Assembly (NCBI RefSeq): GCF_029213205.1 | Contig: NZ_JARGNH010000003.1 | Location: 1-64,000, forward strand | DNA from: Pseudooceanicola sp. | GTDB taxonomy: Bacteria > Pseudomonadota > Alphaproteobacteria > Rhodobacterales > Rhodobacteraceae | Reading direction: 5' to 3' | Length of the DNA stretch: 64,000 bases | Part shown: positions 1-64,000 of the stretch, in pieces | How positions within the stretch are numbered: the first letter of the stretch is position 1 | How the letters are laid out: each line of letters begins with the position of its first letter | Notes under the pieces: model-generated | Seen by the model: the letters and a program-made list of their open reading frames with translations, nothing else | Told to the model about the DNA's origin: nothing | Database searches by the model: none | Made by a program: the position numbers and the translations under genes

Positions 1-46
<46 letters not shown>

Positions 47-48
47 CG

Positions 49-67
49 GCGCGGGCAACGCCCGCGC
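49..67 (-). terminator. Hairpin downstream of rnhA
   Basis: GCGCGGGC and GCCCGCGC form a perfect 8-bp stem with a 3-base loop, about 20 bases past the rnhA stop on the minus strand. It is placed like an intrinsic terminator. The tract that should follow it is replaced by the poly-G (poly-C on the plus strand) run, so a U-tract cannot be judged. Confidence 0.5.
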
Positions 68-85
68 AAACCAATTGTTCCAGCT

Positions 86-535
86 CTACTTGAACGGCGC
101 CATCCCGGCCCGGGCCAGCTCATCGGCGCGCTCGTTCTCGGGATGCCCGGCATGGCCCTTGACCCAGGCCCAGGTGACCTCGTGGCGCGCCTGCGCCGCG
201 TCCAGACGCTGCCAGAGCTCGGCATTCTTCACCGGCTTCTTCGCCGCCGTCTTCCAGCCGTTCTTCTTCCAGCCGTGAATCCAGCTGGTCACCCCGTTCT
301 TCACATATTGGCTGTCGGTGATGATGGTGATCGCGGTGCCGCGTCCCAGCGCCTCAAGCGCCGAAATCGCCGCCATCAGCTCCATCCGGTTGTTGGTGGT
401 ATCGGGCTCTCCGCCGGACAATTCGCGTTCCTTCAGAACCCTGTCGCCATCCTTGGCCTGCATCAGAACGCCCCAGCCTCCGGGGCCGGGATTGCCGGAA
501 CAGGCGCCGTCGGTATAGGCAAGGTAATCTGGCAT
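86..535 (-). CDS. rnhA: Ribonuclease HI
   Basis: A 149-residue RNase HI that cleaves the RNA strand of RNA:DNA hybrids, for example at Okazaki primers and R-loops. The N-terminal [15 protein letters not shown] motif is typical. The metal-binding acidic set is visible as D9, E52 (in RMEL), D74 (in ITDSQYV) and D138 (in ERADELA), with the flexible histidine near H128 in VKGHAG. Length matches the bacterial single-domain family (about 150). It lies on the minus strand downstream of ispH with about 100 bases between them and may be cotranscribed with it. Confidence 0.97.
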
Positions 536-634
536 GGGTCGCGGCCTCGGCTGGTATTACGGGCGGTCAGGAGACACCACGCCGGTGCCGACCCGTCAAG
601 CCCGTTCCGCCGCATTCGGTCCAGCCGCGGCGGA

Positions 635-1588
635 TCAGCCCGGTTGGCGCAGCACCCGTGGCACCTTGAACTCGACGTTTTCCTTGGCGGTCTCCACCAG
701 TTCGACGCGCACATCGAAACGGGTCCGCAGGGCGGCGATGACCTCATCCACCAGCACCTCCGGCGCGCTGGCCCCGGCGGTGACGCCCATCGCGCGGATG
801 CCGTCCAGTGCGCGCCAGTCGATATCGGCGGCGCGCTGCACCAGCTGGGCATAGGCACAGCCCTGGCGCGCTGCGACCTCGACCAGACGTCGCGAATTCG
901 ATGAATTCGGCGCGCCGACCACCAGCATCGCGTCGATCTTGCCAGCCATCGCCTTGACCGCCTCCTGCCGGTTGGTGGTGGCGTAACAGATGTCTTCCTT
1001 GTGGGGCCCGACAATGGATGGAAACCGGGCCTGAAGGGCCGTGACGATCCCGGCGGTGTCATCGATCGACAGGGTGGTCTGGGTGACAAAGGCCAGCCGC
1101 GCGGGATCGCGGACCGCGAGCATCTGCACATCTGCCTCGGTTTCCACCAGCAGCACCTCGCCCGCAGGCAATTGCCCCATGGTGCCGATGGTTTCGGGAT
1201 GGCCGGCATGGCCGATCATCACGATCTGCAATCCGGCGGCATGGTGCCGCTCGGCTTCGATATGCACCTTGCTGACCAGCGGGCAGGTGGCATCGACATA
1301 GATCATCTGGCGCTGCTCGGCCTCGGCGGGCACGCTTTTCGGCACCCCATGCGCGGAAAAGATCACCGGTCGATCGGGCGGGCATTCGTCCAGATCTTCG
1401 ACAAACACCGCACCCTGTTCGCGCAGGCTGTCGACGACGAATTTGTTGTGCACGATTTCATGGCGGACATAGACCGGGGCGCCCCATTTGGTCAGCGCCA
1501 TCTCGACGATCTTGATCGCCCGGTCGACACCGGCGCAGAATCCGCGCGGCGCGGCCAGGTAGAGGGTCAGGGGCGGTCGGTCGGACAT
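635..1588 (-). CDS. ispH: 4-hydroxy-3-methylbut-2-enyl diphosphate reductase
   Basis: A 317-residue IspH/LytB, the last enzyme of the MEP isoprenoid pathway, making IPP and DMAPP through a 4Fe-4S cluster. The three cluster cysteines sit in [12 protein letters not shown] (C18), [11 protein letters not shown] and [10 protein letters not shown], and the substrate-binding HAGHPE and TTN motifs are present. I chose the ATG at 1588 because the protein then begins [20 protein letters not shown], as in the family. An upstream in-frame ATG at 1618 would add 10 unrelated residues. It lies downstream of the NYN gene on the same strand, behind tandem hairpins. Confidence 0.96.
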
Positions 1589-1639
1589 CAGAGAGCCTTC
1601 GGAGATGCGGTGCGGCATCTCCGGATTAAGCCAGCCAGC

Positions 1640-1660
1640 GGCCCGCGTCCAGTGCGGGCC
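1640..1660 (-). terminator. Hairpin between NYN gene and ispH
   Basis: GGCCCGC and GCGGGCC form a perfect 7-bp stem around a 7-base loop, about 30 bases after the NYN stop. A second stem, GGAGATGC/GCATCTCC at 1601-1622, follows just before ispH. Neither has a U-tract, so they may be terminators or part of the ispH leader. Confidence 0.4.
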
Positions 1661-1691
1661 GGGGCCAGGTCAATTCGCGGCCGGGTCGCCG

Positions 1692-2264
1692 TCAGGTCGC
1701 AGTGGCGATCGCGCGCATCCGGTCTTCGGTCTGTTCACGTGGCGGGCGGCCAATGACATCGCGCAGCTCGTCCAGCTCGATGAAATTGTCAGCCTGACGG
1801 CGCAGCTCATCCGCGATCATTGGCGGCTGGCTGCGGATCGTCGACACCACCGAAACCCGGACGCCCGAGCGTTGCAGGCTTTCCACCAGGGGGCGGAAAT
1901 CGCCATCGCCGGAAAACAGCACGATGTGATCCACCCGTGGCGCCAGCTCCATCGCATCGACGGTCAGTTCGATGTCCATGTTGCCCTTGACCTTACGCCG
2001 ACCCTGGCTGTCAGTATATTCCTTGGCCGGTTTGGTCACCATGTTGAAGCCGTTGTAGTGCAACCAATCCACCAGTGGCCGAATGGGCGAATATTCTTCA
2101 TTTTCCAGAAGTGCGGTGTAATAGAACGCACGCAGCATTTTCCCTCGCCGCATGAATTCCTGCCGCAACAACTTATAGTCAATGTCGAAGCCCAATGCCT
2201 TGGCTGCCGCGTAAAGATTGGAGCCATCGATGAACAGCGCCAGCCGTTCGTCTTTATAAAACAT
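1692..2264 (-). CDS. NYN domain protein (LabA/DUF88 family)
   Basis: A 190-residue NYN/PIN-like protein. It shows the family's acidic metal site: FIDGSNLY near the N terminus, MDIELTVDAM in the middle and LFSGDGDFRPLVESLQ later, a pattern of predicted RNases related to LabA. The substrate is unknown. The start is ATG 2264 (MFYKDERLALFIDGSN). An ATG 15 bases upstream is possible. It is transcribed away from folK, and the roughly 140 bases between them, which are AT-richer, probably hold both promoters. Family assignment is firm; RNase activity is inferred. Confidence 0.85.
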   Translation of the reverse strand: MFYKDERLALFIDGSNLYAAAKALGFDIDYKLLRQEFMRRGKMLRAFYYTALLENEEYSPIRPLVDWLHYNGFNMVTKPAKEYTDSQGRRKVKGNMDIELTVDAMELAPRVDHIVLFSGDGDFRPLVESLQRSGVRVSVVSTIRSQPPMIADELRRQADNFIELDELRDVIGRPPREQTEDRMRAIATAT

Positions 2265-2406
2265 CAAAATTCCTTCCAAGCACTTGAGACCGGACGCGAC
2301 CGTGAGTGTGTGAAACGTTTACGTTCAGCCTAAGGTGTAAAAAATACGTGCTTGCAGGCGACGCATCAAGCCCGCTGGTATGTTCAAAAGTATAGGAATC
2401 GTCCCC

Positions 2407-2985
2407 TTGACCCAAAGTTACTTCGCTGCAATCGGAGGGAATACTCCCAACGGGTCCATGCAATCATTGGATGTGGTGCGTCGCGCGGTTGTCGACCTCG
2501 GTTCGGTCGGGTTTCAGGTCACGGCGGTCAGTGCGCTCTATCAAACCCCGGCTTACCCGGCGGGATCGGGGGCGGATTTCATCAATGCCGCCGTCGCCTT
2601 TGACAGCCGCAAATCGCCCGACGAGGTGCTGGCAATATTCCATGATATCGAGCGGTTACGTGGTCGTCAGCGCCAGGAGCGCTGGGGCCCACGGACCCTT
2701 GACCTTGACCTGTTGGCGCAGGGTGCGCGGGTACTGCCTGACCGGGCGACATGGCGGCACTGGTGGGCGATTCCAGCCGCCGAACAGCGCGATTCCACCC
2801 CCGATCGGCTGGTTCTTCCGCACCCCCGGTTGCAGGATCGGGGCTTCGTACTGATTCCCCTTCGTGACATCGCGCCTGCGTGGCGGCACCCGGTGCTGGA
2901 GCGTTCGGTCGCGGAAATGTGCGCAGATTTGCCCGCTTGTGAGGTCGAATCCGTGCTGAAACTGGCCGATCCGCCTTGTGTTTGA
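2407..2985 (+). CDS. folK: 2-amino-4-hydroxy-6-hydroxymethyldihydropteridine diphosphokinase
   Basis: HPPK transfers pyrophosphate from ATP to 6-hydroxymethyl-7,8-dihydropterin in folate synthesis. The family signature is clear in RWGPRTLDLDLLAQG, followed by LPHPRLQDRGFVLIPL. I prefer the TTG at 2407, preceded by AGGA nine bases upstream, because the protein then starts directly with the first strand (TQSYFAAIGGN), as HPPKs do. An in-frame ATG at 2380 adds nine residues and lacks a ribosome binding site. At about 192 residues it is slightly long for HPPK. Confidence 0.92.
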   Translation: MTQSYFAAIGGNTPNGSMQSLDVVRRAVVDLGSVGFQVTAVSALYQTPAYPAGSGADFINAAVAFDSRKSPDEVLAIFHDIERLRGRQRQERWGPRTLDLDLLAQGARVLPDRATWRHWWAIPAAEQRDSTPDRLVLPHPRLQDRGFVLIPLRDIAPAWRHPVLERSVAEMCADLPACEVESVLKLADPPCV

Positions 2986-3038
2986 GCGGGGCTGTGCCTA
3001 TTACACGCTTTCTGCCGCCTTGATGAGTTGGAGTGACC

Positions 3039-3392
3039 ATGGCCCGGGTGACCGTAGAAGATTGCGTCGACAAGGTTCCGAACCGGTTCGAACTGGTGAT
3101 GCTGGCCGCACATCGTGCGCGTGAGGTATCTTCCGGGTCGCCGATCACCATCGACCGTGACAACGACAAGAATCCCGTCGTGGCGCTGCGTGAAATCGCC
3201 GACGAGACCCAAAGCGCCGACGAACTTCGCGAGCGCCTGATCGAGGCCAATCAGAACCAGATCGAGGTGGACGAGCCCGAGGACGACAACATGTCGTTGC
3301 TGATGGGCGCCGAAGTCGACAAACCGGCCGAGGACGACATGAGCGAAGAACGCTTGCTGCGTCAGCTTATGGAAGCCCAGGGGCAGGATTAA
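3039..3392 (+). CDS. rpoZ: DNA-directed RNA polymerase omega subunit
   Basis: A 117-residue omega subunit that helps assemble the beta-prime subunit of RNA polymerase. The start [20 protein letters not shown] and the following helix AAHRAREV are diagnostic. The C terminus is extended and very acidic (EPEDDN, EDDMSEE), as in other alphaproteobacteria. TTGGAGTG lies just before the ATG. It is directly upstream of the ppGpp enzyme gene rsh, the conserved rpoZ-rsh pairing; omega forms part of one ppGpp site on RNA polymerase in E. coli. Confidence 0.97.
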
Positions 3393-3430
3393 CCGACGGG
3401 CGAACCCACTCAGAGAGGCACAAGGGCATC

Positions 3431-5587
3431 ATGATCGCGGTTGACGACTTGATTGCTCTGGTCCGCGCCTACAATCCCAAGACCGATGAAAAACTGATCC
3501 GCAGGGCCTATGAATACGGCGCTGCGGCGCATGAGGGCCAGCTGCGCCAGTCCGGTGAGCCCTATTTCAGCCACCCGGTGGCGGTGGCCGCGATCCTGAC
3601 CCAGCAAAAGCTGGACGATGCGACGATCATCACCGCGCTGTTGCATGACACCATCGAAGACACCGCAGCCAGTTACAGCGAAGTCGCCAAGATTTTTGGC
3701 CACGACATCGCCGATCTGGTCGACGGCGTCACCAAACTGACCAAGCTGCAATTGTCGTCGACCGAAACCCAGCAAGCGGAAAACTTTCGCAAGCTGCTGA
3801 TGGCGATGTCCAAAGATCTGCGGGTGATTTTGGTCAAGCTGGCCGACCGGCTGCACAATATGCGCACCATTCGCGCGATGCGGAGCGAAAAGCAGGTCCA
3901 GAAGGCCCGCGAGACCATGGATATCTTTGCGCCGCTGGCCGGTCGCATGGGCATGCAATGGATGCGCGAAGAGCTGGAGGATCTGGCTTTCAAGGTGCTG
4001 AACCCGGAAGCCCGGCAATCGATCCTGCGCCGCTTCGTTACCCTGCAAAGCGATTCCGGCGGGGTGATCGAGCGGATCTCGGCGGATATGCAGAACGAGC
4101 TGGCCGAGGCCGGGATCGAGGCCGAGATCCTGGGCCGCGCCAAGAAACCCTATTCGATCTGGCGCAAGATGCAGGAAAAGGACCTCGGGTTTTCCCGGCT
4201 GTCCGACATCTATGGGTTTCGCGTCATCACCGGGTCTGAGGATGCCTGTTACCGGGCGCTGGGGGTGATCCACCGGCGCTGGAGGGCGGTGCCCGGGCGG
4301 TTCAAGGATTACATCAGCCAGCCGAAATCGAACGGCTATCGCTCGATCCACACCACGGTTTCGGGGCGCGACGGCAAGCGCGTCGAGGTGCAGATCCGCA
4401 CCCGCGAAATGCATGAGATGGCCGAGGCCGGGGTGGCCGCGCATTGGTCCTATCGCGACGGGGTGCCGGCGGAAAACCCGTTTGCGGTCGACCCGGTGAA
4501 ATGGCTGTCTGGTCTGACTGAGCAATTCAACAGCGAAGAAGATCACCAGGATTTCCTCGAAGCGGTCAAGCTGGAGATGTATACCGACAAGGTATTCTGC
4601 TTCACCCCCAAGGGTGAGGTGATCAAGCTGCCGCGCGGTGCCACGCCGATTGATTTCGCCTATGCGATCCACACCAGGATCGGCAACGCCTGTGTCGGGG
4701 CCAAGATCGATGGGATGCGGGTGCCGCTGTGGACCCGGGTCAAAAACGGCCAGTCGGTCGAGATCACCACCGCCGAGGGCCAGATGCCGCAGGCGACCTG
4801 GCTGGAGATGGCCGCCACCGGCAAGGCAAAATCGGCGATCCGTCGGGCATTGCGTGAGGTCGATCGCGAACGCTTCATCCGTCTCGGGCAGGAATTGGCG
4901 CGGTCGGGGTTTGAACATGTCGGCAAGCGCGCCACGGACAAGGCATTGGATACCGCGGCGCGGCATCTGCGCCTTGAGGACCGTCACGAGGTGCTGGCGC
5001 GCCTCGGTTCGGCCGAGATGACGGCGCGCGATGTGGTGCGGGCGGTCTATCCCAATCTGGTGCCCAACGACGGCCCCGGGATCGCCTGGGAACGTGCGGT
5101 GATCGGCCTGGCGGCGGGGCAGAGTTTCGAACGCGGGTCTTGTTGCCAGCCGCTGCCGGGCGAACGGATCGTCGGGATCACCTGGCGCGGGCGCGGGGTG
5201 GTGGTGCATGCGATTGATTGCGACAAGCTGGCGGAATTCGAGGACCAGCCCGATCGCTGGATCGATCTGCATTGGCATTCGGGCAAGCACAAACCGATCT
5301 ATCCGGTGACACTTGGGATCACGATGGGCAATGACGCTGGCGTCTTGGGGCGAATCTGCACATTGATCGGTGAGCAGAAAGCCAATATCTCGGATCTTCG
5401 GATCGCCGACCGGAAACCGGATTTCTACCGGGTGTCGATCGATCTGGAGCTGAGTGACGTCGAACATCTGCACACGGTCGTTTCCGCGCTGGAGGCGGAA
5501 AGCGATGTCGCCGCAGTCGAACGGCGCCGATATGCGCCCGAGGCCGATCCGGCCCGGGCAGCACAGGGAGAGGCCGTTGGTCTTTAA
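3431..5587 (+). CDS. rsh: Bifunctional (p)ppGpp synthetase/hydrolase (RelA/SpoT homologue)
   Basis: A 718-residue long-form RSH enzyme that makes and breaks the stringent-response alarmone. In order: an HD hydrolase domain (SHPVAVAAIL, then LLHDTIEDT) in the first 150 residues, the synthetase domain near 235-345 (RLSDIYGFRVI, NGYRSIHTTV), a TGS domain from about 385 (KVFCFTPKGEVIKLPRG) and a C-terminal ACT domain (GVLGRICTLIGEQKANISDL). Keeping both the HDxxED-like and synthetase motifs suggests a bifunctional enzyme, the single long RSH typical of alphaproteobacteria. Its end overlaps the DUF2062 gene. Confidence 0.97.
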   Translation: MIAVDDLIALVRAYNPKTDEKLIRRAYEYGAAAHEGQLRQSGEPYFSHPVAVAAILTQQKLDDATIITALLHDTIEDTAASYSEVAKIFGHDIADLVDGVTKLTKLQLSSTETQQAENFRKLLMAMSKDLRVILVKLADRLHNMRTIRAMRSEKQVQKARETMDIFAPLAGRMGMQWMREELEDLAFKVLNPEARQSILRRFVTLQSDSGGVIERISADMQNELAEAGIEAEILGRAKKPYSIWRKMQEKDLGFSRLSDIYGFRVITGSEDACYRALGVIHRRWRAVPGRFKDYISQPKSNGYRSIHTTVSGRDGKRVEVQIRTREMHEMAEAGVAAHWSYRDGVPAENPFAVDPVKWLSGLTEQFNSEEDHQDFLEAVKLEMYTDKVFCFTPKGEVIKLPRGATPIDFAYAIHTRIGNACVGAKIDGMRVPLWTRVKNGQSVEITTAEGQMPQATWLEMAATGKAKSAIRRALREVDRERFIRLGQELARSGFEHVGKRATDKALDTAARHLRLEDRHEVLARLGSAEMTARDVVRAVYPNLVPNDGPGIAWERAVIGLAAGQSFERGSCCQPLPGERIVGITWRGRGVVVHAIDCDKLAEFEDQPDRWIDLHWHSGKHKPIYPVTLGITMGNDAGVLGRICTLIGEQKANISDLRIADRKPDFYRVSIDLELSDVEHLHTVVSALEAESDVAAVERRRYAPEADPARAAQGEAVGL

Positions 5588-6239
5588 ACGCAGGGACAGA
5601 CGACCGATCTGGAAAATCCTTTGGGATCTGCTCTGGCCCAAGGGCGGCTGGGCGCGGGCGTTTCACTATGTCCGCCACCGGCTGCGGCGGTTGCCTGACA
5701 GTCCGGACCGGATTGCGCGCGGCATCTTTGCCGGGGTGTTCACCGTGTTTTCCCCGCTTTACGGCCTGCATTTCGTGATCGCGGCACTGATCGCCAAGAT
5801 CATGCGCGGCAATATCCTGGCGGCGTTGCTGGCGACCTTTGTCGGCAATCCGCTGACCTATCTGCCGATTGCGGTGGTGTCGCTGCAGACCGGGCATTTC
5901 CTGCTGGGGCGTCCACCGCGCCCGGATGACGAGGTGCACCGCACCATCGCGGGCAAATTCGCCGATGCGGCACTGGCGCTGAAACACAACTTCAGCGCCC
6001 TGTTCAACGACCGCGACGCCGATTGGAATGGGCTCAGCATCTTTTACCATGAGGTGTTCTTTCCCTATCTGATTGGTGGCGTTGTTCCCGGCATCATTGC
6101 CGGAATTGTGGCCTATTATGTGTCGCTGCCGCTGATCCGCGCCTATCAGCATCACCGCAAAGGGGCCTTGCAAGAGCGTCTGAAACGCATCAAGTCTGCG
6201 AAGACCGCCAAGGCCGAGGGCAAACCGCCCACGGCCTGA
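5577..6239 (+). CDS. DUF2062 domain membrane protein
   Basis: A 220-residue inner-membrane protein with the DUF2062 pattern: basic N terminus ([12 protein letters not shown]), [21 protein letters not shown], a second membrane stretch with [13 protein letters not shown], and a C-terminal segment followed by a lysine-rich tail. I chose TTG 5577, which has GGGAGAGG about four bases upstream and gives the usual family start; it overlaps the rsh stop by 11 bases, implying translational coupling. No biochemical role is established. It is regularly found between rsh and pdxJ in this order of bacteria. Confidence 0.88.
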
Positions 6240-6256
6240 CATCTGGAGGCAAGCCC

Positions 6257-6997
6257 ATGACTCACCTGCGCCTAGGTGTGAATATCGACCATGTCGCCAC
6301 TGTGCGAAACGCCCGTGGCGGCATCTATCCGGACCCCTTGCGCGCCGCCAGGCTGGCGCAGGAATCCGGCGCCGACGGGATCACCGCGCATCTGCGCGAG
6401 GATCGCCGCCATATTTCGGATGCCGATATCGAAGGGTTGATGCAGGTGTTGACGGTGCCGCTGAATTTCGAGATGGCGGCGACCGACGAAATGCAGGCGA
6501 TTGCCCTGCGTCACAAGCCGCATGCGGTCTGTCTGGTCCCCGAAAAGCGCGAGGAACGGACCACCGAAGGCGGGCTGGAAGTGGCGCGCGAGGAAAACAA
6601 GCTGGCGCATTTCATCGCGCCGCTGCGCGAGGCCGGGTGCCGGGTGTCGATCTTTATCGCCGCCGACCGGGCGCAGATCGAGGCCGCCCACCGGATCGGC
6701 GCCGAGGTGATTGAACTGCACACTGGCGCCTATTGCGACAGCTTTGCCGAAGGCCGTTTCGAGGACAGCGCGCGCGAGTTGGAGCGGCTGCGCGAGATGT
6801 CGGGACTTGCCGATTCTCTGGGTCTTGAGGTGCATGCCGGTCATGGGCTGACCTATGATACGGTCACGCCGATCGCCGCCTTCCCCGAGGTGAAAGAGCT
6901 GAATATCGGTCATTTCCTGATCGGTGAGGCGATTTTCCTTGGGTTGAAGCCGGCGATCATCGAAATGCGCCGTCTGATGGATGCTGCCCGGGCATGA
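6257..6997 (+). CDS. pdxJ: Pyridoxine 5'-phosphate synthase
   Basis: A 246-residue PdxJ, a TIM-barrel enzyme condensing 3-amino-2-oxopropyl phosphate with 1-deoxyxylulose 5-phosphate to pyridoxine 5'-phosphate (DXP-dependent vitamin B6 pathway). The start [19 protein letters not shown], the EMAATDEM segment, [17 protein letters not shown] and the phosphate-binding [12 protein letters not shown] are all typical. GGAGG precedes the ATG. Its stop overlaps the acpS start by four bases, so the two are coupled. Confidence 0.97.
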
Positions 6998-7431
6998 TCC
7001 TCGGCATCGGCACCGATCTGGCCAATATCGAACGGATTCAAGGCACCCTGGATCGCTTTGGCGACCGGTTTCGCAACCGGGTGTTTACCGAGATCGAACA
7101 ACGCAAGGCCGAGCGTCGCAAGGATGTCGCCGGCACCTATGCCAAACGCTGGGCCGCGAAAGAGGCCTGTTCCAAGGCGCTGGGCACCGGCCTGCGGATG
7201 GGCATCGCCTGGAAGGACATGGCGGTCTCGAACATGCGCAGCGGCCAGCCCAAGATGCATCTGACCGGCTGGGCCGCCGAGCGGCTGAAAGAGATGACAC
7301 CGGCGGGCCATCACAGTGTGATCCATGTGACGCTGACGGATGATCACCCCTGGGCACAGGCCTTTGTGGTGATCGAGGCGCTGCCGATCGACGCCGATCC
7401 GCCGATGATACCGATGCCGCCGGGGCATTAA
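6994..7431 (+). CDS. acpS: Holo-[acyl-carrier-protein] synthase
   Basis: A 145-residue AcpS that attaches the 4'-phosphopantetheine arm of CoA to acyl carrier protein. The Mg-binding aspartate is in [14 protein letters not shown], and the second acidic residue is in [16 protein letters not shown]. It starts on an ATG overlapping the pdxJ stop. Pairing with pdxJ is a very old gene order shared with E. coli. The C terminus carries a short proline-rich extension after the core fold. Confidence 0.96.
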
Positions 7432-7458
7432 GCCGTCCTCGTGCCAGCGTCCGCAACC

Positions 7459-7487
7459 TTGACACTGCGCCACCGCCCCCGCATGTA
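7459..7487 (+). promoter_or_regulatory. Possible sigma-70 promoter before lepB
   Basis: A perfect TTGACA lies 17 bases upstream of CATGTA, about 30 bases before the lepB ATG. The -10 is a poor match, so this is only a candidate. It would let lepB-rnc-era be expressed separately from pdxJ-acpS. Confidence 0.3.
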
Positions 7488-7517
7488 ACCCCCAAGGCAG
7501 CAGCAGGGACAATTCAC

Positions 7518-8357
7518 ATGGCAAGCGAAGGCGGCTTCGGCAGCGCGGTCTGGGAGACCATCAAGACTATCTTTTGGGCGCTGATCATCGCCGGCGTTTT
7601 TCGCACCTTGCTGTTTCAACCGTTCTGGATCCCCTCGGGATCGATGAAGGACACGCTGCTGATCGGCGATTTCCTGTTCGTCAACAAGATGGCCTATGGC
7701 TATTCCTACGCTTCATGCCCCTCGATCCGGATTCAGAAATTCGGCATCGACGTGGATGCCAGTGACATCTGCGGCGTGATCGACGGCGACAACACCCGGA
7801 TCCTGGGCAGTGAGCCCGAGCGCGGCGATGTGGTGGTGTTCCGCCACCCGGTGACCGGACAGGATTACATCAAGCGGCTGGTCGGTCTGCCCGGCGATAC
7901 CATTCAGATGATCGACGGCGTGTTGCAGATCAATGGCGCCGCGGTGCAGCTGGCCGATGGCGGTCAATTCAGCGAGACCTATGACCGTCAGGGCCCGGAA
8001 GGGCGCCCGCCGCGTTGCGAGAACGGCGCCGTCGGGCCGGGGGCGGAATGCCTGAAGTCGCGGCAGATCGAAACCCTGCCGAACGGGGTCGCGCATTCGA
8101 TCCTGAATATCGGCAGCTTTCGCGGTGCCGATGAAACCGGCGTGTTCCATGTGCCCGAAGGCCATTACTTCATGATGGGCGACAACCGTGACAATTCGCT
8201 CGACTCCCGGTTCGCGCCGACGGCGGGCGGGGTCGGGTTCGTGCCCTTCGAAAACCTGATCGGACGGGCTGACCGGATCATGTTCTCTTCTGCTGGCCGT
8301 TCGATGCTGTTCTTCTGGACCTGGCGTGGCGACCGGTTCTTCAAAGGGATCACTTAG
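7518..8357 (+). CDS. lepB: Signal peptidase I
   Basis: A 279-residue type I signal peptidase that cleaves Sec and Tat signal peptides on the periplasmic face of the inner membrane. One N-terminal membrane helix ([16 protein letters not shown]) is followed by the box with the catalytic serine in [13 protein letters not shown] (S42), the catalytic lysine in [12 protein letters not shown] (K119) and the box [13 protein letters not shown] large insert with cysteines lies between boxes, as in other proteobacterial LepB. It is followed within 10 bases by rnc. Confidence 0.97.
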
Positions 8358-8367
8358 GCCTGCGGCG

Positions 8368-9051
8368 ATGAAGCTGTCGCGCGACCAGATCGAATTTCAG
8401 CACCGGCTCGGGCATCAATTCGCCCAGCCGCAATTGCTGCAGCGTGCCCTGACCCATCCCTCACTGTCCTCGCCGAACCGTTCCGATAATCAGCGGCTGG
8501 AATTTCTGGGTGACCGGGTGCTGGGGCTGGTGATGGCGCAGGCGCTGCTGGCCGCCGACCGCGCCGCGACCGAGGGCCAGCTGGCGCCGCGGTTCAACGC
8601 GCTGGTGCGCAAGGAAAGCTGCGCCGACGTCGCGCGTGAGATTGACCTCGGCGCGGTGCTGAAACTCGGCCGATCGGAAATGATGACCGGTGGGCGGCGC
8701 AAAGAGGCACTGCTGGGTGACGCAATGGAAGCGGTGATTGCGGCGGTTTATCTGGACGCGGGCTTTGAAACGGCGCAAAGCCTGATCCTGCGGCTCTGGG
8801 GCAAACGGATCGAGTCGGTCGAAGACGATGCCCGCGATGCCAAATCGGCGTTGCAGGAATGGGCTCAGGCGCGTGGGCTGGCGCGCCCGGATTATGTTGA
8901 ATTGTTGCGCAGCGGCCCGGATCATGCCCCGGTGTTCACCATCGAGGCCCGGTTGACGACCGGCGACAAGGCCAAGGGGCGTGATGCCTCCAAACGCAAG
9001 GCGGAACAGGCGGCGGCGCAGGCCCTGCTGGACAAGGTAGACAGGACATGA
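8368..9051 (+). CDS. rnc: Ribonuclease III
   Basis: A 227-residue RNase III that processes rRNA precursors and other double-stranded RNA. The catalytic signature [14 protein letters not shown] and the second metal site [16 protein letters not shown] are clear, and a double-stranded-RNA-binding domain ends the protein ([17 protein letters not shown], then [15 protein letters not shown]). I chose ATG 8368 ([16 protein letters not shown]) rather than the ATG at 8326 inside lepB. The stop overlaps era by four bases, as in many proteobacteria. Confidence 0.97.
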
Positions 9052-9956
9052 CCCAGACACGTGCCGGTTTCGTTGCCCTGATCGGCGAACCCAATGCCGG
9101 CAAATCGACGCTGCTGAACCGGATGGTCGGTGCCAAGGTCAGCATCGTTACCCATAAGGTGCAGACCACCCGCGCCCGGATCCGGGGTGTGGCGATGGCG
9201 GGCGAGACCCAGATCGTGTTTGTCGACACACCGGGCCTGTTTCAGCCGAAGCGACGGCTGGACCGGGCGATGGTGTCGGCGGCCTGGGGCGGCGCGGCGG
9301 ATGCCGATATCGTGGTGCTGCTGGTCGAGGCGCAGCGCGGCGTGACCGAGGGGGTCAAGACCATCCTCGGCAAGTTGCGCGACATGCCCGAGGGACACAA
9401 GGTGGCGCTGGCGATCAACAAGATCGACCGGGTCGAGGCCCCGAATCTGCTGGCGCTGACCGAAAGCCTGAACGCCGAGTTCGATTTCGTCCGCACATTC
9501 ATGATCTCGGCCGAAAAGGGCCACGGGATCGATGCCCTGCGCGACTGGCTGGCCGAGGAATTGCCCGAAGGTCCCTGGCTCTATCCCGAGGACCAGATTG
9601 CCGATCTGCCGTTGCGGATGATCGCGGCCGAGATGACGCGCGAGAAACTGACCCTGCGGCTGCATCAGGAACTGCCCTATCAACTGACCGTCGAGACCGA
9701 GAATTGGGAAGAGCGCAAGGACGGCTCGGCCCGGATCGATCAGATCATCTATGTCAGCCGTGATGGCCACAAAGGCATCGTGCTGGGCAAGAAGGGCGAG
9801 ACGATCAAGGCGGTTTCGACCGCGGCCCGCGCCGAGATCTCGGCCTTCATGGGACGTCCGGTGCATCTGTTCCTGCAGGTCAAAGTGCGCGAGAACTGGC
9901 AGGACGAGGCGGCGCGCTATTCCGAGATGGGCCTGGATATCCGCGACGGCAACTAG
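9048..9956 (+). CDS. era: GTPase Era
   Basis: A 302-residue Era, a GTPase that binds the 3' end of 16S rRNA and helps mature the 30S subunit. G1 is [10 protein letters not shown]3 is DTPGL, G4 is NKID, and the C-terminal KH domain carries [15 protein letters not shown]. It starts within the rnc stop, so rnc and era are translated together. In many Rhodobacterales this block continues with DUF1491 and recO; here only DUF1491 follows. Confidence 0.97.
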
Positions 9957-10036
9957 GCGACATTGCGGTTCCCCTGTTGATCTCTGGAACACAATCCGCG
10001 CAGCCCCCTTTGTCCATTCGAGTGAAAACACCCGTC

Positions 10037-10366
10037 ATGCGCCTGACCGCTTCTTTCTGGGTTTCCGCCTATCTCGCCCGGCTCCGGCTGGCCGATATTC
10101 CGGCCTTCGTTACCGCGCATGGTGATGACACCGGCGGTTCGGTTCTGGTTAAGCTCAACACGCTGGACGGGCAGGCCGTCGCGCTCACCCGCAGTTTCGA
10201 TCTGACCAGCGGCGCCCGGGTCTGGGTGGAACTGGCGCGCGGCGATGAGGCCGAGGTTGACGCCGCCATCGGGCGGCAGCGCGGCTTTGACCCCGATCTC
10301 TGGGTGATCGAGGTCGAGGATCGGCAGGGGCGACACCTGCTTGACGAACCGGGGCTTTCCGACTGA
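10037..10366 (+). CDS. DUF1491 family protein
   Basis: A 109-residue cytosolic protein matching DUF1491: start MRLTASFWVSAYLARLRLADIPAFV, then GDDTGGSVLVKLNTLDG and a C-terminal WVIEVEDRQGRHLLDE. The family is confined mainly to alphaproteobacteria and usually lies beside era/recO. No function is known. I chose ATG 10037 because the family starts here; an in-frame ATG 60 bases upstream is unlikely. Confidence 0.87.
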   Translation: MRLTASFWVSAYLARLRLADIPAFVTAHGDDTGGSVLVKLNTLDGQAVALTRSFDLTSGARVWVELARGDEAEVDAAIGRQRGFDPDLWVIEVEDRQGRHLLDEPGLSD

Positions 10367-10380
10367 AGCTGGTAAATGTT

Positions 10381-10408
10381 TCTGCGTCGCAGAGTTATGC
10401 ATAGGCAT
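10381..10408. promoter_or_regulatory. Inverted repeats before the TetR gene
   Basis: Two adjacent small palindromes, TCTGCG-T-CGCAGA at 10381-10393 and ATGC-ATAG-GCAT at 10397-10408, lie 30-57 bases before the TetR-family start. This is where autoregulatory TetR operators sit. Neither matches an operator I can name. Confidence 0.25.
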
Positions 10409-10437
10409 TTATGAATTTTTTGGTTTAGATTTCGGAT

Positions 10438-10971
10438 ATGGCACCCAAACAACGATTGTCCCCCGACGATTGGCTGAAAGCCGGGATCGATGCCCTGGCC
10501 CGGCTTGGCCCTGAGGGGTTGAAGGCCGAGCCGCTGGCACGGGGGTTGCAGACGACCAAGGGGTCGTTCTATTGGCATTTCGCCGATGTGCCGACATTTC
10601 AGCAACAGGTTCTGGAGTATTGGGGCCGTCTCAACGACGCCCCGGCAGACCCGCCCGCCAAGAAGAAAGAGGCGGTGGCCGAGCTGAAGACGATAATGGA
10701 ACAGGGCATCGACGAAGACCTGTCGGCCGAGGCCGCGATGCGGGCCTGGGCGCGCACCGACCCGGCGGCGGCGGCGATGCTGTCAACGATCGACGCGCAA
10801 CGGCTGGCGCGGATCAAGCTGCTGCTCGACAAGATCGGCGTCACCAACCCCGACATCGCGCGGGCGCTTTATGCGGCGCGGATCGGGATGACCCAGATTG
10901 CCAAAGGCAAGGACAAATCGAACCGGGCAGCGATCCAGACCCTGGTGGATCTGGTCTTGGCGCTTAGATAA
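10438..10971 (+). CDS. TetR/AcrR family transcriptional regulator
   Basis: A 177-residue one-component regulator. The N-terminal helix-turn-helix is clear (LKAEPLARGLQTTKGSFYWHFADVPTF, residues about 25-50), with the family's typical YWHF motif. The remainder is the ligand-binding helical domain, rich in alanine and lysine. It is followed 25 bases later by a glutathione transferase gene on the same strand. I infer that it controls itself and the GST in response to an unknown small molecule. Confidence 0.9.
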   Translation: MAPKQRLSPDDWLKAGIDALARLGPEGLKAEPLARGLQTTKGSFYWHFADVPTFQQQVLEYWGRLNDAPADPPAKKKEAVAELKTIMEQGIDEDLSAEAAMRAWARTDPAAAAMLSTIDAQRLARIKLLLDKIGVTNPDIARALYAARIGMTQIAKGKDKSNRAAIQTLVDLVLALR

Positions 10972-10996
10972 CGATCACTCTGAGGAGGAGACGATC

Positions 10997-11596
10997 ATGC
11001 TGACCCTGTTCCATGCGCCGCGCAGCCGGTCCTCAGCCATCGTGCAGCTGATCGACGAAATGGGCGTCCATGGCGCGGTGACGATCCGCGAGGTCGGCAT
11101 CTCCCGCCAGGACGGCAGCGGCGGCGCCGATCCGCAGAACCCGCATCCCGACGGCAAGGTGCCTTTTCTGACCCATGATGGTGTCGGGATGAGCGAGCTG
11201 AACGCGATCGCGCTCTACCTGACCGAAGTGTTCCCGCAGACCGGGCTGGGCTATGCCCCCGGTGACCCGTTGCGCGGCCCCTATCTGTCGTGGCTAGCCT
11301 GGTATGGCAATGTGCTGGAACCGGTGCTGCATTTCCATTTCTTCCAGATCGATTCGCCGCAGCTGGCCCGCACCTTTCGCGATTTTCCCACCGCCATGGC
11401 GCGGATCGAGGCGCAGCTGGCGCAAACGCCCTGGCTGATCGGGGATCGCTACAGCGCCGCTGATCTGCTGGTGGTGCAGATATTCCTGCGCTTCCCGGCC
11501 TTGATGCCGGAAACCGGCCCGGTGCCGGATTGGGTGGCGCGCTGCGCCGGCCGTCCCGCCGCCAAGCGGATCGCCAAGGAAGAGGCGGCGGGCTGA
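10997..11596 (+). CDS. Glutathione S-transferase family protein
   Basis: A 199-residue GST with an N-terminal thioredoxin fold (MLTLFHAPRSRSSAIVQLIDEMG, HPDGKVPFLTHDGVGMSELNAIALYLTE) and a C-terminal helical domain (PWLIGDRYSAADLLVVQIFLRF). The serine-rich RSRSS takes the place of the usual catalytic Ser/Cys turn. TGAGGAGGAG precedes the ATG. It probably detoxifies electrophiles and is likely cotranscribed with the TetR gene upstream. The substrate cannot be read from sequence. Confidence 0.9.
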   Translation: MLTLFHAPRSRSSAIVQLIDEMGVHGAVTIREVGISRQDGSGGADPQNPHPDGKVPFLTHDGVGMSELNAIALYLTEVFPQTGLGYAPGDPLRGPYLSWLAWYGNVLEPVLHFHFFQIDSPQLARTFRDFPTAMARIEAQLAQTPWLIGDRYSAADLLVVQIFLRFPALMPETGPVPDWVARCAGRPAAKRIAKEEAAG

Positions 11597-11602
11597 GCTG
11601 GA

Positions 11603-12013
11603 TCAGGCCATAGCCGCCCGCAACGCCGCATCCAGCAGCATCTTGATCTGCGCTTCGCGGGTATCGGCAACCACGCGCCCGATCTCGGCCTTGCCTTTCA
11701 GGGCCACCAGGGTCGAGCGGCGCGGAATTCGCAGCCTCTGGGTAAAGGACGCCCGCGCGTAGGTGTCCCAATCGACATTGATAAAGGTGATGTTGGCCTC
11801 ATAGGCCGGGTCCTGCGCCTTGAGCCGGTCCAGCACGGCCTCTTGTGCCTTGCAGGTCGTACACCAGCTGGCCTTGAAATCGAGGAACACGGTTTCACCG
11901 GCATCGAGGCGGGCCTCAACCAGCCCCGGCGTATACTCCATAGGCGCGGCCTGGCCGAGGCTTGGCAGCAGCAGGGCGGCGCCCCCGAGGGCGATAAAGT
12001 CGCGGCGTTTCAT
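11603..12013 (-). CDS. Thioredoxin family protein, exported
   Basis: A 136-residue periplasmic thioredoxin-like protein. It begins with a twin-arginine-type signal (MKRRDFIALGGAALLLPSLGQA) and has the active site SWCTTCKAQE. Just upstream on the same strand, 13 bases away, is a CcdA-type membrane electron transporter, so the pair likely carries reducing equivalents from cytosolic thioredoxin to the periplasm for cytochrome c maturation or disulfide repair. It ends convergent with the GST gene, six bases apart. Confidence 0.88.
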   Translation of the reverse strand: MKRRDFIALGGAALLLPSLGQAAPMEYTPGLVEARLDAGETVFLDFKASWCTTCKAQEAVLDRLKAQDPAYEANITFINVDWDTYARASFTQRLRIPRRSTLVALKGKAEIGRVVADTREAQIKMLLDAALRAAMA

Positions 12014-12026
12014 GGTGGTTCTCCTT

Positions 12027-12740
12027 TCAGATCGAAACAGACAGGTTGATCAGCCAATCGGGCATAAGAGTGAGCGCCCAGCCCTCAATCAGATGATGCA
12101 GACGAAACAGGATGGCGAGGCCGGTGGCGACAAAGACCACGCCCAGCACGGTTTTGGAGCGCTCGGCCAGCGCCCGCATCCAGGCTTGCCGGGTCACAAG
12201 CAGGCTGCGGGCGCCATAGCCGAGGCCGAGGATCAGGGTGGCGACTCCAGCGGCAAAGGCGGCCATGATCGCCGTCGCCCAGAGCAGGTTTTCACCTTGG
12301 CTGGCCAGTGAAATCGCGCCGCCCAGGGTCGGGCCGACGCAGGGGCTCCAGACCGCGCCGAGCAGCAGCCCGCCGAGGAATTGACCTCGCAACCCGCCAC
12401 TATCGAGCCGCCCGATCCGGGCATCGGCGCCACTGGCGACACCGGCGGTCACCGTGGAAAATCCGGCCGACAGGCGCGGCACCAGCAGGATCAGGCCAAA
12501 GCCGACCATCAAGACCGCCCCGGCCTGGGCGATGGTCTGTTCGTCAATACCGATCAGATGACCAAAGCCAGCGATGCTGACCCCCAGCACCACAAAAGAC
12601 AGCGCCATGCCCGTCGCCAGCGCCAGCGGCCCGCCACGGCTGGCCTGCAGCGACGCGCCCAGCACGATCGGCAACACCGGCAGAACGCAGGGATTGATGA
12701 GCGTCAGCAGCCCGGCGAGGTATCCAAGGAACAATTCCAT
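12027..12740 (-). CDS. CcdA-type cytochrome c biogenesis/thiol transporter
   Basis: A 237-residue, about six-helix membrane protein of the CcdA/DsbD-beta family. The conserved NPCVLPVLPIVLGAS near the N terminus contains one redox cysteine, and the second is in WSPCVGPTLGGAISLAS, the paired half of the internal repeat. I chose ATG 12740 (MELFLGYLAGLLTLINPC); the frame extends upstream without family similarity. It feeds electrons to the adjacent exported thioredoxin. Confidence 0.9.
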   Translation of the reverse strand: MELFLGYLAGLLTLINPCVLPVLPIVLGASLQASRGGPLALATGMALSFVVLGVSIAGFGHLIGIDEQTIAQAGAVLMVGFGLILLVPRLSAGFSTVTAGVASGADARIGRLDSGGLRGQFLGGLLLGAVWSPCVGPTLGGAISLASQGENLLWATAIMAAFAAGVATLILGLGYGARSLLVTRQAWMRALAERSKTVLGVVFVATGLAILFRLHHLIEGWALTLMPDWLINLSVSI

Positions 12741-12893
12741 CCCCTGACCTAGGTGCTGATGACGGCCGTTGTCATCCGGCAATCCGGTGAAGCCGATAAA
12801 TTCAGCGTGGGAAATGTTACGATGCGGCCCGGCGGATTGCATTTGCGGCCTTGCCTCATGGCGGTGTTGACGGTCTTATCGCGGCAATCGTTC

Positions 12894-12902
12894 GGGGGGG
12901 GG
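12894..12902 (+). promoter_or_regulatory. G9 tract serving as ribosome binding site
   Basis: Nine consecutive G residues end four bases before the ATG of the UMF1-type transporter, in the position of the Shine-Dalgarno. Changes in tract length would alter spacing, so this could be a slipped-strand expression switch, or a site of sequencing error. Confidence 0.5.
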
Positions 12903-12906
12903 CGGA

Positions 12907-14241
12907 ATGACAAATCGCAAGCGCATCTGGGGGTGGTTCTTTTTCGATTGGGCCAGTCAGCCTTATAATACGCTGCTGATCACCTTTATCTTTGCGCCCT
13001 ATGTCAAAGAGCTTATCGGCGACGGGGCCAAGGCCCAGGCGGCTTGGGGGTTCGGCATCGCCGCCGCCGGGTTCTGCATCGCCCTTCTGGCACCGATCCT
13101 GGGCGCGATATCGGACGTTTCGGGCAATCGGCTGCGCTGGATCTGGCTGTTTTCGCTGATGTATGTGGTCGGCGCTGCGGCGCTGTGGTGGGCGGCACCG
13201 GGCGATTTCGACCTGATCCGAACCTTGTTTTTCTTTGCCATCGGGCTGATCGGGATGGAATTCGCGACGATCTTTACCAATTCGATGCTGCCCGATCTGG
13301 GCAGCAAGGAAGAGATCGGACGGATTTCTGGCAGCGGCTGGGCCTTTGGCTATGTCGGCGGGCTGGTGGCGCTGGTGATAATGCTGGCGCTGTTGCAGGA
13401 AAATCCTGAAACCGGGCGCACGATGATCGGCATCGAGCCGATCTTCGGCCTTGATCCCGCGGCACGCGAAGGCACCCGCGCCGTCGGGCCGTTGAGTGCG
13501 ATCTGGTACGCGGTCTTTATGATCCCGTTCTTTCTGTTCGTGCGCGACCCGAAAGTGGCCAAAGCCCCCAAGGGCGCGGTCAAGGCGGCGCTGACCGGGC
13601 TGGGCCGGACTCTGGCCGGGTTGCCGAAACGGCGCTCACTCTTTGCCTATCTGGGGTCGTCGATGTTCTATCGCGACGGGCTGAACGGCATGTATACCTT
13701 TGGCGGCATCTATGCCTCGGGCGTGCTGGGCTGGTCGATTGTCGATATCGGCGTTTTCGGCATCCTGGCGATTGTCTCCGGTGCCATTTTCGCCTGGATC
13801 GGCGGGCACGCGGATGTGCGCTTCGGCCCGAAACCGGTGATCACCCTCTGCATCGTGATCCTGACCCTTGTGGCGATTTCCATCGTGCTGGTGTCGCGTG
13901 AGAGCGTCTATTTCATTGCGGTCGGCCCGGAATCCGCATGGCCTGACATCGTGTTCTACGTTCTCGGCGCGCTGATCGGCGCGGCGGGCGGGGTGCTGCA
14001 AGCGGCCAGCCGGACGATGATGGTGCGTCAAGCCAATCCAGCCCGGATGACCGAGGCCTTTGGCCTCTATGCGCTGGCGGGCAAGGCGACCTCGTTCCTG
14101 GCGCCGCTATCGATCGGCATCGCCACCTCGCTGACCGGCAGTCAATCGTTGGGGGTGACGCCGCTGATCGGGCTTTTCGTTATCGGGTTGATCCTGCTAC
14201 GCTGGGTCAATCCCGAAAACGCCAAAGCCGATCCGGCGTAG
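12907..14241 (+). CDS. MFS transporter, UMF1/Atg22-like family
   Basis: A 444-residue, about 12-helix permease. The opening WGWFFFDWASQPYNTLLITFIFAPY is the hallmark of the UMF1 (vacuole effluxer Atg22-like) family. The motif GAISDVSGNRLRW follows in the second helix region, and a typical long loop with PETG occurs near residues 165-195. Bacterial members are often suspected of exporting amino acids or peptides, but the substrate is unknown. It stands alone, divergent from ccdA, with a G9 tract as ribosome binding site. Confidence 0.88.
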   Translation: MTNRKRIWGWFFFDWASQPYNTLLITFIFAPYVKELIGDGAKAQAAWGFGIAAAGFCIALLAPILGAISDVSGNRLRWIWLFSLMYVVGAAALWWAAPGDFDLIRTLFFFAIGLIGMEFATIFTNSMLPDLGSKEEIGRISGSGWAFGYVGGLVALVIMLALLQENPETGRTMIGIEPIFGLDPAAREGTRAVGPLSAIWYAVFMIPFFLFVRDPKVAKAPKGAVKAALTGLGRTLAGLPKRRSLFAYLGSSMFYRDGLNGMYTFGGIYASGVLGWSIVDIGVFGILAIVSGAIFAWIGGHADVRFGPKPVITLCIVILTLVAISIVLVSRESVYFIAVGPESAWPDIVFYVLGALIGAAGGVLQAASRTMMVRQANPARMTEAFGLYALAGKATSFLAPLSIGIATSLTGSQSLGVTPLIGLFVIGLILLRWVNPENAKADPA

Positions 14242-14254
14242 AAAGGCACAAGCC

Positions 14255-15190
14255 ATGGCCCGCCATTTGATCCAAAGTACCATCGCCGCCCTGTTTCTGG
14301 CGGCCTGCGGCGGCGGCGGTGACGGTGCCGCGCCGAAACAATCCATCGTCTCTACCCAGCAGGAGATTCCCGCCGCCCTGCGCGGGGTGGCGGCGAAAAA
14401 GCTGTTCGGCGGCAAGACCACCGCCGCAGCGATGGCGCCCGCGCCCTATGGATCCTATGCCAAGGGCTGCGTCAGCGGCGCGGTGCAACTGCCCGAAACC
14501 GGCGCCACCTGGCAGGCGATGCGGCTGTCGCGCAATCGCAACTGGGGCCATCCGGAAACCGTGGATTTCCTGCAGGACCTCAGCCGCAAGGCGGCGGCGC
14601 TGCCGGGCTGGTCCGGCCTTTATATCGGCGATATCTCGCAACCGCGCGGCGGGCCGATGCTGACCGGCCATGCCTCGCATCAACTGGGGCTGGATGCCGA
14701 TATCTGGATGTTGCCGCCCAAGCGGCTGGATCTGTCGCGGGCTGAGCGGGAAAACCTCTCGTCGATCTCGCTGCGCCGCGCGAACGGCGCCTATACCAAC
14801 GACAACTGGACGCCGCAGCATATGGCGGTGATGAAGGCCGCCGCCGAGGATCCCCGGGTGGCGCGGATCTTTGTGTTTCCCGGCGCCAAGGTAAAGATGT
14901 GCGCCGAGGCAAAGGGTGACCGCAGTTGGCTGAACAAGATCCGGCCCTGGTGGGGGCATCATTACCATTTCCATGTGCGCCTGACCTGTCCGCCGGGCAG
15001 CAGGGGCTGTGTCAATCAGGCACCGCCGCCTGCCGGTGATGGCTGCGCGGATGCGCAGCAATGGGTGAACAATATCCTGAACCCGCCGCCACCCGATCCC
15101 AATAAACCCAAGGTCAAACCGAAACCGCGCCGGGAACTCACCCTCGCCGATCTGCCCAATCAATGCGTCCAAGTCTTGCAGTCGCGCTGA
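14255..15190 (+). CDS. mepA: Penicillin-insensitive murein endopeptidase (M74)
   Basis: A 311-residue MepA-family zinc LD/DD-endopeptidase that cuts peptidoglycan cross-links. Zn-binding residues are visible in GHASHQLGLDADIWML and in WWGHHYHFHVRLTCP. The N terminus (ALFLAACGGGG) ends in a lipobox-like LAAC, so this copy is probably a lipoprotein rather than a freely periplasmic enzyme, which is inference. Conserved cysteines in VKMCAEAKG and CPPGSRGCVNQ fit the family. The end overlaps the next gene by 28 bases. Confidence 0.93.
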   Translation: MARHLIQSTIAALFLAACGGGGDGAAPKQSIVSTQQEIPAALRGVAAKKLFGGKTTAAAMAPAPYGSYAKGCVSGAVQLPETGATWQAMRLSRNRNWGHPETVDFLQDLSRKAAALPGWSGLYIGDISQPRGGPMLTGHASHQLGLDADIWMLPPKRLDLSRAERENLSSISLRRANGAYTNDNWTPQHMAVMKAAAEDPRVARIFVFPGAKVKMCAEAKGDRSWLNKIRPWWGHHYHFHVRLTCPPGSRGCVNQAPPPAGDGCADAQQWVNNILNPPPPDPNKPKVKPKPRRELTLADLPNQCVQVLQSR

Positions 15191-16056
15191 TCGCGGCTTG
15201 CCTTTCGCCTGGATACAGCCGGGCGCAACCGGCCGAGCTGGTTGGCACGCTCACGCTGGACGGGGCCGCGCCCGATATTGGCGGGCTGTCCGGGCTGGAG
15301 CTGTCCGAGGATGGCAGCGGCATTACCGCCCTGTCGGACCGGGCGATCTTGTTTCGCGGGCAGATCCGGCGTGAGGATGGCCGCCCGGTCGCAGTTACCT
15401 TTGAGGCGCCACAGCCGCTGGCCTCGCGCCGCAACGGCCCGCTGGTGTTCCCGTTGAGCGATTCCGAAGGGCTGGCCGTTGCGCCTGATGGTGGCCTCTA
15501 TGTCTCGTTCGAGCGCATCCACCGGGTGACCCATTACCAGCGGGCCGACGGGCCGGGCGCGCCAATGCCGCCACCGGCGCAATTCGGCCGGTTCCGCTGG
15601 AATGGCGGGATGGAGGCGCTGGCGATCGACGCCAATGGCGCGCTGTTCGCCCTGCCCGAAGGGGGCAGCCAGGACCGAAGCCTCCCGGTTTGGCGCTTTG
15701 CTGCGGGCTATTGGAACCAGGCGTTCAGCCTGCCGAAACGCGATTCATTCCTGCCGGTGGGCGCCGATTTCGGGCCGGACGGGCTGTTCTACCTGCTGGA
15801 GCGCGATTATTCCGTCGCCGGGTTCCGCAGCCGGGTGCGCCGCTTTGACCTGCGCGGCACCGAGGTGGCGGGCGAGGTCACGCTGCTGGAGACCGCCAGC
15901 GGCACCCATGACAACCTCGAAGGGATTGCGGTCTGGCGCGATGCCGCGGGGGCGATCCGGTTGACCCTGGTCTCGGATGACAATTTCTGGTTCTTCCTGG
16001 CCTCGGAGCTGGTCGAATATGTCCTGCCCCTTGCACCAGAGCGGCAAACCGACTAA
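15163..16056 (+). CDS. Esterase-like activity of phytase family protein
   Basis: A 297-residue exported protein with signal peptide (MRPSLAVALIAACLSPGYSRA). It has a beta-propeller look: GGLSGLELSEDGSGITALSDRA, FPLSDSEGLAVAPDGGLYVSFE and DNLEGIAVWRDAAG match the phytase-like esterase domain family. It overlaps the mepA end by 28 bases in another frame and is therefore coupled to it. The substrate is unknown; a phosphomonoester or phosphodiester is only a family guess. A GC hairpin follows its stop. Confidence 0.82.
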   Translation: MRPSLAVALIAACLSPGYSRAQPAELVGTLTLDGAAPDIGGLSGLELSEDGSGITALSDRAILFRGQIRREDGRPVAVTFEAPQPLASRRNGPLVFPLSDSEGLAVAPDGGLYVSFERIHRVTHYQRADGPGAPMPPPAQFGRFRWNGGMEALAIDANGALFALPEGGSQDRSLPVWRFAAGYWNQAFSLPKRDSFLPVGADFGPDGLFYLLERDYSVAGFRSRVRRFDLRGTEVAGEVTLLETASGTHDNLEGIAVWRDAAGAIRLTLVSDDNFWFFLASELVEYVLPLAPERQTD

Positions 16057-16060
16057 ACGA

Positions 16061-16079
16061 GCCCCGTCCCGGTCGGGGC
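16061..16079 (+). terminator. Hairpin after the phytase-like gene
   Basis: GCCCCG-TCCCGGT-CGGGGC forms a 6-bp GC stem five bases after the stop at 16056. There is no U-tract, so it could pause or stabilise the 3' end rather than terminate fully. Confidence 0.4.
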
Positions 16080-16119
16080 ACACAAGTCGCCGCAACCTTG
16101 TCTAAAAAACGGGCATCAG

Positions 16120-16743
16120 ATGAACCGCAAATACCTTCCCGGCATTCTTGCCATGGCCGCGATTGTCGTGGCTTCGAACATCCTCGTTCAGTTCCTGTTT
16201 GGCCAGTGGCTGACCTGGGGGGCGTTCACCTATCCCTTTGCCTTTCTGGTCACCGATGTGATGAACCGGGTCTATGGCCTGGCCGCCGCGCGTCGGGTGG
16301 TGATCGCCGGCTTTGTCACCGGCGTCGCCTGTTCGCTGATCGGCACCCAGATTTCCGGCGAGTTCGGGCCGCTGGTGACGCTGCGGATCGCGCTGGGATC
16401 AGGCCTGGCCTTTCTGGTGGCGCAGCTGACGGATGTATTTGTTTTCAACCGCTTGCGCCAGGGCCGCTGGTGGCGGGCGCCGCTGGTGTCGACGCTGATC
16501 GGGGCGACGCTCGACACTACGCTGTTTTTCAGCATCGCCTTTGCCGCGACGCTGACCTTTCTGGAGCCGGGCAATGATATCGCCTGGGCCAATGAACCGC
16601 TGCCGCTGCTCGGCCTCGGGCCGGTCGTGCCGCTCTGGATGTCGCTGGCGCTGGCGGATTGGAGCGTCAAGCTGACCCTCGCAGTGATGGCTTTGTTACC
16701 ATTTCGTGTGGTTGTCCGAAAAATGACCGCAAGACCTGCCTGA
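16120..16743 (+). CDS. yhhQ: Queuosine precursor transporter (YhhQ/VUT family)
   Basis: A 207-residue, six-helix inner-membrane protein of the QPTR family that imports preQ0/preQ1 for queuosine modification of tRNA. Typical stretches are WLTWGAFTYPFAFLVTDVMNRVYG and FLVAQLTDVFVFNRLR. No other queuosine genes are nearby, so assignment rests on family alone. It ends about 60 bases before the structured region preceding arfB. Confidence 0.88.
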   Translation: MNRKYLPGILAMAAIVVASNILVQFLFGQWLTWGAFTYPFAFLVTDVMNRVYGLAAARRVVIAGFVTGVACSLIGTQISGEFGPLVTLRIALGSGLAFLVAQLTDVFVFNRLRQGRWWRAPLVSTLIGATLDTTLFFSIAFAATLTFLEPGNDIAWANEPLPLLGLGPVVPLWMSLALADWSVKLTLAVMALLPFRVVVRKMTARPA

Positions 16744-16800
16744 TTTTGTTTGGCGATCCGCGAATTTTGTGAGACGATTCAGATATCGGAAACAAACTGA

Positions 16801-16931
16801 AAGGAGGTGCTCTAGTGTCTAATGGGACTTTGGAGAGAGGTGTTGGAACAGTTTGGAGGCAGGTCAGCTGAGGCAGCCCTCGGCTGAGTGAAATCCAGAT
16901 TGGTGGGCAACCTAACCGACCCCACCTCCTT
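16801..16931 (+). ncRNA. Candidate structured leader RNA upstream of arfB
   Basis: AAGGAGGTG at 16801-16809 is exactly complementary to CACCTCCTT at 16923-16931. Between them lie a 9-bp hairpin (CAGCTGAGG/CCTCGGCTG, 16865-16886, one G-U pair) and a second possible stem, GGTGGG 16902-16907 with CCCACC 16921-16926, which competes with the outer pairing. The 5' strand is a perfect Shine-Dalgarno followed by a short GTG reading frame. The layout resembles a translation- or ligand-responsive leader. I could not match it to a named RNA family. Confidence 0.45.
16815..16871 (+). CDS. Possible 18-residue leader peptide
   Basis: A GTG five bases after the AAGGAGGTG Shine-Dalgarno opens an 18-codon frame, VSNGTLERGVGTVWRQVS, whose stop lies inside the central hairpin of the leader. 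An overlapping frame from ATG 16822 encodes 21 residues (starting MGLWREVLEQFGG) but has longer spacing. No run of one amino acid is present, so a classical amino acid attenuator is not indicated. Confidence 0.35.
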   Translation: MSNGTLERGVGTVWRQVS

Positions 16932-16939
16932 ATCTCGAC

Positions 16940-16969
16940 AAGGGCCGTTCCATATTCGGGGCGGCCCTT
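16940..16969 (+). terminator. Terminator-like hairpin before arfB
   Basis: AAGGGCCG (16940-16947) pairs with CGGCCCTT (16962-16969), followed by TCATATT. It lies 40 bases before the arfB start and could be an attenuator terminator. The U-tract is short. Confidence 0.45.
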
Positions 16970-17009
16970 TCATATTGTCAGCACGCGACAGGCGCAGGGC
17001 AAGGCAACC

Positions 17010-17423
17010 ATGCTGAAGATCACCGAGCAGATCAGTATCGAAGACTGGGAACTGACCGAGCAATTCATCCGCGCGTCAGGCCCCGGCGGGCAGAACGTGA
17101 ACAAGGTGTCCACGGCGGTCGAACTGCGGTTCGAGGCCGAACGCTCGCCGTCGCTGCCCCCGGCGGTCAAGGCACGGCTGAAGCGGCTGGCCGGGCGGCG
17201 CTGGACCAAGGAGGGCGCGGTGGTGATCCAGGTCTCCGAGGAACGCTCGCAGGCCCGCAATCGCGACATCGCCCGGGAGCGGCTGGCCGAGCTGGTGCGC
17301 AAGGCGACGATGGTGCCGAAACGGCGGGTGCCGACGAAAGTGTCGAAGAACCAGAAGCGCAAGCGGGTGGAGGCCAAGAAGGTGCGCAGCGAGGTGAAGG
17401 AAGGGCGGGGGTGGGAGCGGTGA
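17010..17423 (+). CDS. arfB: Alternative ribosome-rescue factor ArfB (peptidyl-tRNA hydrolase)
   Basis: A 137-residue ArfB (YaeJ). Its GGQ motif in SGPGGQNVNKVSTAVELRF hydrolyses peptidyl-tRNA on ribosomes stalled without a stop codon, and its basic C-terminal tail (KNQKRKRVEAKKVRSEVKEG) enters the empty mRNA channel. Length fits the stand-alone rescue factor rather than RF1/RF2. It follows a structured leader and terminator-like hairpin and is convergent with ettA, another ribosome-acting factor. Confidence 0.94.
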   Translation: MLKITEQISIEDWELTEQFIRASGPGGQNVNKVSTAVELRFEAERSPSLPPAVKARLKRLAGRRWTKEGAVVIQVSEERSQARNRDIARERLAELVRKATMVPKRRVPTKVSKNQKRKRVEAKKVRSEVKEGRGWER

Positions 17424-17694
17424 GGGAGATCTCGGAAAGCAGTCAGTGCCGGATGCGCCAGTGTTGTGCTCTTACGAAAGGATCACCGCTGAAGGGCTGG
17501 AATCTCTAAGCCCATAACCGTCCATCAAACCGGGGGAACTCCAACTACAGCCATTGGTATGCTATCGCCGGGTGACTTCGAAATAAGACAGCAGAAACTG
17601 AACCAGGCAGGTGTCTAGGAAGCTAGGGGCACCTCACTGCGTGACTGGCGCTCAGCGGTCAGGTCACCGCAAGCGCCAGTCCTAAATCAGCGGA
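17424..17694. other. Gene-free stretch between arfB and ettA
   Basis: About 270 bases with no convincing frame, lower in GC than its surroundings. The left part reads like non-coding or relic sequence; a segment around 17517-17552 resembles the end of a degraded insertion element, but I cannot name one. The right end carries the strong hairpin listed separately. Confidence 0.4.
17643..17681. terminator. Strong hairpin between convergent arfB and ettA
   Basis: GACTGGCGCT (17643-17652) pairs perfectly with AGCGCCAGTC (17672-17681), and inside it GCGGT/ACCGC extends the stem. It lies 14 bases beyond the ettA stop. Placement suggests a bidirectional terminator, but neither side has a U-tract. 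Confidence 0.5.
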
Positions 17695-19350
17695 TCAGCG
17701 GGTAAACTTCTTGTATTTCACCCGCTTGGGTTCCATTGCATCGGGCCCCAGGCGTCGCATTTTGTCTTCTTCGTAATCTTCGAAGTTGCCTTCGAACCAT
17801 TCGACATGGGCGTCGCCCTCGAAGGCCAGCATATGGGTGCAGATCCGGTCGAGGAAGAAGCGGTCGTGCGAAATCACCACCGCGCAGCCTGCGAAATCGA
17901 CCAGTGCGTCTTCGAGTGCGCGCAGGGTTTCGACGTCGAGGTCATTGGTCGGTTCATCAAGCAGCAGCACATTGCCGCCGTCCTTCAGGAGCCGCGCCAT
18001 ATGGACCCGGTTGCGCTCACCGCCCGAGAGCAGCAAGACTTTTTTCTGCTGGTCTGAGCCTTTGAAGTTGAACGCGCCGCAATAGGCGCGCGAGTTGATC
18101 TCGGCATCGCCAAGCTTGATGATCTCGGCGCCGCCGGAAATCGCCTGCCAGACGTTGTCATCGGGGCTGAGGTCGTCGCGGGACTGATCGACATAGGACA
18201 GTTTGACCGTATTGCCGATGGTGACGCTGCCGGAATCAGGCTGTTCCTGGCCGGTGATCATCTTGAACAGGGTGGATTTTCCGGCGCCGTTGGGGCCAAT
18301 CACCCCGACGATGCCGCCGGGCGGGATCGAGAACGACAGGTTCTCGATCAACAGCTTGTCGCCCATCGCCTTGCTCAGATTCTCGACCTCGATCACCTTG
18401 CCGCCGAGGCGTGGCCCATGCGGAATCACGATCTGTGCCTTGCCGACGCGTTCGCGCAGCGATTCATCGGCCATCTTTTCATAGGACTGGATCCGCGCCT
18501 TGGATTTCGCCTGCCGGGCCTTGGCCCCCTGGCGCATCCATTCCAGTTCGCGTTCCAGCGTCTTTTGCTTGGCCTTGTCCTCGCGGGCTTCGTGCAGCAG
18601 GCGCTTGGCCTTTTGTTCGACCCAGGCAGAATAATTGCCCTCGTAGGGAATGCCACGGCCACGGTCGAGCTCTAGGATCCAGCTGGTGATGTCATCCAGG
18701 AAATAGCGGTCATGGGTGACGATCAGGATGGTGCCCTTGTAGTCGATCAGGTGCTGTTGCAGCCAGGCGATGGTTTCGGCATCCAGGTGGTTGGTCGGTT
18801 CGTCGAGCAGCAGCATATCCGGCTCTTCGAGCAGCAGTTTGCAGAGCGCGACCCGGCGTTTTTCGCCGCCCGAGAGGGTGGTGACATCGGCGTCATCCGG
18901 CGGGCAGCGCAGCGCCTCGAGCGAGATGTCGATCTGGCTGTCCAGATCCCAGAGGTTCTGCGCGTCGATCTCGTCCTGAAGCTTGGCCATTTCCTCGGCG
19001 GTCTCATCCGAGTAGTTCATCGCCAGGTCGTTGTAGCGGTCGAGGATCGCCTTTTTGTCGGCCACGCCCAGCATCACATTGCCGCGCACGTCGAGGTTTG
19101 GATCAAGGTCGGGCTCCTGCGGCAGATAGCCGACCTTGGCGCCTTCGGCATGCCAGGCTTCGCCCTGAAAATCCTTGTCCCAGCCGGCCATGATCTTCAA
19201 CAGGGTCGATTTGCCCGCGCCATTGACCCCGACAACGCCGATCTTCACCCCCGGCAGGAAATTCAAATGGATGTTCTCGAAGCATTTCTTGCCGCCGGGA
19301 TAGGTCTTGGAGACCCCGGACATGTGGTAGACATATTGATACGAGGCCAT
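17695..19350 (-). CDS. ettA: Energy-dependent translational throttle protein EttA
   Basis: A 551-residue ABC-F protein that binds the ribosomal E site and gates the first elongation step according to ATP/ADP ratio. Two ATPase halves are visible: Walker A GVNGAGKSTLL and signature LSGGEKRRVAL in the first, GPNGAGKSTLF and LSGGERNRVHMARLL in the second. Between them lies the basic P-site tRNA interaction motif (RQAKSKARIQSYEKM). I chose ATG 19350 (MASYQYVYHMSGVSKTYPGGK), the family start, over an extension to 19470. Confidence 0.96.
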   Translation of the reverse strand: MASYQYVYHMSGVSKTYPGGKKCFENIHLNFLPGVKIGVVGVNGAGKSTLLKIMAGWDKDFQGEAWHAEGAKVGYLPQEPDLDPNLDVRGNVMLGVADKKAILDRYNDLAMNYSDETAEEMAKLQDEIDAQNLWDLDSQIDISLEALRCPPDDADVTTLSGGEKRRVALCKLLLEEPDMLLLDEPTNHLDAETIAWLQQHLIDYKGTILIVTHDRYFLDDITSWILELDRGRGIPYEGNYSAWVEQKAKRLLHEAREDKAKQKTLERELEWMRQGAKARQAKSKARIQSYEKMADESLRERVGKAQIVIPHGPRLGGKVIEVENLSKAMGDKLLIENLSFSIPPGGIVGVIGPNGAGKSTLFKMITGQEQPDSGSVTIGNTVKLSYVDQSRDDLSPDDNVWQAISGGAEIIKLGDAEINSRAYCGAFNFKGSDQQKKVLLLSGGERNRVHMARLLKDGGNVLLLDEPTNDLDVETLRALEDALVDFAGCAVVISHDRFFLDRICTHMLAFEGDAHVEWFEGNFEDYEEDKMRRLGPDAMEPKRVKYKKFTR

Positions 19351-19559
19351 CATTTCCCTCCTGGTTCGCAAGGCAGCTAGATACGCGCGATGCCCGGCAG
19401 GGACAATCACCCAAGGGGAGATTTCCGGGCGCTGCGACCTAGGGCTCGATTGTTTCCATTTTGGAGACAACTTGGGGATTGTTTCTGATTGTCGCCAAGT
19501 GGGCGTATGATCGTCTGCGCCCCTTTCCCAAGGTGGTGGCGTTGCGATACATCCGTTTC

Positions 19560-20174
19560 ATGCGCTCTGGTTTTCCAAATGTTCGGGCCGGTCAGGTGGT
19601 TGGGCTGTTGGGTGGATCCTTTGATCCGGCCCATGATGGTCATGCGATGATCACCCGTGAAGCGCTGAAGCGGTTCCGGCTGGATCAGGTCTGGTGGCTG
19701 GTCAGCCCCGGCAATCCGCTGAAGGCCCGGCAACCCGCGCCGATGGCGGATCGGCTGCAGCGGGCGCGAGCGGTGATGGACCATCCCAAGGTTCGCGTTA
19801 CCGATATCGAGGCGCGGCTCGGCACCCGCTATACCGCGCGCAGCTTGCGGGCTTTGATCGCGCGCTATCCCGGGGTGCGCTTTGTCTGGCTGATGGGGGC
19901 GGACAATCTGGGACAGTTTGACCAATGGCAGGAATGGCGCTGGATCATGGATCATGTCCCGGTCGGGGTTCTGGCGCGTCCACAGCAACGGATTTCCGCC
20001 CGGATGTCCAAGGCGGCGCGGATTTATCACGCGGCCCGTCTGCCATCGCGGCATTCCAGCGTGTTGGCGGATCATTCCGCCCCGGCCTGGTGTTTTGTGA
20101 ATGTGCCGATGGTGGCGTTGTCGTCGACCGAATTGCGGCGCAAGGGAAACTGGGTGGCGGAGCCTGCGAAATGA
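19560..20174 (+). CDS. nadD: Nicotinate-nucleotide adenylyltransferase
   Basis: A 204-residue NadD that adenylates nicotinate mononucleotide in NAD synthesis. The nucleotidyltransferase motif is [14 protein letters not shown], and the second is [11 protein letters not shown] near the C terminus. I take ATG 19560 ([19 protein letters not shown]); a GTG at 19533 with AAGG just before it would add nine residues and cannot be excluded. It overlaps dacB by four bases (ATGA), so the pair is coupled. Confidence 0.94.
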
Positions 20175-21697
20175 AATCAACGGGGTTGAAACCCGGGGCG
20201 CTGACCCGACGGCTGTTTCTGGGCACCGGTCTTGCGGCTTTGGCCGCGCCGGTCTGGGCCGAGGTCCCGGCGCGGTCACTGCGCCCGGTGCTGCGTCCGG
20301 CCAATCTGGGCCAGCCAAGGGTGGATGCGGCCGCCGATCTGGTCCAGCGGGCCAAGCTGGGAATCCCGGTCGTCTTTGCGGTGGCGGATGCGACCAGCGG
20401 CAAGATGCTGGAAACCGGCGACGGAGCGCTGGCGGTGCCGCCCGCCAGCGTCGCCAAGACCCTGACCACGCTATATGCGCTGGACACGCTCGGCCCGGGG
20501 TTCCGCTTCGACACCCGACTGCTGGCGACCGGGCCGATCAGCAATGGCCGGATCGCCGGCGATCTGGTGCTGGCGGGGGGGGGGGATCCGACCCTCGACA
20601 CCAATGCCCTGGCGGAAATGGCGGCGGCGCTGAAACAGGCCGGGGTGCGCGAAGTGGCGGGCCGGTTCCTGGTCTGGGGGGGGGGCTTGCCGCATATCGC
20701 CACCATCGACCGGGACCAGCCCGATCATGTCGGCTATAGCCCGGCGCTGTCCGGGTTGAACCTGAATTTCAACCGGGTGCATTTCGAATGGCGCCGGGTG
20801 TCAGGCAAATGGGCGGTCAGCATGGATGCGCGATCCGCCCCGTATCGCCCGGATGTGACCGTCGCCCGGATGCAGGTCGTTGATCGGCAAGTGCCGGTCT
20901 ACACCTATGCCGACAGTGACGGGCGCGACAATTGGACGGTCGCCGAGGCGGCTTTGGGCAAGGGCGGGGCGCGTTGGCTGCCGGTGCGCAAGCCCGAGAT
21001 CTATGCCGGTGAGGTGTTTCAGACCCTGGCGGGCAGCCATGGTATCCGGCTGAAAGCACCGGTGCTGAGCCATAGCGCACCGCAAGGCGAGATTCTGGTC
21101 AGCCATCAGAGCCGGCCGCTGACCGAAATTCTGACCGCGATGCTGAAATATTCGACCAATCTGACCGCTGAAATCATCGGCTTGCGCGCCAGCCTGCAGC
21201 GCGGCGGCACGATCACCAGCCTGGCCGGGTCGGCGGCGATGATGAACGCCTGGCTGGCCGCGGAATATGGTATCTCAGATATCCGGCTGGTCGACCATTC
21301 CGGTCTGGGCGGCGCCAGCCGGGTCTCGGCGGCGGCGATGGTCGGCGCGCTGACCGCCCCGGGCGTGCAACAGCGTCTGCGACCATTGCTGAAACCGGTG
21401 GTGCTGCGCGATAGAAATCGGAAACCCGACAAACATCATCCGATCAAGGTCGCGGCCAAGACCGGCACATTGAATTTCGTCAGCGGGTTGGCAGGGTTCA
21501 TGACCGGCGCTGATGGGACCGATCTGGCCTTTGCGATCTTTGCCGCCGACACAGGGCGCCGAGAGGCCCTGGGCGAAGATGAGCGCGAGCGCCCGCCGGG
21601 GGCGCGATCCTGGAACGGCCGGGCCAAGACCTTGCAACAGGCCCTGATCGAACGCTGGGGCGCTTTGTTTGCCAACGGGCCGGTGTCCGGTCAGTAG
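20171..21697 (+). CDS. dacB: D-alanyl-D-alanine carboxypeptidase/endopeptidase (PBP4)
   Basis: A 508-residue class C PBP of the DacB type that trims and opens peptidoglycan cross-links in the periplasm. A signal segment ([20 protein letters not shown]) is followed by the catalytic triad motifs: SVAK, STN in [10 protein letters not shown], and KTG in [12 protein letters not shown]. The start overlaps the nadD stop. Two glycine stretches are coded by G11 (20575-20585, in [11 protein letters not shown]) and G10 (20676-20685, in VWGGGLP), so a one-base slip would truncate the enzyme. The frame is intact here. Confidence 0.94.
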
Positions 21698-21828
21698 TGA
21701 TGCCCGAGGCTGTGGGTGCCGAGCTGGACGATCTGTTGTTGGCCTTTGCTTGTGTCGGCCAGGGTGCCGAGAACCGGCAGCAGGCAGAGCATCAGGGTGG
21801 CGAAAATCAGGAAATGTGAACGTTTCAT
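21691..21828 (-). CDS. Small secreted peptide, unknown
   Basis: A 45-residue frame starting MKRSHFLIFATLMLCLLPVL, which looks like a signal peptide ending near LGTLADT, followed by a short polar, histidine-containing tail (GTHSLGHHY). It is too short for usual gene finders and its last seven bases overlap the dacB stop on the other strand. Alternative starts lie at 21843. No strong ribosome binding site is visible. Composition is what makes it look coding; function is unknown. Confidence 0.4.
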   Translation of the reverse strand: MKRSHFLIFATLMLCLLPVLGTLADTSKGQQQIVQLGTHSLGHHY

Positions 21829-21938
21829 CGGATCAGTATCCATAAGGCTATGATCTCAATGTGGGGTGGCTGTGCGATTCCGCCTATTCCGGTATTCCAG
21901 ACCTAGCGAGATCTCGCCGAGCCCTGGGCAAGTTTCCG

Positions 21939-22364
21939 CTATGGGCGGATATGGCGGGCGCGGGCGCCGCGTTCGATCGCGGCGGCATGCAGCCGGTCGA
22001 TATCCAGCTCATAGCGGATTTCTTCGAGCAGGCGCAGCTCGGCCTCGCGCAGGGTGCCATCAGCGGCGGCCACGTCACAGGCCAGGGCATAGGCGGTTTC
22101 AAACAGCCGCTCTGGCAGGTTGTCACGGATCAGCCCAAACAGGGCGTCGAGCCCGTCCTCTTCGGAAAACAGGTCAAACACGATTTGCGACAGGGTTTTC
22201 ACCCGATCCAGGTCGAAGGTGGCAAAGATCGGCAACGTGTTGACGTTGTTTTCGATCTTCACAAGCTCCATGGTCCGCACATCGGCGTCAGAGACCGACA
22301 CCGCGATCATCAGGGCGACCAGGCAATCCTGCGGGGTCAGGGCGTTGGGAACGGGTTCGGACAT
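21939..22364 (-). CDS. TerB-like (tellurite resistance TerB family) protein
   Basis: A 141-residue all-helical cytosolic protein. The segment YALACDVAAADGTLREAELRLLEEIRYEL is the TerB/DUF-type helical pair with acidic residues that may bind metal. Bacterial homologues are common as single-domain proteins of unknown role; no other tellurite-resistance genes are present, so tellurite function should not be assumed. It is divergent from lysS. Confidence 0.78.
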   Translation of the reverse strand: MSEPVPNALTPQDCLVALMIAVSVSDADVRTMELVKIENNVNTLPIFATFDLDRVKTLSQIVFDLFSEEDGLDALFGLIRDNLPERLFETAYALACDVAAADGTLREAELRLLEEIRYELDIDRLHAAAIERGARARHIRP

Positions 22365-22475
22365 CTGTATCCTCGATCATGTGGTGCGGTGCAGATTATT
22401 GACCCGGCCGGGCCCGGGCAATAGGAAGCGGCCTTGTCCCGCCGATCAATCGGCGGTCGCTAAAGGAGTGTAGCA

Positions 22476-24050
22476 ATGACTGATCTGCGCGAAACCGCGA
22501 TGAATTCGAAGGCCTGGCCCTTTGAAGAGGCGCGGGCGTTGCTCAAACGCTACGAAAAGGCGCCGCCGGAAAAGGGCTATGTACTGTTCGAAACCGGCTA
22601 TGGTCCTTCGGGCCTGCCGCATATCGGCACCTTTGGCGAGGTGGCGCGCACCACGATGATCCGCCGTGCCTTTGAGGTGCTTTCGGACATCCCGACCCGG
22701 CTGATCTGTTTCAGCGACGATATGGATGGGATGCGCAAGGTGCCGGACAATGTGCCGAACCCGGAAATGCTGCGCGAGCATTTGCAGAAACCGCTGACCA
22801 AGGTGCCGGACCCGTTCGAGGAATTCGAAAGCTTCGGCCATCACAACAACGCGATGCTGCGCCGGTTCCTCGATACCTTCGGCTTTGAATATGAATTCAT
22901 CAGCGCCACCGAATATTATGCGACCGGCAAGCTTGACGCGGTGCTGAAACTGGCTTGTGAACGCTATGATCAAGTGATGAAGGTGATGCTGAAATCGCTG
23001 CGCGAGGAGCGTCAGCAGACCTATTCGATCTTTCTGCCGATCCACCCGGAAACCGGTCGGGTGCTCTATGTGCCGATGAAATCGGTGAACCCGACGGATC
23101 ACACCATCACCTTTGACGATGCCGAGGGGCGGGAGTGGACGCTGCCGGTGACCGGCGGCAATGTGAAATTGCAGTGGAAACCGGATTTCGGGGCGCGCTG
23201 GGCAGCGCTGGATGTCGATTTCGAGATGTATGGCAAGGATCACTCCACCAACACCCCGATCTATGACCGGATTTGCGAGATTCTGGGCGGGCGCAAGCCG
23301 AACCATTTCTCATACGAGCTGTTCCTCGACGAGAATGGGCAGAAGATTTCGAAATCCTCGGGCAACGGGATTTCGATCGACGAATGGCTGACCTATGCCA
23401 GTTCGGAAAGCCTGGCCTATTTCATGTTCCAGAAGCCGAAGACCGCCAAGCGGATGTATTTCGACGTCATCCCCAAGATGATGGACGAATACCACCAGCA
23501 ATTGCGCGCCTATGCCGGGCAGGATGCGACGCAGCGGCTGGCCAATCCGGTGTTTCATATCCACGGCCACAACGTGCCGGCCTCGGACATGGTGGTGCCG
23601 TTCTCGATGTTGTTGAACCTGGCCAGCGTCGCCAGCGCCGAGGACAAGGACACGCTGTGGGGCTTTATCCGTCGCTATGCGCCGGAAGCCAGCCCGCTGA
23701 CCCATCCGGGTCTGGACGCGGCGGCGGGCTATGCGGTGCGCTATTACAACGATTTCGTGAAGCCGCATAAGGTCTATCGGATGCCCAGCGATGTCGAGCG
23801 GTTGGCACTGGTCGAATTGCGTGACGCCCTGAAGGATTGGGGCGGGCCGATGGATGCCGAAGAATTGCAAAACCTGGTGTTCTCGGTTGGGCGCGACCGG
23901 TTCGATCCGCTGCGCGACTGGTTCAAGGCACTCTACGAGGTGCTGCTGGGGGCCAGTCAGGGCCCGCGCTTTGGTGGCTTCATCGCGCTATACGGCGTGA
24001 TCGAGACGGTGGCGCTGATCGATCAGGCGCTGGCGGGCGACCTCGTCTGA
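22476..24050 (+). CDS. lysS: Lysine--tRNA ligase, class I
   Basis: A 524-residue class I lysyl-tRNA synthetase, the archaeal-type enzyme that alphaproteobacteria use in place of the class II form. The HIGH-like motif is [12 protein letters not shown], and the KMSKS-like motif is [22 protein letters not shown] is the ribosome binding site before ATG 22476; an in-frame ATG 24 bases later is possible. It is a monocistronic-looking gene divergent from the TerB-like gene. Confidence 0.96.
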
Positions 24051-24176
24051 TCAAGGGGCAGCTGGCGGCTTTGCCAAGTGGCTGGATTGTACCGTCCAAG
24101 ACTTGGCCTTGCCCAGCGGCAGGGCTAATGTCGGGAGCAGGCCGAGGAATGGCCCGGTGACAGGACAATCAAACCC

Positions 24177-24803
24177 ATGCCGCTTACGTTTTCCGACCCC
24201 CTGCGCGATACGATTCGCACCCGGCTGGAGAGTTTTCCCCGCTATGTCAGCCAACGCGACGATCTGCGCCGCGCCGCGGTCTGTCTGGCCTTGACCGATA
24301 TGCCGGATGGCGGGGCCGGGCTGGTGCTGACCTTTCGTGCCGCGCGGATGTCCTCCCATTCCAACCAGTTTGCCCTGCCCGGCGGGCGGATCGATCCCGG
24401 CGAGACCGAGGTCGAGGCCGCCCGGCGCGAGATGGACGAAGAGCTGGGCTATCTGCTGCCTGAGGAGTCTCTGCTGGGGCTGCTCGATGACTACGAGACC
24501 CGGTCGGGTTATATCATCACGCCAGTGGTGTTCTGGGCCGAGCCAGGGATATCGGGCGGCTTCGTTCCCAATCCGGGTGAGGTGGCCAAGGTGTTTACGG
24601 TTTCGCTGGGAGAACTCACCGATCCCGAGCTGCTGAGCTTTGTCACCATCCCGGAAAGCGACCGCCCGGTGATCCGGATCAGCCTGGTCGAGTCCTATAT
24701 CCATGCGCCGACCGCGGCCCTGATGCATCAGTTGGGTGAGCTGGTGTGCGGTCGGGAAACCCGGGTCAACGATTACGAAGAACCGGTTTTCGCCTGGCGC
24801 TGA
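24177..24803 (+). CDS. Nudix hydrolase, CoA pyrophosphatase type
   Basis: A 208-residue Nudix enzyme. The Nudix box runs GGRIDPGETEVEAARREMDE and is completed by ELG. Just before it the sequence HSNQFALPGG matches the UPF0035 motif of CoA pyrophosphatases (NudL type), which split CoA into 3',5'-ADP and phosphopantetheine. The start MPLTFSDPLRDTIRTRL is preceded by no strong ribosome binding site. It is followed by a copy of the intergenic repeat. Confidence 0.88.
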   Translation: MPLTFSDPLRDTIRTRLESFPRYVSQRDDLRRAAVCLALTDMPDGGAGLVLTFRAARMSSHSNQFALPGGRIDPGETEVEAARREMDEELGYLLPEESLLGLLDDYETRSGYIITPVVFWAEPGISGGFVPNPGEVAKVFTVSLGELTDPELLSFVTIPESDRPVIRISLVESYIHAPTAALMHQLGELVCGRETRVNDYEEPVFAWR

Positions 24804-24819
24804 TTGCCGATGTGGCGCA

Positions 24820-24892
24820 GGGGGGCTGTCTGCCCCCCGCTCGGGCCTTGCCCGAGCCCCCCCGAGAATATTTTTGGCAAGATGAAGCCGGA
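24820..24892 (+). repeat. Intergenic repeat, copy 1
   Basis: Two GC hairpins (GGGGGGC-TGTCT-GCCCCCC at 24820-24838, CTCGGGC-CTT-GCCCGAG at 24840-24856) are followed by a conserved tail beginning GAATATTTTTGGCAAGATGA. The 27 bases 24866-24892 are identical to 31564-31590. It lies between the Nudix and DUF4864 genes and has the form of a terminator with a conserved trailer. Confidence 0.8.
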
Positions 24893-24948
24893 CTATGAAA
24901 CCATGTCGCCTGTGCTGACGTATCTGGAGCAGCAAGGGAGGACAGGCC

Positions 24949-25350
24949 ATGCGGCAGTTGATGGGGCTTATCGCGGTAATGATCGGGCTGGCGGCGCCGG
25001 CGTCGGGCCAGAGCGCGGCGATCCAATCAGTGATCAGCGCGCAGATCGCGGATTTTCAGGCCGACGATTTCGATGCGGCCTTTGAACATGCCAGTCGCCG
25101 GATTCAGGGCTGGTTCGTCACGCCGCAGAATTTCGGCGCGATGGTGCGTCAGGCCTATCCGATGGTGCACCGCCCGCGCGAGTTTCGGTTCCTCGATCTG
25201 CAGGCGCGTGAGGCCGGGCTGAACCAGATTGTCGCGATCACAGATGCCAGCGGCCACAGCTTTTTGCTGCGTTATGAGATGATCGTCAGCGACCGGGGCT
25301 GGAAGATCGATGGCGTCTATATTCTGCCGCCGCAAGACCTGGCCACCTGA
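24949..25350 (+). CDS. DUF4864 domain protein, exported
   Basis: A 133-residue exported protein with a signal peptide (MRQLMGLIAVMIGLAAPASGQS). The mature part IQSVISAQIADFQADDFDAAFEHAS, then FGAMVRQAYPMVHRPREFRF and RYEMIVSDRGWKIDGVYIL, is characteristic of DUF4864, an NTF2-like fold family common in Rhodobacteraceae. No function is established. GGGAGGACAGGCC precedes the ATG. Confidence 0.85.
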   Translation: MRQLMGLIAVMIGLAAPASGQSAAIQSVISAQIADFQADDFDAAFEHASRRIQGWFVTPQNFGAMVRQAYPMVHRPREFRFLDLQAREAGLNQIVAITDASGHSFLLRYEMIVSDRGWKIDGVYILPPQDLAT

Positions 25351-25468
25351 ACCGCAGATGCCGGGCAGGGCCGGACACCGTCACGGTGCTCTGAGATCGT
25401 GTTAAGGCGGCGCTGTTAGCTCCCGTTCCCCAAACGCCCGGCTGTGGGCCATCTGGAAGGGGAATTCG

Positions 25469-27760
25469 ATGAACAAGGCGATCACCGACGGAATCGTGTT
25501 TATGCCACCGGCGTTTTCGGGGGGGCTGGCGGTCTGGTCCAAGGGTGACGGCACCCCGGGGTCGGACACATATGCAGGCGACCCGGGGGCCGCCTATGTT
25601 CCGGCGGATGCGGATTTTGCTGGCTGTCTGGAGCTGCTGAAGGGCACCAGCACCCAGAAGCTGCGCTATATGGGCGAGACCCCGATCCTGCCCGGCTGCT
25701 ACCTGCGGATCAGCGCCCGGGTCAAGGCGATGAGTGGCAACCTGCCCAATGTGCGCATCGCAGGATGGGCGGGCGGTGCGGGCGACGTGCATGTGGCCGG
25801 GTTGACCGAGGTCGGGCCGAGCGTGACCCTGACCCAATATGGTGAGGTGGTCGAGATCAGCGCGATTGTCGGCAGCGGCGACCGGCAGGGCGTCGATATG
25901 GTCTGGGGCAATGCCCCGCTCTATGGCCATTTCGGGCTGGACCTGACCGGCGCCAACGGCGGTGTGGTGCGGATCGACGATATCACCATCGAGGATGTCA
26001 CCGAGGTGTTCCTGCGCACGATGCTGCCTTGGGTGGATGTGCGCGACTACGGCGCCAAGGGTGACGGGTCGAGCAATGACCTGGCGGCGTTCCAGGCGGC
26101 GGATGCGACGGCGAACGGGCGGTTGGTGATGGTCTCCGAGGGGAGCTATTTCCTCGGCGGCAGCCTGACCATGGAAAGCCGGGTGCAGTTTGAGGGGACT
26201 GTCAGCATGGCCACCGCCTCGATCCTGTCGCTGACCCGGAATTTCGACCTGCCGAGCTATATCGATGCCTTTGGCGATGAAGAACTGGCCTTCAAGAAGG
26301 CGTTTCAATCGCTGTTGAACGACAGCCAGCACGAAAGTCTGGACATGGGCGGGCGGCGGATCACCGTCACCGGCCCGATCGACATGGCGGCGGCTGTGGC
26401 CAATAAATCCACCTTTTCGACCCGGCGCCATATCGCCAACGGCCAGTTCGACGTGGCGGACTCGAGCAATTGGGATGATGTGGTCTCCACCTCGCAGGCC
26501 AGCTATTCGCCGTCCAACGCGCTGAAACTGACCGGGGTGGTTAATGTCGCCAATGTGCGGGTCGGATCGCTGGTCACTGGCAATGGGGTGGGTCGTGAGG
26601 TCTATGTCCGGGACCGGAACATCGGCGCGCAGGAGATCACCCTGTCGGCGCCGCTCTACGATGCGGCGGGCACCCAGACCTATACCTTTACCCGGTTCCA
26701 ATATCTGCTCGATTTCAGCGGCTTTGACGATTTCGACAAATTCTCGATGTCGGATATCGAGTTTCGCCTGAACGGGCGGTGTTCGGGGATCCTGCTGGCG
26801 CCCTCGGGGCTGATCTTTCACCTGCGCGACTGCGTGATGAACAAGCCGAAGGATCGCGGGCTGACCAGCCATGGCGAGGGCTGTCAGGGGATGCTGATCG
26901 ACCGCTGCCAGTTCCTGTCGGACGAGGGCGGGGTGCTGAGCCCGAACCGGGTGTCGGTGGCGCTGAACGCCAATGCCAATGATGTGAAGCTGCGCGACAA
27001 CCGCATTGTCCAGTTCCGCCATTTTGCGGTCCTGGCCGGGACCGGTACGATCATCACCGGCAATCACTGGTTCCAGGGCGATGACGCCAACAACGCGGTG
27101 CGTCTGGCGGGGCTGGTCCTGACCCATCCGAATACAAGGGCGACGATCAATGGCAATTATGTCGACAATTGCTTTATCGAATGGGCGAACGAGCATGATG
27201 CCAGCCCGGCGTTCAACAGCGAGTTCTCATTCTCGGGCCTGAGCATCACCGACAATATTTTCTTGTGTTCGGATGTGGCGCCCTGGTTCACCTTCATCGT
27301 GGTCAAGCCGCATGGCACCGGGCATTTCCTGAACGGGCTGGCGGTGACCGGCAATATTTTTCGCACCATCCATGGCCTGATCGACCGGGTGGAATCCGTC
27401 GACACCAGCTTTGCCGATTTGGATTATGACCGCTGCAGGAACGTGACCTTCAGCGACAACATGTTCAACAATGTCAGCGTCGGGGCGTCGAATCCGCTGA
27501 TCCTGCGCCATGACGAGGCGACGGAGGCGGCGACTTGGGACGTCGAATGCGCCCCGAACCTGCCGTTTGGTGGCTGGGCGCAGACGGTGGAAAGCCTGGT
27601 CGCCAATGGCAAGATCACCCGCGCCAACAACACCGCGCATTGGGGGATGCCCTATGTGAAGGTGAAGGAGGGCGCGGCCAAGACCCAGGTGACGCTGAAC
27701 TGGGAAGAGCCGGTCAAGGGCACCGCCACGGTGATCGTGCGGATGGATGACACGGTCTGA
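25469..27760 (+). CDS. Parallel beta-helix protein (GH28-related/pectate lyase superfamily)
   Basis: A 763-residue protein with a pectate-lyase-superfamily entry motif at about residue 187 (WVDVRDYGAKGDGSSNDLAAFQ) and a long right-handed beta-helix afterwards, with repeats such as DNRIVQFRHFAVLAGTGTIITGN and GLSITDNIF. The N-terminal 180 residues look like a carbohydrate-binding jelly-roll. There is no signal peptide. The architecture recalls phage tail-spike and polysaccharide-processing proteins, but no phage genes are nearby. GGAAGGGGAATTCG precedes the ATG. Catalytic residues cannot be assigned. Confidence 0.8.
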   Translation: MNKAITDGIVFMPPAFSGGLAVWSKGDGTPGSDTYAGDPGAAYVPADADFAGCLELLKGTSTQKLRYMGETPILPGCYLRISARVKAMSGNLPNVRIAGWAGGAGDVHVAGLTEVGPSVTLTQYGEVVEISAIVGSGDRQGVDMVWGNAPLYGHFGLDLTGANGGVVRIDDITIEDVTEVFLRTMLPWVDVRDYGAKGDGSSNDLAAFQAADATANGRLVMVSEGSYFLGGSLTMESRVQFEGTVSMATASILSLTRNFDLPSYIDAFGDEELAFKKAFQSLLNDSQHESLDMGGRRITVTGPIDMAAAVANKSTFSTRRHIANGQFDVADSSNWDDVVSTSQASYSPSNALKLTGVVNVANVRVGSLVTGNGVGREVYVRDRNIGAQEITLSAPLYDAAGTQTYTFTRFQYLLDFSGFDDFDKFSMSDIEFRLNGRCSGILLAPSGLIFHLRDCVMNKPKDRGLTSHGEGCQGMLIDRCQFLSDEGGVLSPNRVSVALNANANDVKLRDNRIVQFRHFAVLAGTGTIITGNHWFQGDDANNAVRLAGLVLTHPNTRATINGNYVDNCFIEWANEHDASPAFNSEFSFSGLSITDNIFLCSDVAPWFTFIVVKPHGTGHFLNGLAVTGNIFRTIHGLIDRVESVDTSFADLDYDRCRNVTFSDNMFNNVSVGASNPLILRHDEATEAATWDVECAPNLPFGGWAQTVESLVANGKITRANNTAHWGMPYVKVKEGAAKTQVTLNWEEPVKGTATVIVRMDDTV

Positions 27761-27764
27761 CGGG

Positions 27765-28253
27765 TCAGCTCAGGATGTCGGCGGCGGTGAGGCGATAGGC
27801 CTTGCCGAAGCCGGCGTTCAGAAAGGCGCTGTCGATGTCGAATAGCGCGAAAAAGAAATCCGAAAATCCGGCATAGAGCTGTGCCTTGGGGCGCAGCGCC
27901 AGGTAATGGGCGCTGAGGCGGGCGTGATCGGCGTGGTCCTGACGGACCATCCGCACCCGGCATTGCAGGGTCAGCCGGGGATGGGTCAGCGGATCGCCCT
28001 TGTCGCCCGGCTCACCAACCAGCAGCGAGGCGGCGGGGTTGGATTTCAGCGCCACAGAATGGGCCGCGAGATCTGAGAGCAGGCTGAGCGGGCGCCCGTC
28101 CGCTGCGGTGGCCAGCGCGATCCGGCTGAGCATCGGCGCGCCACTGCCGGGGTCGATCACCGCAAGGGCGGCGAAGCGCGCCTGCTGCAACAGGGCCTGC
28201 GCCAGGGCGCGGGCGGCGTCATCAGTCTGACGGATCGGGTTGGTCTCGGCCAT
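27765..28253 (-). CDS. Pyridoxamine 5'-phosphate oxidase-like (HugZ family) protein
   Basis: A 162-residue split-barrel flavin-binding protein: ARFAALAVIDPGSGAPMLSRIALATAADG, then LSLLSDLAAHSVALKSNPAASLLVGEPGDKGDPLTHPRLTLQ. This matches the pyridoxamine-phosphate-oxidase-like domain of HugZ-type haem-utilisation proteins. It lacks the C-terminal haem-binding DUF2470 domain, so haem degradation is not assured. It is convergent with the beta-helix gene, four bases apart. Confidence 0.83.
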   Translation of the reverse strand: MAETNPIRQTDDAARALAQALLQQARFAALAVIDPGSGAPMLSRIALATAADGRPLSLLSDLAAHSVALKSNPAASLLVGEPGDKGDPLTHPRLTLQCRVRMVRQDHADHARLSAHYLALRPKAQLYAGFSDFFFALFDIDSAFLNAGFGKAYRLTAADILS

Positions 28254-28287
28254 GCGCCAGCCTAGCCGGCACGTCGGGGCGGCTCAA

Positions 28288-28959
28288 TCAGAAGCTGGTC
28301 CAGATGCCGATCTTGATCTGACGATCCACAATCGGGGTGATGCCGGTGGACAGGCCAAGATCGATCCAGCTGTGTTTGAAGATGCGCAGGGCGGTCGAGC
28401 TTTCCAATCGCAGATAGGGCTGCCCGCCGCGGGCCTGATAGGCAAAAACCTGGACATAGCTTTTGACCCGGGGGCCGGCCGACAGGCCAAGGGTCAGGTC
28501 GATCTTACCGGCCAGCCCCTTGGTGGCCAGATTGACCTCGGCGCCGATATTGGCCTCGACCCAGCCGTGCATCTGAAACAGCTCAAACCCATGTCCCAGC
28601 ATGATCCGGGGCGAGATCGCCGGATCCCCCGACAGGGTGCCGCCGCCAAGCGCAAAGGTCAGGCGGGATCGGTGTTGTGGCGGCAGCAGGCTGATCTGGT
28701 AGAACGCCATCGCCTTGTTGAGCCGCCCGGCGGCGAGGTCGAGCTCGAATCCCAGGGTCATCCGGTTGCTGAGCCCGGATTCATGGAACACCGAGGTCAG
28801 CACCCGGGGCGCCAGCGGGATCGAGCCATCGGTGAGGCGAGTGGTGGTGGCGGTAAAGGAATGCCCGGTGCCACGTGGCCAGGCCCCGGCCAGCCCCGGC
28901 GGGGCCAACAGCAACAGGGCGACAATCGCCAGAGAGATGGGGCGGGCGATATTGGGCAT
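28288..28959 (-). CDS. Outer-membrane-like beta-strand protein, exported
   Basis: A 223-residue protein with a signal peptide (ISLAIVALLLLAPPGLAGA). The mature part has alternating polar and hydrophobic strands (MTLGFELDLAAG, AMAFYQISLLPP, RLTFALGGGTLSG, HGWVEANIGAEVNLA, KSYVQVFAYQA) and ends in aromatic residues (IKIGIWTSF), as outer-membrane barrels do. I see no family I can name. The start at ATG 28959 is chosen for the signal peptide; the frame runs open to 29052. It lies 34 bases upstream of the HugZ-like gene and may be cotranscribed. Confidence 0.7.
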   Translation of the reverse strand: MPNIARPISLAIVALLLLAPPGLAGAWPRGTGHSFTATTTRLTDGSIPLAPRVLTSVFHESGLSNRMTLGFELDLAAGRLNKAMAFYQISLLPPQHRSRLTFALGGGTLSGDPAISPRIMLGHGFELFQMHGWVEANIGAEVNLATKGLAGKIDLTLGLSAGPRVKSYVQVFAYQARGGQPYLRLESSTALRIFKHSWIDLGLSTGITPIVDRQIKIGIWTSF

Positions 28960-29169
28960 GCGGCAAGCCTGCGCTGCTCGCCTTAACGGCCCGTTAACCA
29001 AGCCGGCCAAATCGGTGATGAAATGGCTGCGCGGCGTCGGCATCGGTGTCACCGGAAAACCGAACCTTGGGTTAATCGCTGAGGCCAGTATGGTATTCCG
29101 TTCCGCCAGTCACTGGGGTAGCGTCCGCGCCAACCCCCCAGATCAGGGCCCATTTCAGGAGTGACCCCC

Positions 29170-29676
29170 ATGCAGATGACCGACACGCGCGATATCAAAT
29201 GTGACCCGGCAACCGTATTCGCGGCGCTGATTTCGCCCGAAGTGCTGAAGGAATGCGTGCCCGGTGCACAAGAGGTCAGCGGCACCCCCGAGGACGGGTT
29301 CGAGGCGACGGTGGTGCAGAAGGTCGGACCGGTCAAGGCGACGTTCAAGGGGCAGGTGGTGGTGTCCGACATCGTGCCGGGGCAAAGCCTGACCCTGTCC
29401 GGTGAAGGCAAGGGCGGCGCCGCGGGCTTTGCCAAGGGCGGCGCCAAGGTGACGCTGGAAGCGATCCCTGAGGGCACCAGACTGACCTATGACGTCGAGG
29501 CAAAAGTCGGCGGCAAGCTGGCGCAGCTGGGCAGCCGGATAATTGATGGCTTTGCCAAGAAGATGGCGGATCAGTTCTTTAGCCGCTTTCAAGAGGTGCT
29601 TGAGGGCCCCGCCGATGACGGCGATGAGCCCGAGGCGGTCAAGAAAGGCTGGCTGGCGCGGGTCACAGGGCGCTGA
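29170..29676 (+). CDS. CoxG-like SRPBCC family protein
   Basis: A 168-residue START/Bet v 1-like protein of the carbon monoxide dehydrogenase subunit G family: CDPATVFAALISPEVLKECVPGAQEV, then GPVKATFKGQVVVSDIVPGQS and a helix FAKKMADQFFSRFQEVLEG. The related CoxG anchors CO dehydrogenase to the membrane. No cox structural genes occur in the window, so a CO role is unsupported. CAGGAG before ATG 29170 decides this start over the GTG at 29161. Confidence 0.85.
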   Translation: MQMTDTRDIKCDPATVFAALISPEVLKECVPGAQEVSGTPEDGFEATVVQKVGPVKATFKGQVVVSDIVPGQSLTLSGEGKGGAAGFAKGGAKVTLEAIPEGTRLTYDVEAKVGGKLAQLGSRIIDGFAKKMADQFFSRFQEVLEGPADDGDEPEAVKKGWLARVTGR

Positions 29677-29800
29677 TGCGCATGATTGCCGCGCCACTGT
29701 GCAAAAACGCGAGGTGAAGAACGACGGCTCCGGCTTGCTATTCTCGCGCGCAGGGGTAGGGTCCCGGCGCGAGAACAGGAAGTGAACACCGGAGGTGCCA

Positions 29801-30730
29801 ATGGCCCCGATCCTTCAGATCAAGAATTTGCGCAAGACCTATGAGGGCGGCTTTGAGGCGCTGAAGGGCGTGTCGCTGGATATCGAAGAGGGCGAGATCA
29901 TTGCCCTGCTCGGCCCCAATGGCGCTGGAAAGACGACGCTGATTTCGACCCTCTGCGGGATCACCATTCCGACCTCGGGCAATGCCACGGTCGGTGGTTT
30001 TGACATTCAGCGCGACTTTCGCGCCGCCCGCAATCTGATTGGGTTGGTGCCGCAGGAGATCGCTCTGGAGCAGTTCGAGACGGTCGGAAATGCGGTGCGG
30101 CTGACCCGCGGGCTGTTCGGAAAGCGCCGCGATGACGCGCATATCGACAAGGTGCTGGGCCAGCTGTCGCTGCTGGACAAGAAGGGCGTGCGCACCATGG
30201 CCCTGTCCGGCGGCATGAAACGCCGGGTGCTGATCGCCAAGGCGCTGAGCCATGACCCAAGGGTGCTGTTTCTGGACGAGCCGACCGCCGGTGTCGACGT
30301 CAGCCTGCGCAAGGAGATGTGGGAGGTGGTCGCTGAGCTGAAACGCGACGGCGTGACCATCATCCTGACCACCCATTACCTGGAAGAGGCCGAAGCGATT
30401 GCCGATCGGATCGCGGTGATCAACAAGGGCGAGATCCTGCTGGTCGAAGAAACCGACAAGCTGATGCAGCGGCTGGGCAAGAAGCAGTTGATCGTGGACC
30501 TGCGCGACCCGCTGGCGGAAATACCCGCCGCGCTCGCAGGGTTCGATCTGGCGCTGGGCGCGGAAGGCCGTTGCCTGATCTACACCTATGACACCCAGTC
30601 CGAACGCACTGGCATCACCAGGCTATTGTCCGAATTGGCGGCGACCGGCATCAATCTGCGCGACCTGTCAACGCGTCAGGATTCACTGGAAGAGATCTTT
30701 GTCGGTCTCGTGAGGGAGGACGCGGCATGA
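29801..30730 (+). CDS. ABC transporter ATP-binding protein (YadG-like)
   Basis: A 309-residue ATPase of an ABC-2 type exporter. Walker A is [11 protein letters not shown], the signature is [16 protein letters not shown], Walker B is [16 protein letters not shown], and the H-loop is [16 protein letters not shown]-terminal extension after residue 220 is typical of YadG/CcmA-type subunits. GGAGG precedes ATG 29801. The stop overlaps the permease start by four bases, so the two form one exporter. The substrate is unknown. Confidence 0.93.
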
Positions 30731-31488
30731 ACGTGATCGCGATCTGGTCGATCTACCGTTATGAAATGGCGCGGTTTTTCAGAACCATCCTGCAAAGCTT
30801 CATCTCGCCGGTGATCTCGACCTCGCTCTATTTCGTGGTCTTTGGCACCGCCATCGGCAGCCGGATTCAAGAGGTCGAAGGGGTCAGCTATGGCGCCTTC
30901 ATCGTGCCGGGGCTGATCATGCTGTCGGTGATGATGCAATCGATTTCCAACGCCTCCTTCGCCATCTATTTCCCGAAATTCATCGGCACGATCTATGAGA
31001 TCCTGTCAGCGCCGGTGAATTTCCTTGAGGTGGTGGTGGGCTATGTCGGCGCCGCGGCGACCAAGTCGCTGTTCATCGGGCTGGTGATCCTCGGCACCGC
31101 CTCGTTGTTTGTCGATCTCAGCATCGCGCATCCGCTGGCGATGCTGGCGTTCCTGGTTCTGACGTGTATCTCGTTCGCGCTGATGGGCTTTATCATCGGG
31201 ATTTGGGCAAAGAACTTTGAACAGCTGCAGTTGGTTCCGATGCTGATCGTCACGCCGCTGGTGTTTCTCGGCGGCGCCTTCTATTCGACCTCAATGCTGC
31301 CGCCGGTCTGGCAAACCGTTACCCTGTTCAACCCGGTGGTCTATCTGATCTCGGGATTCCGCTGGGCGTTTTTCGAACAGGCCGATGTCCCGGTCGGGCT
31401 CAGCCTGCTGGCGATTGCCGGGTTCACGGCGCTTTGCCTTGGCGTCATCTGGTGGATCTTCCGCAGCGGTTGGCGGCTGCGCGACTGA
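30727..31488 (+). CDS. ABC-2 type transporter permease (YadH-like)
   Basis: A 253-residue, six-helix ABC-2 membrane subunit. The N terminus ([31 protein letters not shown]) and the central [33 protein letters not shown] are characteristic of the YadH/DrrB-like family that pairs with YadG-like ATPases. It starts inside the ATPase stop. The pair may export a lipid, glycan or drug, but there is no neighbour to narrow this. Confidence 0.92.
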
Positions 31489-31550
31489 ACTCGACCGGAA
31501 ATGTGCGCCTGCGGCGCATGCCTATATTTGCGATTTCCTCCGGAAATCGG

Positions 31551-31590
31551 GTGCCTCCGGCGGGAATATTTTTGGCAAGATGAAGCCGGA
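31551..31590 (+). repeat. Intergenic repeat, copy 2
   Basis: GTGCCTCCGGCGG leads into the same tail as copy 1; 31564-31590 is identical to 24866-24892. Small hairpins follow (GGGGC-AGA-GCCCC around 31633-31645; GCGCC-GCA-GGCGC around 31661-31673). It lies between the convergent permease and uvrC genes. Confidence 0.8.
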
Positions 31591-31706
31591 GACGGTGCCT
31601 GCTTCCTCTGGTTGCGAAATATCCCGGGGTTTGGGGCAGAGCCCCAATCCAGAATGGTGTGCGCCGCAGGCGCGCAATCTGGTCAGGGCTGGATTGCGAG
31701 ACTCGG

Positions 31707-33563
31707 TCAGCCACGGTCGTGGAAATGGTCATAGATGGTTTCGGCCAGCCTGTCCGACACCCCCTCGACTGCTTTCAGATCCGACAGATTGGCGCGGCTG
31801 ACCGCCTTGGCCGATCCGAAATGTGCCAGCAGGGCGCGTTTTCGGGCGGCGCCAACCCCGGCGATGTCGTCGAGCGGTGTTGCCGAGATCGCCTTGCTGC
31901 GCTTGGCGCGATGAGTGCCGATGGCAAAGCGATGCGCCTCGTCGCGCAGGCGCTGGATGAAATAGAGCACCGGATCGTCGCGGCGCAGGGCAAAGGCGCG
32001 GGCGCCGGGGCGGTGGAATTCCTCTTTGCCGGCGTCGCGGTCGATGCCTTTGGCGACGCCAATGAAAGGGACATCCTTGACCCCGGTCTGCTCCATGATC
32101 TCGCGCACCGCCGAGACCTGACCGGCACCGCCGTCGATCAGCATCAGATCCGGCCACAGCCCTTTGGAGCGATCCGGATCGTCCTTCAGCAATCGGGTCA
32201 GGCGCCGGGTCAGCACCTCTTTCATCATTCCAAAATCATCGCCGGGGGTCAGTTCGTCGCCGCGAATGTTGAACTTGCGGTACTGGGACTTCAGAAACCC
32301 CTCGGGCCCGGCAACGATCATCGCGCCGACGGCGTGACTGCCCTGGATATGCGAATTGTCATAGACCTCGACCCGGGTCGGCGGCGCCACCAAGTCAAAG
32401 GCCTCGGCCAGCCCGCGCAGCAGCTTTGACTGCGCCGCGCCCTCGGCCATCTTGCGGCCCAGGCTTTCGCGGGCGTTGCGGCTGGCGCCTTCGATCAGCT
32501 CGGCCTTTTCGCCGCGCTGGGGCACCAGGATTTCCACCTTGCGGCCGGCCTTTTCGCTCAGCGCCGCCTGCATCAGGTCGGGGTCTTCGATCGGGTGCGA
32601 CAGCAGGATCTGTCGCGGCGGTTCCTTGTTGTCGTAGAACTGGCCGAGAAAGGCCTGCAGCACCTCGGCCTCGTCGACATCGGCCCCGGCGCGGGGATAG
32701 AAATCGCGGTTGCCCCAGTTCTGGTTGGCGCGGATGAAGAACACCTGCACGCAGGCCTGCCCGGCCTCCATATGCAGGGCGATGACGTCGGCCTCGGCGG
32801 TGCTGCGCGGGTTGATGCCCTGGGCGGTCTGCACCTGGGTCAGAGCGCGGATGCGGTCGCGCAGGGCCGCGGCGCGTTCGAATTCCATCGCCTCGGCTGC
32901 GGCGGCCATATCGGCGGCGAGCTGTTCTTGCATCTCGGTCGAGCGCCCAGAGAGGAAGCGTTCGGCATCCGCGACCGAGGCGGCGTAATCCGCGGCGCCA
33001 ATCAGCCCGGTGCAGGGGGCCGAGCAGCGTTTGATCTGATACATCAGGCAGGGGCGGCTGCGGCCTTCGAACTGGCTGTCGGTGCAATTGCGCAGCAGGA
33101 ACGCCCGCTGGATCTGGGTCAGTGTCCGGTTCACCGCATCGGCGCTGGCGAAGGGGCCGTAATAGGCGCCTTTTTCCTTTTTGGCGCCGCGGTGCTTTTT
33201 GATCTGCGGAAAGTCGTGATCCTTTGCGACCAGGATATTGGGAAAGCTCTTGTCGTCGCGCAGCAGCACGTTGTAGCGCGGTTTCAGCTGCTTGATCAGG
33301 TTCTGTTCGAGCAGCAGCGCCTCGGTCTCTGTCCGGGTGCTCAGGAACATCATCGCGGCGGTTTCGCGGATCATCCGGGCGATCCGCCCGGAATGGCCGG
33401 TCGGGCGGGCATAGCTGGAAACCCGCGCTTTGAGGTTCCGCGCCTTGCCGACATAGAGCACCCGGGACTCGGCATCGAGCATCCGATAGACCCCCGGCGC
33501 GGTGGTCAGTCGGCGCAGATGATCCTGGATCAGCGCATGGCCTGTTTTTGAGTCGTTTGGCAT
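31707..33563 (-). CDS. uvrC: UvrABC system protein C
   Basis: A 618-residue UvrC that makes both incisions in nucleotide excision repair. The GIY-YIG nuclease domain begins the protein ([20 protein letters not shown]), the UVR motif follows ([18 protein letters not shown]), then the RNase H-like nuclease ([19 protein letters not shown]) and a C-terminal helix-hairpin-helix pair ([17 protein letters not shown]). I chose ATG 33563 ([16 protein letters not shown]); the frame extends to 33680 without similarity. No SOS box was recognised upstream. Confidence 0.96.
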
Positions 33564-33884
33564 GAAAGCTTTGCGTTGGTCAGCTTCGAAATGGATGATT
33601 CTCGGGCCTGCCTGCAATTTCCGATGCCACGGAGCAAGACACAAGCTTTCCCCGTAACCTGTGGGTAAGTCTGGAGACAACTTTTGTCGGATCGGAAATT
33701 ATTGTTGTTTTTGGCTGGCTTCCTCGGTTTGCCTAAATTTTAGGCAATTACGTAAGGTGTTGAAATTAAACGACATAAAATCGCATCATGGGGCAAATCT
33801 CTGATAACATTGATCTTTTGGTAACGATTCTGTGACCACATCCGCACCCGTGCAAAACTTTTTTGTCGCCGGACCAAATGAGGC
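33564..33884. other. AT-richer intergenic stretch upstream of uvrC
   Basis: About 320 bases without a convincing gene, clearly lower in GC than its flanks. It holds the palindrome listed separately and probably the uvrC promoter. The right part lies downstream of the SDR gene. Confidence 0.6.
33729..33747. promoter_or_regulatory. 19-bp palindrome upstream of uvrC
   Basis: TTGCCTAAATTTTAGGCAA has perfect 9-bp arms around one central base, about 165 bases before the uvrC start. Symmetry and AT-rich centre are those of a dimeric repressor site. It does not match the alphaproteobacterial LexA box (GAAC-N7-GAAC) or an FNR box, so the regulator is unknown. Confidence 0.35.
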
Positions 33885-34664
33885 CTATTCCAGCCCGACA
33901 ATGTCCGGCGTGCGCCAACCCAGGTGCTGACCACCGTCAACGCAGATCAATTGACCGGTTACCGCAGGTGCGGAAAGTAGATAAATCAGGGCGGAAGTGA
34001 CGTCGTTTGGGTTCGCGCCACGGTTGAGTATTGTTGCCTGCCTCTGGGTCTCGAAATGCGCCGCGCTCTGTCGGGCACCGACCAGGGTCGGGCCGGGACC
34101 GATGGCGTTTACCCGCACCGCTGGGGCCAATGCCTGGGCTGCGGTCTGGGTCAGAGTCCAGAGCGCCGATTTGGCCAGGGTGTAGCTCATGAATTCCGGT
34201 GTCAGCTTGCGGACCCGCTGGTCAATCATGTTGACCACCAATGCCTGGGCCTGCGGTTCGTCGTTGGCATCTGGGGCCGGCGCCGGGGCCTGGGCGGCAA
34301 AGCCCTGGATCAGTACGAAGGGCGCGCGCAGGTTTGATTCCAGATGCCGGTCCCAGCTGTCACGGCTGGCGCTGTGGATGTTGTCATATTCAAAGATCGA
34401 GGCATTGTTGACCAGACAGGTCAGGCCAGAGCCCAGCGCCGCAATTGCTGCCGGGATCAGCGCCTGCGTCTGGGCCTCGTCGGTCAGATCGGCCTGAACA
34501 CAGACCGCCCGCCGCCCGAGGGCGCGGATCGCCGCGGCGGTGTCTTCGGCGGCGTCGTGCGAGGTGGCGTAATGCACAGCGACGTCATGCCCGGCCTCGG
34601 CCAGGGCGATGGCCATGGCGCGACCCAGCCGTTTGCCGCCACCGGTCACCAAAGCGGTTTGCAT
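33885..34664 (-). CDS. SDR family oxidoreductase, pteridine reductase-like
   Basis: A 259-residue short-chain dehydrogenase. The nucleotide-binding turn is TGGGKRLGRAMAIAL, the structural motif is VNNAS, and the active site is intact as YTLAKSAL. The KRLG turn and overall shape resemble pteridine/dihydromonapterin reductases (FolM type) more than hydroxysteroid enzymes. It is the last gene of a minus-strand cluster with a CaCA antiporter 16 bases upstream. Confidence 0.86.
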   Translation of the reverse strand: MQTALVTGGGKRLGRAMAIALAEAGHDVAVHYATSHDAAEDTAAAIRALGRRAVCVQADLTDEAQTQALIPAAIAALGSGLTCLVNNASIFEYDNIHSASRDSWDRHLESNLRAPFVLIQGFAAQAPAPAPDANDEPQAQALVVNMIDQRVRKLTPEFMSYTLAKSALWTLTQTAAQALAPAVRVNAIGPGPTLVGARQSAAHFETQRQATILNRGANPNDVTSALIYLLSAPAVTGQLICVDGGQHLGWRTPDIVGLE

Positions 34665-34680
34665 CGCGGTTCCTTTCGAT

Positions 34681-35628
34681 TCAGATCAGCACCAGTATGA
34701 CGTAGAGCAAATAGGCCGCACTCAAGGCAATGCCCCACCTGCGGGTCAGGTCACGGCGCAGCAGGACAAAGCCGCCCAGCAACAGCGCCGCGCCCAACAT
34801 CACCCAGATGTCGAAACGGGCGATTTCCGGGGCCACCGGGATCGGCCCGACCAGCGCGGTAATGCCGAGGATTGCCAGCAGGTTGAACAGGTTTGATCCG
34901 ATCACATTGCCGATCGCTACATCCGCCTGACGGCGCAATGCGGCCATCACCGTGGTCGCCAGCTCGGGCAGCGAGGTGCCGACCGCCACCAGGGTCAGGC
35001 CGATCACCGCGTCGCTGACGCCAAAGGCACTGGCCAGCACCGCGGCATTGGTGACCAGCAGATCGGCACCCAGCGGCAGCCCGGCCAGCCCCATCGTCAG
35101 AAAGACAGCAATCCGCCAGGCCGGCATTTCGGGATCGGCGGTGTCCGGCGCCATGCCGTCATCGCCGCGGCGCGCCTTGAGGGCGCCGCGCAGCTGATCA
35201 GACAGCGCCAGCGCCAGCGCGACCAGCAGGATGATCCCAGCCCAGAGGTCGATCACCCCGCGCTGGGCCAAAGCCACGAACAGCAGCGTCGCCGCCACCA
35301 TGGTCAGGTAGCTGCGCCGGGTGTTGACCCGGCCGGTGTGCAGCCCCGAGATCAGCGCCGGCAGGCCGAGCACCAGCAGGATATTGGCGATATTCGATCC
35401 GACGACATTGCCCAGTGCCAACCCCGGCTTGCCCGACAGCACCGCGTCTACCGAAATCAGCAATTCGGGCAGAGAGGTGCCAAAGGCGACCACGGTCAGC
35501 GACACGACCAGCGCCGGAATCCCGACCCGCAGCGCCAGATTGACCGCGCCCCGCACCAGGAGATCACCCGCCAGCACCAGCAAGACCAGACCGATTGTGG
35601 CCATGACAGCCGCTTCGATCAGTACCAT
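34681..35628 (-). CDS. Calcium/sodium antiporter (CaCA family, YrbG-like)
   Basis: A 315-residue, ten-helix cation/Ca2+ exchanger. Both alpha repeats are clear: GTSLPELLISVDAVLSGK followed by LGNVVGSNIANILLVLG, and VGTSLPELATTVMAALRR followed by AIGNVIGSNLFNLLAILG. These contain the acidic and polar ion ligands. It is six bases downstream of a 53-residue peptide gene and behind an S49 peptidase, suggesting a coupled membrane-protein operon. Confidence 0.92.
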   Translation of the reverse strand: MVLIEAAVMATIGLVLLVLAGDLLVRGAVNLALRVGIPALVVSLTVVAFGTSLPELLISVDAVLSGKPGLALGNVVGSNIANILLVLGLPALISGLHTGRVNTRRSYLTMVAATLLFVALAQRGVIDLWAGIILLVALALALSDQLRGALKARRGDDGMAPDTADPEMPAWRIAVFLTMGLAGLPLGADLLVTNAAVLASAFGVSDAVIGLTLVAVGTSLPELATTVMAALRRQADVAIGNVIGSNLFNLLAILGITALVGPIPVAPEIARFDIWVMLGAALLLGGFVLLRRDLTRRWGIALSAAYLLYVILVLI

Positions 35629-35634
35629 GTTTGA

Positions 35635-35796
35635 TTAGCCTTTTTTGCAGGGGCAGGGCCCCTTGCCGATCCGATGGCGCCCGCATGCCGGGCATTTCGC
35701 GGCGGTGCGTCGCGGTGGGCGCGGCATCCGCAGTTTACCAAACATCGCCAGCACTGCCATGCCGATCAGGAACAGGGTGACGATCTTGACGATCAT
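35635..35796 (-). CDS. Small membrane protein with zinc-ribbon-like tail
   Basis: A 53-residue protein: one hydrophobic helix (IVKIVTLFLIGMAVLAMFG), a basic proline-rich linker (RMPRPPRRTA) and a cysteine knuckle pair, CPACGRHRIGKGPCPCKKG, that could hold one zinc. It starts four bases after the S49 peptidase stop and ends six bases before the antiporter start. Tight spacing on both sides and the ordered layout make it likely real. Function unknown. Confidence 0.7.
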   Translation of the reverse strand: MIVKIVTLFLIGMAVLAMFGKLRMPRPPRRTAAKCPACGRHRIGKGPCPCKKG

Positions 35797-35800
35797 CCGC

Positions 35801-36607
35801 TCACAGCCCGAAGCGGGCAAAGGCGGCCCGTTCCTCAATCCCGCCGAGGGCGTCGTCGATCACCGCCGCACCCAGACGCTGGGCGATGCCCCGGCGCGGG
35901 CCGTATTGGCGGAACCGGACCTTGTCACCGAACCGGGCCTTCATGAAGGGCACCAGATGGCTGATGCCGTCGATCAGCCCCAGGTCCTGCGCCCGTCGGC
36001 CAAGCCAGACTTCGCCCTCGAACAGCGGCACCTCGGGTTTCAACCGATCGCCGCGCCGGGCTTTCACATGGTTGATGAAACTGGTGTGGATATCGCCCAG
36101 CAACGCCTCGAGCTTTTCGACATCCTGCGGGTCCTCGGGGCGGAACGGGTCGAGCATCGACTTGGACTTGCCAGCCGTGTGCACCCGTCGTTCAATGCCT
36201 TGGCGCGACAGGAAAATTTGCGCACCAAATCCCGAGGATATCACCCCGATCGAACCGATGACCGAGCTTTCGTCGGCATGGATTTCATCCGCCGCACAGG
36301 CCAGCCAATAGCCGCCCGAGGCGGCAACATCCTCGACAAAGGCAAAGACCGGGACCGACCGCTCGGCCGCCAGCCGCCGGATCCGCGCCGCGATCAACGA
36401 GGATTGCACCGGCGAACCACCGGGCGAATTGATCAGCAGGGCCACGGCGACCGGCTTGCCGCGGCGAAAGGCGCGCTCGATGGTCGGGGCCAGAAGCTGA
36501 TCGTTCAGTGGGCCACGGGCGCCTGAGGCGATCAGGCCCTTAAGCCGGATCACCGCGACGCTGGGCGCGCGGTTCAGAAAGGGGAGGCGATCAAACATGT
36601 CCTGCAT
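35801..36607 (-). CDS. S49 family peptidase (SppA/SohB-like)
   Basis: A 268-residue serine peptidase related to signal peptide peptidase A. The nucleophile is S97 in DVAASGGYWLA, and a lysine around K147-K149 (AGKSKSMLDPF) gives the Ser-Lys spacing seen in short SppA proteins. INSPGGSP is the oxyanion region. It has no obvious N-terminal membrane helix, so it may act from the cytosolic side or bind the membrane peripherally. First gene of the cluster with the 53-residue peptide, antiporter and SDR. Confidence 0.9.
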   Translation of the reverse strand: MQDMFDRLPFLNRAPSVAVIRLKGLIASGARGPLNDQLLAPTIERAFRRGKPVAVALLINSPGGSPVQSSLIAARIRRLAAERSVPVFAFVEDVAASGGYWLACAADEIHADESSVIGSIGVISSGFGAQIFLSRQGIERRVHTAGKSKSMLDPFRPEDPQDVEKLEALLGDIHTSFINHVKARRGDRLKPEVPLFEGEVWLGRRAQDLGLIDGISHLVPFMKARFGDKVRFRQYGPRRGIAQRLGAAVIDDALGGIEERAAFARFGL

Positions 36608-36750
36608 GTAGAGCGCCGCGGGGCAACAAACAAGGGAACCGCCGCGCGAAACCGCGGGGCGAGGCGGCCCCTGTCACCTGTGTCCGTCGGGGGTGTCCGG
36701 CTGGGGCGTTGGGCGCGCACTGGGCAAAGGCGCGCGCCGCGACGCCGGGC

Positions 36751-36894
36751 TCAGAAGTCTTCCGGCAGGTTGCGCCAATTCGGGCTGGCGCGCCAGCGGC
36801 CCCTGGGGTCGGGTTTGCCGCCGCGCAATTCACGTTGGTGCCGGGCCTCGCGCAGAGTTGCGGCGGCAAGATATTCCGAGAAGATCGCAAACAT
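36751..36894 (-). CDS. Small hypothetical protein
   Basis: A 47-residue basic protein starting MFAIFSEYLAAATLREARHQ, with a likely amphipathic first helix and an arginine/tryptophan-rich tail (GRWRASPNWRNLPEDF). AAGGA lies nine bases before the ATG on the minus strand. It sits between the S49 peptidase gene and the divergent LysR gene. The ribosome binding site and helix pattern support coding; function unknown. Confidence 0.5.
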   Translation of the reverse strand: MFAIFSEYLAAATLREARHQRELRGGKPDPRGRWRASPNWRNLPEDF

Positions 36895-36994
36895 TTCAGA
36901 TGATCCTTTTTGACCGGTTTCATGCCTGTAACATGAATGAATGGGGCGATTTCCGCTATTCAGGAATATCGCGACCATGTAAGCTGATCTTACA

Positions 36995-37897
36995 ATGGAT
37001 TGGCTGACGCTCCCCCCTCTGACCGCGTTGCGGGCCTTTGCTGCCTATGCCGAAAGCGGCTCGATGTCCGCTGCCGGGGCGCGGCTGAATGTCAGCCATG
37101 CGGCGGTCAGCCAGCAGATTCGCGCGCTTGAGGACCATCTGGGCCTGACCCTGCTTGAGCGGGGCCGGTCGCGCGGCGCCCTGACCGACGCCGGGCTGAC
37201 CCTGGCCGAGGCCGCCGGCGCCGGGTTCGAACGGATTCAGCGCGCGGTGGCCGAACTGACCGGCGCCGATGCCGACAGGCCGGTGCAGGTGACGACAACC
37301 CCGGCCTTTGCCGCCAATTGGTTGATGCCCAGGCTGGCACGGTTTCGCGCCAAATATCCCGAAGTCTCTTTGATGATCGACCCGTCGCCGGAAACCCGCA
37401 GCCTGCGTCCTGGCGAGATTGATCTGGCCGTGCGCTATGGCACCGGCAGTTGGCCAGGGCTCGAAGCCGAGTTGCTGATCGAGACGCCGATCGTCGTTGT
37501 CGCGGCGCGGTCCCTGGTTGGCGATGGCGCCTATGTCTCGCCCGCCGATCTGTCAGGGTTTCACTGGATGCAGGAGATCGGGACCAATGAGGCGAGCGAG
37601 TTTTTCGAGTGCCACGGCGCGGTGCTGGACCGGGCCAGGGGGCTGACATCGCTGCCCGGAAACCTGATGATCGACGCGGCCCGCGAGGGGCAGGGCATCG
37701 CCGTGACCGCCGGGGCGTTTGTCGCGTCGGACGTGGCGTCAGGCCGGTTGCGGATTCTGTTCGAGGATCGGCGTAAAAAGGGCTATTTTCTGGTGTGGCG
37801 GACTGGGATGCTGCGCCCCCAGGCCCGCGCCTTCCGCAATTGGATAAGGGGGGAAGGCAAGCGCAGTTTGGATCGCTCTGACCGTGACCAGAAATAG
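36995..37897 (+). CDS. LysR family transcriptional regulator (GcvA-like)
   Basis: A 300-residue LysR-type regulator. The winged helix is at residues 1-65 (PPLTALRAFAAYAESGSMSAAGARLNVSHAAVSQQI), and the effector domain follows (VTTTPAFAANWLMPRL, GEIDLAVRYGTGSWPGL). These effector motifs match the GcvA/AmpR-like subgroup. The target is unknown; LysR genes usually regulate a divergent neighbour, here the 47-residue gene. The ccoG operon follows 97 bases downstream but has its own FNR-type site. Confidence 0.9.
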   Translation: MDWLTLPPLTALRAFAAYAESGSMSAAGARLNVSHAAVSQQIRALEDHLGLTLLERGRSRGALTDAGLTLAEAAGAGFERIQRAVAELTGADADRPVQVTTTPAFAANWLMPRLARFRAKYPEVSLMIDPSPETRSLRPGEIDLAVRYGTGSWPGLEAELLIETPIVVVAARSLVGDGAYVSPADLSGFHWMQEIGTNEASEFFECHGAVLDRARGLTSLPGNLMIDAAREGQGIAVTAGAFVASDVASGRLRILFEDRRKKGYFLVWRTGMLRPQARAFRNWIRGEGKRSLDRSDRDQK

Positions 37898-37917
37898 ATA
37901 TCGCGGAAATGTGTGAT

Positions 37918-37931
37918 TTGATCGAAGTCAA
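37918..37931 (+). promoter_or_regulatory. FNR/FnrL-type box upstream of ccoG
   Basis: TTGAT-CGAA-GTCAA matches the FNR consensus TTGAT-N4-ATCAA at nine of ten positions, 63 bases before the ccoG GTG. FnrL is known to activate cbb3 oxidase and rdxBHIS genes under low oxygen in Rhodobacter, so this fits the operon. Confidence 0.75.
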
Positions 37932-37994
37932 GGCTGGCCAGGCCACCGCCTGACAGAACATAGTCAAATTTCCGAACGGATGGGGTGAGTCCCG

Positions 37995-39425
37995 GTGACG
38001 TCCACTGAACCAGAACAACGGCTTTATGCCCCCCGCGAACCGATCTTTCCCAAGCGGGTCAAAGGCCGGTTTCGTAACCTGAAATGGCTGATCATGCTGT
38101 TCACCTTGGGTGTCTATTACCTGACGCCCTGGATTCGCTGGGACCGGGGGCCGAACCTGCCCGATCAGGCGGTGCTGGTGGATCTCGCCAATCGCCGCTT
38201 CTTCTTTTTCTGGATCGAGATCTGGCCGCATGAGTTCTATTTCATCGCCGGTCTGCTGGTGATGGCCGGGTTGGGCCTGTTCCTGTTCACCTCGGCGCTG
38301 GGGCGGGTCTGGTGTGGCTATACCTGTCCGCAAACCGTCTGGACCGACCTGTTCATGCTGGTCGAGCGCTGGATCGACGGGGATCGCAACGCCCAGCTGC
38401 GCCTGCACCGACAAAAGAAATGGGACTTCCGCAAGGTCCGGCTGCGACTGACGAAATGGTCGGTGTGGTTTCTGATCGGCCTCGCCACCGGCGGGGCGTG
38501 GGTGTTCTATTTCACCGATGCGCCGCAGCTATTGGTCGATCTGTTCACCCTGAACGCGCATCCGGTCGCCTATACGACGATCCTTGTGCTGACGATGACG
38601 ACCTTCATCTTTGGCGGCTTCGCGCGCGAACAGATCTGCATCTACGCCTGTCCCTGGCCGCGGATCCAGGCGGCGATGATGGACGAGGACACGTTGGTCG
38701 TCGCCTATCGCGACTGGCGCGGAGAGCCGCGCGGCAAGCACCGCAAGGCCGAGGGCGCCGATCAGCTGGGCGATTGCATCGATTGCAACGCCTGCGTCAA
38801 CGTCTGCCCGGTCGGCATCGACATTCGCGACGGCCAGCAACTGGCCTGCATCACCTGCGCGCTGTGTATCGACGCCTGTGACGACATGATGGAAAAGGTC
38901 GGCAAGCCGCGCGGGCTGATCGATTATATGGCGCTGACCGACGAGGTGGCCGAACGCGCGGGCAAGGCGCCGCGCAACATCTGGAAACATATCCTGCGGC
39001 CGCGCACGATCATGTATACCACCCTGTGGTCGCTGGTCGGGTTCGGCCTGATGTTCGCGCTGTTCATCCGCCCCGATATCGAGGTCACCGTGGCGCCGGT
39101 GCGCAATCCGACCTTTGTCACCATGTCTGACGGGTCGATCCGCAACACCTATGATGTGCGGCTGCTCAACAAACATGGCGATGACCGACCATTCCGGATT
39201 TCGATCAAGGGCGATCTTTCGCTCAGGGTGCAGCTCGAGGGCACGCCATATGAAACGGTGACAGTGCCCGCCGATGCGACCAAGCTGCAAAAGGTCTATA
39301 TCGTCGCGCCGCGCGGTTCGGCCCCCGCCGAGGCGGAGCGGACCGAGGTGCGGATCTGGGTCGAAGACATCGCCAATGGCGATCGCGCCTACAAGGACAC
39401 GGTCTTTAACGGAAAGGCGAATTGA
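37995..39425 (+). CDS. ccoG: Cytochrome c oxidase accessory protein CcoG (RdxB/FixG)
   Basis: A 476-residue membrane iron-sulfur protein that reduces copper for cbb3 oxidase assembly. Conserved cysteine motifs are CGYTCPQTVW, CIYACPWPR and two ferredoxin-type clusters (CIDCNACVNVCPVGID, CITCALCIDACDDMME). A C-terminal immunoglobulin-like domain follows. Membrane helices are at the N terminus (LIMLFTLGVYYLTPWI, FIAGLLVMAGLGLFLF). GTG 37995 is the start. First gene of ccoGHIS. Confidence 0.95.
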   Translation: MTSTEPEQRLYAPREPIFPKRVKGRFRNLKWLIMLFTLGVYYLTPWIRWDRGPNLPDQAVLVDLANRRFFFFWIEIWPHEFYFIAGLLVMAGLGLFLFTSALGRVWCGYTCPQTVWTDLFMLVERWIDGDRNAQLRLHRQKKWDFRKVRLRLTKWSVWFLIGLATGGAWVFYFTDAPQLLVDLFTLNAHPVAYTTILVLTMTTFIFGGFAREQICIYACPWPRIQAAMMDEDTLVVAYRDWRGEPRGKHRKAEGADQLGDCIDCNACVNVCPVGIDIRDGQQLACITCALCIDACDDMMEKVGKPRGLIDYMALTDEVAERAGKAPRNIWKHILRPRTIMYTTLWSLVGFGLMFALFIRPDIEVTVAPVRNPTFVTMSDGSIRNTYDVRLLNKHGDDRPFRISIKGDLSLRVQLEGTPYETVTVPADATKLQKVYIVAPRGSAPAEAERTEVRIWVEDIANGDRAYKDTVFNGKAN

Positions 39426-39426
39426 G

Positions 39427-39900
39427 ATGGCCCAAGCTGACTCCCCGGGATTCCGGATCACCGGCTGGCATGTCCTGGCGATCTTTGTCGGCGCCTTTGG
39501 CACCATCATCGCGGTGAATATTCTGCTGGCGGTGCAGGCGGTACGGACCTTTCCGGGGCTTGAGGTCAAGAATTCCTATGTCGCCAGCCAGACCTTTGAC
39601 ATCGACCGTGCTGCGCAGGAGCGGCTGGGTTGGAGCATCCGCGCCGATGAGGCCGATGGCCAGATCCGGCTGGCGATCAGCGACCGCAACGGCGCGCCGG
39701 TGCAGGTCCGTGATCTGCATGCGGTGGTCGGGCGTGCGACCCAGGTCGCGGACGATGTCGAGCCGGTCTTTGCCTGGGATGGCGGCGCCTATGTCGCGCC
39801 GCTGGAGCTGAGTGGCGGCCAATGGCATGTCCGGCTGACGGCCCTGGCCGAAGATGGCACAATGTTCAAGCAACGCATCGTGTTGCATGTGAAACGCTGA
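39427..39900 (+). CDS. ccoH: Cytochrome cbb3 oxidase assembly protein CcoH (FixH)
   Basis: A 157-residue single-pass membrane protein of the FixH family needed for stable cbb3 oxidase. The N-terminal helix (WHVLAIFVGAFGTIIAVNILLAVQAV) is followed by a periplasmic domain with the conserved GLEVKNSYVASQTFD. It begins one base after the ccoG stop and precedes ccoI by nine bases, all in one operon. Confidence 0.92.
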   Translation: MAQADSPGFRITGWHVLAIFVGAFGTIIAVNILLAVQAVRTFPGLEVKNSYVASQTFDIDRAAQERLGWSIRADEADGQIRLAISDRNGAPVQVRDLHAVVGRATQVADDVEPVFAWDGGAYVAPLELSGGQWHVRLTALAEDGTMFKQRIVLHVKR

Positions 39901-39909
39901 ACCCCGGTC

Positions 39910-42096
39910 ATGCAGCTGACGCGCGCACCCATCTCAGCCTGTCCGGCCTGTTCCGCGATGCCCGCGGCCGAGGCGCTGGCCGAGGCGCGCGCGGCGATGC
40001 AGGAGTCCACGATTTCGCTGTCACTGCCGAGCATCCATTGCAGCGCCTGTATTTCGGGGGTGGAGCGGGCGTTGAACGCGGCGCCGGGGGTGCGCGACGC
40101 GCGGGTGAACCTGACCCTGAAACGCGCCCGGATCGATGCCGCTGCCGATGTAACGGCTGCGGATCTGATCCGGTTGCTGGCCGGGGCCGGGTATGAGGCG
40201 CATGAGCTGGACGCCGGCGCCATCGCCGCCACCAAGACCGACAAGGCCGGACGCGACCTGTTGATGCGGCTGGCCGTGGCCGGGTTCGCGATGATGAATG
40301 TGATGCTGCTGTCGGTCTCGGTCTGGTCCGGCGCCGAGGATGCCACCCGCGATCTGTTCCACTGGATCAGCGCGGCGATCACCTTGCCGGCCATCGCCTT
40401 TTCCGCACAACCGTTCTTTCGCAACGCCTGGACCGCACTCAGGGCCGGGCATCTGAACATGGATGTGCCGATCTCGCTGGCGATCCTGCTGGCGCTGGCG
40501 ACGTCGCTCTGGGAAACCGCGCTCTCTGGCGAACATGCTTATTTCGACGCGGCGATTTCGCTGACCTTTTTCCTTCTGGCCGGGCGCTACCTCGATCACC
40601 GCACCCGCGCCATCGCCCGTTCGGCGGCTGAGGAGCTGACGGCGCTGGAAGTGCCGCGCGCCTGGCTGGTCGAGGGCGGGGAAGAGCGTCAGGTGCCGGT
40701 GGCCGAGCTGCGCCCCGGCATGCTGATCCGGGTGCGCCCTGGCGGGCGGATGCCGGTGGACGGCGAAATTGTCGAGGGGCGGTCCGAACTTGATCGGTCT
40801 TTGTTGACCGGCGAGACCCTGCCGGTGCTGGCCGAGCCGGGCGGCAATGTCAGCGCGGGCGAGGTCAATCTGACCGGGCCGCTGCTGGTGCGTGCCTCTG
40901 CGGTGGGGGTCGAAACCTCGCTGCACCGGATGGCCGAACTGGTCGCCATCGCCGAAAGCGGGCGCTCGCGCTATACCTCGCTGGCGGATCGGGCGGCCAA
41001 GCTCTATGCGCCCGGCGTGCATATCCTGTCGGCGCTCAGCTTTGTTGGCTGGTGGCTTTATTCCGGCGATGTCCGGGTCGCGATCAATATCGCAGCGGCG
41101 GTGCTGATCATCACCTGCCCTTGCGCGCTGGGCCTTGCGGTGCCGGCGGTGACCACGGCGGCCTCGGGGCGGTTGTTCCGGCGCGGGATGCTGGTGAAGC
41201 ATCAGACGGCGCTGGAGCGTCTGTCCGAGGTCGACACCGTGGTCTTCGACAAGACCGGCACCTTGACCGCAGGCGCACCAGAGCCGGTGGCGCTGACCGA
41301 ACACAGCACGCGCGATCTGCAAATCGCGCTGGCACTGGCCGAAGGTTCGGCGCATCCGCTCAGCATGGCCCTGGCCAGGGCGATTCACGCCCAAGGGCTG
41401 AGCGCCGCGCCGGTCACTGGCATCACCGAATTGCCGGGCTATGGCACCAGTGGCACCTGGCAGGGGCAAACGGTGCGGCTGGGAAGGGCCGGGTGGACCG
41501 GCGGCGATGAGACTGAAACCACGGCCGCCTGGCTGAAGATCGGCAGTGATGCGCCGGTGGCCTTTCGCTTTAACGACGCGCTGCGCCAGGGCGCCGCCGA
41601 GGCGGTTGCGGCATTGCAGGCGCGCGGCATCAAGGTGATCATCATGTCCGGCGATACCCGTGGCGCGGTCGCGGCGCTGGCCAATCGGCTGGGCATCGCG
41701 CAATGGCTGGCGGGTGCCCTGCCGGGTGACAAGGCGGCGCAGATCGAAACGCTGCAGGCACAGGGCGCCAGGGTGCTGATGATCGGTGACGGGTTGAACG
41801 ACACCGCCGCGCTGAGCGTTGCGCATGTGTCGATCTCGCCGGCCTCGGCGCTGGATGCGGCGCGGGTGGCCTCGGATATCGTGCTGCTGGGGGGCGACCT
41901 TTCTCCGGTGCCCGAAGCGCTGCAAATCGCGGCCAAGGCGACCCGGCGTATCCGCCAGAATTTTCGCATTGCGACGCTCTATAACGTGATCGCCGTGCCG
42001 ATCGCGATCATCGGCTTGGCGACGCCGCTGGTGGCAGCGCTGGCGATGTCGATGTCGTCGATCACGGTTTCTCTGAACGCGCTCAGGTTGAGGTGA
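39910..42096 (+). CDS. ccoI: Copper-translocating P-type ATPase CcoI (FixI)
   Basis: A 728-residue P1B-type ATPase that exports copper to the periplasm for the cbb3 binuclear centre. It has an N-terminal CPAC pair (C11, C14) and an HMA domain with C44 and C47 (IHCSAC), then the transmembrane CPC in ITCPCALGLAVPA, the phosphorylation site DKTGTLTAG and the hinge GDGLNDTAAL. Eight membrane helices are expected. In operon with ccoG, ccoH and ccoS. Confidence 0.95.
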   Translation: MQLTRAPISACPACSAMPAAEALAEARAAMQESTISLSLPSIHCSACISGVERALNAAPGVRDARVNLTLKRARIDAAADVTAADLIRLLAGAGYEAHELDAGAIAATKTDKAGRDLLMRLAVAGFAMMNVMLLSVSVWSGAEDATRDLFHWISAAITLPAIAFSAQPFFRNAWTALRAGHLNMDVPISLAILLALATSLWETALSGEHAYFDAAISLTFFLLAGRYLDHRTRAIARSAAEELTALEVPRAWLVEGGEERQVPVAELRPGMLIRVRPGGRMPVDGEIVEGRSELDRSLLTGETLPVLAEPGGNVSAGEVNLTGPLLVRASAVGVETSLHRMAELVAIAESGRSRYTSLADRAAKLYAPGVHILSALSFVGWWLYSGDVRVAINIAAAVLIITCPCALGLAVPAVTTAASGRLFRRGMLVKHQTALERLSEVDTVVFDKTGTLTAGAPEPVALTEHSTRDLQIALALAEGSAHPLSMALARAIHAQGLSAAPVTGITELPGYGTSGTWQGQTVRLGRAGWTGGDETETTAAWLKIGSDAPVAFRFNDALRQGAAEAVAALQARGIKVIIMSGDTRGAVAALANRLGIAQWLAGALPGDKAAQIETLQAQGARVLMIGDGLNDTAALSVAHVSISPASALDAARVASDIVLLGGDLSPVPEALQIAAKATRRIRQNFRIATLYNVIAVPIAIIGLATPLVAALAMSMSSITVSLNALRLR

Positions 42097-42100
42097 GGCA

Positions 42101-42259
42101 ATGGATGTTCTGGTCTGGCTGATCCCGGTGTCGCTTTTCCTGGGCGGTATTGGCTTGTTGGCGTTCCTCTATACGGTTCGCTCGAATCAATATGACGACC
42201 CCGAAGGCGACAGCCGCCGCATCCTGTCGGATGAATGGGACGACCACCCGCGCCCCTGA
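42101..42259 (+). CDS. ccoS: cbb3-type cytochrome oxidase assembly protein CcoS
   Basis: A 52-residue protein with one N-terminal helix (DVLVWLIPVSLFLGGIGLLA) followed by FLYTVRSNQYDDPEGDSRRI, the diagnostic CcoS motif in which YDDPEGDS is conserved. It is needed for cofactor insertion into cbb3 oxidase. It starts four bases after the ccoI stop and completes the operon. It was not listed among longer frames because of its size. Confidence 0.93.
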   Translation: MDVLVWLIPVSLFLGGIGLLAFLYTVRSNQYDDPEGDSRRILSDEWDDHPRP

Positions 42260-42283
42260 TCTTTATCACCCCGGACAAGTAAA

Positions 42284-42310
42284 AACGCCGCCCCTGTTGG
42301 AGGCGGCGTT
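42284..42310. terminator. Intrinsic terminator between ccoS and the carboxypeptidase gene
   Basis: AACGCCGCC and GGCGGCGTT form a 9-bp stem with a 9-base loop. Read on the minus strand the stem is followed by TTTTTAC, a good U-tract, so it terminates the carboxypeptidase gene. On the plus strand it may also end ccoGHIS. Confidence 0.8.
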
Positions 42311-42343
42311 CCTACTTGCGGACCGAGAAAGCTTCGAGGGAAG

Positions 42344-43711
42344 TCAGCTGGACGGACCGATCATGAAACAGGTTTGATTGCGCGCCTGCAGGCGGCGACA
42401 GGCCAGATCAGCGGTTTCCCGTGTCAGGCCCATGAAATTGGCGTCAAAGCCGGTGGGCTTGTTCACCACCTTGCGCAGAGACCCGTCGAGGGTCGAAATC
42501 TCGTTCAGGGCGGTTTGCAGCAGCACCCGCTCGGCCTTGTATTGGCTGGGGTAGCGACCGACGTTGATGCCCCAGTGCCGGCCGCCCGAGGTGGACACGC
42601 GGCTGACGACCTCGGGCCCGCTGGGGCGGGCCTTGCCGATCCCGGCGGCCTGAACGGTTTCTTCCTGCACCTCGGCCACTGTCGCTTCGATCACCGAGGC
42701 CATCGCCATCGCCACCGCAACCGGGGCGCCGTCGGCGGCGGGCGGCGCGGCGCTTTCGGGGCGCTGTTTCGGACGCAGGCTGACCTTGACGGCGGTCAGC
42801 AGTCGGATGGTCTTGCCCGCCGCGGTTCTGCCCTTGCCGGGTCCGGCATCGGCATAGAGCGGCAGCGCCGGTTTACGGGTCTTGGCATTGGACGGTGCCC
42901 GGCGGAACCCGAGGTCCAGCAGTTCAGCGACCTTGGCATTGCGCGCCGAGGAGGAGCGGCCGCCAAACACCGTGGCGATGATCCGTTCATTGCCACGTTC
43001 AGCCGAGGCGACCAGATTGAACCCGGCGGCGCTGGTATAGCCGGTCTTGATCCCGTCGGCGCCTTTGTAATTGGACAGCAGGCGGTGGTTGGTGTTGGTC
43101 ACCTTGCGCATCCCCGCATCGGTGGTCTTGCGGCTGAACAGGTTGTAATATTCGGGGAAGTCATACAGCAGGTGCCGCCCCAGCAGGGTCATGTCGCGGG
43201 CGGTGGACAGGTGTCCCTCTTCGGTCAGCCCGTTGGCATTGCGAAACGTCGACCGGGTCATCCCCAAGGCTTCGGCGGTGCGATTCATCCGGCGGGCAAA
43301 GGCCGCTTCGCTGCCTTCCAGTGCTTCACCGATGGCGGTGGCGGCGTCATTGGCCGATTTCACCGCGGCGGCGCGCAGCAAATAGCGGAACTTGATCTTT
43401 TGCCCGGTCTGGAGCCCAAGTTTCGAGGGCGGCTCTGACGCCGCGTGGCGGGAAATCTTGACCGTCGTGTCCAGCGAAATCTCGCCGTTCCGCACGGCGG
43501 TAAAGGCGATGTAGAGAGTCATCATCTTGGTCAGCGAGGCCGGATGCAGGCGGGCATCGGCGTTGCGCGAATGCAGGATCTCGCCGGTGCGGGCATCCAT
43601 CACCACCGCCGCCGACGGCGCGGCCGTGGCTGCCAGAGGCAGACCACATACAAATGCCAGTGTAAGAAGGAATGGCCCAACGAGGGCCAGCCGACTGCGC
43701 CGAACTGTCAC
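42344..43711 (-). CDS. D-alanyl-D-alanine carboxypeptidase with SPOR domain (PBP5/6 type)
   Basis: A 455-residue low-molecular-weight PBP. A signal peptide (LVGPFLLTLAFVCGLPLAATA) is followed by the catalytic motifs SLTK (in HPASLTKMM), SAN (in KSANDAATAIGE) and KTG (in IKTGYTSAAG). A proline/alanine linker leads to a C-terminal SPOR domain (about residues 375-450) that binds denuded septal peptidoglycan, so it likely acts at division sites. GTG 43711 is the start. The intrinsic terminator lies just downstream. Confidence 0.93.
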   Translation of the reverse strand: MTVRRSRLALVGPFLLTLAFVCGLPLAATAAPSAAVVMDARTGEILHSRNADARLHPASLTKMMTLYIAFTAVRNGEISLDTTVKISRHAASEPPSKLGLQTGQKIKFRYLLRAAAVKSANDAATAIGEALEGSEAAFARRMNRTAEALGMTRSTFRNANGLTEEGHLSTARDMTLLGRHLLYDFPEYYNLFSRKTTDAGMRKVTNTNHRLLSNYKGADGIKTGYTSAAGFNLVASAERGNERIIATVFGGRSSSARNAKVAELLDLGFRRAPSNAKTRKPALPLYADAGPGKGRTAAGKTIRLLTAVKVSLRPKQRPESAAPPAADGAPVAVAMAMASVIEATVAEVQEETVQAAGIGKARPSGPEVVSRVSTSGGRHWGINVGRYPSQYKAERVLLQTALNEISTLDGSLRKVVNKPTGFDANFMGLTRETADLACRRLQARNQTCFMIGPSS

Positions 43712-43764
43712 GGTAATTGCCTTTTCACTGCCTCGCGCTCCCGGTTTGTCCGGATAGCAAATTG

Positions 43765-43779
43765 TTAAGTCTACGTTAC
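43765..43779. promoter_or_regulatory. CtrA-like half-palindrome
   Basis: TTAA-GTCTACG-TTAC matches the CtrA consensus TTAA-N7-TTAA at seven of eight positions, 54 bases before the carboxypeptidase start. CtrA controls cell-cycle and envelope genes in alphaproteobacteria. A single imperfect site is weak evidence. Confidence 0.25.
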
Positions 43780-43918
43780 CACAATAGCTTCGACCTGCAA
43801 AGTACGAGTTTTACTTAATAAATGCTTTGTTTTTCCGCGTTGGATCAACATCTGGTGCCTGCTGAAACCGCCTTCCCAAGATTGGCGATTGTGGCGAAAA
43901 TGCGGCGGCGGATGATTG

Positions 43919-44941
43919 CCTAGGTGTTCAGTCCCGGCATTTGGTGGATCGGATTTAGGATGAATCGATCTGGTTCTGAAGTCCAGATCTTGCAGATGTA
44001 TTCGTAGGGCGTGAGACCGTTGAGGGTCTTTAGCCTGCGTGCGAAGTTGTATGCGTCCATGAAGTCGGCGAGATGCGTGCGCAGCTGATCATGGCTGTCG
44101 TAGTGGTACCGCTTCACCGTCGCGTCCTTGATCGTGCGGTTCATTCGCTCGACCTGGCCATTGGTCCAAGGGTGGTTTGGCTTGGTTAGCCGATGCTCGA
44201 TCTCATTGGCTTCGCATATCATGTCGAACCGCATCTGCCGTGAATATGCGGTGTTGCGATTGCGAGGCTGCTCGGCGAACTGGATGCCATTATCGGTCAG
44301 GACCGTATGAATGCGATAAGGGACGGCCCTGAGCAGAAGTTCGAGGAACTCCCATGCGGTCTTTCGATCTGCCTTGTCCACGAGTTGTGTGATTGCAAAC
44401 TTGCTGGTCCGGTCAATGCCTACAAAGAGATAGAGCTTGCCCTCCACCGTCTGAACCTCGGCTATGTCGATATGAAAGTAGCCGATAGGGTATCGCTTGA
44501 ACCGCTGTCGTTTTGGTTTGTCGCCCTCGACATCCGGCAAGCGCGAGATGCCATGCCGCTGGAGGCACCGATGTAGCGCCGACCGCGTCAGGTGCGGAAT
44601 CGACGGTTGAAGGGCATAGAGGCAATCATCCAGCGGCAGCAGCGTGTGCCGTCGGAATGCTACGATCATTTCCTCTTCCGTCTCCGTGAGAACGGTTGAA
44701 CGAGGTTCCTTCGGTCCGGTCTTCAAATCCTCCACCGTCGCACGCTTCCGCCACTTCGAAACGGTCTTGGGATTGATGCCCAGCTCCCGGCTCAGCTCCG
44801 AGAGCGAAGCTTGCGATCGCTGTATTGCTGCTCTGACGGCGTACGTGGTCGTGGCGCTCCCGTGACGAACTTGTCCCATAATGCTTCCTTCCATTCCAAC
44901 GAAAGGATCACACCATCAAACCGTGGGATCAAACACCTAGG
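43919..44941 (-). mobile_element. IS481-family insertion sequence with target duplication
   Basis: A complete element. The target duplication CCTAGG occurs at 43919-43924 and 44936-44941, fitting the known NCTAGN preference of IS481. The element body is 43925-44935 (1,011 bp). Its terminal inverted repeats begin TGTTCAGTCCC (left) and TGTTTGATCCC (right, complementary strand), about 15 of 23 positions matching. Removing one duplication restores a plain intergenic region, so the element does not disrupt a recognisable gene. Confidence 0.92.
43920..44879 (-). CDS. IS481-family transposase
   Basis: A 319-residue DDE transposase. The helix-turn-helix is at the N terminus (LSELSRELGINPKTVSKWRKRA), and the catalytic residues are in YFHIDIAEVQTVEG (D), VLTDNGIQFAE (D) and HPWTNGQVERMNRTIK (E). 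AAGGAAG precedes ATG 44879. The TAG stop is not inside the element: it comes from the CTAG of the flanking target duplication, after the codons AAC ACC. The frame is intact, so the element may be active. Confidence 0.95.
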   Translation of the reverse strand: MGQVRHGSATTTYAVRAAIQRSQASLSELSRELGINPKTVSKWRKRATVEDLKTGPKEPRSTVLTETEEEMIVAFRRHTLLPLDDCLYALQPSIPHLTRSALHRCLQRHGISRLPDVEGDKPKRQRFKRYPIGYFHIDIAEVQTVEGKLYLFVGIDRTSKFAITQLVDKADRKTAWEFLELLLRAVPYRIHTVLTDNGIQFAEQPRNRNTAYSRQMRFDMICEANEIEHRLTKPNHPWTNGQVERMNRTIKDATVKRYHYDSHDQLRTHLADFMDAYNFARRLKTLNGLTPYEYICKIWTSEPDRFILNPIHQMPGLNT

Positions 44942-44969
44942 GTCGGATCGGATCAACCGGCTTTGACGC

Positions 44970-45143
44970 TCAGTTGCTGCCTTCATCTGGATATTTGACC
45001 CAGACTTCCAGCACGTCCCTGATCTCCAGGGAACGCGCCAGGCGTCTCTGCTCTTCATCGATGAGCTTCGAACTCGCACCTTTGTCGATCAACAGCTTGA
45101 CCGATTTTCTCAGCAGGTTGATCTGTTTCTTGTTTTTTCCCAC
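44970..45143 (-). pseudogene. Likely 3' part of a frameshifted gene, unknown
   Basis: A 57-codon frame opening at GTG 45143, hydrophilic and helical (QINLLRKSVKLLIDKGASSK, then EEQRRLARSLEIRDVLEVWV). It overlaps the end of the 45110-45544 gene in the -1 frame. At an A6 tract (45134-45139) one extra A would join them into a single 191-residue protein. The coding-like composition suggests it is the true C terminus of that gene. A separately translated small protein is the alternative. Confidence 0.5.
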
Positions 45144-45544
45144 TCATACCACAGGCGTTTCTGACGGGCTTTGGTGCCTTTGATCTGGGCCATTTCCCGC
45201 AGCAGACGCCGCATGGCGCGATGATCGACCGCAGCACCATAGATGATCCAGGTCGTCATGTTGGGTGAAAAGCCTTCGATAACCACCCGATCATCTTTTT
45301 CCCTGCGCTGCGCAACGAGCTTGGCATAGTCGCGTCTATCCAGCTTCAGAAATTCGGATTGCGAATAGGTCCGCTTGCCGCCCTCGGCATAGGCGCCAAT
45401 GGCTTCGTTGCCCGGATCGTTGTCGTTATCTTCGCCACCTGCGCGGGCAACGGCCGCGATCAACAAGATGCCCAACGCCAGGATTCCGGCGATAGCAATG
45501 TTCAGATAGTGCGACGGGCGATGCGCGTTGATCACCAGGGGCAT
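45110..45544 (-). CDS. Membrane-anchored protein of unknown function, probably truncated
   Basis: A 144-residue protein with one N-terminal helix (LNIAIAGILALGILLIAAVARA), an acidic spacer (GGEDNDNDPGNEAI) and a charged domain (FLKLDRRDYAKLVAQRREKDDRVVIEGF, NMTTWIIYGAAVDHRAM). I recognise no family. Start ATG 45544 is preceded by GGGAGGG; an earlier start adds 13 residues. Base composition is lower in GC than its neighbours, and the adjacent IS element supports acquired DNA. Its last residues are probably out of frame (see the overlapping partial gene). Confidence 0.6.
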   Translation of the reverse strand: MPLVINAHRPSHYLNIAIAGILALGILLIAAVARAGGEDNDNDPGNEAIGAYAEGGKRTYSQSEFLKLDRRDYAKLVAQRREKDDRVVIEGFSPNMTTWIIYGAAVDHRAMRRLLREMAQIKGTKARQKRLWYEWEKTRNRSTC

Positions 45545-45624
45545 GGCAATTCCCTCCCGGCTGCTCACCCAAGTAAACCACAAAAAGCGCTCTTTTCCAG
45601 TTGAGTGAGTCGCAGTGCAGCGGG

Positions 45625-46326
45625 TTATCCGATCCCGGCCACCAGATCCGGTAGGTGTTGCAGCCCGTCCAGGCGGTAATATCGCGGGGCGGCGCTGGGC
45701 TCGTCGGCATGTTCCAGCGCCCAGGTCAGCCCATGCGGCACGTAGACGCCCCAGCCACCGGCCTCCAGCGCAGGGACGACATCGGACTTCATCGAATTGC
45801 CGATCATCATTGCGCGGTCCGCGCCATCGCCGTGTCGGTCAAAGATCTCAGCGTAGATTGTGGCCGTCTTGTCGGACACGATTTCCACCCCGTGGAACAG
45901 ATCGCCGAGGCCGGATTGAGCCAGCTTGCGCTCCTGGTCCAGCAGGTCGCCCTTGGTGATCAGCAGCACCCGATGGGTTTCGGCCAGCGCCTCGACCGCC
46001 GCCCGGGCGTCTGGCAGCAGGTCGATCGGGTGATGCAGCATCTCCTGCCCGGCCTCGATCACCTCGCGAATCACCCGTGCCGGAACCTGTTCGTTGGTGA
46101 CCTCGATCGCGGTTTCGATCATTGACAGGACAAAGCCCTTGATCCCGAATCCATAGTGGCCAAGGTTGCGGCGTTCAGCGGCCAGCAGGCGGTCGTCCAG
46201 GTGGTCGCGGTCGGCATATTCCGCCAACAGTCCGGCGAATCGATCCTGGGTCAGGCGAAAGAATCGCTCGTTGTGCCACAGGGTATCGTCGGCATCGAAA
46301 CCGATTGTTGTAAGTTTTTCTGCCAT
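45625..46326 (-). CDS. HAD family hydrolase
   Basis: A 233-residue phosphatase-like protein of the HAD superfamily. Motif I is [10 protein letters not shown], motif II LLITKGD, motif III lysine in the [10 protein letters not shown] region, and motif [13 protein letters not shown]. The helical cap lies between residues 20 and 90. Substrate unknown; phosphoglycolate-type small metabolites are usual. It is divergent from clpS with about 95 bases between them. Confidence 0.9.
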
Positions 46327-46422
46327 CTTGTCGCGGGCAGGGGCCCGGCCCTCTTTTCCTGCACCGGGCGAAAGTTATATAGGAAGGCCAAAGGCCGAAA
46401 CCCCAAGGATTCGATCAGGGCA

Positions 46423-46764
46423 ATGAACTGGCAACCGGTGCAGATGATGGCGCAGAACGGCAACGACGAGGGTGACACCTCGATCGTGGTCGAAACACGT
46501 CCGAAGACCCGCCGCCCGCCGCTCTACAAGGTGATGCTTCTGAACGACGATTACACGCCGATGGAATTTGTCGTCGCAGTGTTGGAACGGTTCTTTGGCA
46601 TGACCCACGCCCAGGCGTTCGAGATCATGCTGACGGTCCATAAGAAGGGCCTGGCGGTGGTCGGGGTGTTCAGTCACGAGATTGCCGAGACCAAGGTCGC
46701 GCAGGTGATGGATTTTGCCCGGCGGCATCAACACCCGCTGCAATGCACCATGGAAAAGGAATAG
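46423..46764 (+). CDS. clpS: ATP-dependent Clp protease adaptor ClpS
   Basis: A 113-residue N-end rule adaptor that delivers substrates with bulky hydrophobic N termini to ClpAP. The core is [20 protein letters not shown], with the second strand and helix region [20 protein letters not shown]. The start could also be ATG 46444 (MMAQNG), since residues before that are not conserved. It is followed after 10 bases by an RsmC-like methyltransferase. Confidence 0.94.
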
Positions 46765-46774
46765 GCGCAGGGGC

Positions 46775-47776
46775 ATGAGCGCACCACGTCTGGAACTGGC
46801 CCTGGCGGGCGGCGGGTTGAGCCTGCCCGAGGATGGCCCGATTGCCGTCTTTGGTGCGCGCGCCGGGATGGATCTCACGGCGCTGCCGCAGGACCGGCTG
46901 GTGGTGTTGACCGGGTTTCGCCCGGATCACGACGCCTTCACCGCGGCAGGCTATACCACCGCACTTGCCCCCGAGGGGCGGTTTGCCGCCGCGCTGGTGT
47001 TTCTGCCACGCGCCAAGGCGCAGGCGCGGGCGATGATCGCCGAGGCGGTGGCGCTGACTGACGGGCCGGTGATCGTCGATGGGGCCCGCACCGATGGCAT
47101 CGAGTCGATGATCAAGGCGCTGCGCGCCCGGGTGGCGCTGAACGGCCCGGTCAACAAGGCACATGGCAAGCTGGTGTGGTTCGAGGGCGGCGATTTCGAC
47201 GATTGGGCGGTGTCGGGGCCGACGCCACTGCCGGATGGCTGGATCACCGCGCCGGGGGTGTTTTCCGCCGATGGCATCGATCCCGCCTCGGCGCTGCTGG
47301 CGGCGGCGCTGCCGGACAAGATCGGCGGAAGGGTCGCCGACCTGGGCGCCGGCTGGGGCTATCTGGCCGCTCGTATCCTGGACCGGCCCGGGGTGCGCCA
47401 GCTTGATCTGGTCGAGGCCGAGCATGTGGCGCTGGATTGCGCCCGCGCCAATATCTCCGATCCACGCGCCGCGTTCCATTGGGCCGATGCGACGCTGTGG
47501 CGCCCGGCGACGGCACTGGACGCCGTGGTCATGAACCCGCCGTTCCACCAAAACCGCAGCGCCGAACCGGGGATTGGCCAGGCGTTTATCCGCGCCGCCG
47601 CCGCGATGCTGCGCCCCGGCGGCCGGGTCTGGATCGTCGCCAACCGGCATCTGCCTTATGAGGCCGCGTTGAGTGCGGCCTTCGGCAATGCCGAAGAGGT
47701 CGGCGGCGACAACCGGTTCAAGATCCTGAGCGCGACACTCCAGTCTCGCCAGGCGCGACGTGATCGCGTAACCTGA
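46775..47776 (+). CDS. Class I SAM methyltransferase, RsmC-like
   Basis: A 333-residue RsmC/RlmG-type protein: a degenerate N-terminal domain, then a Rossmann methyltransferase domain with GRVADLGAGWGYLAARIL (SAM loop), DLVEAEHVAL and the active-site VVMNPPFHQ. The NPPF motif is that of N2-guanine rRNA methyltransferases, so 16S rRNA G1207 methylation is the likely but unproved role. ATG 46775 gives MSAPRLELALAGGG; cotranscribed with clpS. Confidence 0.87.
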   Translation: MSAPRLELALAGGGLSLPEDGPIAVFGARAGMDLTALPQDRLVVLTGFRPDHDAFTAAGYTTALAPEGRFAAALVFLPRAKAQARAMIAEAVALTDGPVIVDGARTDGIESMIKALRARVALNGPVNKAHGKLVWFEGGDFDDWAVSGPTPLPDGWITAPGVFSADGIDPASALLAAALPDKIGGRVADLGAGWGYLAARILDRPGVRQLDLVEAEHVALDCARANISDPRAAFHWADATLWRPATALDAVVMNPPFHQNRSAEPGIGQAFIRAAAAMLRPGGRVWIVANRHLPYEAALSAAFGNAEEVGGDNRFKILSATLQSRQARRDRVT

Positions 47777-47801
47777 TCGAACGCCGCACGAGAGGCCCTT
47801 T

Positions 47802-48602
47802 ATGTCGTTTTCCATCGCAGGCAAGACCGCCATTGTCACCGGCGCCGCCAACGGGATCGGATTGGCCATCGCCCGGCATTTTGCCGACCGTGGCGCCAAT
47901 GTGATCTTTGCCGATATCGACGAGGATCGGCTGATCGAAGAGCTGGGGGCGAAGAGCGAAGACGACAACATCCGCTATTTCGCCGGCGATCTGCGCGAAA
48001 AGCTGACCGTCGCCAACCTGCTGTCTGCCACTATCGATGCATTTGAGCGGGTCGATATCCTGGTCAATGCCTCGCGCCAGATCGTGCCCTCCGACCCGTT
48101 GACACCGGATGAGGACGCGGTTGAATGCATGTTGCAGCAGAATCTGATGACCGCCCTCAGGATGAGCCAGATGGTCGCCCGCCGGATGATCAAGCAGGCT
48201 GAAGGGCAGACCGAAGGCAGCGCCGGGTCGATCATCAATATCTCGTCGATTGCCGGGCGCCGGGCGCATCCCAGCCTGCTGGGGTATTCGATTTCTGTCG
48301 CGGCACTGGATCAGATGACAAGGTCTCTGGCGCTGGCACTGGCGCCCAATCGGATTCGGGTGAATGCGGTCGCCTTTGGGTCGGTGATGAGCGCCAGCTT
48401 GCAGAGCGTGCTGAAGGAAAACAGCGATTTCCGCAGTGAAATCGAAGGCGGCACGCCGATGCAGCGGATCGCGGCACCCGGTGAGCTGGCCGAGGCGGTG
48501 CAATATCTGGCGGGCGAGGCCTCGGGCTTCATGACCGGTCAGGTGATGACCGTGGATGGTGGCCGCACTCTGCTGGACCCGGTGTCGGCGCCGATTCACT
48601 AG
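47802..48602 (+). CDS. SDR family protein lacking catalytic lysine
   Basis: A 266-residue SDR fold. The nucleotide motif TGAANGIGLAIARHF, the strand ISSIAG and the C-terminal GQVMTVDGGRTL are intact. The active-site sequence is YSISVAAL at 162-169, so the YxxxK lysine is valine (V166), and the NNAG motif reads VNASRQ. The protein therefore cannot use the usual Tyr-Lys mechanism and may be inactive, regulatory or divergent. It precedes hemF by 100 bases. Confidence 0.83.
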   Translation: MSFSIAGKTAIVTGAANGIGLAIARHFADRGANVIFADIDEDRLIEELGAKSEDDNIRYFAGDLREKLTVANLLSATIDAFERVDILVNASRQIVPSDPLTPDEDAVECMLQQNLMTALRMSQMVARRMIKQAEGQTEGSAGSIINISSIAGRRAHPSLLGYSISVAALDQMTRSLALALAPNRIRVNAVAFGSVMSASLQSVLKENSDFRSEIEGGTPMQRIAAPGELAEAVQYLAGEASGFMTGQVMTVDGGRTLLDPVSAPIH

Positions 48603-48702
48603 GCGGCTGCGGCGATCCGGCCACTGGCCGGGTCAGGGGCGGCACACTAGCCTCGCGCGCGGCAAAACAGGCCAGATATCAGACCACCGGAAAGGATCGC
48701 GG

Positions 48703-49575
48703 ATGAGCGGGATGGACAGCGAAAAGGCGCAGGCCGCAACCTGGTTTCGCGATCTGCGCGACCAGATCGTCACCGCCTTTGAAGCGTTGGAGGACAAGGC
48801 CGGGGCGAATCCGGGCCGGTTCGAGGTCAGCGAGACCAGGCGCGCCGCGCCGGACGGCGGCGATGCCGGTGGCGGGCTGATGAGCGTGCTGCGCGGCGGT
48901 CAAGTGTTCGAAAAGGTCGGGGTCAATGTTTCCACCGTTTACGGCGAGCTGGGCGAACGGGCGCAGGCGGCGATGGCGGCGCGCACCGGGCTGCCGGGCA
49001 TGGCCGGGGATCCGCGCTTCTGGGCCAGCGGCATCAGCCTGGTGGCGCATATGCAAAACCCGTATTGCCCGGCGGTGCATATGAACACCAGGATGTTCTG
49101 GACCCCGCATGGCTGGTGGTTCGGCGGCGGCTCTGACCTGAACCCTTGTATCGAATATGCCGAGGACACGGCGCATTTCCACGCGGTGCAAAAGGCGCAT
49201 TGCGACCGCCATGGCGCTGACCTCTATCCGCGCTTCAAGGCCTGGGCGGATGAATATTTCTATATCCCGCATCGCCACCGGGCGCGTGGTGTCGGCGGCA
49301 TATTCCTGGACGATTACAACAGCGGCGATTGGGCGGCGGATTTCAGTTTCATCCGCGATGTCGGCGCGGCGTTCCTGCCGGCCTTCCTGCCGCTGATCGA
49401 GGCCCGGATGGCGACGGAATGGGATGCGGCGGACAAGGACATCCAGCTGATTCATCGCGGGCTCTATGCCGAATACAATCTGGTCTATGATCGGGGCACC
49501 AAATTCGGGCTTGAAACCGGCCATGATGCCAATGCGGTGCTGATGTCGCTGCCGCCCTTGGCGAAATGGCTGTGA
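48703..49575 (+). CDS. hemF: Oxygen-dependent coproporphyrinogen III oxidase
   Basis: A 290-residue HemF that converts coproporphyrinogen III to protoporphyrinogen IX using oxygen. Motifs include HMNTRMFWT, WWFGGGSDLNPCIEY, IPHRHRARGVGGIFLDDY and the C-terminal YAEYNLVYDRGTKFGL. I chose ATG 48703 (MSGMDSEKAQAATWFRDL) with GGAAAGGATCGCGG before it; an earlier in-frame ATG is inside the SDR gene. Confidence 0.96.
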   Translation: MSGMDSEKAQAATWFRDLRDQIVTAFEALEDKAGANPGRFEVSETRRAAPDGGDAGGGLMSVLRGGQVFEKVGVNVSTVYGELGERAQAAMAARTGLPGMAGDPRFWASGISLVAHMQNPYCPAVHMNTRMFWTPHGWWFGGGSDLNPCIEYAEDTAHFHAVQKAHCDRHGADLYPRFKAWADEYFYIPHRHRARGVGGIFLDDYNSGDWAADFSFIRDVGAAFLPAFLPLIEARMATEWDAADKDIQLIHRGLYAEYNLVYDRGTKFGLETGHDANAVLMSLPPLAKWL

Positions 49576-49662
49576 GCGCTTGCGCGACCGGCCTGCGTTG
49601 ACCACTGCGCGGCTTTTCCATCCGGCTTGAAACAGGCCAGAGCCAAACCCGGTGCATTGGCG

Positions 49663-49839
49663 ATGACGGGCCCGGTTGCGCCGATACCGCCGCCAAGGCC
49701 GGACGTCTGGGCGATCAATTCGGTCATCGGCTCTGGGTCGACGACCGGGGCCAAGCTGATCTGGGTGCTGTTGGTCCTTGTTCTGCCGATTGTCGGCTTT
49801 ATCATCTGGCTTATGGCCGGGCCGCGGGGGGCCCGCTGA
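49663..49839 (+). CDS. Small membrane protein, PLD N-terminal-like
   Basis: A 58-residue protein: proline-rich start (TGPVAPIPPPRP) and one strong helix (LIWVLLVLVLPIVGFIIWLMAG). The helix ending PIVGFIIWLMAGPR matches the short phospholipase-D-nuclease N-terminal (PLDc_N) family of orphan membrane proteins. A TTG at 49627 could add 12 residues. Lies just before the YihY gene, 21 bases away. Confidence 0.65.
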   Translation: MTGPVAPIPPPRPDVWAINSVIGSGSTTGAKLIWVLLVLVLPIVGFIIWLMAGPRGAR

Positions 49840-49860
49840 GCCTGATTTCGAAAGGACCGG

Positions 49861-50790
49861 ATGAGTAGCGACCACAGCGTTGAATTCTCCCCCCTGACAG
49901 CGGCACCGATGCGCGGTGTCGCGCTGTGGTGGCTGGCCCTCAGGCGGGTCTGGGACCAGATCGGCGAGGCCAATATGGGGCTGGTCGCCGCCGGGGTTGC
50001 CTTCTTTGTGATGCTGGCGCTGTTTCCCGGCCTGGCGGCGCTGATTGCCATCTGGGGGTTGCTGGCGGATCAGGCGGTGCTGCTCGGGCAGATCGAATTG
50101 CTGCGCGGTATTGTCCCGGTCGAGGTCTTTACCCTGGTCGAGGCGCAGGTTCTGACGCTGATTGCCGCCGGGGGCGAAACGCTGGGCTGGGCCGGGCTGT
50201 TGTCGCTGGCCTTGGCGACCTGGTCGGCGCGCTCAGGTGTCGCTGCCCTGATGCTGGGGCTGAACACCATTCACGGGCAGGGGCGCCGATCAGGCGTGTT
50301 TCACTATTTGATGTCGCTGTTGCTGACATTGGCGCTGTTCGGGGTGGCGATCGTGGCGCTGGGCTCGGTGGTGGTTGCGCCGATCGTGCTGCAATTCGTG
50401 CCGCTGGGGCCGGGGGCCGCGCTGGTCGCGGCGGCGGTGCGCTGGGTCTCGGCCATCGGGGTGCTGCTGGTCGGGCTGTCGCTGATCTATCGCTATGGTC
50501 CGAACACTGGCGGGGCCCGGCATGGCTGGGCGACGCCGGGGGCCGGGCTGGCGGTGATCCTGTGGATGGCCGTGTCCTGGGGGTTCTCGCTCTACCTCGC
50601 CAATTTCGCTGATTACAATCAGGTCTATGGCTCAATCGGCGCAGCGATTGCGCTACTGGTCTGGCTCTATGCCAGCGCCTTTGTGGTGCTGCTCGGCGCC
50701 TCGCTGAATGTGCAGCTTGACCGGGCAAGGCAGGGCCAGAGCATAGAAAATCAGAGCAGCGGGCCAAGCTCGGCCAGAACCGATTCATAG
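49861..50790 (+). CDS. YihY/virulence factor BrkB family membrane protein
   Basis: A 309-residue, six-helix inner-membrane protein. The family motifs are [27 protein letters not shown] near the start, [22 protein letters not shown] and the end [26 protein letters not shown]. The biological role is unknown; the older RNase BN name is wrong for this family. Its end overlaps the rppH end by 40 bases on the opposite strand. Confidence 0.9.
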
Positions 50791-51233
50791 ACCGCCCGTT
50801 TGAACGGCACGATTGACTCGACCAGATCGCCCTTGTCGATCCATTTCCAGGCCGAGAATTCCGGATGCGCGGTGGCGATGTTCACCTCTGCGTCGCTGCC
50901 GTGATAGCGCAGGAGGAACCATTTCTGCTCCTGCCCGCGATAGCGGCCTTTCCACAGTTTTTTGATCATATTGGCGGGCAGATCATAATGGTGCCAGCCC
51001 TTGGTCTCGATCTCGAAACTGACCAGATCGGCGGTGATCCCGGTCTCTTCCTCAAGCTCGCGCAGCGCTGCGGTATGGGGGTCCTCGCCCGCATCGATAC
51101 CACCCTGTGGCATCTGCCAGGCGTCGCTGGCAAAACCGATACGCTGGCCGACAAACACCTGACCGACTGGATTGGCCAGCATCAGGCCGACATTGCGGCG
51201 ATAGGGCAGGCGGGCGATCTCTTCGGGGGTCAT
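50751..51233 (-). CDS. rppH: RNA pyrophosphohydrolase
   Basis: A 160-residue RppH that removes pyrophosphate from mRNA 5' ends, starting decay. The Nudix box is [22 protein letters not shown] in its conserved positions, preceded by [11 protein letters not shown], and [17 protein letters not shown] matches the RppH/IalA family. ATG 51233 is chosen for [19 protein letters not shown], the family start. It is convergent with and overlaps the YihY gene. Confidence 0.93.
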
Positions 51234-51354
51234 GGCGGTCCTTTCAATTTGTTTCTGCATACAACCCTCCGACGCCAAGGCCAATCGCCGGTTCGGGATG
51301 GACCTTGGCGCGTCGAGCTGTAATTTTGGCCCGAATCCACGAAAGGACAGAAAC

Positions 51355-52440
51355 ATGTTGAACGGCATCCGGATAATCGAGATCGAGGGCATCGGCCCGG
51401 GACCCTTTGCGGGGATGACACTGGCCGATCTCGGGGCCGAGGTGATTGTGGTGCAGCGCAAGGGCGGAGCCGGGGAGGTCGGCGGCGGTCGTCCGCCCTT
51501 GACCCGGGGCAAGCGGGCGATTGCGCTCGACCTCAAGGATGCGGCGGATCTGGTGCTGCTGAAACAGCTGATTGCCAGTGCCGACGGGCTGATCGAAGGG
51601 TTCCGCCCCGGGGTGATGGAACGGCTGGGGTTGGGGCCAGAGGACTGCCAGGCGATCCAGCCTCGCCTGGTCTATGGAAGGATGACCGGCTGGGGTCAGG
51701 ACGGGCCAATGTCGCAGCAGGCCGGGCATGACCTGAATTACATCTCTGTTGCCGGGGCGCTCTGGTATGCCTCGCCCGCGGGCCAACCGCCGTTGACGCC
51801 GCCAACCCTGGTTGGTGATATCGGTGGTGGCGCACTCTATCTGGTGATCGGCCTGCTGGCCGGAATCATGGAGGCGCGCCAGACCGGCAAGGGCCGGGTG
51901 GTGGACGCCGCCATCGTCGACGGTGCCGCGCATATGATGAACCTGCTGCTGTCGCTCGGGGCCACCGGCAACCTGTCCTACGACCGCGGTCAGAGCCGGT
52001 TGGATGGGCCACATTACAGCCGCACCTATGTCTGCGCTGATGGTGGCTTCATTTCGGTTCAATGTCTTGAGCCGAAATTCTATGCCGCCTTCCGCGAAAT
52101 TCTGGGACTCGATCAGGATCGGGATTTCGACGATCAGGCGGATCGGGCCCGCTGGCCGGAACAGACGGCAAAGTTGGCGACGATCTTTGCTGCGAAACCG
52201 CGCGATCACTGGGCCGGAGTGTTCGCCGGAAGCGATGCCTGCGTCGCCCCGATTCTGACCCCGGAAGAGGCGGCCGCGCATCCGCATATGCAGGCGCGCG
52301 GCACCTACCAGCCCAGCCTCGGCGGCCTGCAGGCCGTGGCAGCGCCCCGCTTCACCGGCTACGATCCGACGCCGCGCCCGGTGGCCAGCTACAACCAGCA
52401 CGAGGCCGAGATTCGGGCCGAACTGGCAGCCAAGACTTGA
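51355..52440 (+). CDS. CaiB/BaiF CoA-transferase family protein
   Basis: A 361-residue class III CoA-transferase/alpha-methylacyl-CoA racemase-like protein. It has the family opening [28 protein letters not shown], then [11 protein letters not shown] and the acidic active-site region [14 protein letters not shown]. The GHDLNY motif favours alpha-methylacyl-CoA racemase (AMACR-like) over oxalate-type transferases. GAAAGGACAG precedes ATG 51355. Role in branched-acyl or bile-acid-type degradation is inference. Confidence 0.9.
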
Positions 52441-52508
52441 CCCATGTCAGGGTGAGGTCCGGCGCGTTCTGACAGATTCCCCCGGGTGCTGAAATAGAAA
52501 GGCCCCGG

Positions 52509-53351
52509 GTGAAGATCATGCCGTTCATCATGATGCCACTGGCCATCGGCCTGGCGCTGGCGCTGCTGGCCGGTCTGGCGCTGCGCTGGTCGGACCAGCG
52601 TGCGCTGGCACGGGAATGGGCGCGGCTCGCCGGGCTGGCGGCACCTGCACCGGCGCGGTTTGAGCCCGAGATGATTGCCGATTTGCCGGAACCGGCGCGC
52701 CGCTATCTCACTTGGGCGATCCAGCCGGGCACGCCGTTGGCGGGGCTGGTTGAGGTCACCATGACCGGGCGCTTCGGCCTCGGCGATCAGGTCGAACCGA
52801 GGTATCAACCAATGCGCGCCCGCCAGATCCTGACGCCGCCCGACGGGTTCGTCTGGGAAATGCACGGCACCGGCGCCATGCCGGTGTCGGGGTCCGACAG
52901 CGGCGGCTGGACCCGCTTCGCCCTGGCCGGGATCCTGCCGGTGGCGCGCAGTGGTGGCACCGCCGATCACCGGCGCTCGGCCTTTGGCCGGATGCTGGCC
53001 GAGGCGGCGATCTGGTGCCCCAGCGCGCTGATGCCGGGGCCGCATGTGACCTGGTCATCCCCGGCTGCGGATGTGGCCCGCGTCAGCCTGCGCGATGACG
53101 GGATCGAGCATGTGGTCGATCTCCAGCTGACCGCCAGCGGCGCCCCCAGTTCGGTGGTGATGCAGCGCTGGTCAAATGCCAACCCGGCCAAACGCTGGCA
53201 ATACCAGCCCTTCGGCGGCGATCTTTCCGATTATCGCGAGGTCGCCGGTCATCACCTGCCGTTCCACGCCGAGGTCGGCAATTTTTATGGCACGCCGGAT
53301 TATTTCCCGTTCTTCATCGCCGATCTGACCGGGGTGCGCTTTCCCGGCTGA
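52509..53351 (+). CDS. DUF6544 family protein
   Basis: A 280-residue protein with an N-terminal membrane segment (MMPLAIGLALALLAGLALRW) and a beta-rich body: LPEPARRYLTWAIQPGTPLAG, then EMHGTGAMPVSGSDSGGWTRFALAGILPVA, and a C-terminal FPFFIADLTGVRFPG. These fit the DUF6544 pattern found beside metabolic genes. No catalytic motif is evident. GTG 52509 or ATG 52518 may start it. Confidence 0.75.
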   Translation: MKIMPFIMMPLAIGLALALLAGLALRWSDQRALAREWARLAGLAAPAPARFEPEMIADLPEPARRYLTWAIQPGTPLAGLVEVTMTGRFGLGDQVEPRYQPMRARQILTPPDGFVWEMHGTGAMPVSGSDSGGWTRFALAGILPVARSGGTADHRRSAFGRMLAEAAIWCPSALMPGPHVTWSSPAADVARVSLRDDGIEHVVDLQLTASGAPSSVVMQRWSNANPAKRWQYQPFGGDLSDYREVAGHHLPFHAEVGNFYGTPDYFPFFIADLTGVRFPG

Positions 53352-53354
53352 GGC

Positions 53355-54002
53355 TCAGAACGGCGCCTTGGCGCGAAAGCTCAGGCCCTGGCCACCATCC
53401 GGATGCAGCAGCCGCAACTCCTCGGAATGCAGCATCATCCTGGGGTGATCGTCGCGGGCCGGGCCGCTGGCATAGAACGGATCGCCCAGAATCGGATGAC
53501 CAAGCGCCAGCATATGCACCCGCAGTTGATGGCTGCGCCCGGTCTTCGGCATCAGCCGCACCCGGCTTTCACCATCGCCACGGCGCAGGCAGCGCCATTC
53601 GGTCTGTGCGGCGCGACCGTTTTCATGATCGACATGCTGGCGCGGCCGGTTCGGCCAATCGACGCAGAGCGGCAGATCCACCAGTCCCGATTTCTCCGCC
53701 ATCTCGCCGCTGACCCGCGCCACATAGGTCTTGCGGGTGCGCCGGTGCTCGAATTGCAACCCGAGATGGCGCTGGGCATGCGGGGTCAGGGCAAAGACCA
53801 TCACCCCGGAGGTATCGCGATCCAGCCGATGCACCAGCAAAGCCGAGGGAAACACCGCCTGCAACCGGGTCAGCAGACAATCGGCCAGATCCGGGCCCTT
53901 GCCAGGCACCGACAGCAGCCCGGCGGGCTTGTTGACCAGCAGGATCTGATGGTCCTCATGGATCACCTCCAGCGGGTCTTCGGGCGGGGCATAGCTCTGC
54001 AT
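53355..54002 (-). CDS. RluA family RNA pseudouridine synthase
   Basis: A 215-residue RluA-type enzyme. The catalytic motif HRLDRDTSGVMVFAL contains the active aspartate, KTYVARVSG follows, and MPKTGRSHQLRVHMLALGHPILGD ends the fold. There is no S4 domain, and the length is that of RluA itself, which modifies 23S U746 and some tRNA anticodon arms. ATG 54002 gives MQSYAPPEDPLEVIHED. Upstream lies intergenic repeat copy 4. Confidence 0.91.
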   Translation of the reverse strand: MQSYAPPEDPLEVIHEDHQILLVNKPAGLLSVPGKGPDLADCLLTRLQAVFPSALLVHRLDRDTSGVMVFALTPHAQRHLGLQFEHRRTRKTYVARVSGEMAEKSGLVDLPLCVDWPNRPRQHVDHENGRAAQTEWRCLRRGDGESRVRLMPKTGRSHQLRVHMLALGHPILGDPFYASGPARDDHPRMMLHSEELRLLHPDGGQGLSFRAKAPF

Positions 54003-54046
54003 GCCGCCTGATAATCCCGCCAGCGAGCTTTTTCCAGCCGTCTGAT

Positions 54047-54080
54047 CTTCCTCTGGTTTTAAATATCCCCGCCGGAGGCC
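54047..54080 (-). repeat. Intergenic repeat, copy 4
   Basis: On the minus strand: GCCTCCGGCGGGGATATTT followed by AAAACCAGAGGAAG. Matches copy 2 upstream segment (GCCTCCGGCGGG) and the tail of copy 3 (CCAGAGGAAG). Located between msrC-like and RluA-type genes, in their orientation. Confidence 0.65.
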
Positions 54081-54147
54081 CACGCCCGGCCCGGCCTCGA
54101 TGGCCGGGCAGGGCGTTCCCTGCGCGACGGACGGCGCCCGACGCCAG

Positions 54148-54603
54148 TCAGCCCCGGCCAAACACCGCCGCCAGGATCGCGCTCAATTCGCGCGCATCGA
54201 CCTCATCAAAGGCGGCGGGCTGGTTGCTGTCGATGTCAAGCACCGCGATCACCGTGCCAGCGGCATCGAACACCGGCAGCACGATTTCCGACCGGGTCGA
54301 GCTGGCACAGGCGATATGGCCGGGAAATTCGTCGACATCGGCGACCAGCTGTACCTGCCCTGTCCGCGCCGCCGTGCCGCAGACGCCGCGCGAAAACGGG
54401 ATCACCAGGCAGCCGTGGCCGCCCTGATAGGGGCCGATCTTCAGCAGTTCGGGTGCCACCACCCGGTAGAACCCGGTCCAGTCGAACCGGTCGTCGGCGT
54501 GATGCAGCTCGCAGGCCAGCGTCGCCATCAGCGCCACCTTATCGGTCTCGCCCTCGGTCAGGGCGGCGATGGTCTTGGCCAGGGTTGGATAATCTACCTG
54601 CAT
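54148..54603 (-). CDS. msrC: GAF domain protein, free methionine-(R)-sulfoxide reductase type
   Basis: A 151-residue single GAF domain. The fRMsr-type cysteines are seen in GHGCLVIPFSRGVCGTAART and DEFPGHIACASSTRSEIVLPV, spaced as in MsrC, which reduces free methionine-R-sulfoxide using three cysteines. The opening helix and WTGFYRVV match. Minus strand, downstream of the repeat at 54628-54690. The symbol follows the E. coli name and function is by homology. Confidence 0.87.
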   Translation of the reverse strand: MQVDYPTLAKTIAALTEGETDKVALMATLACELHHADDRFDWTGFYRVVAPELLKIGPYQGGHGCLVIPFSRGVCGTAARTGQVQLVADVDEFPGHIACASSTRSEIVLPVFDAAGTVIAVLDIDSNQPAAFDEVDARELSAILAAVFGRG

Positions 54604-54627
54604 GGCGCGGCCTTTGGTTGCGGGGCA

Positions 54628-54690
54628 GGGGGCTGTCTGCCCCCTCGGCCTGTCGGCCTCACCCCCGAGGATATTTTGGACCAGAGGAAG
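54628..54690 (+). repeat. Intergenic repeat, copy 3
   Basis: Hairpin GGGGGC-TGTCT-GCCCCC at 54628-54644, with the same loop as copy 1, then CGGCC-TGT-CGGCC and the tail CCCCCGAGGATATTTTGG followed by CCAGAGGAAG. It sits between the thiolase stop and the msrC start on the strand opposite to both genes. Confidence 0.75.
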
Positions 54691-54704
54691 CAGGAGACCT
54701 GCGC

Positions 54705-55877
54705 TCAGCCCCGCTCAATGGCGATGGCCGTGCCTTCACCACCGCCGATGCAGATCGCCGCGACCCCGCGTTTCAGCCCGCGATTTTCCAACGCATTCAG
54801 CAGGGTGACGATGATCCGCGCGCCCGAGGCGCCGATCGGATGGCCGAGGGCGCAGGCGCCGCCATTCACATTGACGATGTCGCGCGACAGGCCCATCTCG
54901 CGCATGAAGACCATCGGCACCACCGCAAAGGCCTCGTTCACCTCCCAGAGGTCGACGTCTTCCTTGCGCCAGCCGATCCGGGTCAGCAGCTTTTGTACCG
55001 CCGGAACCGGTGCGGTGGTGAACAGCCCCGGCGCCTGGGCATGGCTCGCATGGCCGAGGATCCGGGCGCGGATGTTCAACCCCCTTTCGTCGGCCGTGGC
55101 CGCCGAGGCCAGAACCAGCGCCGCCGCCCCGTCGGAAATCGACGAGGAATTGGCCGCCGTCACCGTGCCATCCTTGCGGAAGGCGGGTTTCAGTGTCGGG
55201 ATCTTTTCGGGCAGCGCCTTGGCAGGCTGTTCGTCGGCGGTGATGACCGTGTCGCCCTTGCGGGTGCTGATTGTGACCGGAGTGATCTCGCGTGCAAATC
55301 CGCCCGATTTCTGCGCCGCCAGCGCATTGGCGAGGGATTTCAGCGCATATTCGTCCTGGGCCTCACGGGTGAACTGACAGCTTTCGGCGCAATCCTCGGC
55401 AAAGGTGCCCATCAGGCGGCCCTTGTCATAGGCATCTTCCAGCCCATCGAGGAACATGTGGTCGATCACCTGATTATGGCCGATCCGGGCACCGCTGCGC
55501 ATCTGCGGCAGCAGGTAGGGGGCGTTGCTCATGCTCTCCATGCCGCCGGCGACCATCATCGTGGTCTGGCCAAGTGCGATCTGGTCAAAGGCCGACATCG
55601 CCGCCTTCATCCCCGAGCCGCACATCTTGTTCAGGGTGGTGGCGGGCACCTCTTCGCCGAGACCGGCGGCAAATCCGGCCTGCCGGGCCGGGGCCTGACC
55701 CTGACCGGCGGGCAGGACACAGCCCATCAGCACCTCATCGACCGTCGCGGTCCTGGCATCGGCCAGCGCTGCGCGGATTGCAGCGCCGCCGAGGGTGGCG
55801 GCGGGAACCCCGGCAAACACCCCTTGAAACCCGCCCATGGCGGTGCGGGCCGCGCCCGCAATGACAACATCCTGCAT
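54705..55877 (-). CDS. Acetyl-CoA acetyltransferase (thiolase)
   Basis: A 390-residue thiolase. The nucleophile is C86 in NKMCGSGMKA, the histidine is in GHPIGASGARI and the second cysteine is C376 in AAICIGGGEG. It is an AtoB/PhaA-type enzyme that condenses or cleaves acetoacetyl-CoA. The neighbours give no polyhydroxybutyrate or beta-oxidation partner, so biosynthetic versus degradative use is unresolved. A palindrome about 30 bases upstream may be its operator. Confidence 0.95.
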   Translation of the reverse strand: MQDVVIAGAARTAMGGFQGVFAGVPAATLGGAAIRAALADARTATVDEVLMGCVLPAGQGQAPARQAGFAAGLGEEVPATTLNKMCGSGMKAAMSAFDQIALGQTTMMVAGGMESMSNAPYLLPQMRSGARIGHNQVIDHMFLDGLEDAYDKGRLMGTFAEDCAESCQFTREAQDEYALKSLANALAAQKSGGFAREITPVTISTRKGDTVITADEQPAKALPEKIPTLKPAFRKDGTVTAANSSSISDGAAALVLASAATADERGLNIRARILGHASHAQAPGLFTTAPVPAVQKLLTRIGWRKEDVDLWEVNEAFAVVPMVFMREMGLSRDIVNVNGGACALGHPIGASGARIIVTLLNALENRGLKRGVAAICIGGGEGTAIAIERG

Positions 55878-55905
55878 GATCTATCCTCCAGAATTCGCCC
55901 CTGCA

Positions 55906-55917
55906 TACCGAATGGTA
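55906..55917. promoter_or_regulatory. Small inverted repeat upstream of thiolase
   Basis: TACC-GAAT-GGTA lies 29 bases before the thiolase start and 46 before the divergent STAS gene. The shape recalls TetR-type sites in acyl-CoA pathways, but the match to any one consensus is partial. Confidence 0.25.
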
Positions 55918-55962
55918 AGCATTGTCGTCTAGCCGTGTCCCTGGCATCGGATCGAACGGAGC

Positions 55963-56307
55963 ATGCGAATGGACCTGAAGGCAACGCAAAACGGCAGGGC
56001 GCTGGTGATCACGGCCGATGCGGCGCGGATCGACGCGGCGGTCGCCATCCGCTTCAAGGATCTGATGCGCGAGGTGATTCCGGCGGATGCCGGGCGGGTG
56101 ATTCTCGATCTTGGGCAGGTGGGATTTATCGATTCCAGCGGGCTTGGGGCGATCGTTTCGGTGATGAAACAACTGGGCGCCGATCAGACCCTGGAACTGG
56201 CGGCGCTGCATCCGACGGTGGATCGGGTGTTTCGCCTGACCCGGATGGACAGTGTTTTTCCGATTCACGCAGATCTGACCCAGGCGCTGCGCGATCATGC
56301 AGGTTGA
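55963..56307 (+). CDS. STAS domain anti-sigma factor antagonist
   Basis: A 114-residue STAS protein. The phosphorylatable serine is in the segment VGFIDSSGLGAIVSVM, the usual position of RsbV/SpoIIAA-type antagonists. It overlaps the next gene, an RsbW-type kinase, by 11 bases, so the pair should partner-switch. An ATG two codons downstream is possible. Expression is divergent from the thiolase gene. Confidence 0.9.
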   Translation: MRMDLKATQNGRALVITADAARIDAAVAIRFKDLMREVIPADAGRVILDLGQVGFIDSSGLGAIVSVMKQLGADQTLELAALHPTVDRVFRLTRMDSVFPIHADLTQALRDHAG

Positions 56308-56782
56308 TATGGCGGACAGCGACCCGGGGTGGCCCCCGTTCGATCGGGGCAGCGAGCTGTCGTTTTACGGCAATGCCGTCTGCGTGCGCTGGGCGCTGTC
56401 GTGGGTGATGGCCGGGCTGCACGACCTGCTGCACGACCCCGAAGACCGCGGTATCGTCGAACTGGTGCTGGCCGAGGCACTGAACAATGTTGTGGAACAT
56501 GCCTATGGCGCCGGTCGGCAGGGTGAAGTGTCTCTGGCGGTGGATCACACTGCCAACGGCCTGCAAGTGCGGATTCGCGATCATGGCGCCCCGATGCCAG
56601 AGGGGAGATTGCCGCTGGGCGACCTCGCCAATGCCCGCACCGCCCGGATGGATGCGCCCGAGAGCGGCTTTGGCTGGTTCCTGATCCGCGATCTGGCCCG
56701 CGACATCGACTATGAGCGTCGGGGCGATGCCAATATCCTGAAGTTTCGCATCGCGGTCGGCGTGACTATTCGCCCGCATTGA
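56297..56782 (+). CDS. Anti-sigma regulatory factor-like ATP-binding protein (RsbW type)
   Basis: A 161-residue GHKL-fold protein. The N box is VLAEALNNVVEHAYG, and the G boxes are RIRDHGAPMPEG and ESGFGWFLIRDLARDIDY. It matches HATPase_c_2 anti-sigma kinases that phosphorylate their STAS partner, here encoded directly upstream with overlap. The usual sigma factor, PP2C phosphatase or response regulator is not in the window, so the output is unknown. Confidence 0.9.
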   Translation: MQVDMADSDPGWPPFDRGSELSFYGNAVCVRWALSWVMAGLHDLLHDPEDRGIVELVLAEALNNVVEHAYGAGRQGEVSLAVDHTANGLQVRIRDHGAPMPEGRLPLGDLANARTARMDAPESGFGWFLIRDLARDIDYERRGDANILKFRIAVGVTIRPH

Positions 56783-57239
56783 CGCGATTTGGCCCGCCAC
56801 AGGCGGCGTGCGGCAACCTTGTGACGCTTTTATATCAGGAACACCCCGCGATTCTGCAGCCGCGATTGGCAACAACCAGGTCCGAATCGCCGAGTCTGTT
56901 GCTCGGATCACCCCTGACTGTTTCTCCAAATGCCTCTGACGCGGGTGAGGCCGGGGATTGTCGCCAGATCTGGTGCAACTTCCTGAAAAAGCCTTAATTC
57001 CAGCGAATTGCGGCCCGAAAGAAGGGTGATAACGAAGGGGTAGCTGCATAAGGCTTCCCTCGGTGCCGCGTTTCAACAGCCCCCACCCAGTGCGCGGCGC
57101 CGAGGTCTTTGCAGAAACCGCCCCCCGAACCACCGCACCCCAAGGCGGCCCGTCCTGAGTGTAATTACTCTGGACGGGGGGCTCCGGGCGTTTAGGATCC
57201 CCCCCAACTCGGATCCAAGCGATCGAAAGGAGCCTTGAT
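56783..57239. other. Gene-free stretch upstream of the gamma-glutamyltransferase gene
   Basis: About 457 bases with no supported gene. A TTG-opened frame of 72 codons (56779-56997) has no protein-like features. The right end carries the hairpin listed separately, and the promoter of the following gene probably lies here. Confidence 0.55.
57150..57177 (+). other. Hairpin upstream of gamma-glutamyltransferase gene
   Basis: CCGTCC-T-GAGT-GTAATT-ACTC-T-GGACGG forms a two-part stem with one T-T mismatch, 63 bases before the ATG. It may be a leader hairpin or an operator; the core GTAATTAC is itself a perfect palindrome. Confidence 0.4.
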
Positions 57240-58817
57240 ATGCGTGATTTTCATCTTCCTGGCCGGTCTCCAGTTCTGGCGACCAATGGCATCTGTGCCA
57301 CCTCGCACCCACTCGCAGCGCGCGAGGCGGTTGCGGTTCTGGAACGCGGCGGCAATGCCATGGATGCGGCGATTGCCGGAGCGGTCCTGCTGGGGCTGTG
57401 CGAACCGGCGATGACCGGGCTGGGCGGCGATCTTTTTGCCTTGATCGAAACCGCGCCGGGCGCCGGGGTGCAGGCGCTCAATGCCTCGGGGCGGGCGGCG
57501 GCCGCAGCCGATCCGCAGGTGTTGCGCGATGCGGGCCATGCGACGGTGCCGCTGAGCAGCCCCTGGGCGGTGACGATCCCCGGCGCGGTCGGAGGATTCT
57601 GTCACCTGTCCGAGGCTTACGGAAGGCTTGGCCTTGATGCGGTGCTGGACCCGGCGATCCGCTATGCCGAGGCCGGGGTGCCGATCGCGCCGCGGGTGGC
57701 CCACGATTATGCGGCGAAATCCGCCACCCTGAACGCCACCGCCCGGCGATTCTACCTGCCCTGGGGCAAATCGCCCGAGGTCGGCGCGATGCTGGCCATG
57801 CCCGGTCAGGCCGAGGTGCTGCGCCGCATCGCCCGCGACGGCGCTGCCGGATTCTATACCGGCGAAGTGGCCGAGGATATCGTTGCCAGCCTGAAAGCGC
57901 TGGGCGGCCCGCAGAGCCTGGCAGATTTCGCCGCCTCCGCGCCGACCCCGACCCAGCCGATCTCTGGCAGCTATCGCGGCATCGACCTGGTCGAGCATCC
58001 GCCAAACGGCCAGGGCGCCACCGCGATCCTGCTGCTGAACATCCTGTCGCATTTCGATATCGCCGCCATGGACCCCTGGGGCGCCGCCCGCGCCCATATC
58101 GAGGCCGAGGCGACCAAGCTGGCCTATGATGCCCGCAACCGGTTCGTCGCCGATGCCGATCACATGACCCGGCTGGCTCACATGCTGGCGCCGGAAACCG
58201 CCGCGAAACTGGCGGCGCTGATCGACCCGAAAGCGGTGATGGCTGCGCCCGCGCCGCTGACCGAAGCGGTGCATCGCGACACCATCTATATCACCGTGGT
58301 CGACCGCGACCGAATGGCGGTGTCGCTGATCTATTCGATCTTCCACGGTTTCGGATCGGGGATTGCCAGCGAAAAATTCGGCATCCTGCTGCAAAACCGT
58401 GGCTCAGGATTCAGCCTGACACCGGGCCACCCGAACGAGATGGCGCCGGGCAAGCGACCGATGCACACGATCATTCCCGGCATGCTGCGTGAAAACGGCC
58501 GGGTGGTGATGCCCTTCGGGGTGATGGGCGGTGCCTATCAATCCACCGGCCATGCGCGATTCGTCAGCAATCTTCGGGATTTCGGCCTTGACCCGCAGGC
58601 GGCCATCGACGCGCCGCGCTGCTTTGCCGAGGACGGGGTGCTGAAGCTTGAGCGCGGTTATTCAGCCGAAACCGCCCAGGGGCTGGCCGATCTGGGCCAT
58701 GTTGTCGAGACGTCGCAGGACGCGATCGGTGGCGCCCAGGCGATCCTGATTCGCCCCGACGGGGTGCTGGTTGCCGGATCGGACGCGCGCAAGGACGGCT
58801 GCGCGATCGGCTATTGA
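57240..58817 (+). CDS. Gamma-glutamyltransferase family protein
   Basis: A 525-residue Ntn hydrolase of the GGT family. The N-terminal region has the family motif AREAVAVLERGGNAMDAAIA, and the maturation site is the threonine in HRDTIYITVVD, where the protein is normally cleaved. There is no evident signal peptide, so it may be cytosolic, as in some GGT-like amidases. The substrate could be a glutathione conjugate or another gamma-glutamyl compound. AAAGGAGCC precedes the ATG. Confidence 0.88.
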   Translation: MRDFHLPGRSPVLATNGICATSHPLAAREAVAVLERGGNAMDAAIAGAVLLGLCEPAMTGLGGDLFALIETAPGAGVQALNASGRAAAAADPQVLRDAGHATVPLSSPWAVTIPGAVGGFCHLSEAYGRLGLDAVLDPAIRYAEAGVPIAPRVAHDYAAKSATLNATARRFYLPWGKSPEVGAMLAMPGQAEVLRRIARDGAAGFYTGEVAEDIVASLKALGGPQSLADFAASAPTPTQPISGSYRGIDLVEHPPNGQGATAILLLNILSHFDIAAMDPWGAARAHIEAEATKLAYDARNRFVADADHMTRLAHMLAPETAAKLAALIDPKAVMAAPAPLTEAVHRDTIYITVVDRDRMAVSLIYSIFHGFGSGIASEKFGILLQNRGSGFSLTPGHPNEMAPGKRPMHTIIPGMLRENGRVVMPFGVMGGAYQSTGHARFVSNLRDFGLDPQAAIDAPRCFAEDGVLKLERGYSAETAQGLADLGHVVETSQDAIGGAQAILIRPDGVLVAGSDARKDGCAIGY

Positions 58818-58838
58818 TTGGGCGGCTATTGATTGGGC
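58809..58838 (+). repeat. 15-bp tandem duplication across a stop codon
   Basis: GGCTATTGATTGGGC is repeated twice head to tail. The first copy contains the GGT stop TGA at 58815-58817, and the second copy carries the same stop in the same frame. It looks like a recent slippage duplication with no coding effect. Confidence 0.85.
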
Positions 58839-58849
58839 GGTGAGGCGGT

Positions 58850-58883
58850 GAGCTGGCGGCGCCGCTGGGTCGCCGCCCAGCTC
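58850..58883. terminator. Strong hairpin between GGT-like gene and hspQ
   Basis: GAGCTGG-CGGCG pairs with CGCCG-CCCAGCTC with one bulged base. It covers the hspQ stop codon and sits between convergent genes, so it may terminate both transcripts. Confidence 0.5.
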
Positions 58884-59208
58884 AGTTCAGCTGAAAATGC
58901 AGCGGATAATGGCCGTCGGTGAACGGGCCGAACAGATCGGGAATGTCGGGATGATCCACCGGTTCGCCGGAATAGTCCTCGACCAGGTTCTGTTCCGAGA
59001 CATAGGCGATGTAATAGCTCTGATCGTTCTCGGCCAGCAGATGGTAGAACGGCTGTTCCTTGCGCGGGCGGACGTCCTCGGGGATCGCTGCGTACCATTC
59101 GTCGGAATTGTTGAATTGCGGATCGACATCGAAAACCACCCCGCGAAACGGGTGCTTGCGATGGCGGACAACCTGTCCGAGGTGATATTTGGCTCTCGCC
59201 TTCAACAT
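58882..59208 (-). CDS. hspQ: Heat shock protein HspQ
   Basis: A 108-residue HspQ (YccV-like). The sequence AKYHLGQVVRHRKHPFRGVVFDVDPQF, then RKEQPFYHLLAEN and YVSEQNLVEDYSGEPVDHPDI, is typical; HspQ binds hemimethylated DNA and enhances Lon degradation in enterics. ATG 59208 gives MLKARAKYHLG. Divergent from the AEC transporter gene. Confidence 0.92.
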   Translation of the reverse strand: MLKARAKYHLGQVVRHRKHPFRGVVFDVDPQFNNSDEWYAAIPEDVRPRKEQPFYHLLAENDQSYYIAYVSEQNLVEDYSGEPVDHPDIPDLFGPFTDGHYPLHFQLN

Positions 59209-59291
59209 GTCTTGCAGCCCCTTGCGCCCACTACTAGCGTCTTCCCCCGGCCTTTGTCCAATTTCGTGTTGAATTTTCGAGGAAACAGACT

Positions 59292-60173
59292 GTGAACCTT
59301 GCCCTGACAGTGCTGGAAATCGTCGCGCCGGTGTTTCTTTTGGCGGCAATCGGGCTGGTCTGGGTCAAGGCAGGCTTCGAATACCGGGTCGAATTCGTCA
59401 CCAGGCTGGCGATGACCCTGTCGGTGCCCTGCCTGATCTTCACCGCGTTGATGAAAACCCGAATCGAATCAGAGGCGCTGACCGGGCTGTTGCTGGCGGC
59501 GATTGCCGCCTACGCGGTCCTGACCCTGGCCGCCGCCTTGCTGGTGTGGATCGTCGGGCTCGATGCGCGCAGCTATCTGGCGCCGCTGATCTTTGGCAAC
59601 ACCGGCAACCTCGGCCTGCCGCTGGCGCTGTTCGCCTTTGGCGAGATCGGACTGTCCTATGCGGTGGTGGTGTTTGCGGTGATGGCGGTCTGGTCCTTTA
59701 CCTTTGGCATCTGGGTGGTGTCGGGCGGCGGCTCGGTGACCCGCGCGCTGAAAGAGCCGCTGCTCTGGGCGACCTTGCTGGGCGGTCTGTTCCTCTGGCA
59801 GGGCTGGGTGACTCCGCGCTGGCTGACCAACACGCTGGAACTGACCGGGCAGATGGCGATCCCGATGATGCTGATCACCCTCGGGGTGGCGGTGGCGCGG
59901 CTGAATGCCGGGCGAATGCTGCAGGCGAGCCTGCTGGCGCTGGTCAAGGTGGTGCTGTGCACCGGGGTGGCCTGGGGGCTGGGGCGGTTGTTTCACCTCG
60001 ATGACGTGGCGTTCGCGGTGCTGGTGTTGCAGGTCGCCACCCCGGTCGCCGTCACCTCCTACCTGCTGGCCGAAAAATACGGCGCCGATTCCGAGGCGGT
60101 TGCCGGGCTGGTCGTCGCCTCCACCCTGGCCTCGGTGCTCTATCTGCCGTTGCTGCTGGCAGCGGTGCTTTAA
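59292..60173 (+). CDS. AEC family transporter
   Basis: A 293-residue, about ten-helix permease of the auxin efflux carrier family. The signature GNTGNLGLPLALFAFGEIGL lies near residue 100, and the C-terminal half carries ATPVAVTSYLLAEKYGADSEAVAGLVVASTL. GTG 59292 is the start. Bacterial members export or import malonate, malate or amino acids; the substrate here is unknown. Confidence 0.9.
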   Translation: MNLALTVLEIVAPVFLLAAIGLVWVKAGFEYRVEFVTRLAMTLSVPCLIFTALMKTRIESEALTGLLLAAIAAYAVLTLAAALLVWIVGLDARSYLAPLIFGNTGNLGLPLALFAFGEIGLSYAVVVFAVMAVWSFTFGIWVVSGGGSVTRALKEPLLWATLLGGLFLWQGWVTPRWLTNTLELTGQMAIPMMLITLGVAVARLNAGRMLQASLLALVKVVLCTGVAWGLGRLFHLDDVAFAVLVLQVATPVAVTSYLLAEKYGADSEAVAGLVVASTLASVLYLPLLLAAVL

Positions 60174-60271
60174 GGTCACGTTGGGGAATCCGAACAAATC
60201 GTGATTTTCCTGACGCCCCAAATTCGCTAATATGTCCGAAAAAATATCGAGCAGAAAAAAACGAGGGGCAG

Positions 60272-60856
60272 ATGGGCAGAACGCTTCGGGCTGTGATGAT
60301 CTTGTTATTGGTCGCATCATGCGGTGGCGGGCGCTATTCGGCGCCGCGCGACTTGGACAATGCCTGCAATATCGTCAAGGAACGGCCGAAATACCTCAAG
60401 GCGTTCAAACGCGCCGAGCGCCGCTATGGTGTCGAACCGGCGGTGATGATGGCGATGATCCATCAGGAAAGCAAATTCATCGGCAATGCCAAGACCCCGC
60501 ATCGCTATGCGCTGGGGATCATCCCGCTGGGGCGGCAATCTTCGGCCTATGGCTATTCGCAGGCGCTGGAAGGCACCTGGGAAGATTACAAGAAGGATTC
60601 CGGTCGCCGCCGGGCCAAGCGCGACGACATCGACGATGCGGCGGATTTCATGGGCTGGTATATGCGCCTGACCAAGGAAAAGCTGGGCATCAGCATGAAC
60701 GACACCCGCAATCAATACCTGGCCTATCACGATGGCCACACCGGCTATGCACGGGGCACCTACAAGTCAAAAAGCTGGCTGATGGCGATCGCCGACAAGG
60801 TCGCGGCGCGCGCGCATACCTATCGGGCGCAGCTGCGCAATTGTTCGCGCCGCTAG
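60272..60856 (+). CDS. Lytic transglycosylase domain lipoprotein
   Basis: A 194-residue SLT-domain enzyme. The N terminus (AVMILLLVASCGGG) has a lipobox VASC, so it is likely outer-membrane anchored. The catalytic glutamate is in MMAMIHQESKFIGNA. The rest (GYSQALEGTWEDYKKDSG, YLAYHDGHTGYARGTYKSKSW) fits transglycosylase SLT domain enzymes. It cleaves glycan strands to 1,6-anhydromuropeptides. GAGGGGCAG precedes the ATG. Convergent with lolA, with a four-base overlap. Confidence 0.9.
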   Translation: MGRTLRAVMILLLVASCGGGRYSAPRDLDNACNIVKERPKYLKAFKRAERRYGVEPAVMMAMIHQESKFIGNAKTPHRYALGIIPLGRQSSAYGYSQALEGTWEDYKKDSGRRRAKRDDIDDAADFMGWYMRLTKEKLGISMNDTRNQYLAYHDGHTGYARGTYKSKSWLMAIADKVAARAHTYRAQLRNCSRR

Positions 60857-61461
60857 CGCTGGTCGCGACCGGTCTGCGATTCCGTCAGGGCGATGTTGAA
60901 CAAGTTGTCCGACAGGGGCAGGCCGATGTCTAGCGCGCCGAGGATCACTGTGGTCCGGGCGCCGGAATCATCGGTGATGACCCATTGACGCAGCTCCACC
61001 GGCGGGCCGGTGAACACCAGCTCCAGACTGCCATATTCCGGATGCGCCGGGTCCTGGGTGGTCACCGCGGTGGTGTTGCCGTCTTCGCGATGGCCGGTGA
61101 CCATCCGGGCCCGGTTCAGATCGACCTTGGCGGCCAGAATGATCGACAGCGGCGTGCGCTCCAGCGGATAGGTCGTCGGCCCGGTGTTGGAATTGTTGTC
61201 AAACACCGCCACCGTATTGGCTCCGGCCAGCACCAGCGCCGCCTCGGGCGGATCATATTCGAACCGCACGCGGCCGGGCCGCTTGATATAGAGCGTTCCG
61301 GTGGTGATTGAGCCATCGTCATTCACCTGGGTGAATTTCGACTGGGCCGTGGTCATCGCATTCAGATAGCCCGAAATCTGGCCCAGAGGCAGCTTTTCAG
61401 CCGCCACCGGCAGGGCAAGGGCAAGGATCAGGGCGGGGGCCAGAGCCAGATGTTTCATCAT
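60853..61461 (-). CDS. lolA: Outer membrane lipoprotein carrier protein LolA
   Basis: A 202-residue periplasmic chaperone that carries lipoproteins from LolCDE to LolB. The signal peptide (MKHLALAPALILALALPVAA) is followed by AQSKFTQVNDDGSITTGTLYIKRPGRVRFEYDPP, the typical LolA opening, and then LTPLSIILAAKVDL-like segments (TPLSIILAAKVDL). It lies downstream of ftsK on the same strand, the usual ftsK-lolA pairing in proteobacteria. The two-residue-earlier ATG is also possible. Confidence 0.93.
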   Translation of the reverse strand: MMKHLALAPALILALALPVAAEKLPLGQISGYLNAMTTAQSKFTQVNDDGSITTGTLYIKRPGRVRFEYDPPEAALVLAGANTVAVFDNNSNTGPTTYPLERTPLSIILAAKVDLNRARMVTGHREDGNTTAVTTQDPAHPEYGSLELVFTGPPVELRQWVITDDSGARTTVILGALDIGLPLSDNLFNIALTESQTGRDQR

Positions 61462-61527
61462 CCTGCCAAGTTAATGCCTCTGCCGATCACGCGCCAGCGC
61501 CCCGGCATCACAAAGCCGTAGCCCGGG

Positions 61528-61602
61528 CTTCATCTTGCCGAAAATATTCTGGGGGGTGAATTGCGGTTGCTTGCAAACGCAAGAGGGGGGCAAAGCCCCC
61601 CC
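61528..61602 (-). repeat. Intergenic repeat, copy 5
   Basis: On the minus strand: hairpin GGGGGGC-TTT-GCCCCCC (61585-61602), then a TTGC-rich stem, then the tail GAATATTTTCGGCAAGATGA, close to copies 1 and 2. It lies between ftsK and lolA, in their orientation. Confidence 0.75.
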
Positions 61603-61644
61603 CTCGCTGATCGCCGGAAAGTTCCGGCGAAACAGATGCAGAAC

Positions 61645-64000
61645 TCACTGCTGCTCGGGCACCAGGATTTCGCGTTTGCCGACATGGTTGGCCGCCGACA
61701 CCAGCCCCTGATCCTCCATCTGCTCGACCAGGCGCGCCGCCTTGTTATAGCCGATCCCGAGCTTGCGCTGGATATAGGAGGTCGAACATTTGCGATCCCG
61801 CACCACCACCGCGACCGCCTGATCGTATAGCGCGTCATCGCCACCGGTGTTGCCGCCAAGGCCGAGCACCAGGTCGATATCGCTCTCGGTCTCCTCATCG
61901 GGCCCTTCAACCACGCCACCGATGTAATCCGGCGGGCCATAGGCCTTGAGGTGGTTGACGATCTCCTCGACTTCTTCATCGCTGACGAAGGGGCCATGGC
62001 AGCGCACGATTTTCGCACCCCCCGCCATGTAGAGCATGTCGCCCTGGCCAAGAAGCTGTTCGGCGCCCATCTCACCCAGAATGGTGCGGCTGTCGATCTT
62101 GCTGGTCACCTGGAACGAAATCCGGGTCGGAAAGTTCGCCTTGATGGTGCCGGTGATCACATCGACCGAGGGCCGCTGCGTTGCCATGATCAGGTGGATG
62201 CCAGAGGCCCTTGCCATTTGCGCCAGGCGCTGGATGCAGGCCTCGATCTCCTTGCCCGCGACCATCATCAGATCGGCCATCTCGTCGACGATGACGACGA
62301 TATAGGGCATCTTTTCGGGTTGGGTCTCTTCGGTTTCAAAGATCGGTTCGCCGCTGTCCTCATCGAACCCGGTCTGCACGGTGCGGCTGAACATCTCGCC
62401 ACGCGCCAGGGTATCGGCGACCCGGCCATTGTAGCCGTCGATGTTGCGCACCCCCATCTTGGACATCTTGCGATAGCGTTCTTCCATCTCGCCCACGACC
62501 CATTTCAGGGCAACGACCGCCTTTTTCGGGTCGGTCACAACCGGGCTGAGCAGATGCGGAATGCCGTCATAAACCGACAGTTCCAGCATTTTCGGGTCGA
62601 TCATGATCAACCGGCATTCATCCGGCGTCAGCTTGTAGAGCAGGCTCAGGATCATCGTGTTGATCGCCACCGATTTACCCGAGCCCGTGGTCCCGGCGAT
62701 CAGCAGGTGAGGCATCTTCGCCAGATTGGCCACGATCGGATCCCCACCGATATCCTTGCCCAGCGCCAGCGGCAGCTTCATGTTGCTGTCACCGAAATCC
62801 CGCGCCGCCAGGATTTCGCGCAGCACCACCATTTCACGGTTGTCATTGGGCAGCTCGATACCGATCACCGAGCGGCCGGGCACGGTTGAGACCCGCGCCG
62901 ACAGCGCCGCCATGGAGCGGGCGATGTCATCGGCCAATCCGATCACCCGGCTGGCCTTGAGGCCCGGTGCCGGCTCCAGCTCATACATGGTGACCACAGG
63001 GCCGGGGCGGACCGAAACGATGTCGCCTTTGACGCCGTAATCATCGAGCACCGATTCCAGCATCCGGGCGTTTTCCTCAAGCGCGTCATCGCTCAGGTGG
63101 TGGCGGGTGATGTTTGCCGGATCGGACAACAGGTTCAGCGGCGGCAATTCGAAATCCGACACCCGGTCTTCGAATTTCAGCGTCGGCTGGGCCTCGGCCC
63201 GGGCACGGGCCGAAGGGGCCGGCGCGCGGCCCGTTTTCGGCTGTACCACCCGGCGCTGCGGTTCGGCGGCGGTCTGCGGCAGGGTCATCTGCGGGGCGAC
63301 GGCGACCGGCGCGGCTTCGGGCAGCAGCAACGGGGTTTCTTCTGCGGCGTGATAGGAGTCGACCACCGGCGCGGGATCCGGCGTCGCCTGATGCGCGGGT
63401 TCTGCGGGGGTGAGCGGCGGCTCGGGCGGCAGCGCGGCCGGGGCCTGCGCCAGGATCAGCGGATCGGGCCCGCGTCCACGGCCCCTGGTCAGCGGCTGAT
63501 GTGTCGGGGCGCTGAGCCTTGCCGAGGTGCGGGCGCGCTGGCGCACCGCATCGGCGATCTTGGCCTTGATCCGGTCATCCAGCGGCAGACCGTCGAGCGC
63601 GGTGCCATTGTCGTCGACCTCGGCAAACGGTGCCGGGCCGGTTTCAGGTTCGGCACGGCGCATCAGGTTCGGCAGGCGGCTGAACAATCCGGCCTTGGGT
63701 GCCGCTGTGGCGGGTTCGTGCTGGGTCGGCTGCGCGGTCGCGGCATAGGCCGGTTGCTCGGCCTCCTCACGCGGTCGGGTGACGCCGCCGAGGCGTGGCT
63801 GCGGTTGCAGGGCAGGTTGCGGCGCCGGGCGCTGCAGGGGCGGTTCGCTGACCTGCGGCGCCCGCGGTTGATCGATTTGCGCGGCGGGGGCGGCCATTCT
63901 GGGCGCGGTGATCGCCGGTGCGGGCCGTGTCGGTGCGGGCCGTGTCGGTTCCGGCATCTCGGGTTCCTGCCAGGCGTTGACCTCGGGCGCATCATGGGCG
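61645..64000 (-). CDS. ftsK: DNA translocase FtsK (5' end outside window)
   Basis: The C-terminal 785 residues of FtsK; the frame stays open to the right edge, so the N-terminal membrane domain is missing. The proline/alanine-rich linker fills 64000 to about 63200. The motor domain has Walker A in [17 protein letters not shown], Walker B in [12 protein letters not shown], and [16 protein letters not shown]-like [15 protein letters not shown]. The C-terminal gamma domain ([26 protein letters not shown]) reads KOPS sites. It pumps chromosome ends at the septum toward dif. Confidence 0.97.

Follow-up and report, generated by a model that had tools for sequence, protein, structure and literature searches.

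The window, by which we mean the whole 64,000-nucleotide stretch of Pseudooceanicola sp. DNA that was analyzed, carries on its forward strand a yhhQ-type queuosine precursor transporter gene (16120..16743; TIGR00697 with 98.7 bits at a cut-off of 50.95) and, further downstream, the ribosome-rescue hydrolase gene arfB (17010..17423; NF006718 with 177.4 bits at a cut-off of 100). Between them, the window sequence contains a candidate small RNA gene at around 16785-16970, upstream of arfB and with all of its parts on the same strand. The putative promoter region is the intergenic stretch 3' of yhhQ (16744..16784), and the -35 box reads TTGAC in 38 of 54 upstream regions of relatives of the Rhodobacteraceae type (a group defined by its peptide pattern, with the family inferred from named copies) and a degenerate TTTGGC in the window. 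The probable 5' UTR (16785..16798), whose first base would be the RNA start, is a relative of a CAACAA block in other clades; an AAC is present at -32 to -14 in 142 of 153 distinct loci. An extended Shine-Dalgarno sequence (SD), GAAAGGAGGTGCTCT, with complementarity to the 3' tail of 16S rRNA follows at 16799..16813, and directly after it stands a reading frame of 18 codons from GTG at 16815 to TGA at 16869-16871 (16815..16871; MSNGTLERGVGTVWRQVS).

The structural elements that a preliminary description of this DNA had pointed out are all present in the sequence. Positions 16801-16809 (AAGGAGGTG) are exactly complementary to 16923-16931 (CACCTCCTT), and in fold predictions this complementarity appears as helix H1, formed by AGGAGGTG (16802..16809) and CACCTCCT (16923..16930), the latter being a copy of an anti-SD. 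The short GTG frame behind the SD and a central helix of 9 bp, H2 (16849..16857 with 16894..16902), were likewise recovered. So was the competing stem, hairpin H4 (16902..16926), in which GGTGGG at 16902-16907 stands opposite CCCACC at 16921-16926 and thus overlaps the 3' strand of H1; H4 is absent from the minimum-energy fold, and variants of it are visible by eye in the alignment of relatives. The terminator-like hairpin, AAGGGCCGTTCC and GGGGCGGCCCTT around an ATATTC loop (16940..16969), is separated from the arfB ATG at 17010 by 40 nt; it is followed by a poor T-tract (CCCTTTCATATT) and was not called in a terminator scan of this region of the window. Besides these elements, the predicted fold contains a hairpin P2 that includes the start codon (16810..16835; 16810-16815/16830-16835 with an inner stem 16817-16820/16825-16828), which resembles hairpins predicted for L003, L008, L013, L026, L027, and L042, and a 10-bp hairpin that spans the stop codon (16864..16887; 16864-16873/16878-16887). 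A long-range helix, P1, was recognized by covariation and would join codons 3-5 (16822..16827) to the stretch adjoining the terminator (16933..16938), though it is weak in the window itself. The minimum-energy fold of the window RNA is closed by H1 and holds the start codon inside a hairpin. Folding of 16780-17010 gave z = -4.06 against 200 shuffled sequences, one of which folded equally well.

At Rfam gathering scores, no match was found in the window, whereas a permissive search aligned 16791-16968 to the full model (1-159) of CC2171 (RF01867) with 32 bits and an E-value of 3.1e-5, below the gathering cut-off of 75 bits for this family. The preliminary description had held that a match to a known, unrelated RNA would speak against its interpretation of the locus, and a match to a known RNA is given by CC2171. 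It was the sole match to this model in the whole genome (E 7.4e-5, model 1-159). Among 60 genomes, 41 matched the model at E <= 0.01 and one exceeded the cut-off, while six of 17 loci that were scanned passed it with 76-92 bits; judged by record titles, the latter include a Caulobacterales MAG, Bosea, and Roseiarcus, and each of the six has a short frame in addition to the 5' block. We read the element in the window as a putative divergent homologue of CC2171 and not as a formal member. Both share the 5' block GAAAGGAGGUG-UC-AGUGUCU, a long-range helix before the terminator, and a terminal hairpin, whereas the Rhodobacteraceae copies differ by an additional SD/anti-SD helix and the start-codon hairpin. 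The long-range helix shows covariation in the Rhodobacteraceae type and complementarity in the clades that we call MSHC and MSHG. Rfam types CC2171 as an sRNA gene, but its relative in the window carries a frame under selection (see below), and the frame found in the loci above the cut-off also does not fit a purely non-coding RNA. A match to CC2171 below the cut-off was also seen in Deinobacterium chartae, a control genome from far outside the Alphaproteobacteria.

The source of CC2171 is reportedly Landt 2008, and CCNA_R0050 may be the Caulobacter CC2171, a guess based on coordinates. In those parts of the literature that were accessible, CC2171 is listed among the families improved with R-scape in an Rfam release paper (PMC11701678) and features in an sRNA prediction for Mesorhizobium (PMC5596092). 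A literature search on CC2171, RF01867, and the motif letters returned no paper that attributes a reading frame to CC2171 within the text portions available, and none is described in the corresponding portions of PMC12559287, PMC4117421, PMC5988900, PMC10117765, PMC11005374, PMC5107571, PMC5082802, PMC5596092, or PMC11701678; the motif letters themselves gave no match.

The spread of this element was followed at several levels. By DNA similarity, the block was found in 33 of 60 genomes including its own and all 21 others labelled as the same genus. Scanning named genomes for GAAAGGAGGTGNTCNNDTGTC, where the start codon had to begin with A, G, or T, yielded at least 120 loci, and among the matches listed 114 have alphaproteobacterial titles, three are titled "Proteobacteria," and three belong to other phyla. 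A looser pattern of the 5' block occurred in 85 of 385 genomes of the class (reversed control: 0/385), and the exact pattern is missing in the other 300, which means absence of the pattern only. In a phylum-wide draw, the pattern was present in 50 of 86 genomes inside the class versus one of 213 others; the control gave a single match in this draw, G518. One genome, G047, has two copies of the 5' block (C1:805113 and C1:2922049); the other matching genomes of the 385 show one. From these comparisons, the element looks like an RNA gene homologous to CC2171 that is spread through the Alphaproteobacteria.

Briefly, the sets of sequences compared below were as follows. The 153 distinct loci exclude three non-alphaproteobacterial ones (L069, L081, and L102) and L167 with its long frame, all of which are kept in the set of 150 distinct loci that was used for frame closure. 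Covariation and codon tests were performed on 57 RNAs that fit a peptide pattern and whose frames have 17, 18, 20, or 22 codons; the length rule dropped only L074 (cut by the end of the locus), so that any bias in the stop-codon test should be slight. Only loci whose terminator was called with a score >= 26 entered the helix tests. Identical copies were merged.

Several observations show that the start codon, the frame, and the stop codon are all under selection. At the start position, CTG occurred in 0 of 385 class genomes as opposed to ATG, GTG, or TTG in 85. Frame 0 closes within 14-31 codons at 148 of 150 distinct loci (the two misses are L081 and L167), compared with 36 and 31 for the other two frames, and of 56 Rhodobacteraceae-type sequences, 53 have a frame of exactly 18 codons. 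Codon 19 of the 57 RNAs is UGA in 33, UAG in 13, UAA in 8, UGG in none, and something else in 3. On the tree of these 57 sequences, new in-frame stops arose only 4 times versus 11.7 expected, a count as low in 4 of 1000 null runs, and changes within the stop codon kept it a stop in 16 cases and lost it in 8, against 6 and 17.9 under the null (losses as low in 6 of 1000 runs). Judged by these comparisons, selection acts on the frame as such, and we consider an autonomous small RNA gene with a selected frame to be highly probable. The comparative evidence also points to a translated short frame of the kind expected from a dual-function sRNA.

The SD block is exactly GAAAGGAGGTGATCC in 93 of the 153 distinct loci and can still pair with G-U in a further 23; together with the start codon, it is what the relatives have in common. 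GAAAGGAGGTGATCC is the exact complement of GGATCACCTCCTTTC, which forms the end of all seven 16S genes of relatives that were checked and stays single-stranded as the tail of the mature 16S rRNA. A 16S-specific string was found in eight of 60 genomes (five of the same genus), and the seven places fetched among these eight (four of the same genus) were all model-confirmed as 16S and all end in GGATCACCTCCTTTCT. The assembly that contains the window gave no match to the 16S tail. A shorter string of the tail occurred at two places, one being the small RNA gene in reverse orientation (L220) and the other a 16S gene (L221). The genus of the window has GCTCT instead of GATCC, and its match to the 16S tail is therefore shorter than that of its relatives.

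What holds the RNA together was assessed with our own tree-aware covariation scan, which is similar to R-scape and used 600 null alignments of the 57 sequences with a threshold of E < 0.05. Two pairs covary, 16854-16897 in H2 (E 0.007) and 16822-16938 in P1 (E 0.015), while 16942-16945 (E 0.09) belongs to no helix. The covariation asked for by the preliminary description was thus found for H2 and P1 but for neither H1 nor any antiterminator pairing, and H1 lacks it because the SD is invariant. Conservation of the two complementary strands, which that description had made a touchstone of its idea, is borne out in relatives: in 55 of the 57 RNAs of the Rhodobacteraceae type, the 40 nt preceding the terminator contain a 7/7 complement (G-U allowed) of GGAGGUG, compared with a rate of 0.19 in shuffled sequences. 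In a fixed register, H1 has eight pairs in 35 of these 57 RNAs, seven in 21, and five in one; its outermost pair (A16802) is broken in 20 and met by a gap in one more.

Folding of 56 Rhodobacteraceae-type RNAs predicts a mean paired probability of the SD of 0.98 at full length versus 0.37 before the 3' strand is made, so that the SD is predicted to close only once this strand exists. This comparison alone would be misleading with regard to SD closure across the class, and shuffled controls were decisive here: pairing of the SD was 0.97 versus 0.66 in shuffles for RNAs of the Rhodobacteraceae type, 49 of 56 of which exceeded every one of their eight shuffles. No other group rose above its shuffles; the values were 0.61 versus 0.75, hence below, for the MSHC group and 0.85 versus 0.79, not clearly above, for Bradyrhizobium-like copies. 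Sequestration of the SD as a class-wide trait was rejected on these grounds, and in our models SD/anti-SD closure is a trait of the Rhodobacteraceae type.

The long-range helix P1 behaves differently. In the window it is weak: the covarying pair 16822-16938 is A-A there, and what remains is UGGGA (16823-16827) opposite UCUCG (16933-16937) with two G-U pairs. Elsewhere it is written in other letters such as CATTGTC/GACAATG, CATGGTTCAGC/GCTGACCATG, or AGTGA/TCAC. A full 8/8 complement is present in 16 of 20 MSHC loci (0.4 when shuffled, 0.1 when swapped), and at least 7/8 positions match in 17 of 18 MSHG loci (4.4 in shuffled and 6.7 in swapped controls) and 20 of 55 loci of the Rhodobacteraceae type (5.6 and 3.0, respectively); the counts are not clearly above chance for MSSD/E (3/16, 1.7 expected), Bradyrhizobium-like loci (2/7, 0.5 expected), and the rest (6/19, 2.5 expected). 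The energy of the P1 duplex beats all 30 shuffles in 5 of 55 Rhodobacteraceae-type, 9 of 20 MSHC, and 11 of 18 MSHG loci. For the window, the fold with H1 (-86.7 kcal/mol) is better by 12 than that with P1 (-74.4 kcal/mol). H1 and P1 cross, which makes them either alternatives or a pseudoknot, and we view the RNA as a possible two-state RNA on the basis of these models.

The preliminary description had assembled the same elements into a two-state leader that controls arfB. Its two-state part is supported as a possibility by the selected frame, an SD whose closing is predicted to depend on the 3' strand, and the crossing helices, but the part assigned to arfB is not supported. Such a cis-acting attenuator, in which translation of the frame would set formation of the terminator and hence read-through into arfB, could draw on arfB lying downstream on the same strand at 48 of 59 Rhodobacteraceae-type loci, with its start no more than 60 nt from the terminator in 14 of them (the window and 13 others), and on the weak T-tract in the window. 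A promoter between 16970 and 17010, which would have made the region irrelevant to arfB, did not turn up either: a scan of 16300-17700 that was limited to sigma-70-like promoters found none, and the 16970-17010 stretch from the terminator hairpin to arfB leaves little room for one. Yet the distance from terminator to arfB varies from 14 to 1392 nt (a few of these gaps are off, the hairpin having been misplaced by the terminator caller in L015 and poorly called in some other loci), and arfB was not found at eight loci with 900 nt or more of downstream sequence; three more end too soon. Among 98 distinct loci outside the Rhodobacteraceae type, whose flanks differ in extent and reach at least 700 nt downstream in 90 cases, no yhhQ and no downstream arfB were found, and the only ArfB-like gene (52.6% identity; L133, a Hyphomonadaceae MAG) lies upstream on the opposite strand. 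Neighbors of these loci differ by clade according to crude gene calls for the loci listed, several being on the opposite strand, whereas the frame starts 70-76 nt after yhhQ at 45 of 55 Rhodobacteraceae-type loci with a yhhQ match. No pair between the terminator and upstream sequence covaries at E < 0.05 as an antiterminator would. An arfB attenuator is distinctly unlikely as the function of this RNA, while read-through into arfB is possible in the genome of the window, where the gene starts 40 nt further on, and at the 13 other loci with gaps of up to 60 nt.

Three other explanations take the RNA as a unit of its own and differ in what they make of its frame. If the RNA were a small mRNA that encodes a functional protein and whose structure merely tunes the yield, this would explain why start, frame, and stop are kept and why peptides are alike within clades (MSRVILERGVGTVRGAVA, MSHGSAERS..., KRCHLAGIAR). 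Such a protein should leave a trace of selection on amino acids, and none was found in the 57 Rhodobacteraceae-type sequences, where 120 synonymous changes face 120.2 expected and changes are spread over the codon positions as 132/135/133; a functional peptide was therefore rejected as the selected feature for this set. Across clades, peptides share by eye nothing beyond MS, and even the likeness within the Bradyrhizobium-like copies may reside at the RNA level, as their conserved KRCHLAG codons hold CACCTC, complementary to the SD (7/7). We consider this explanation improbable. The opposite extreme, a base-pairing sRNA of the classical non-coding kind in which the frame is an accident, would agree with the way CC2171 is filed in Rfam, with the terminator hairpins, and with the conserved loops, but the restriction of the start codon and the closure of the frame make it very improbable. 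A 30S decoy, finally, would bind the whole 16S tail and hold subunits by a stem right after the start codon; the exact complement of 15 nt of the tail in so many loci and a helix that begins at codon 3 in two large clades would suit it. Selected short stop-free frames imply elongation and release instead, and in the Rhodobacteraceae the completed RNA is predicted to conceal its SD, which leaves the decoy as a poor candidate overall.

The explanation that we favor, if only by a little over its being wrong, is a ribosome-gated independent small RNA in which translation itself is the signal that separates a closed from an opened form. From a promoter of its own, the transcript would run to the terminator, and ribosomes would load at the 5' site that matches the free 3' tail of 16S rRNA. 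The frame would serve to carry a ribosome across P1 and H2 while stopping short of the 3' strand. Translation would thereby open P1, in which codons 3-5 pair with the pre-terminator stretch, and because the ribosome halts before the 3' strand, we propose that the 3' segments become exposed only in translated molecules. In the Rhodobacteraceae, the finished but untranslated RNA would lock its SD by the anti-SD copy at the 3' side. The opened form would free CACCUCC and UCUCGA for action on other RNAs or for exposure to decay; CACCUCC and GGCAGCCC are candidate segments for pairing with partners. As a bolder extension, which we regard as conceivable though rather unlikely, the RNA might serve as a class-wide sensor of ribosome availability that senses free 30S subunits by the whole 16S tail and is unlocked by translation itself, not by its product, with the Rhodobacteraceae form then releasing an anti-SD copy able to dampen initiation on other mRNAs.

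If true, the ribosome-gated RNA would be a rare and testable case in which a free-standing small RNA uses translation for signaling. The RNA that Rfam lists as a Caulobacter sRNA has relatives throughout the Alphaproteobacteria in which a frame headed by a complement of the whole 16S tail is maintained as such and, in the set examined, not for its peptide, and the residues to mutate are defined for models such as Caulobacter or Rhodobacter.

Other systems share some of these features. Ribosome-entrapment leaders of the S15/rpsO type likewise have a strong SD and a structured start codon, but the present RNA is no leader of a ribosomal-protein gene. Spot 42 is reportedly a dual-function sRNA with a protein of 15 amino acids, where the peptide acts; small RNA and tiny frame are alike, while no selection on amino acids was found for the RNA studied here. 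The rnTrpL (trpL) attenuator RNA of Sinorhizobium, called a dual-function sRNA in the literature, resembles it as a short terminated leader RNA with a very short frame (peTrpL, 14 amino acids) but is described there as leaderless and located before trpE (PMC10117765), whereas the RNA in the window has an extreme SD and no constant gene downstream.

Some observations concern single clades. The 14-codon frames of Bradyrhizobium L117, L125, L138, L144, L148, and L174 as well as Xanthobacteraceae L097 end in KRCHLAGIAR or KRCHLAGAAR, and four of the Bradyrhizobium-like copies contain CTCGCTGG complementary to a downstream CCAGCGAG. At the Sphingomonadales loci L064, L093, L172, L180, and L181, a branched-chain aminotransferase-like gene comes next on the same strand, as judged by eye. 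GANTC sites in the promoters formed no consistent pattern. An inverted repeat, TGACAnA ... TCTGTGTCA, is located between the -35-like TTGACA and the start in L009, L012, L026, and L029 and could be an operator; by eye, this repeat (between -35 and -10) is confined to some copies of the Rhodobacteraceae type.
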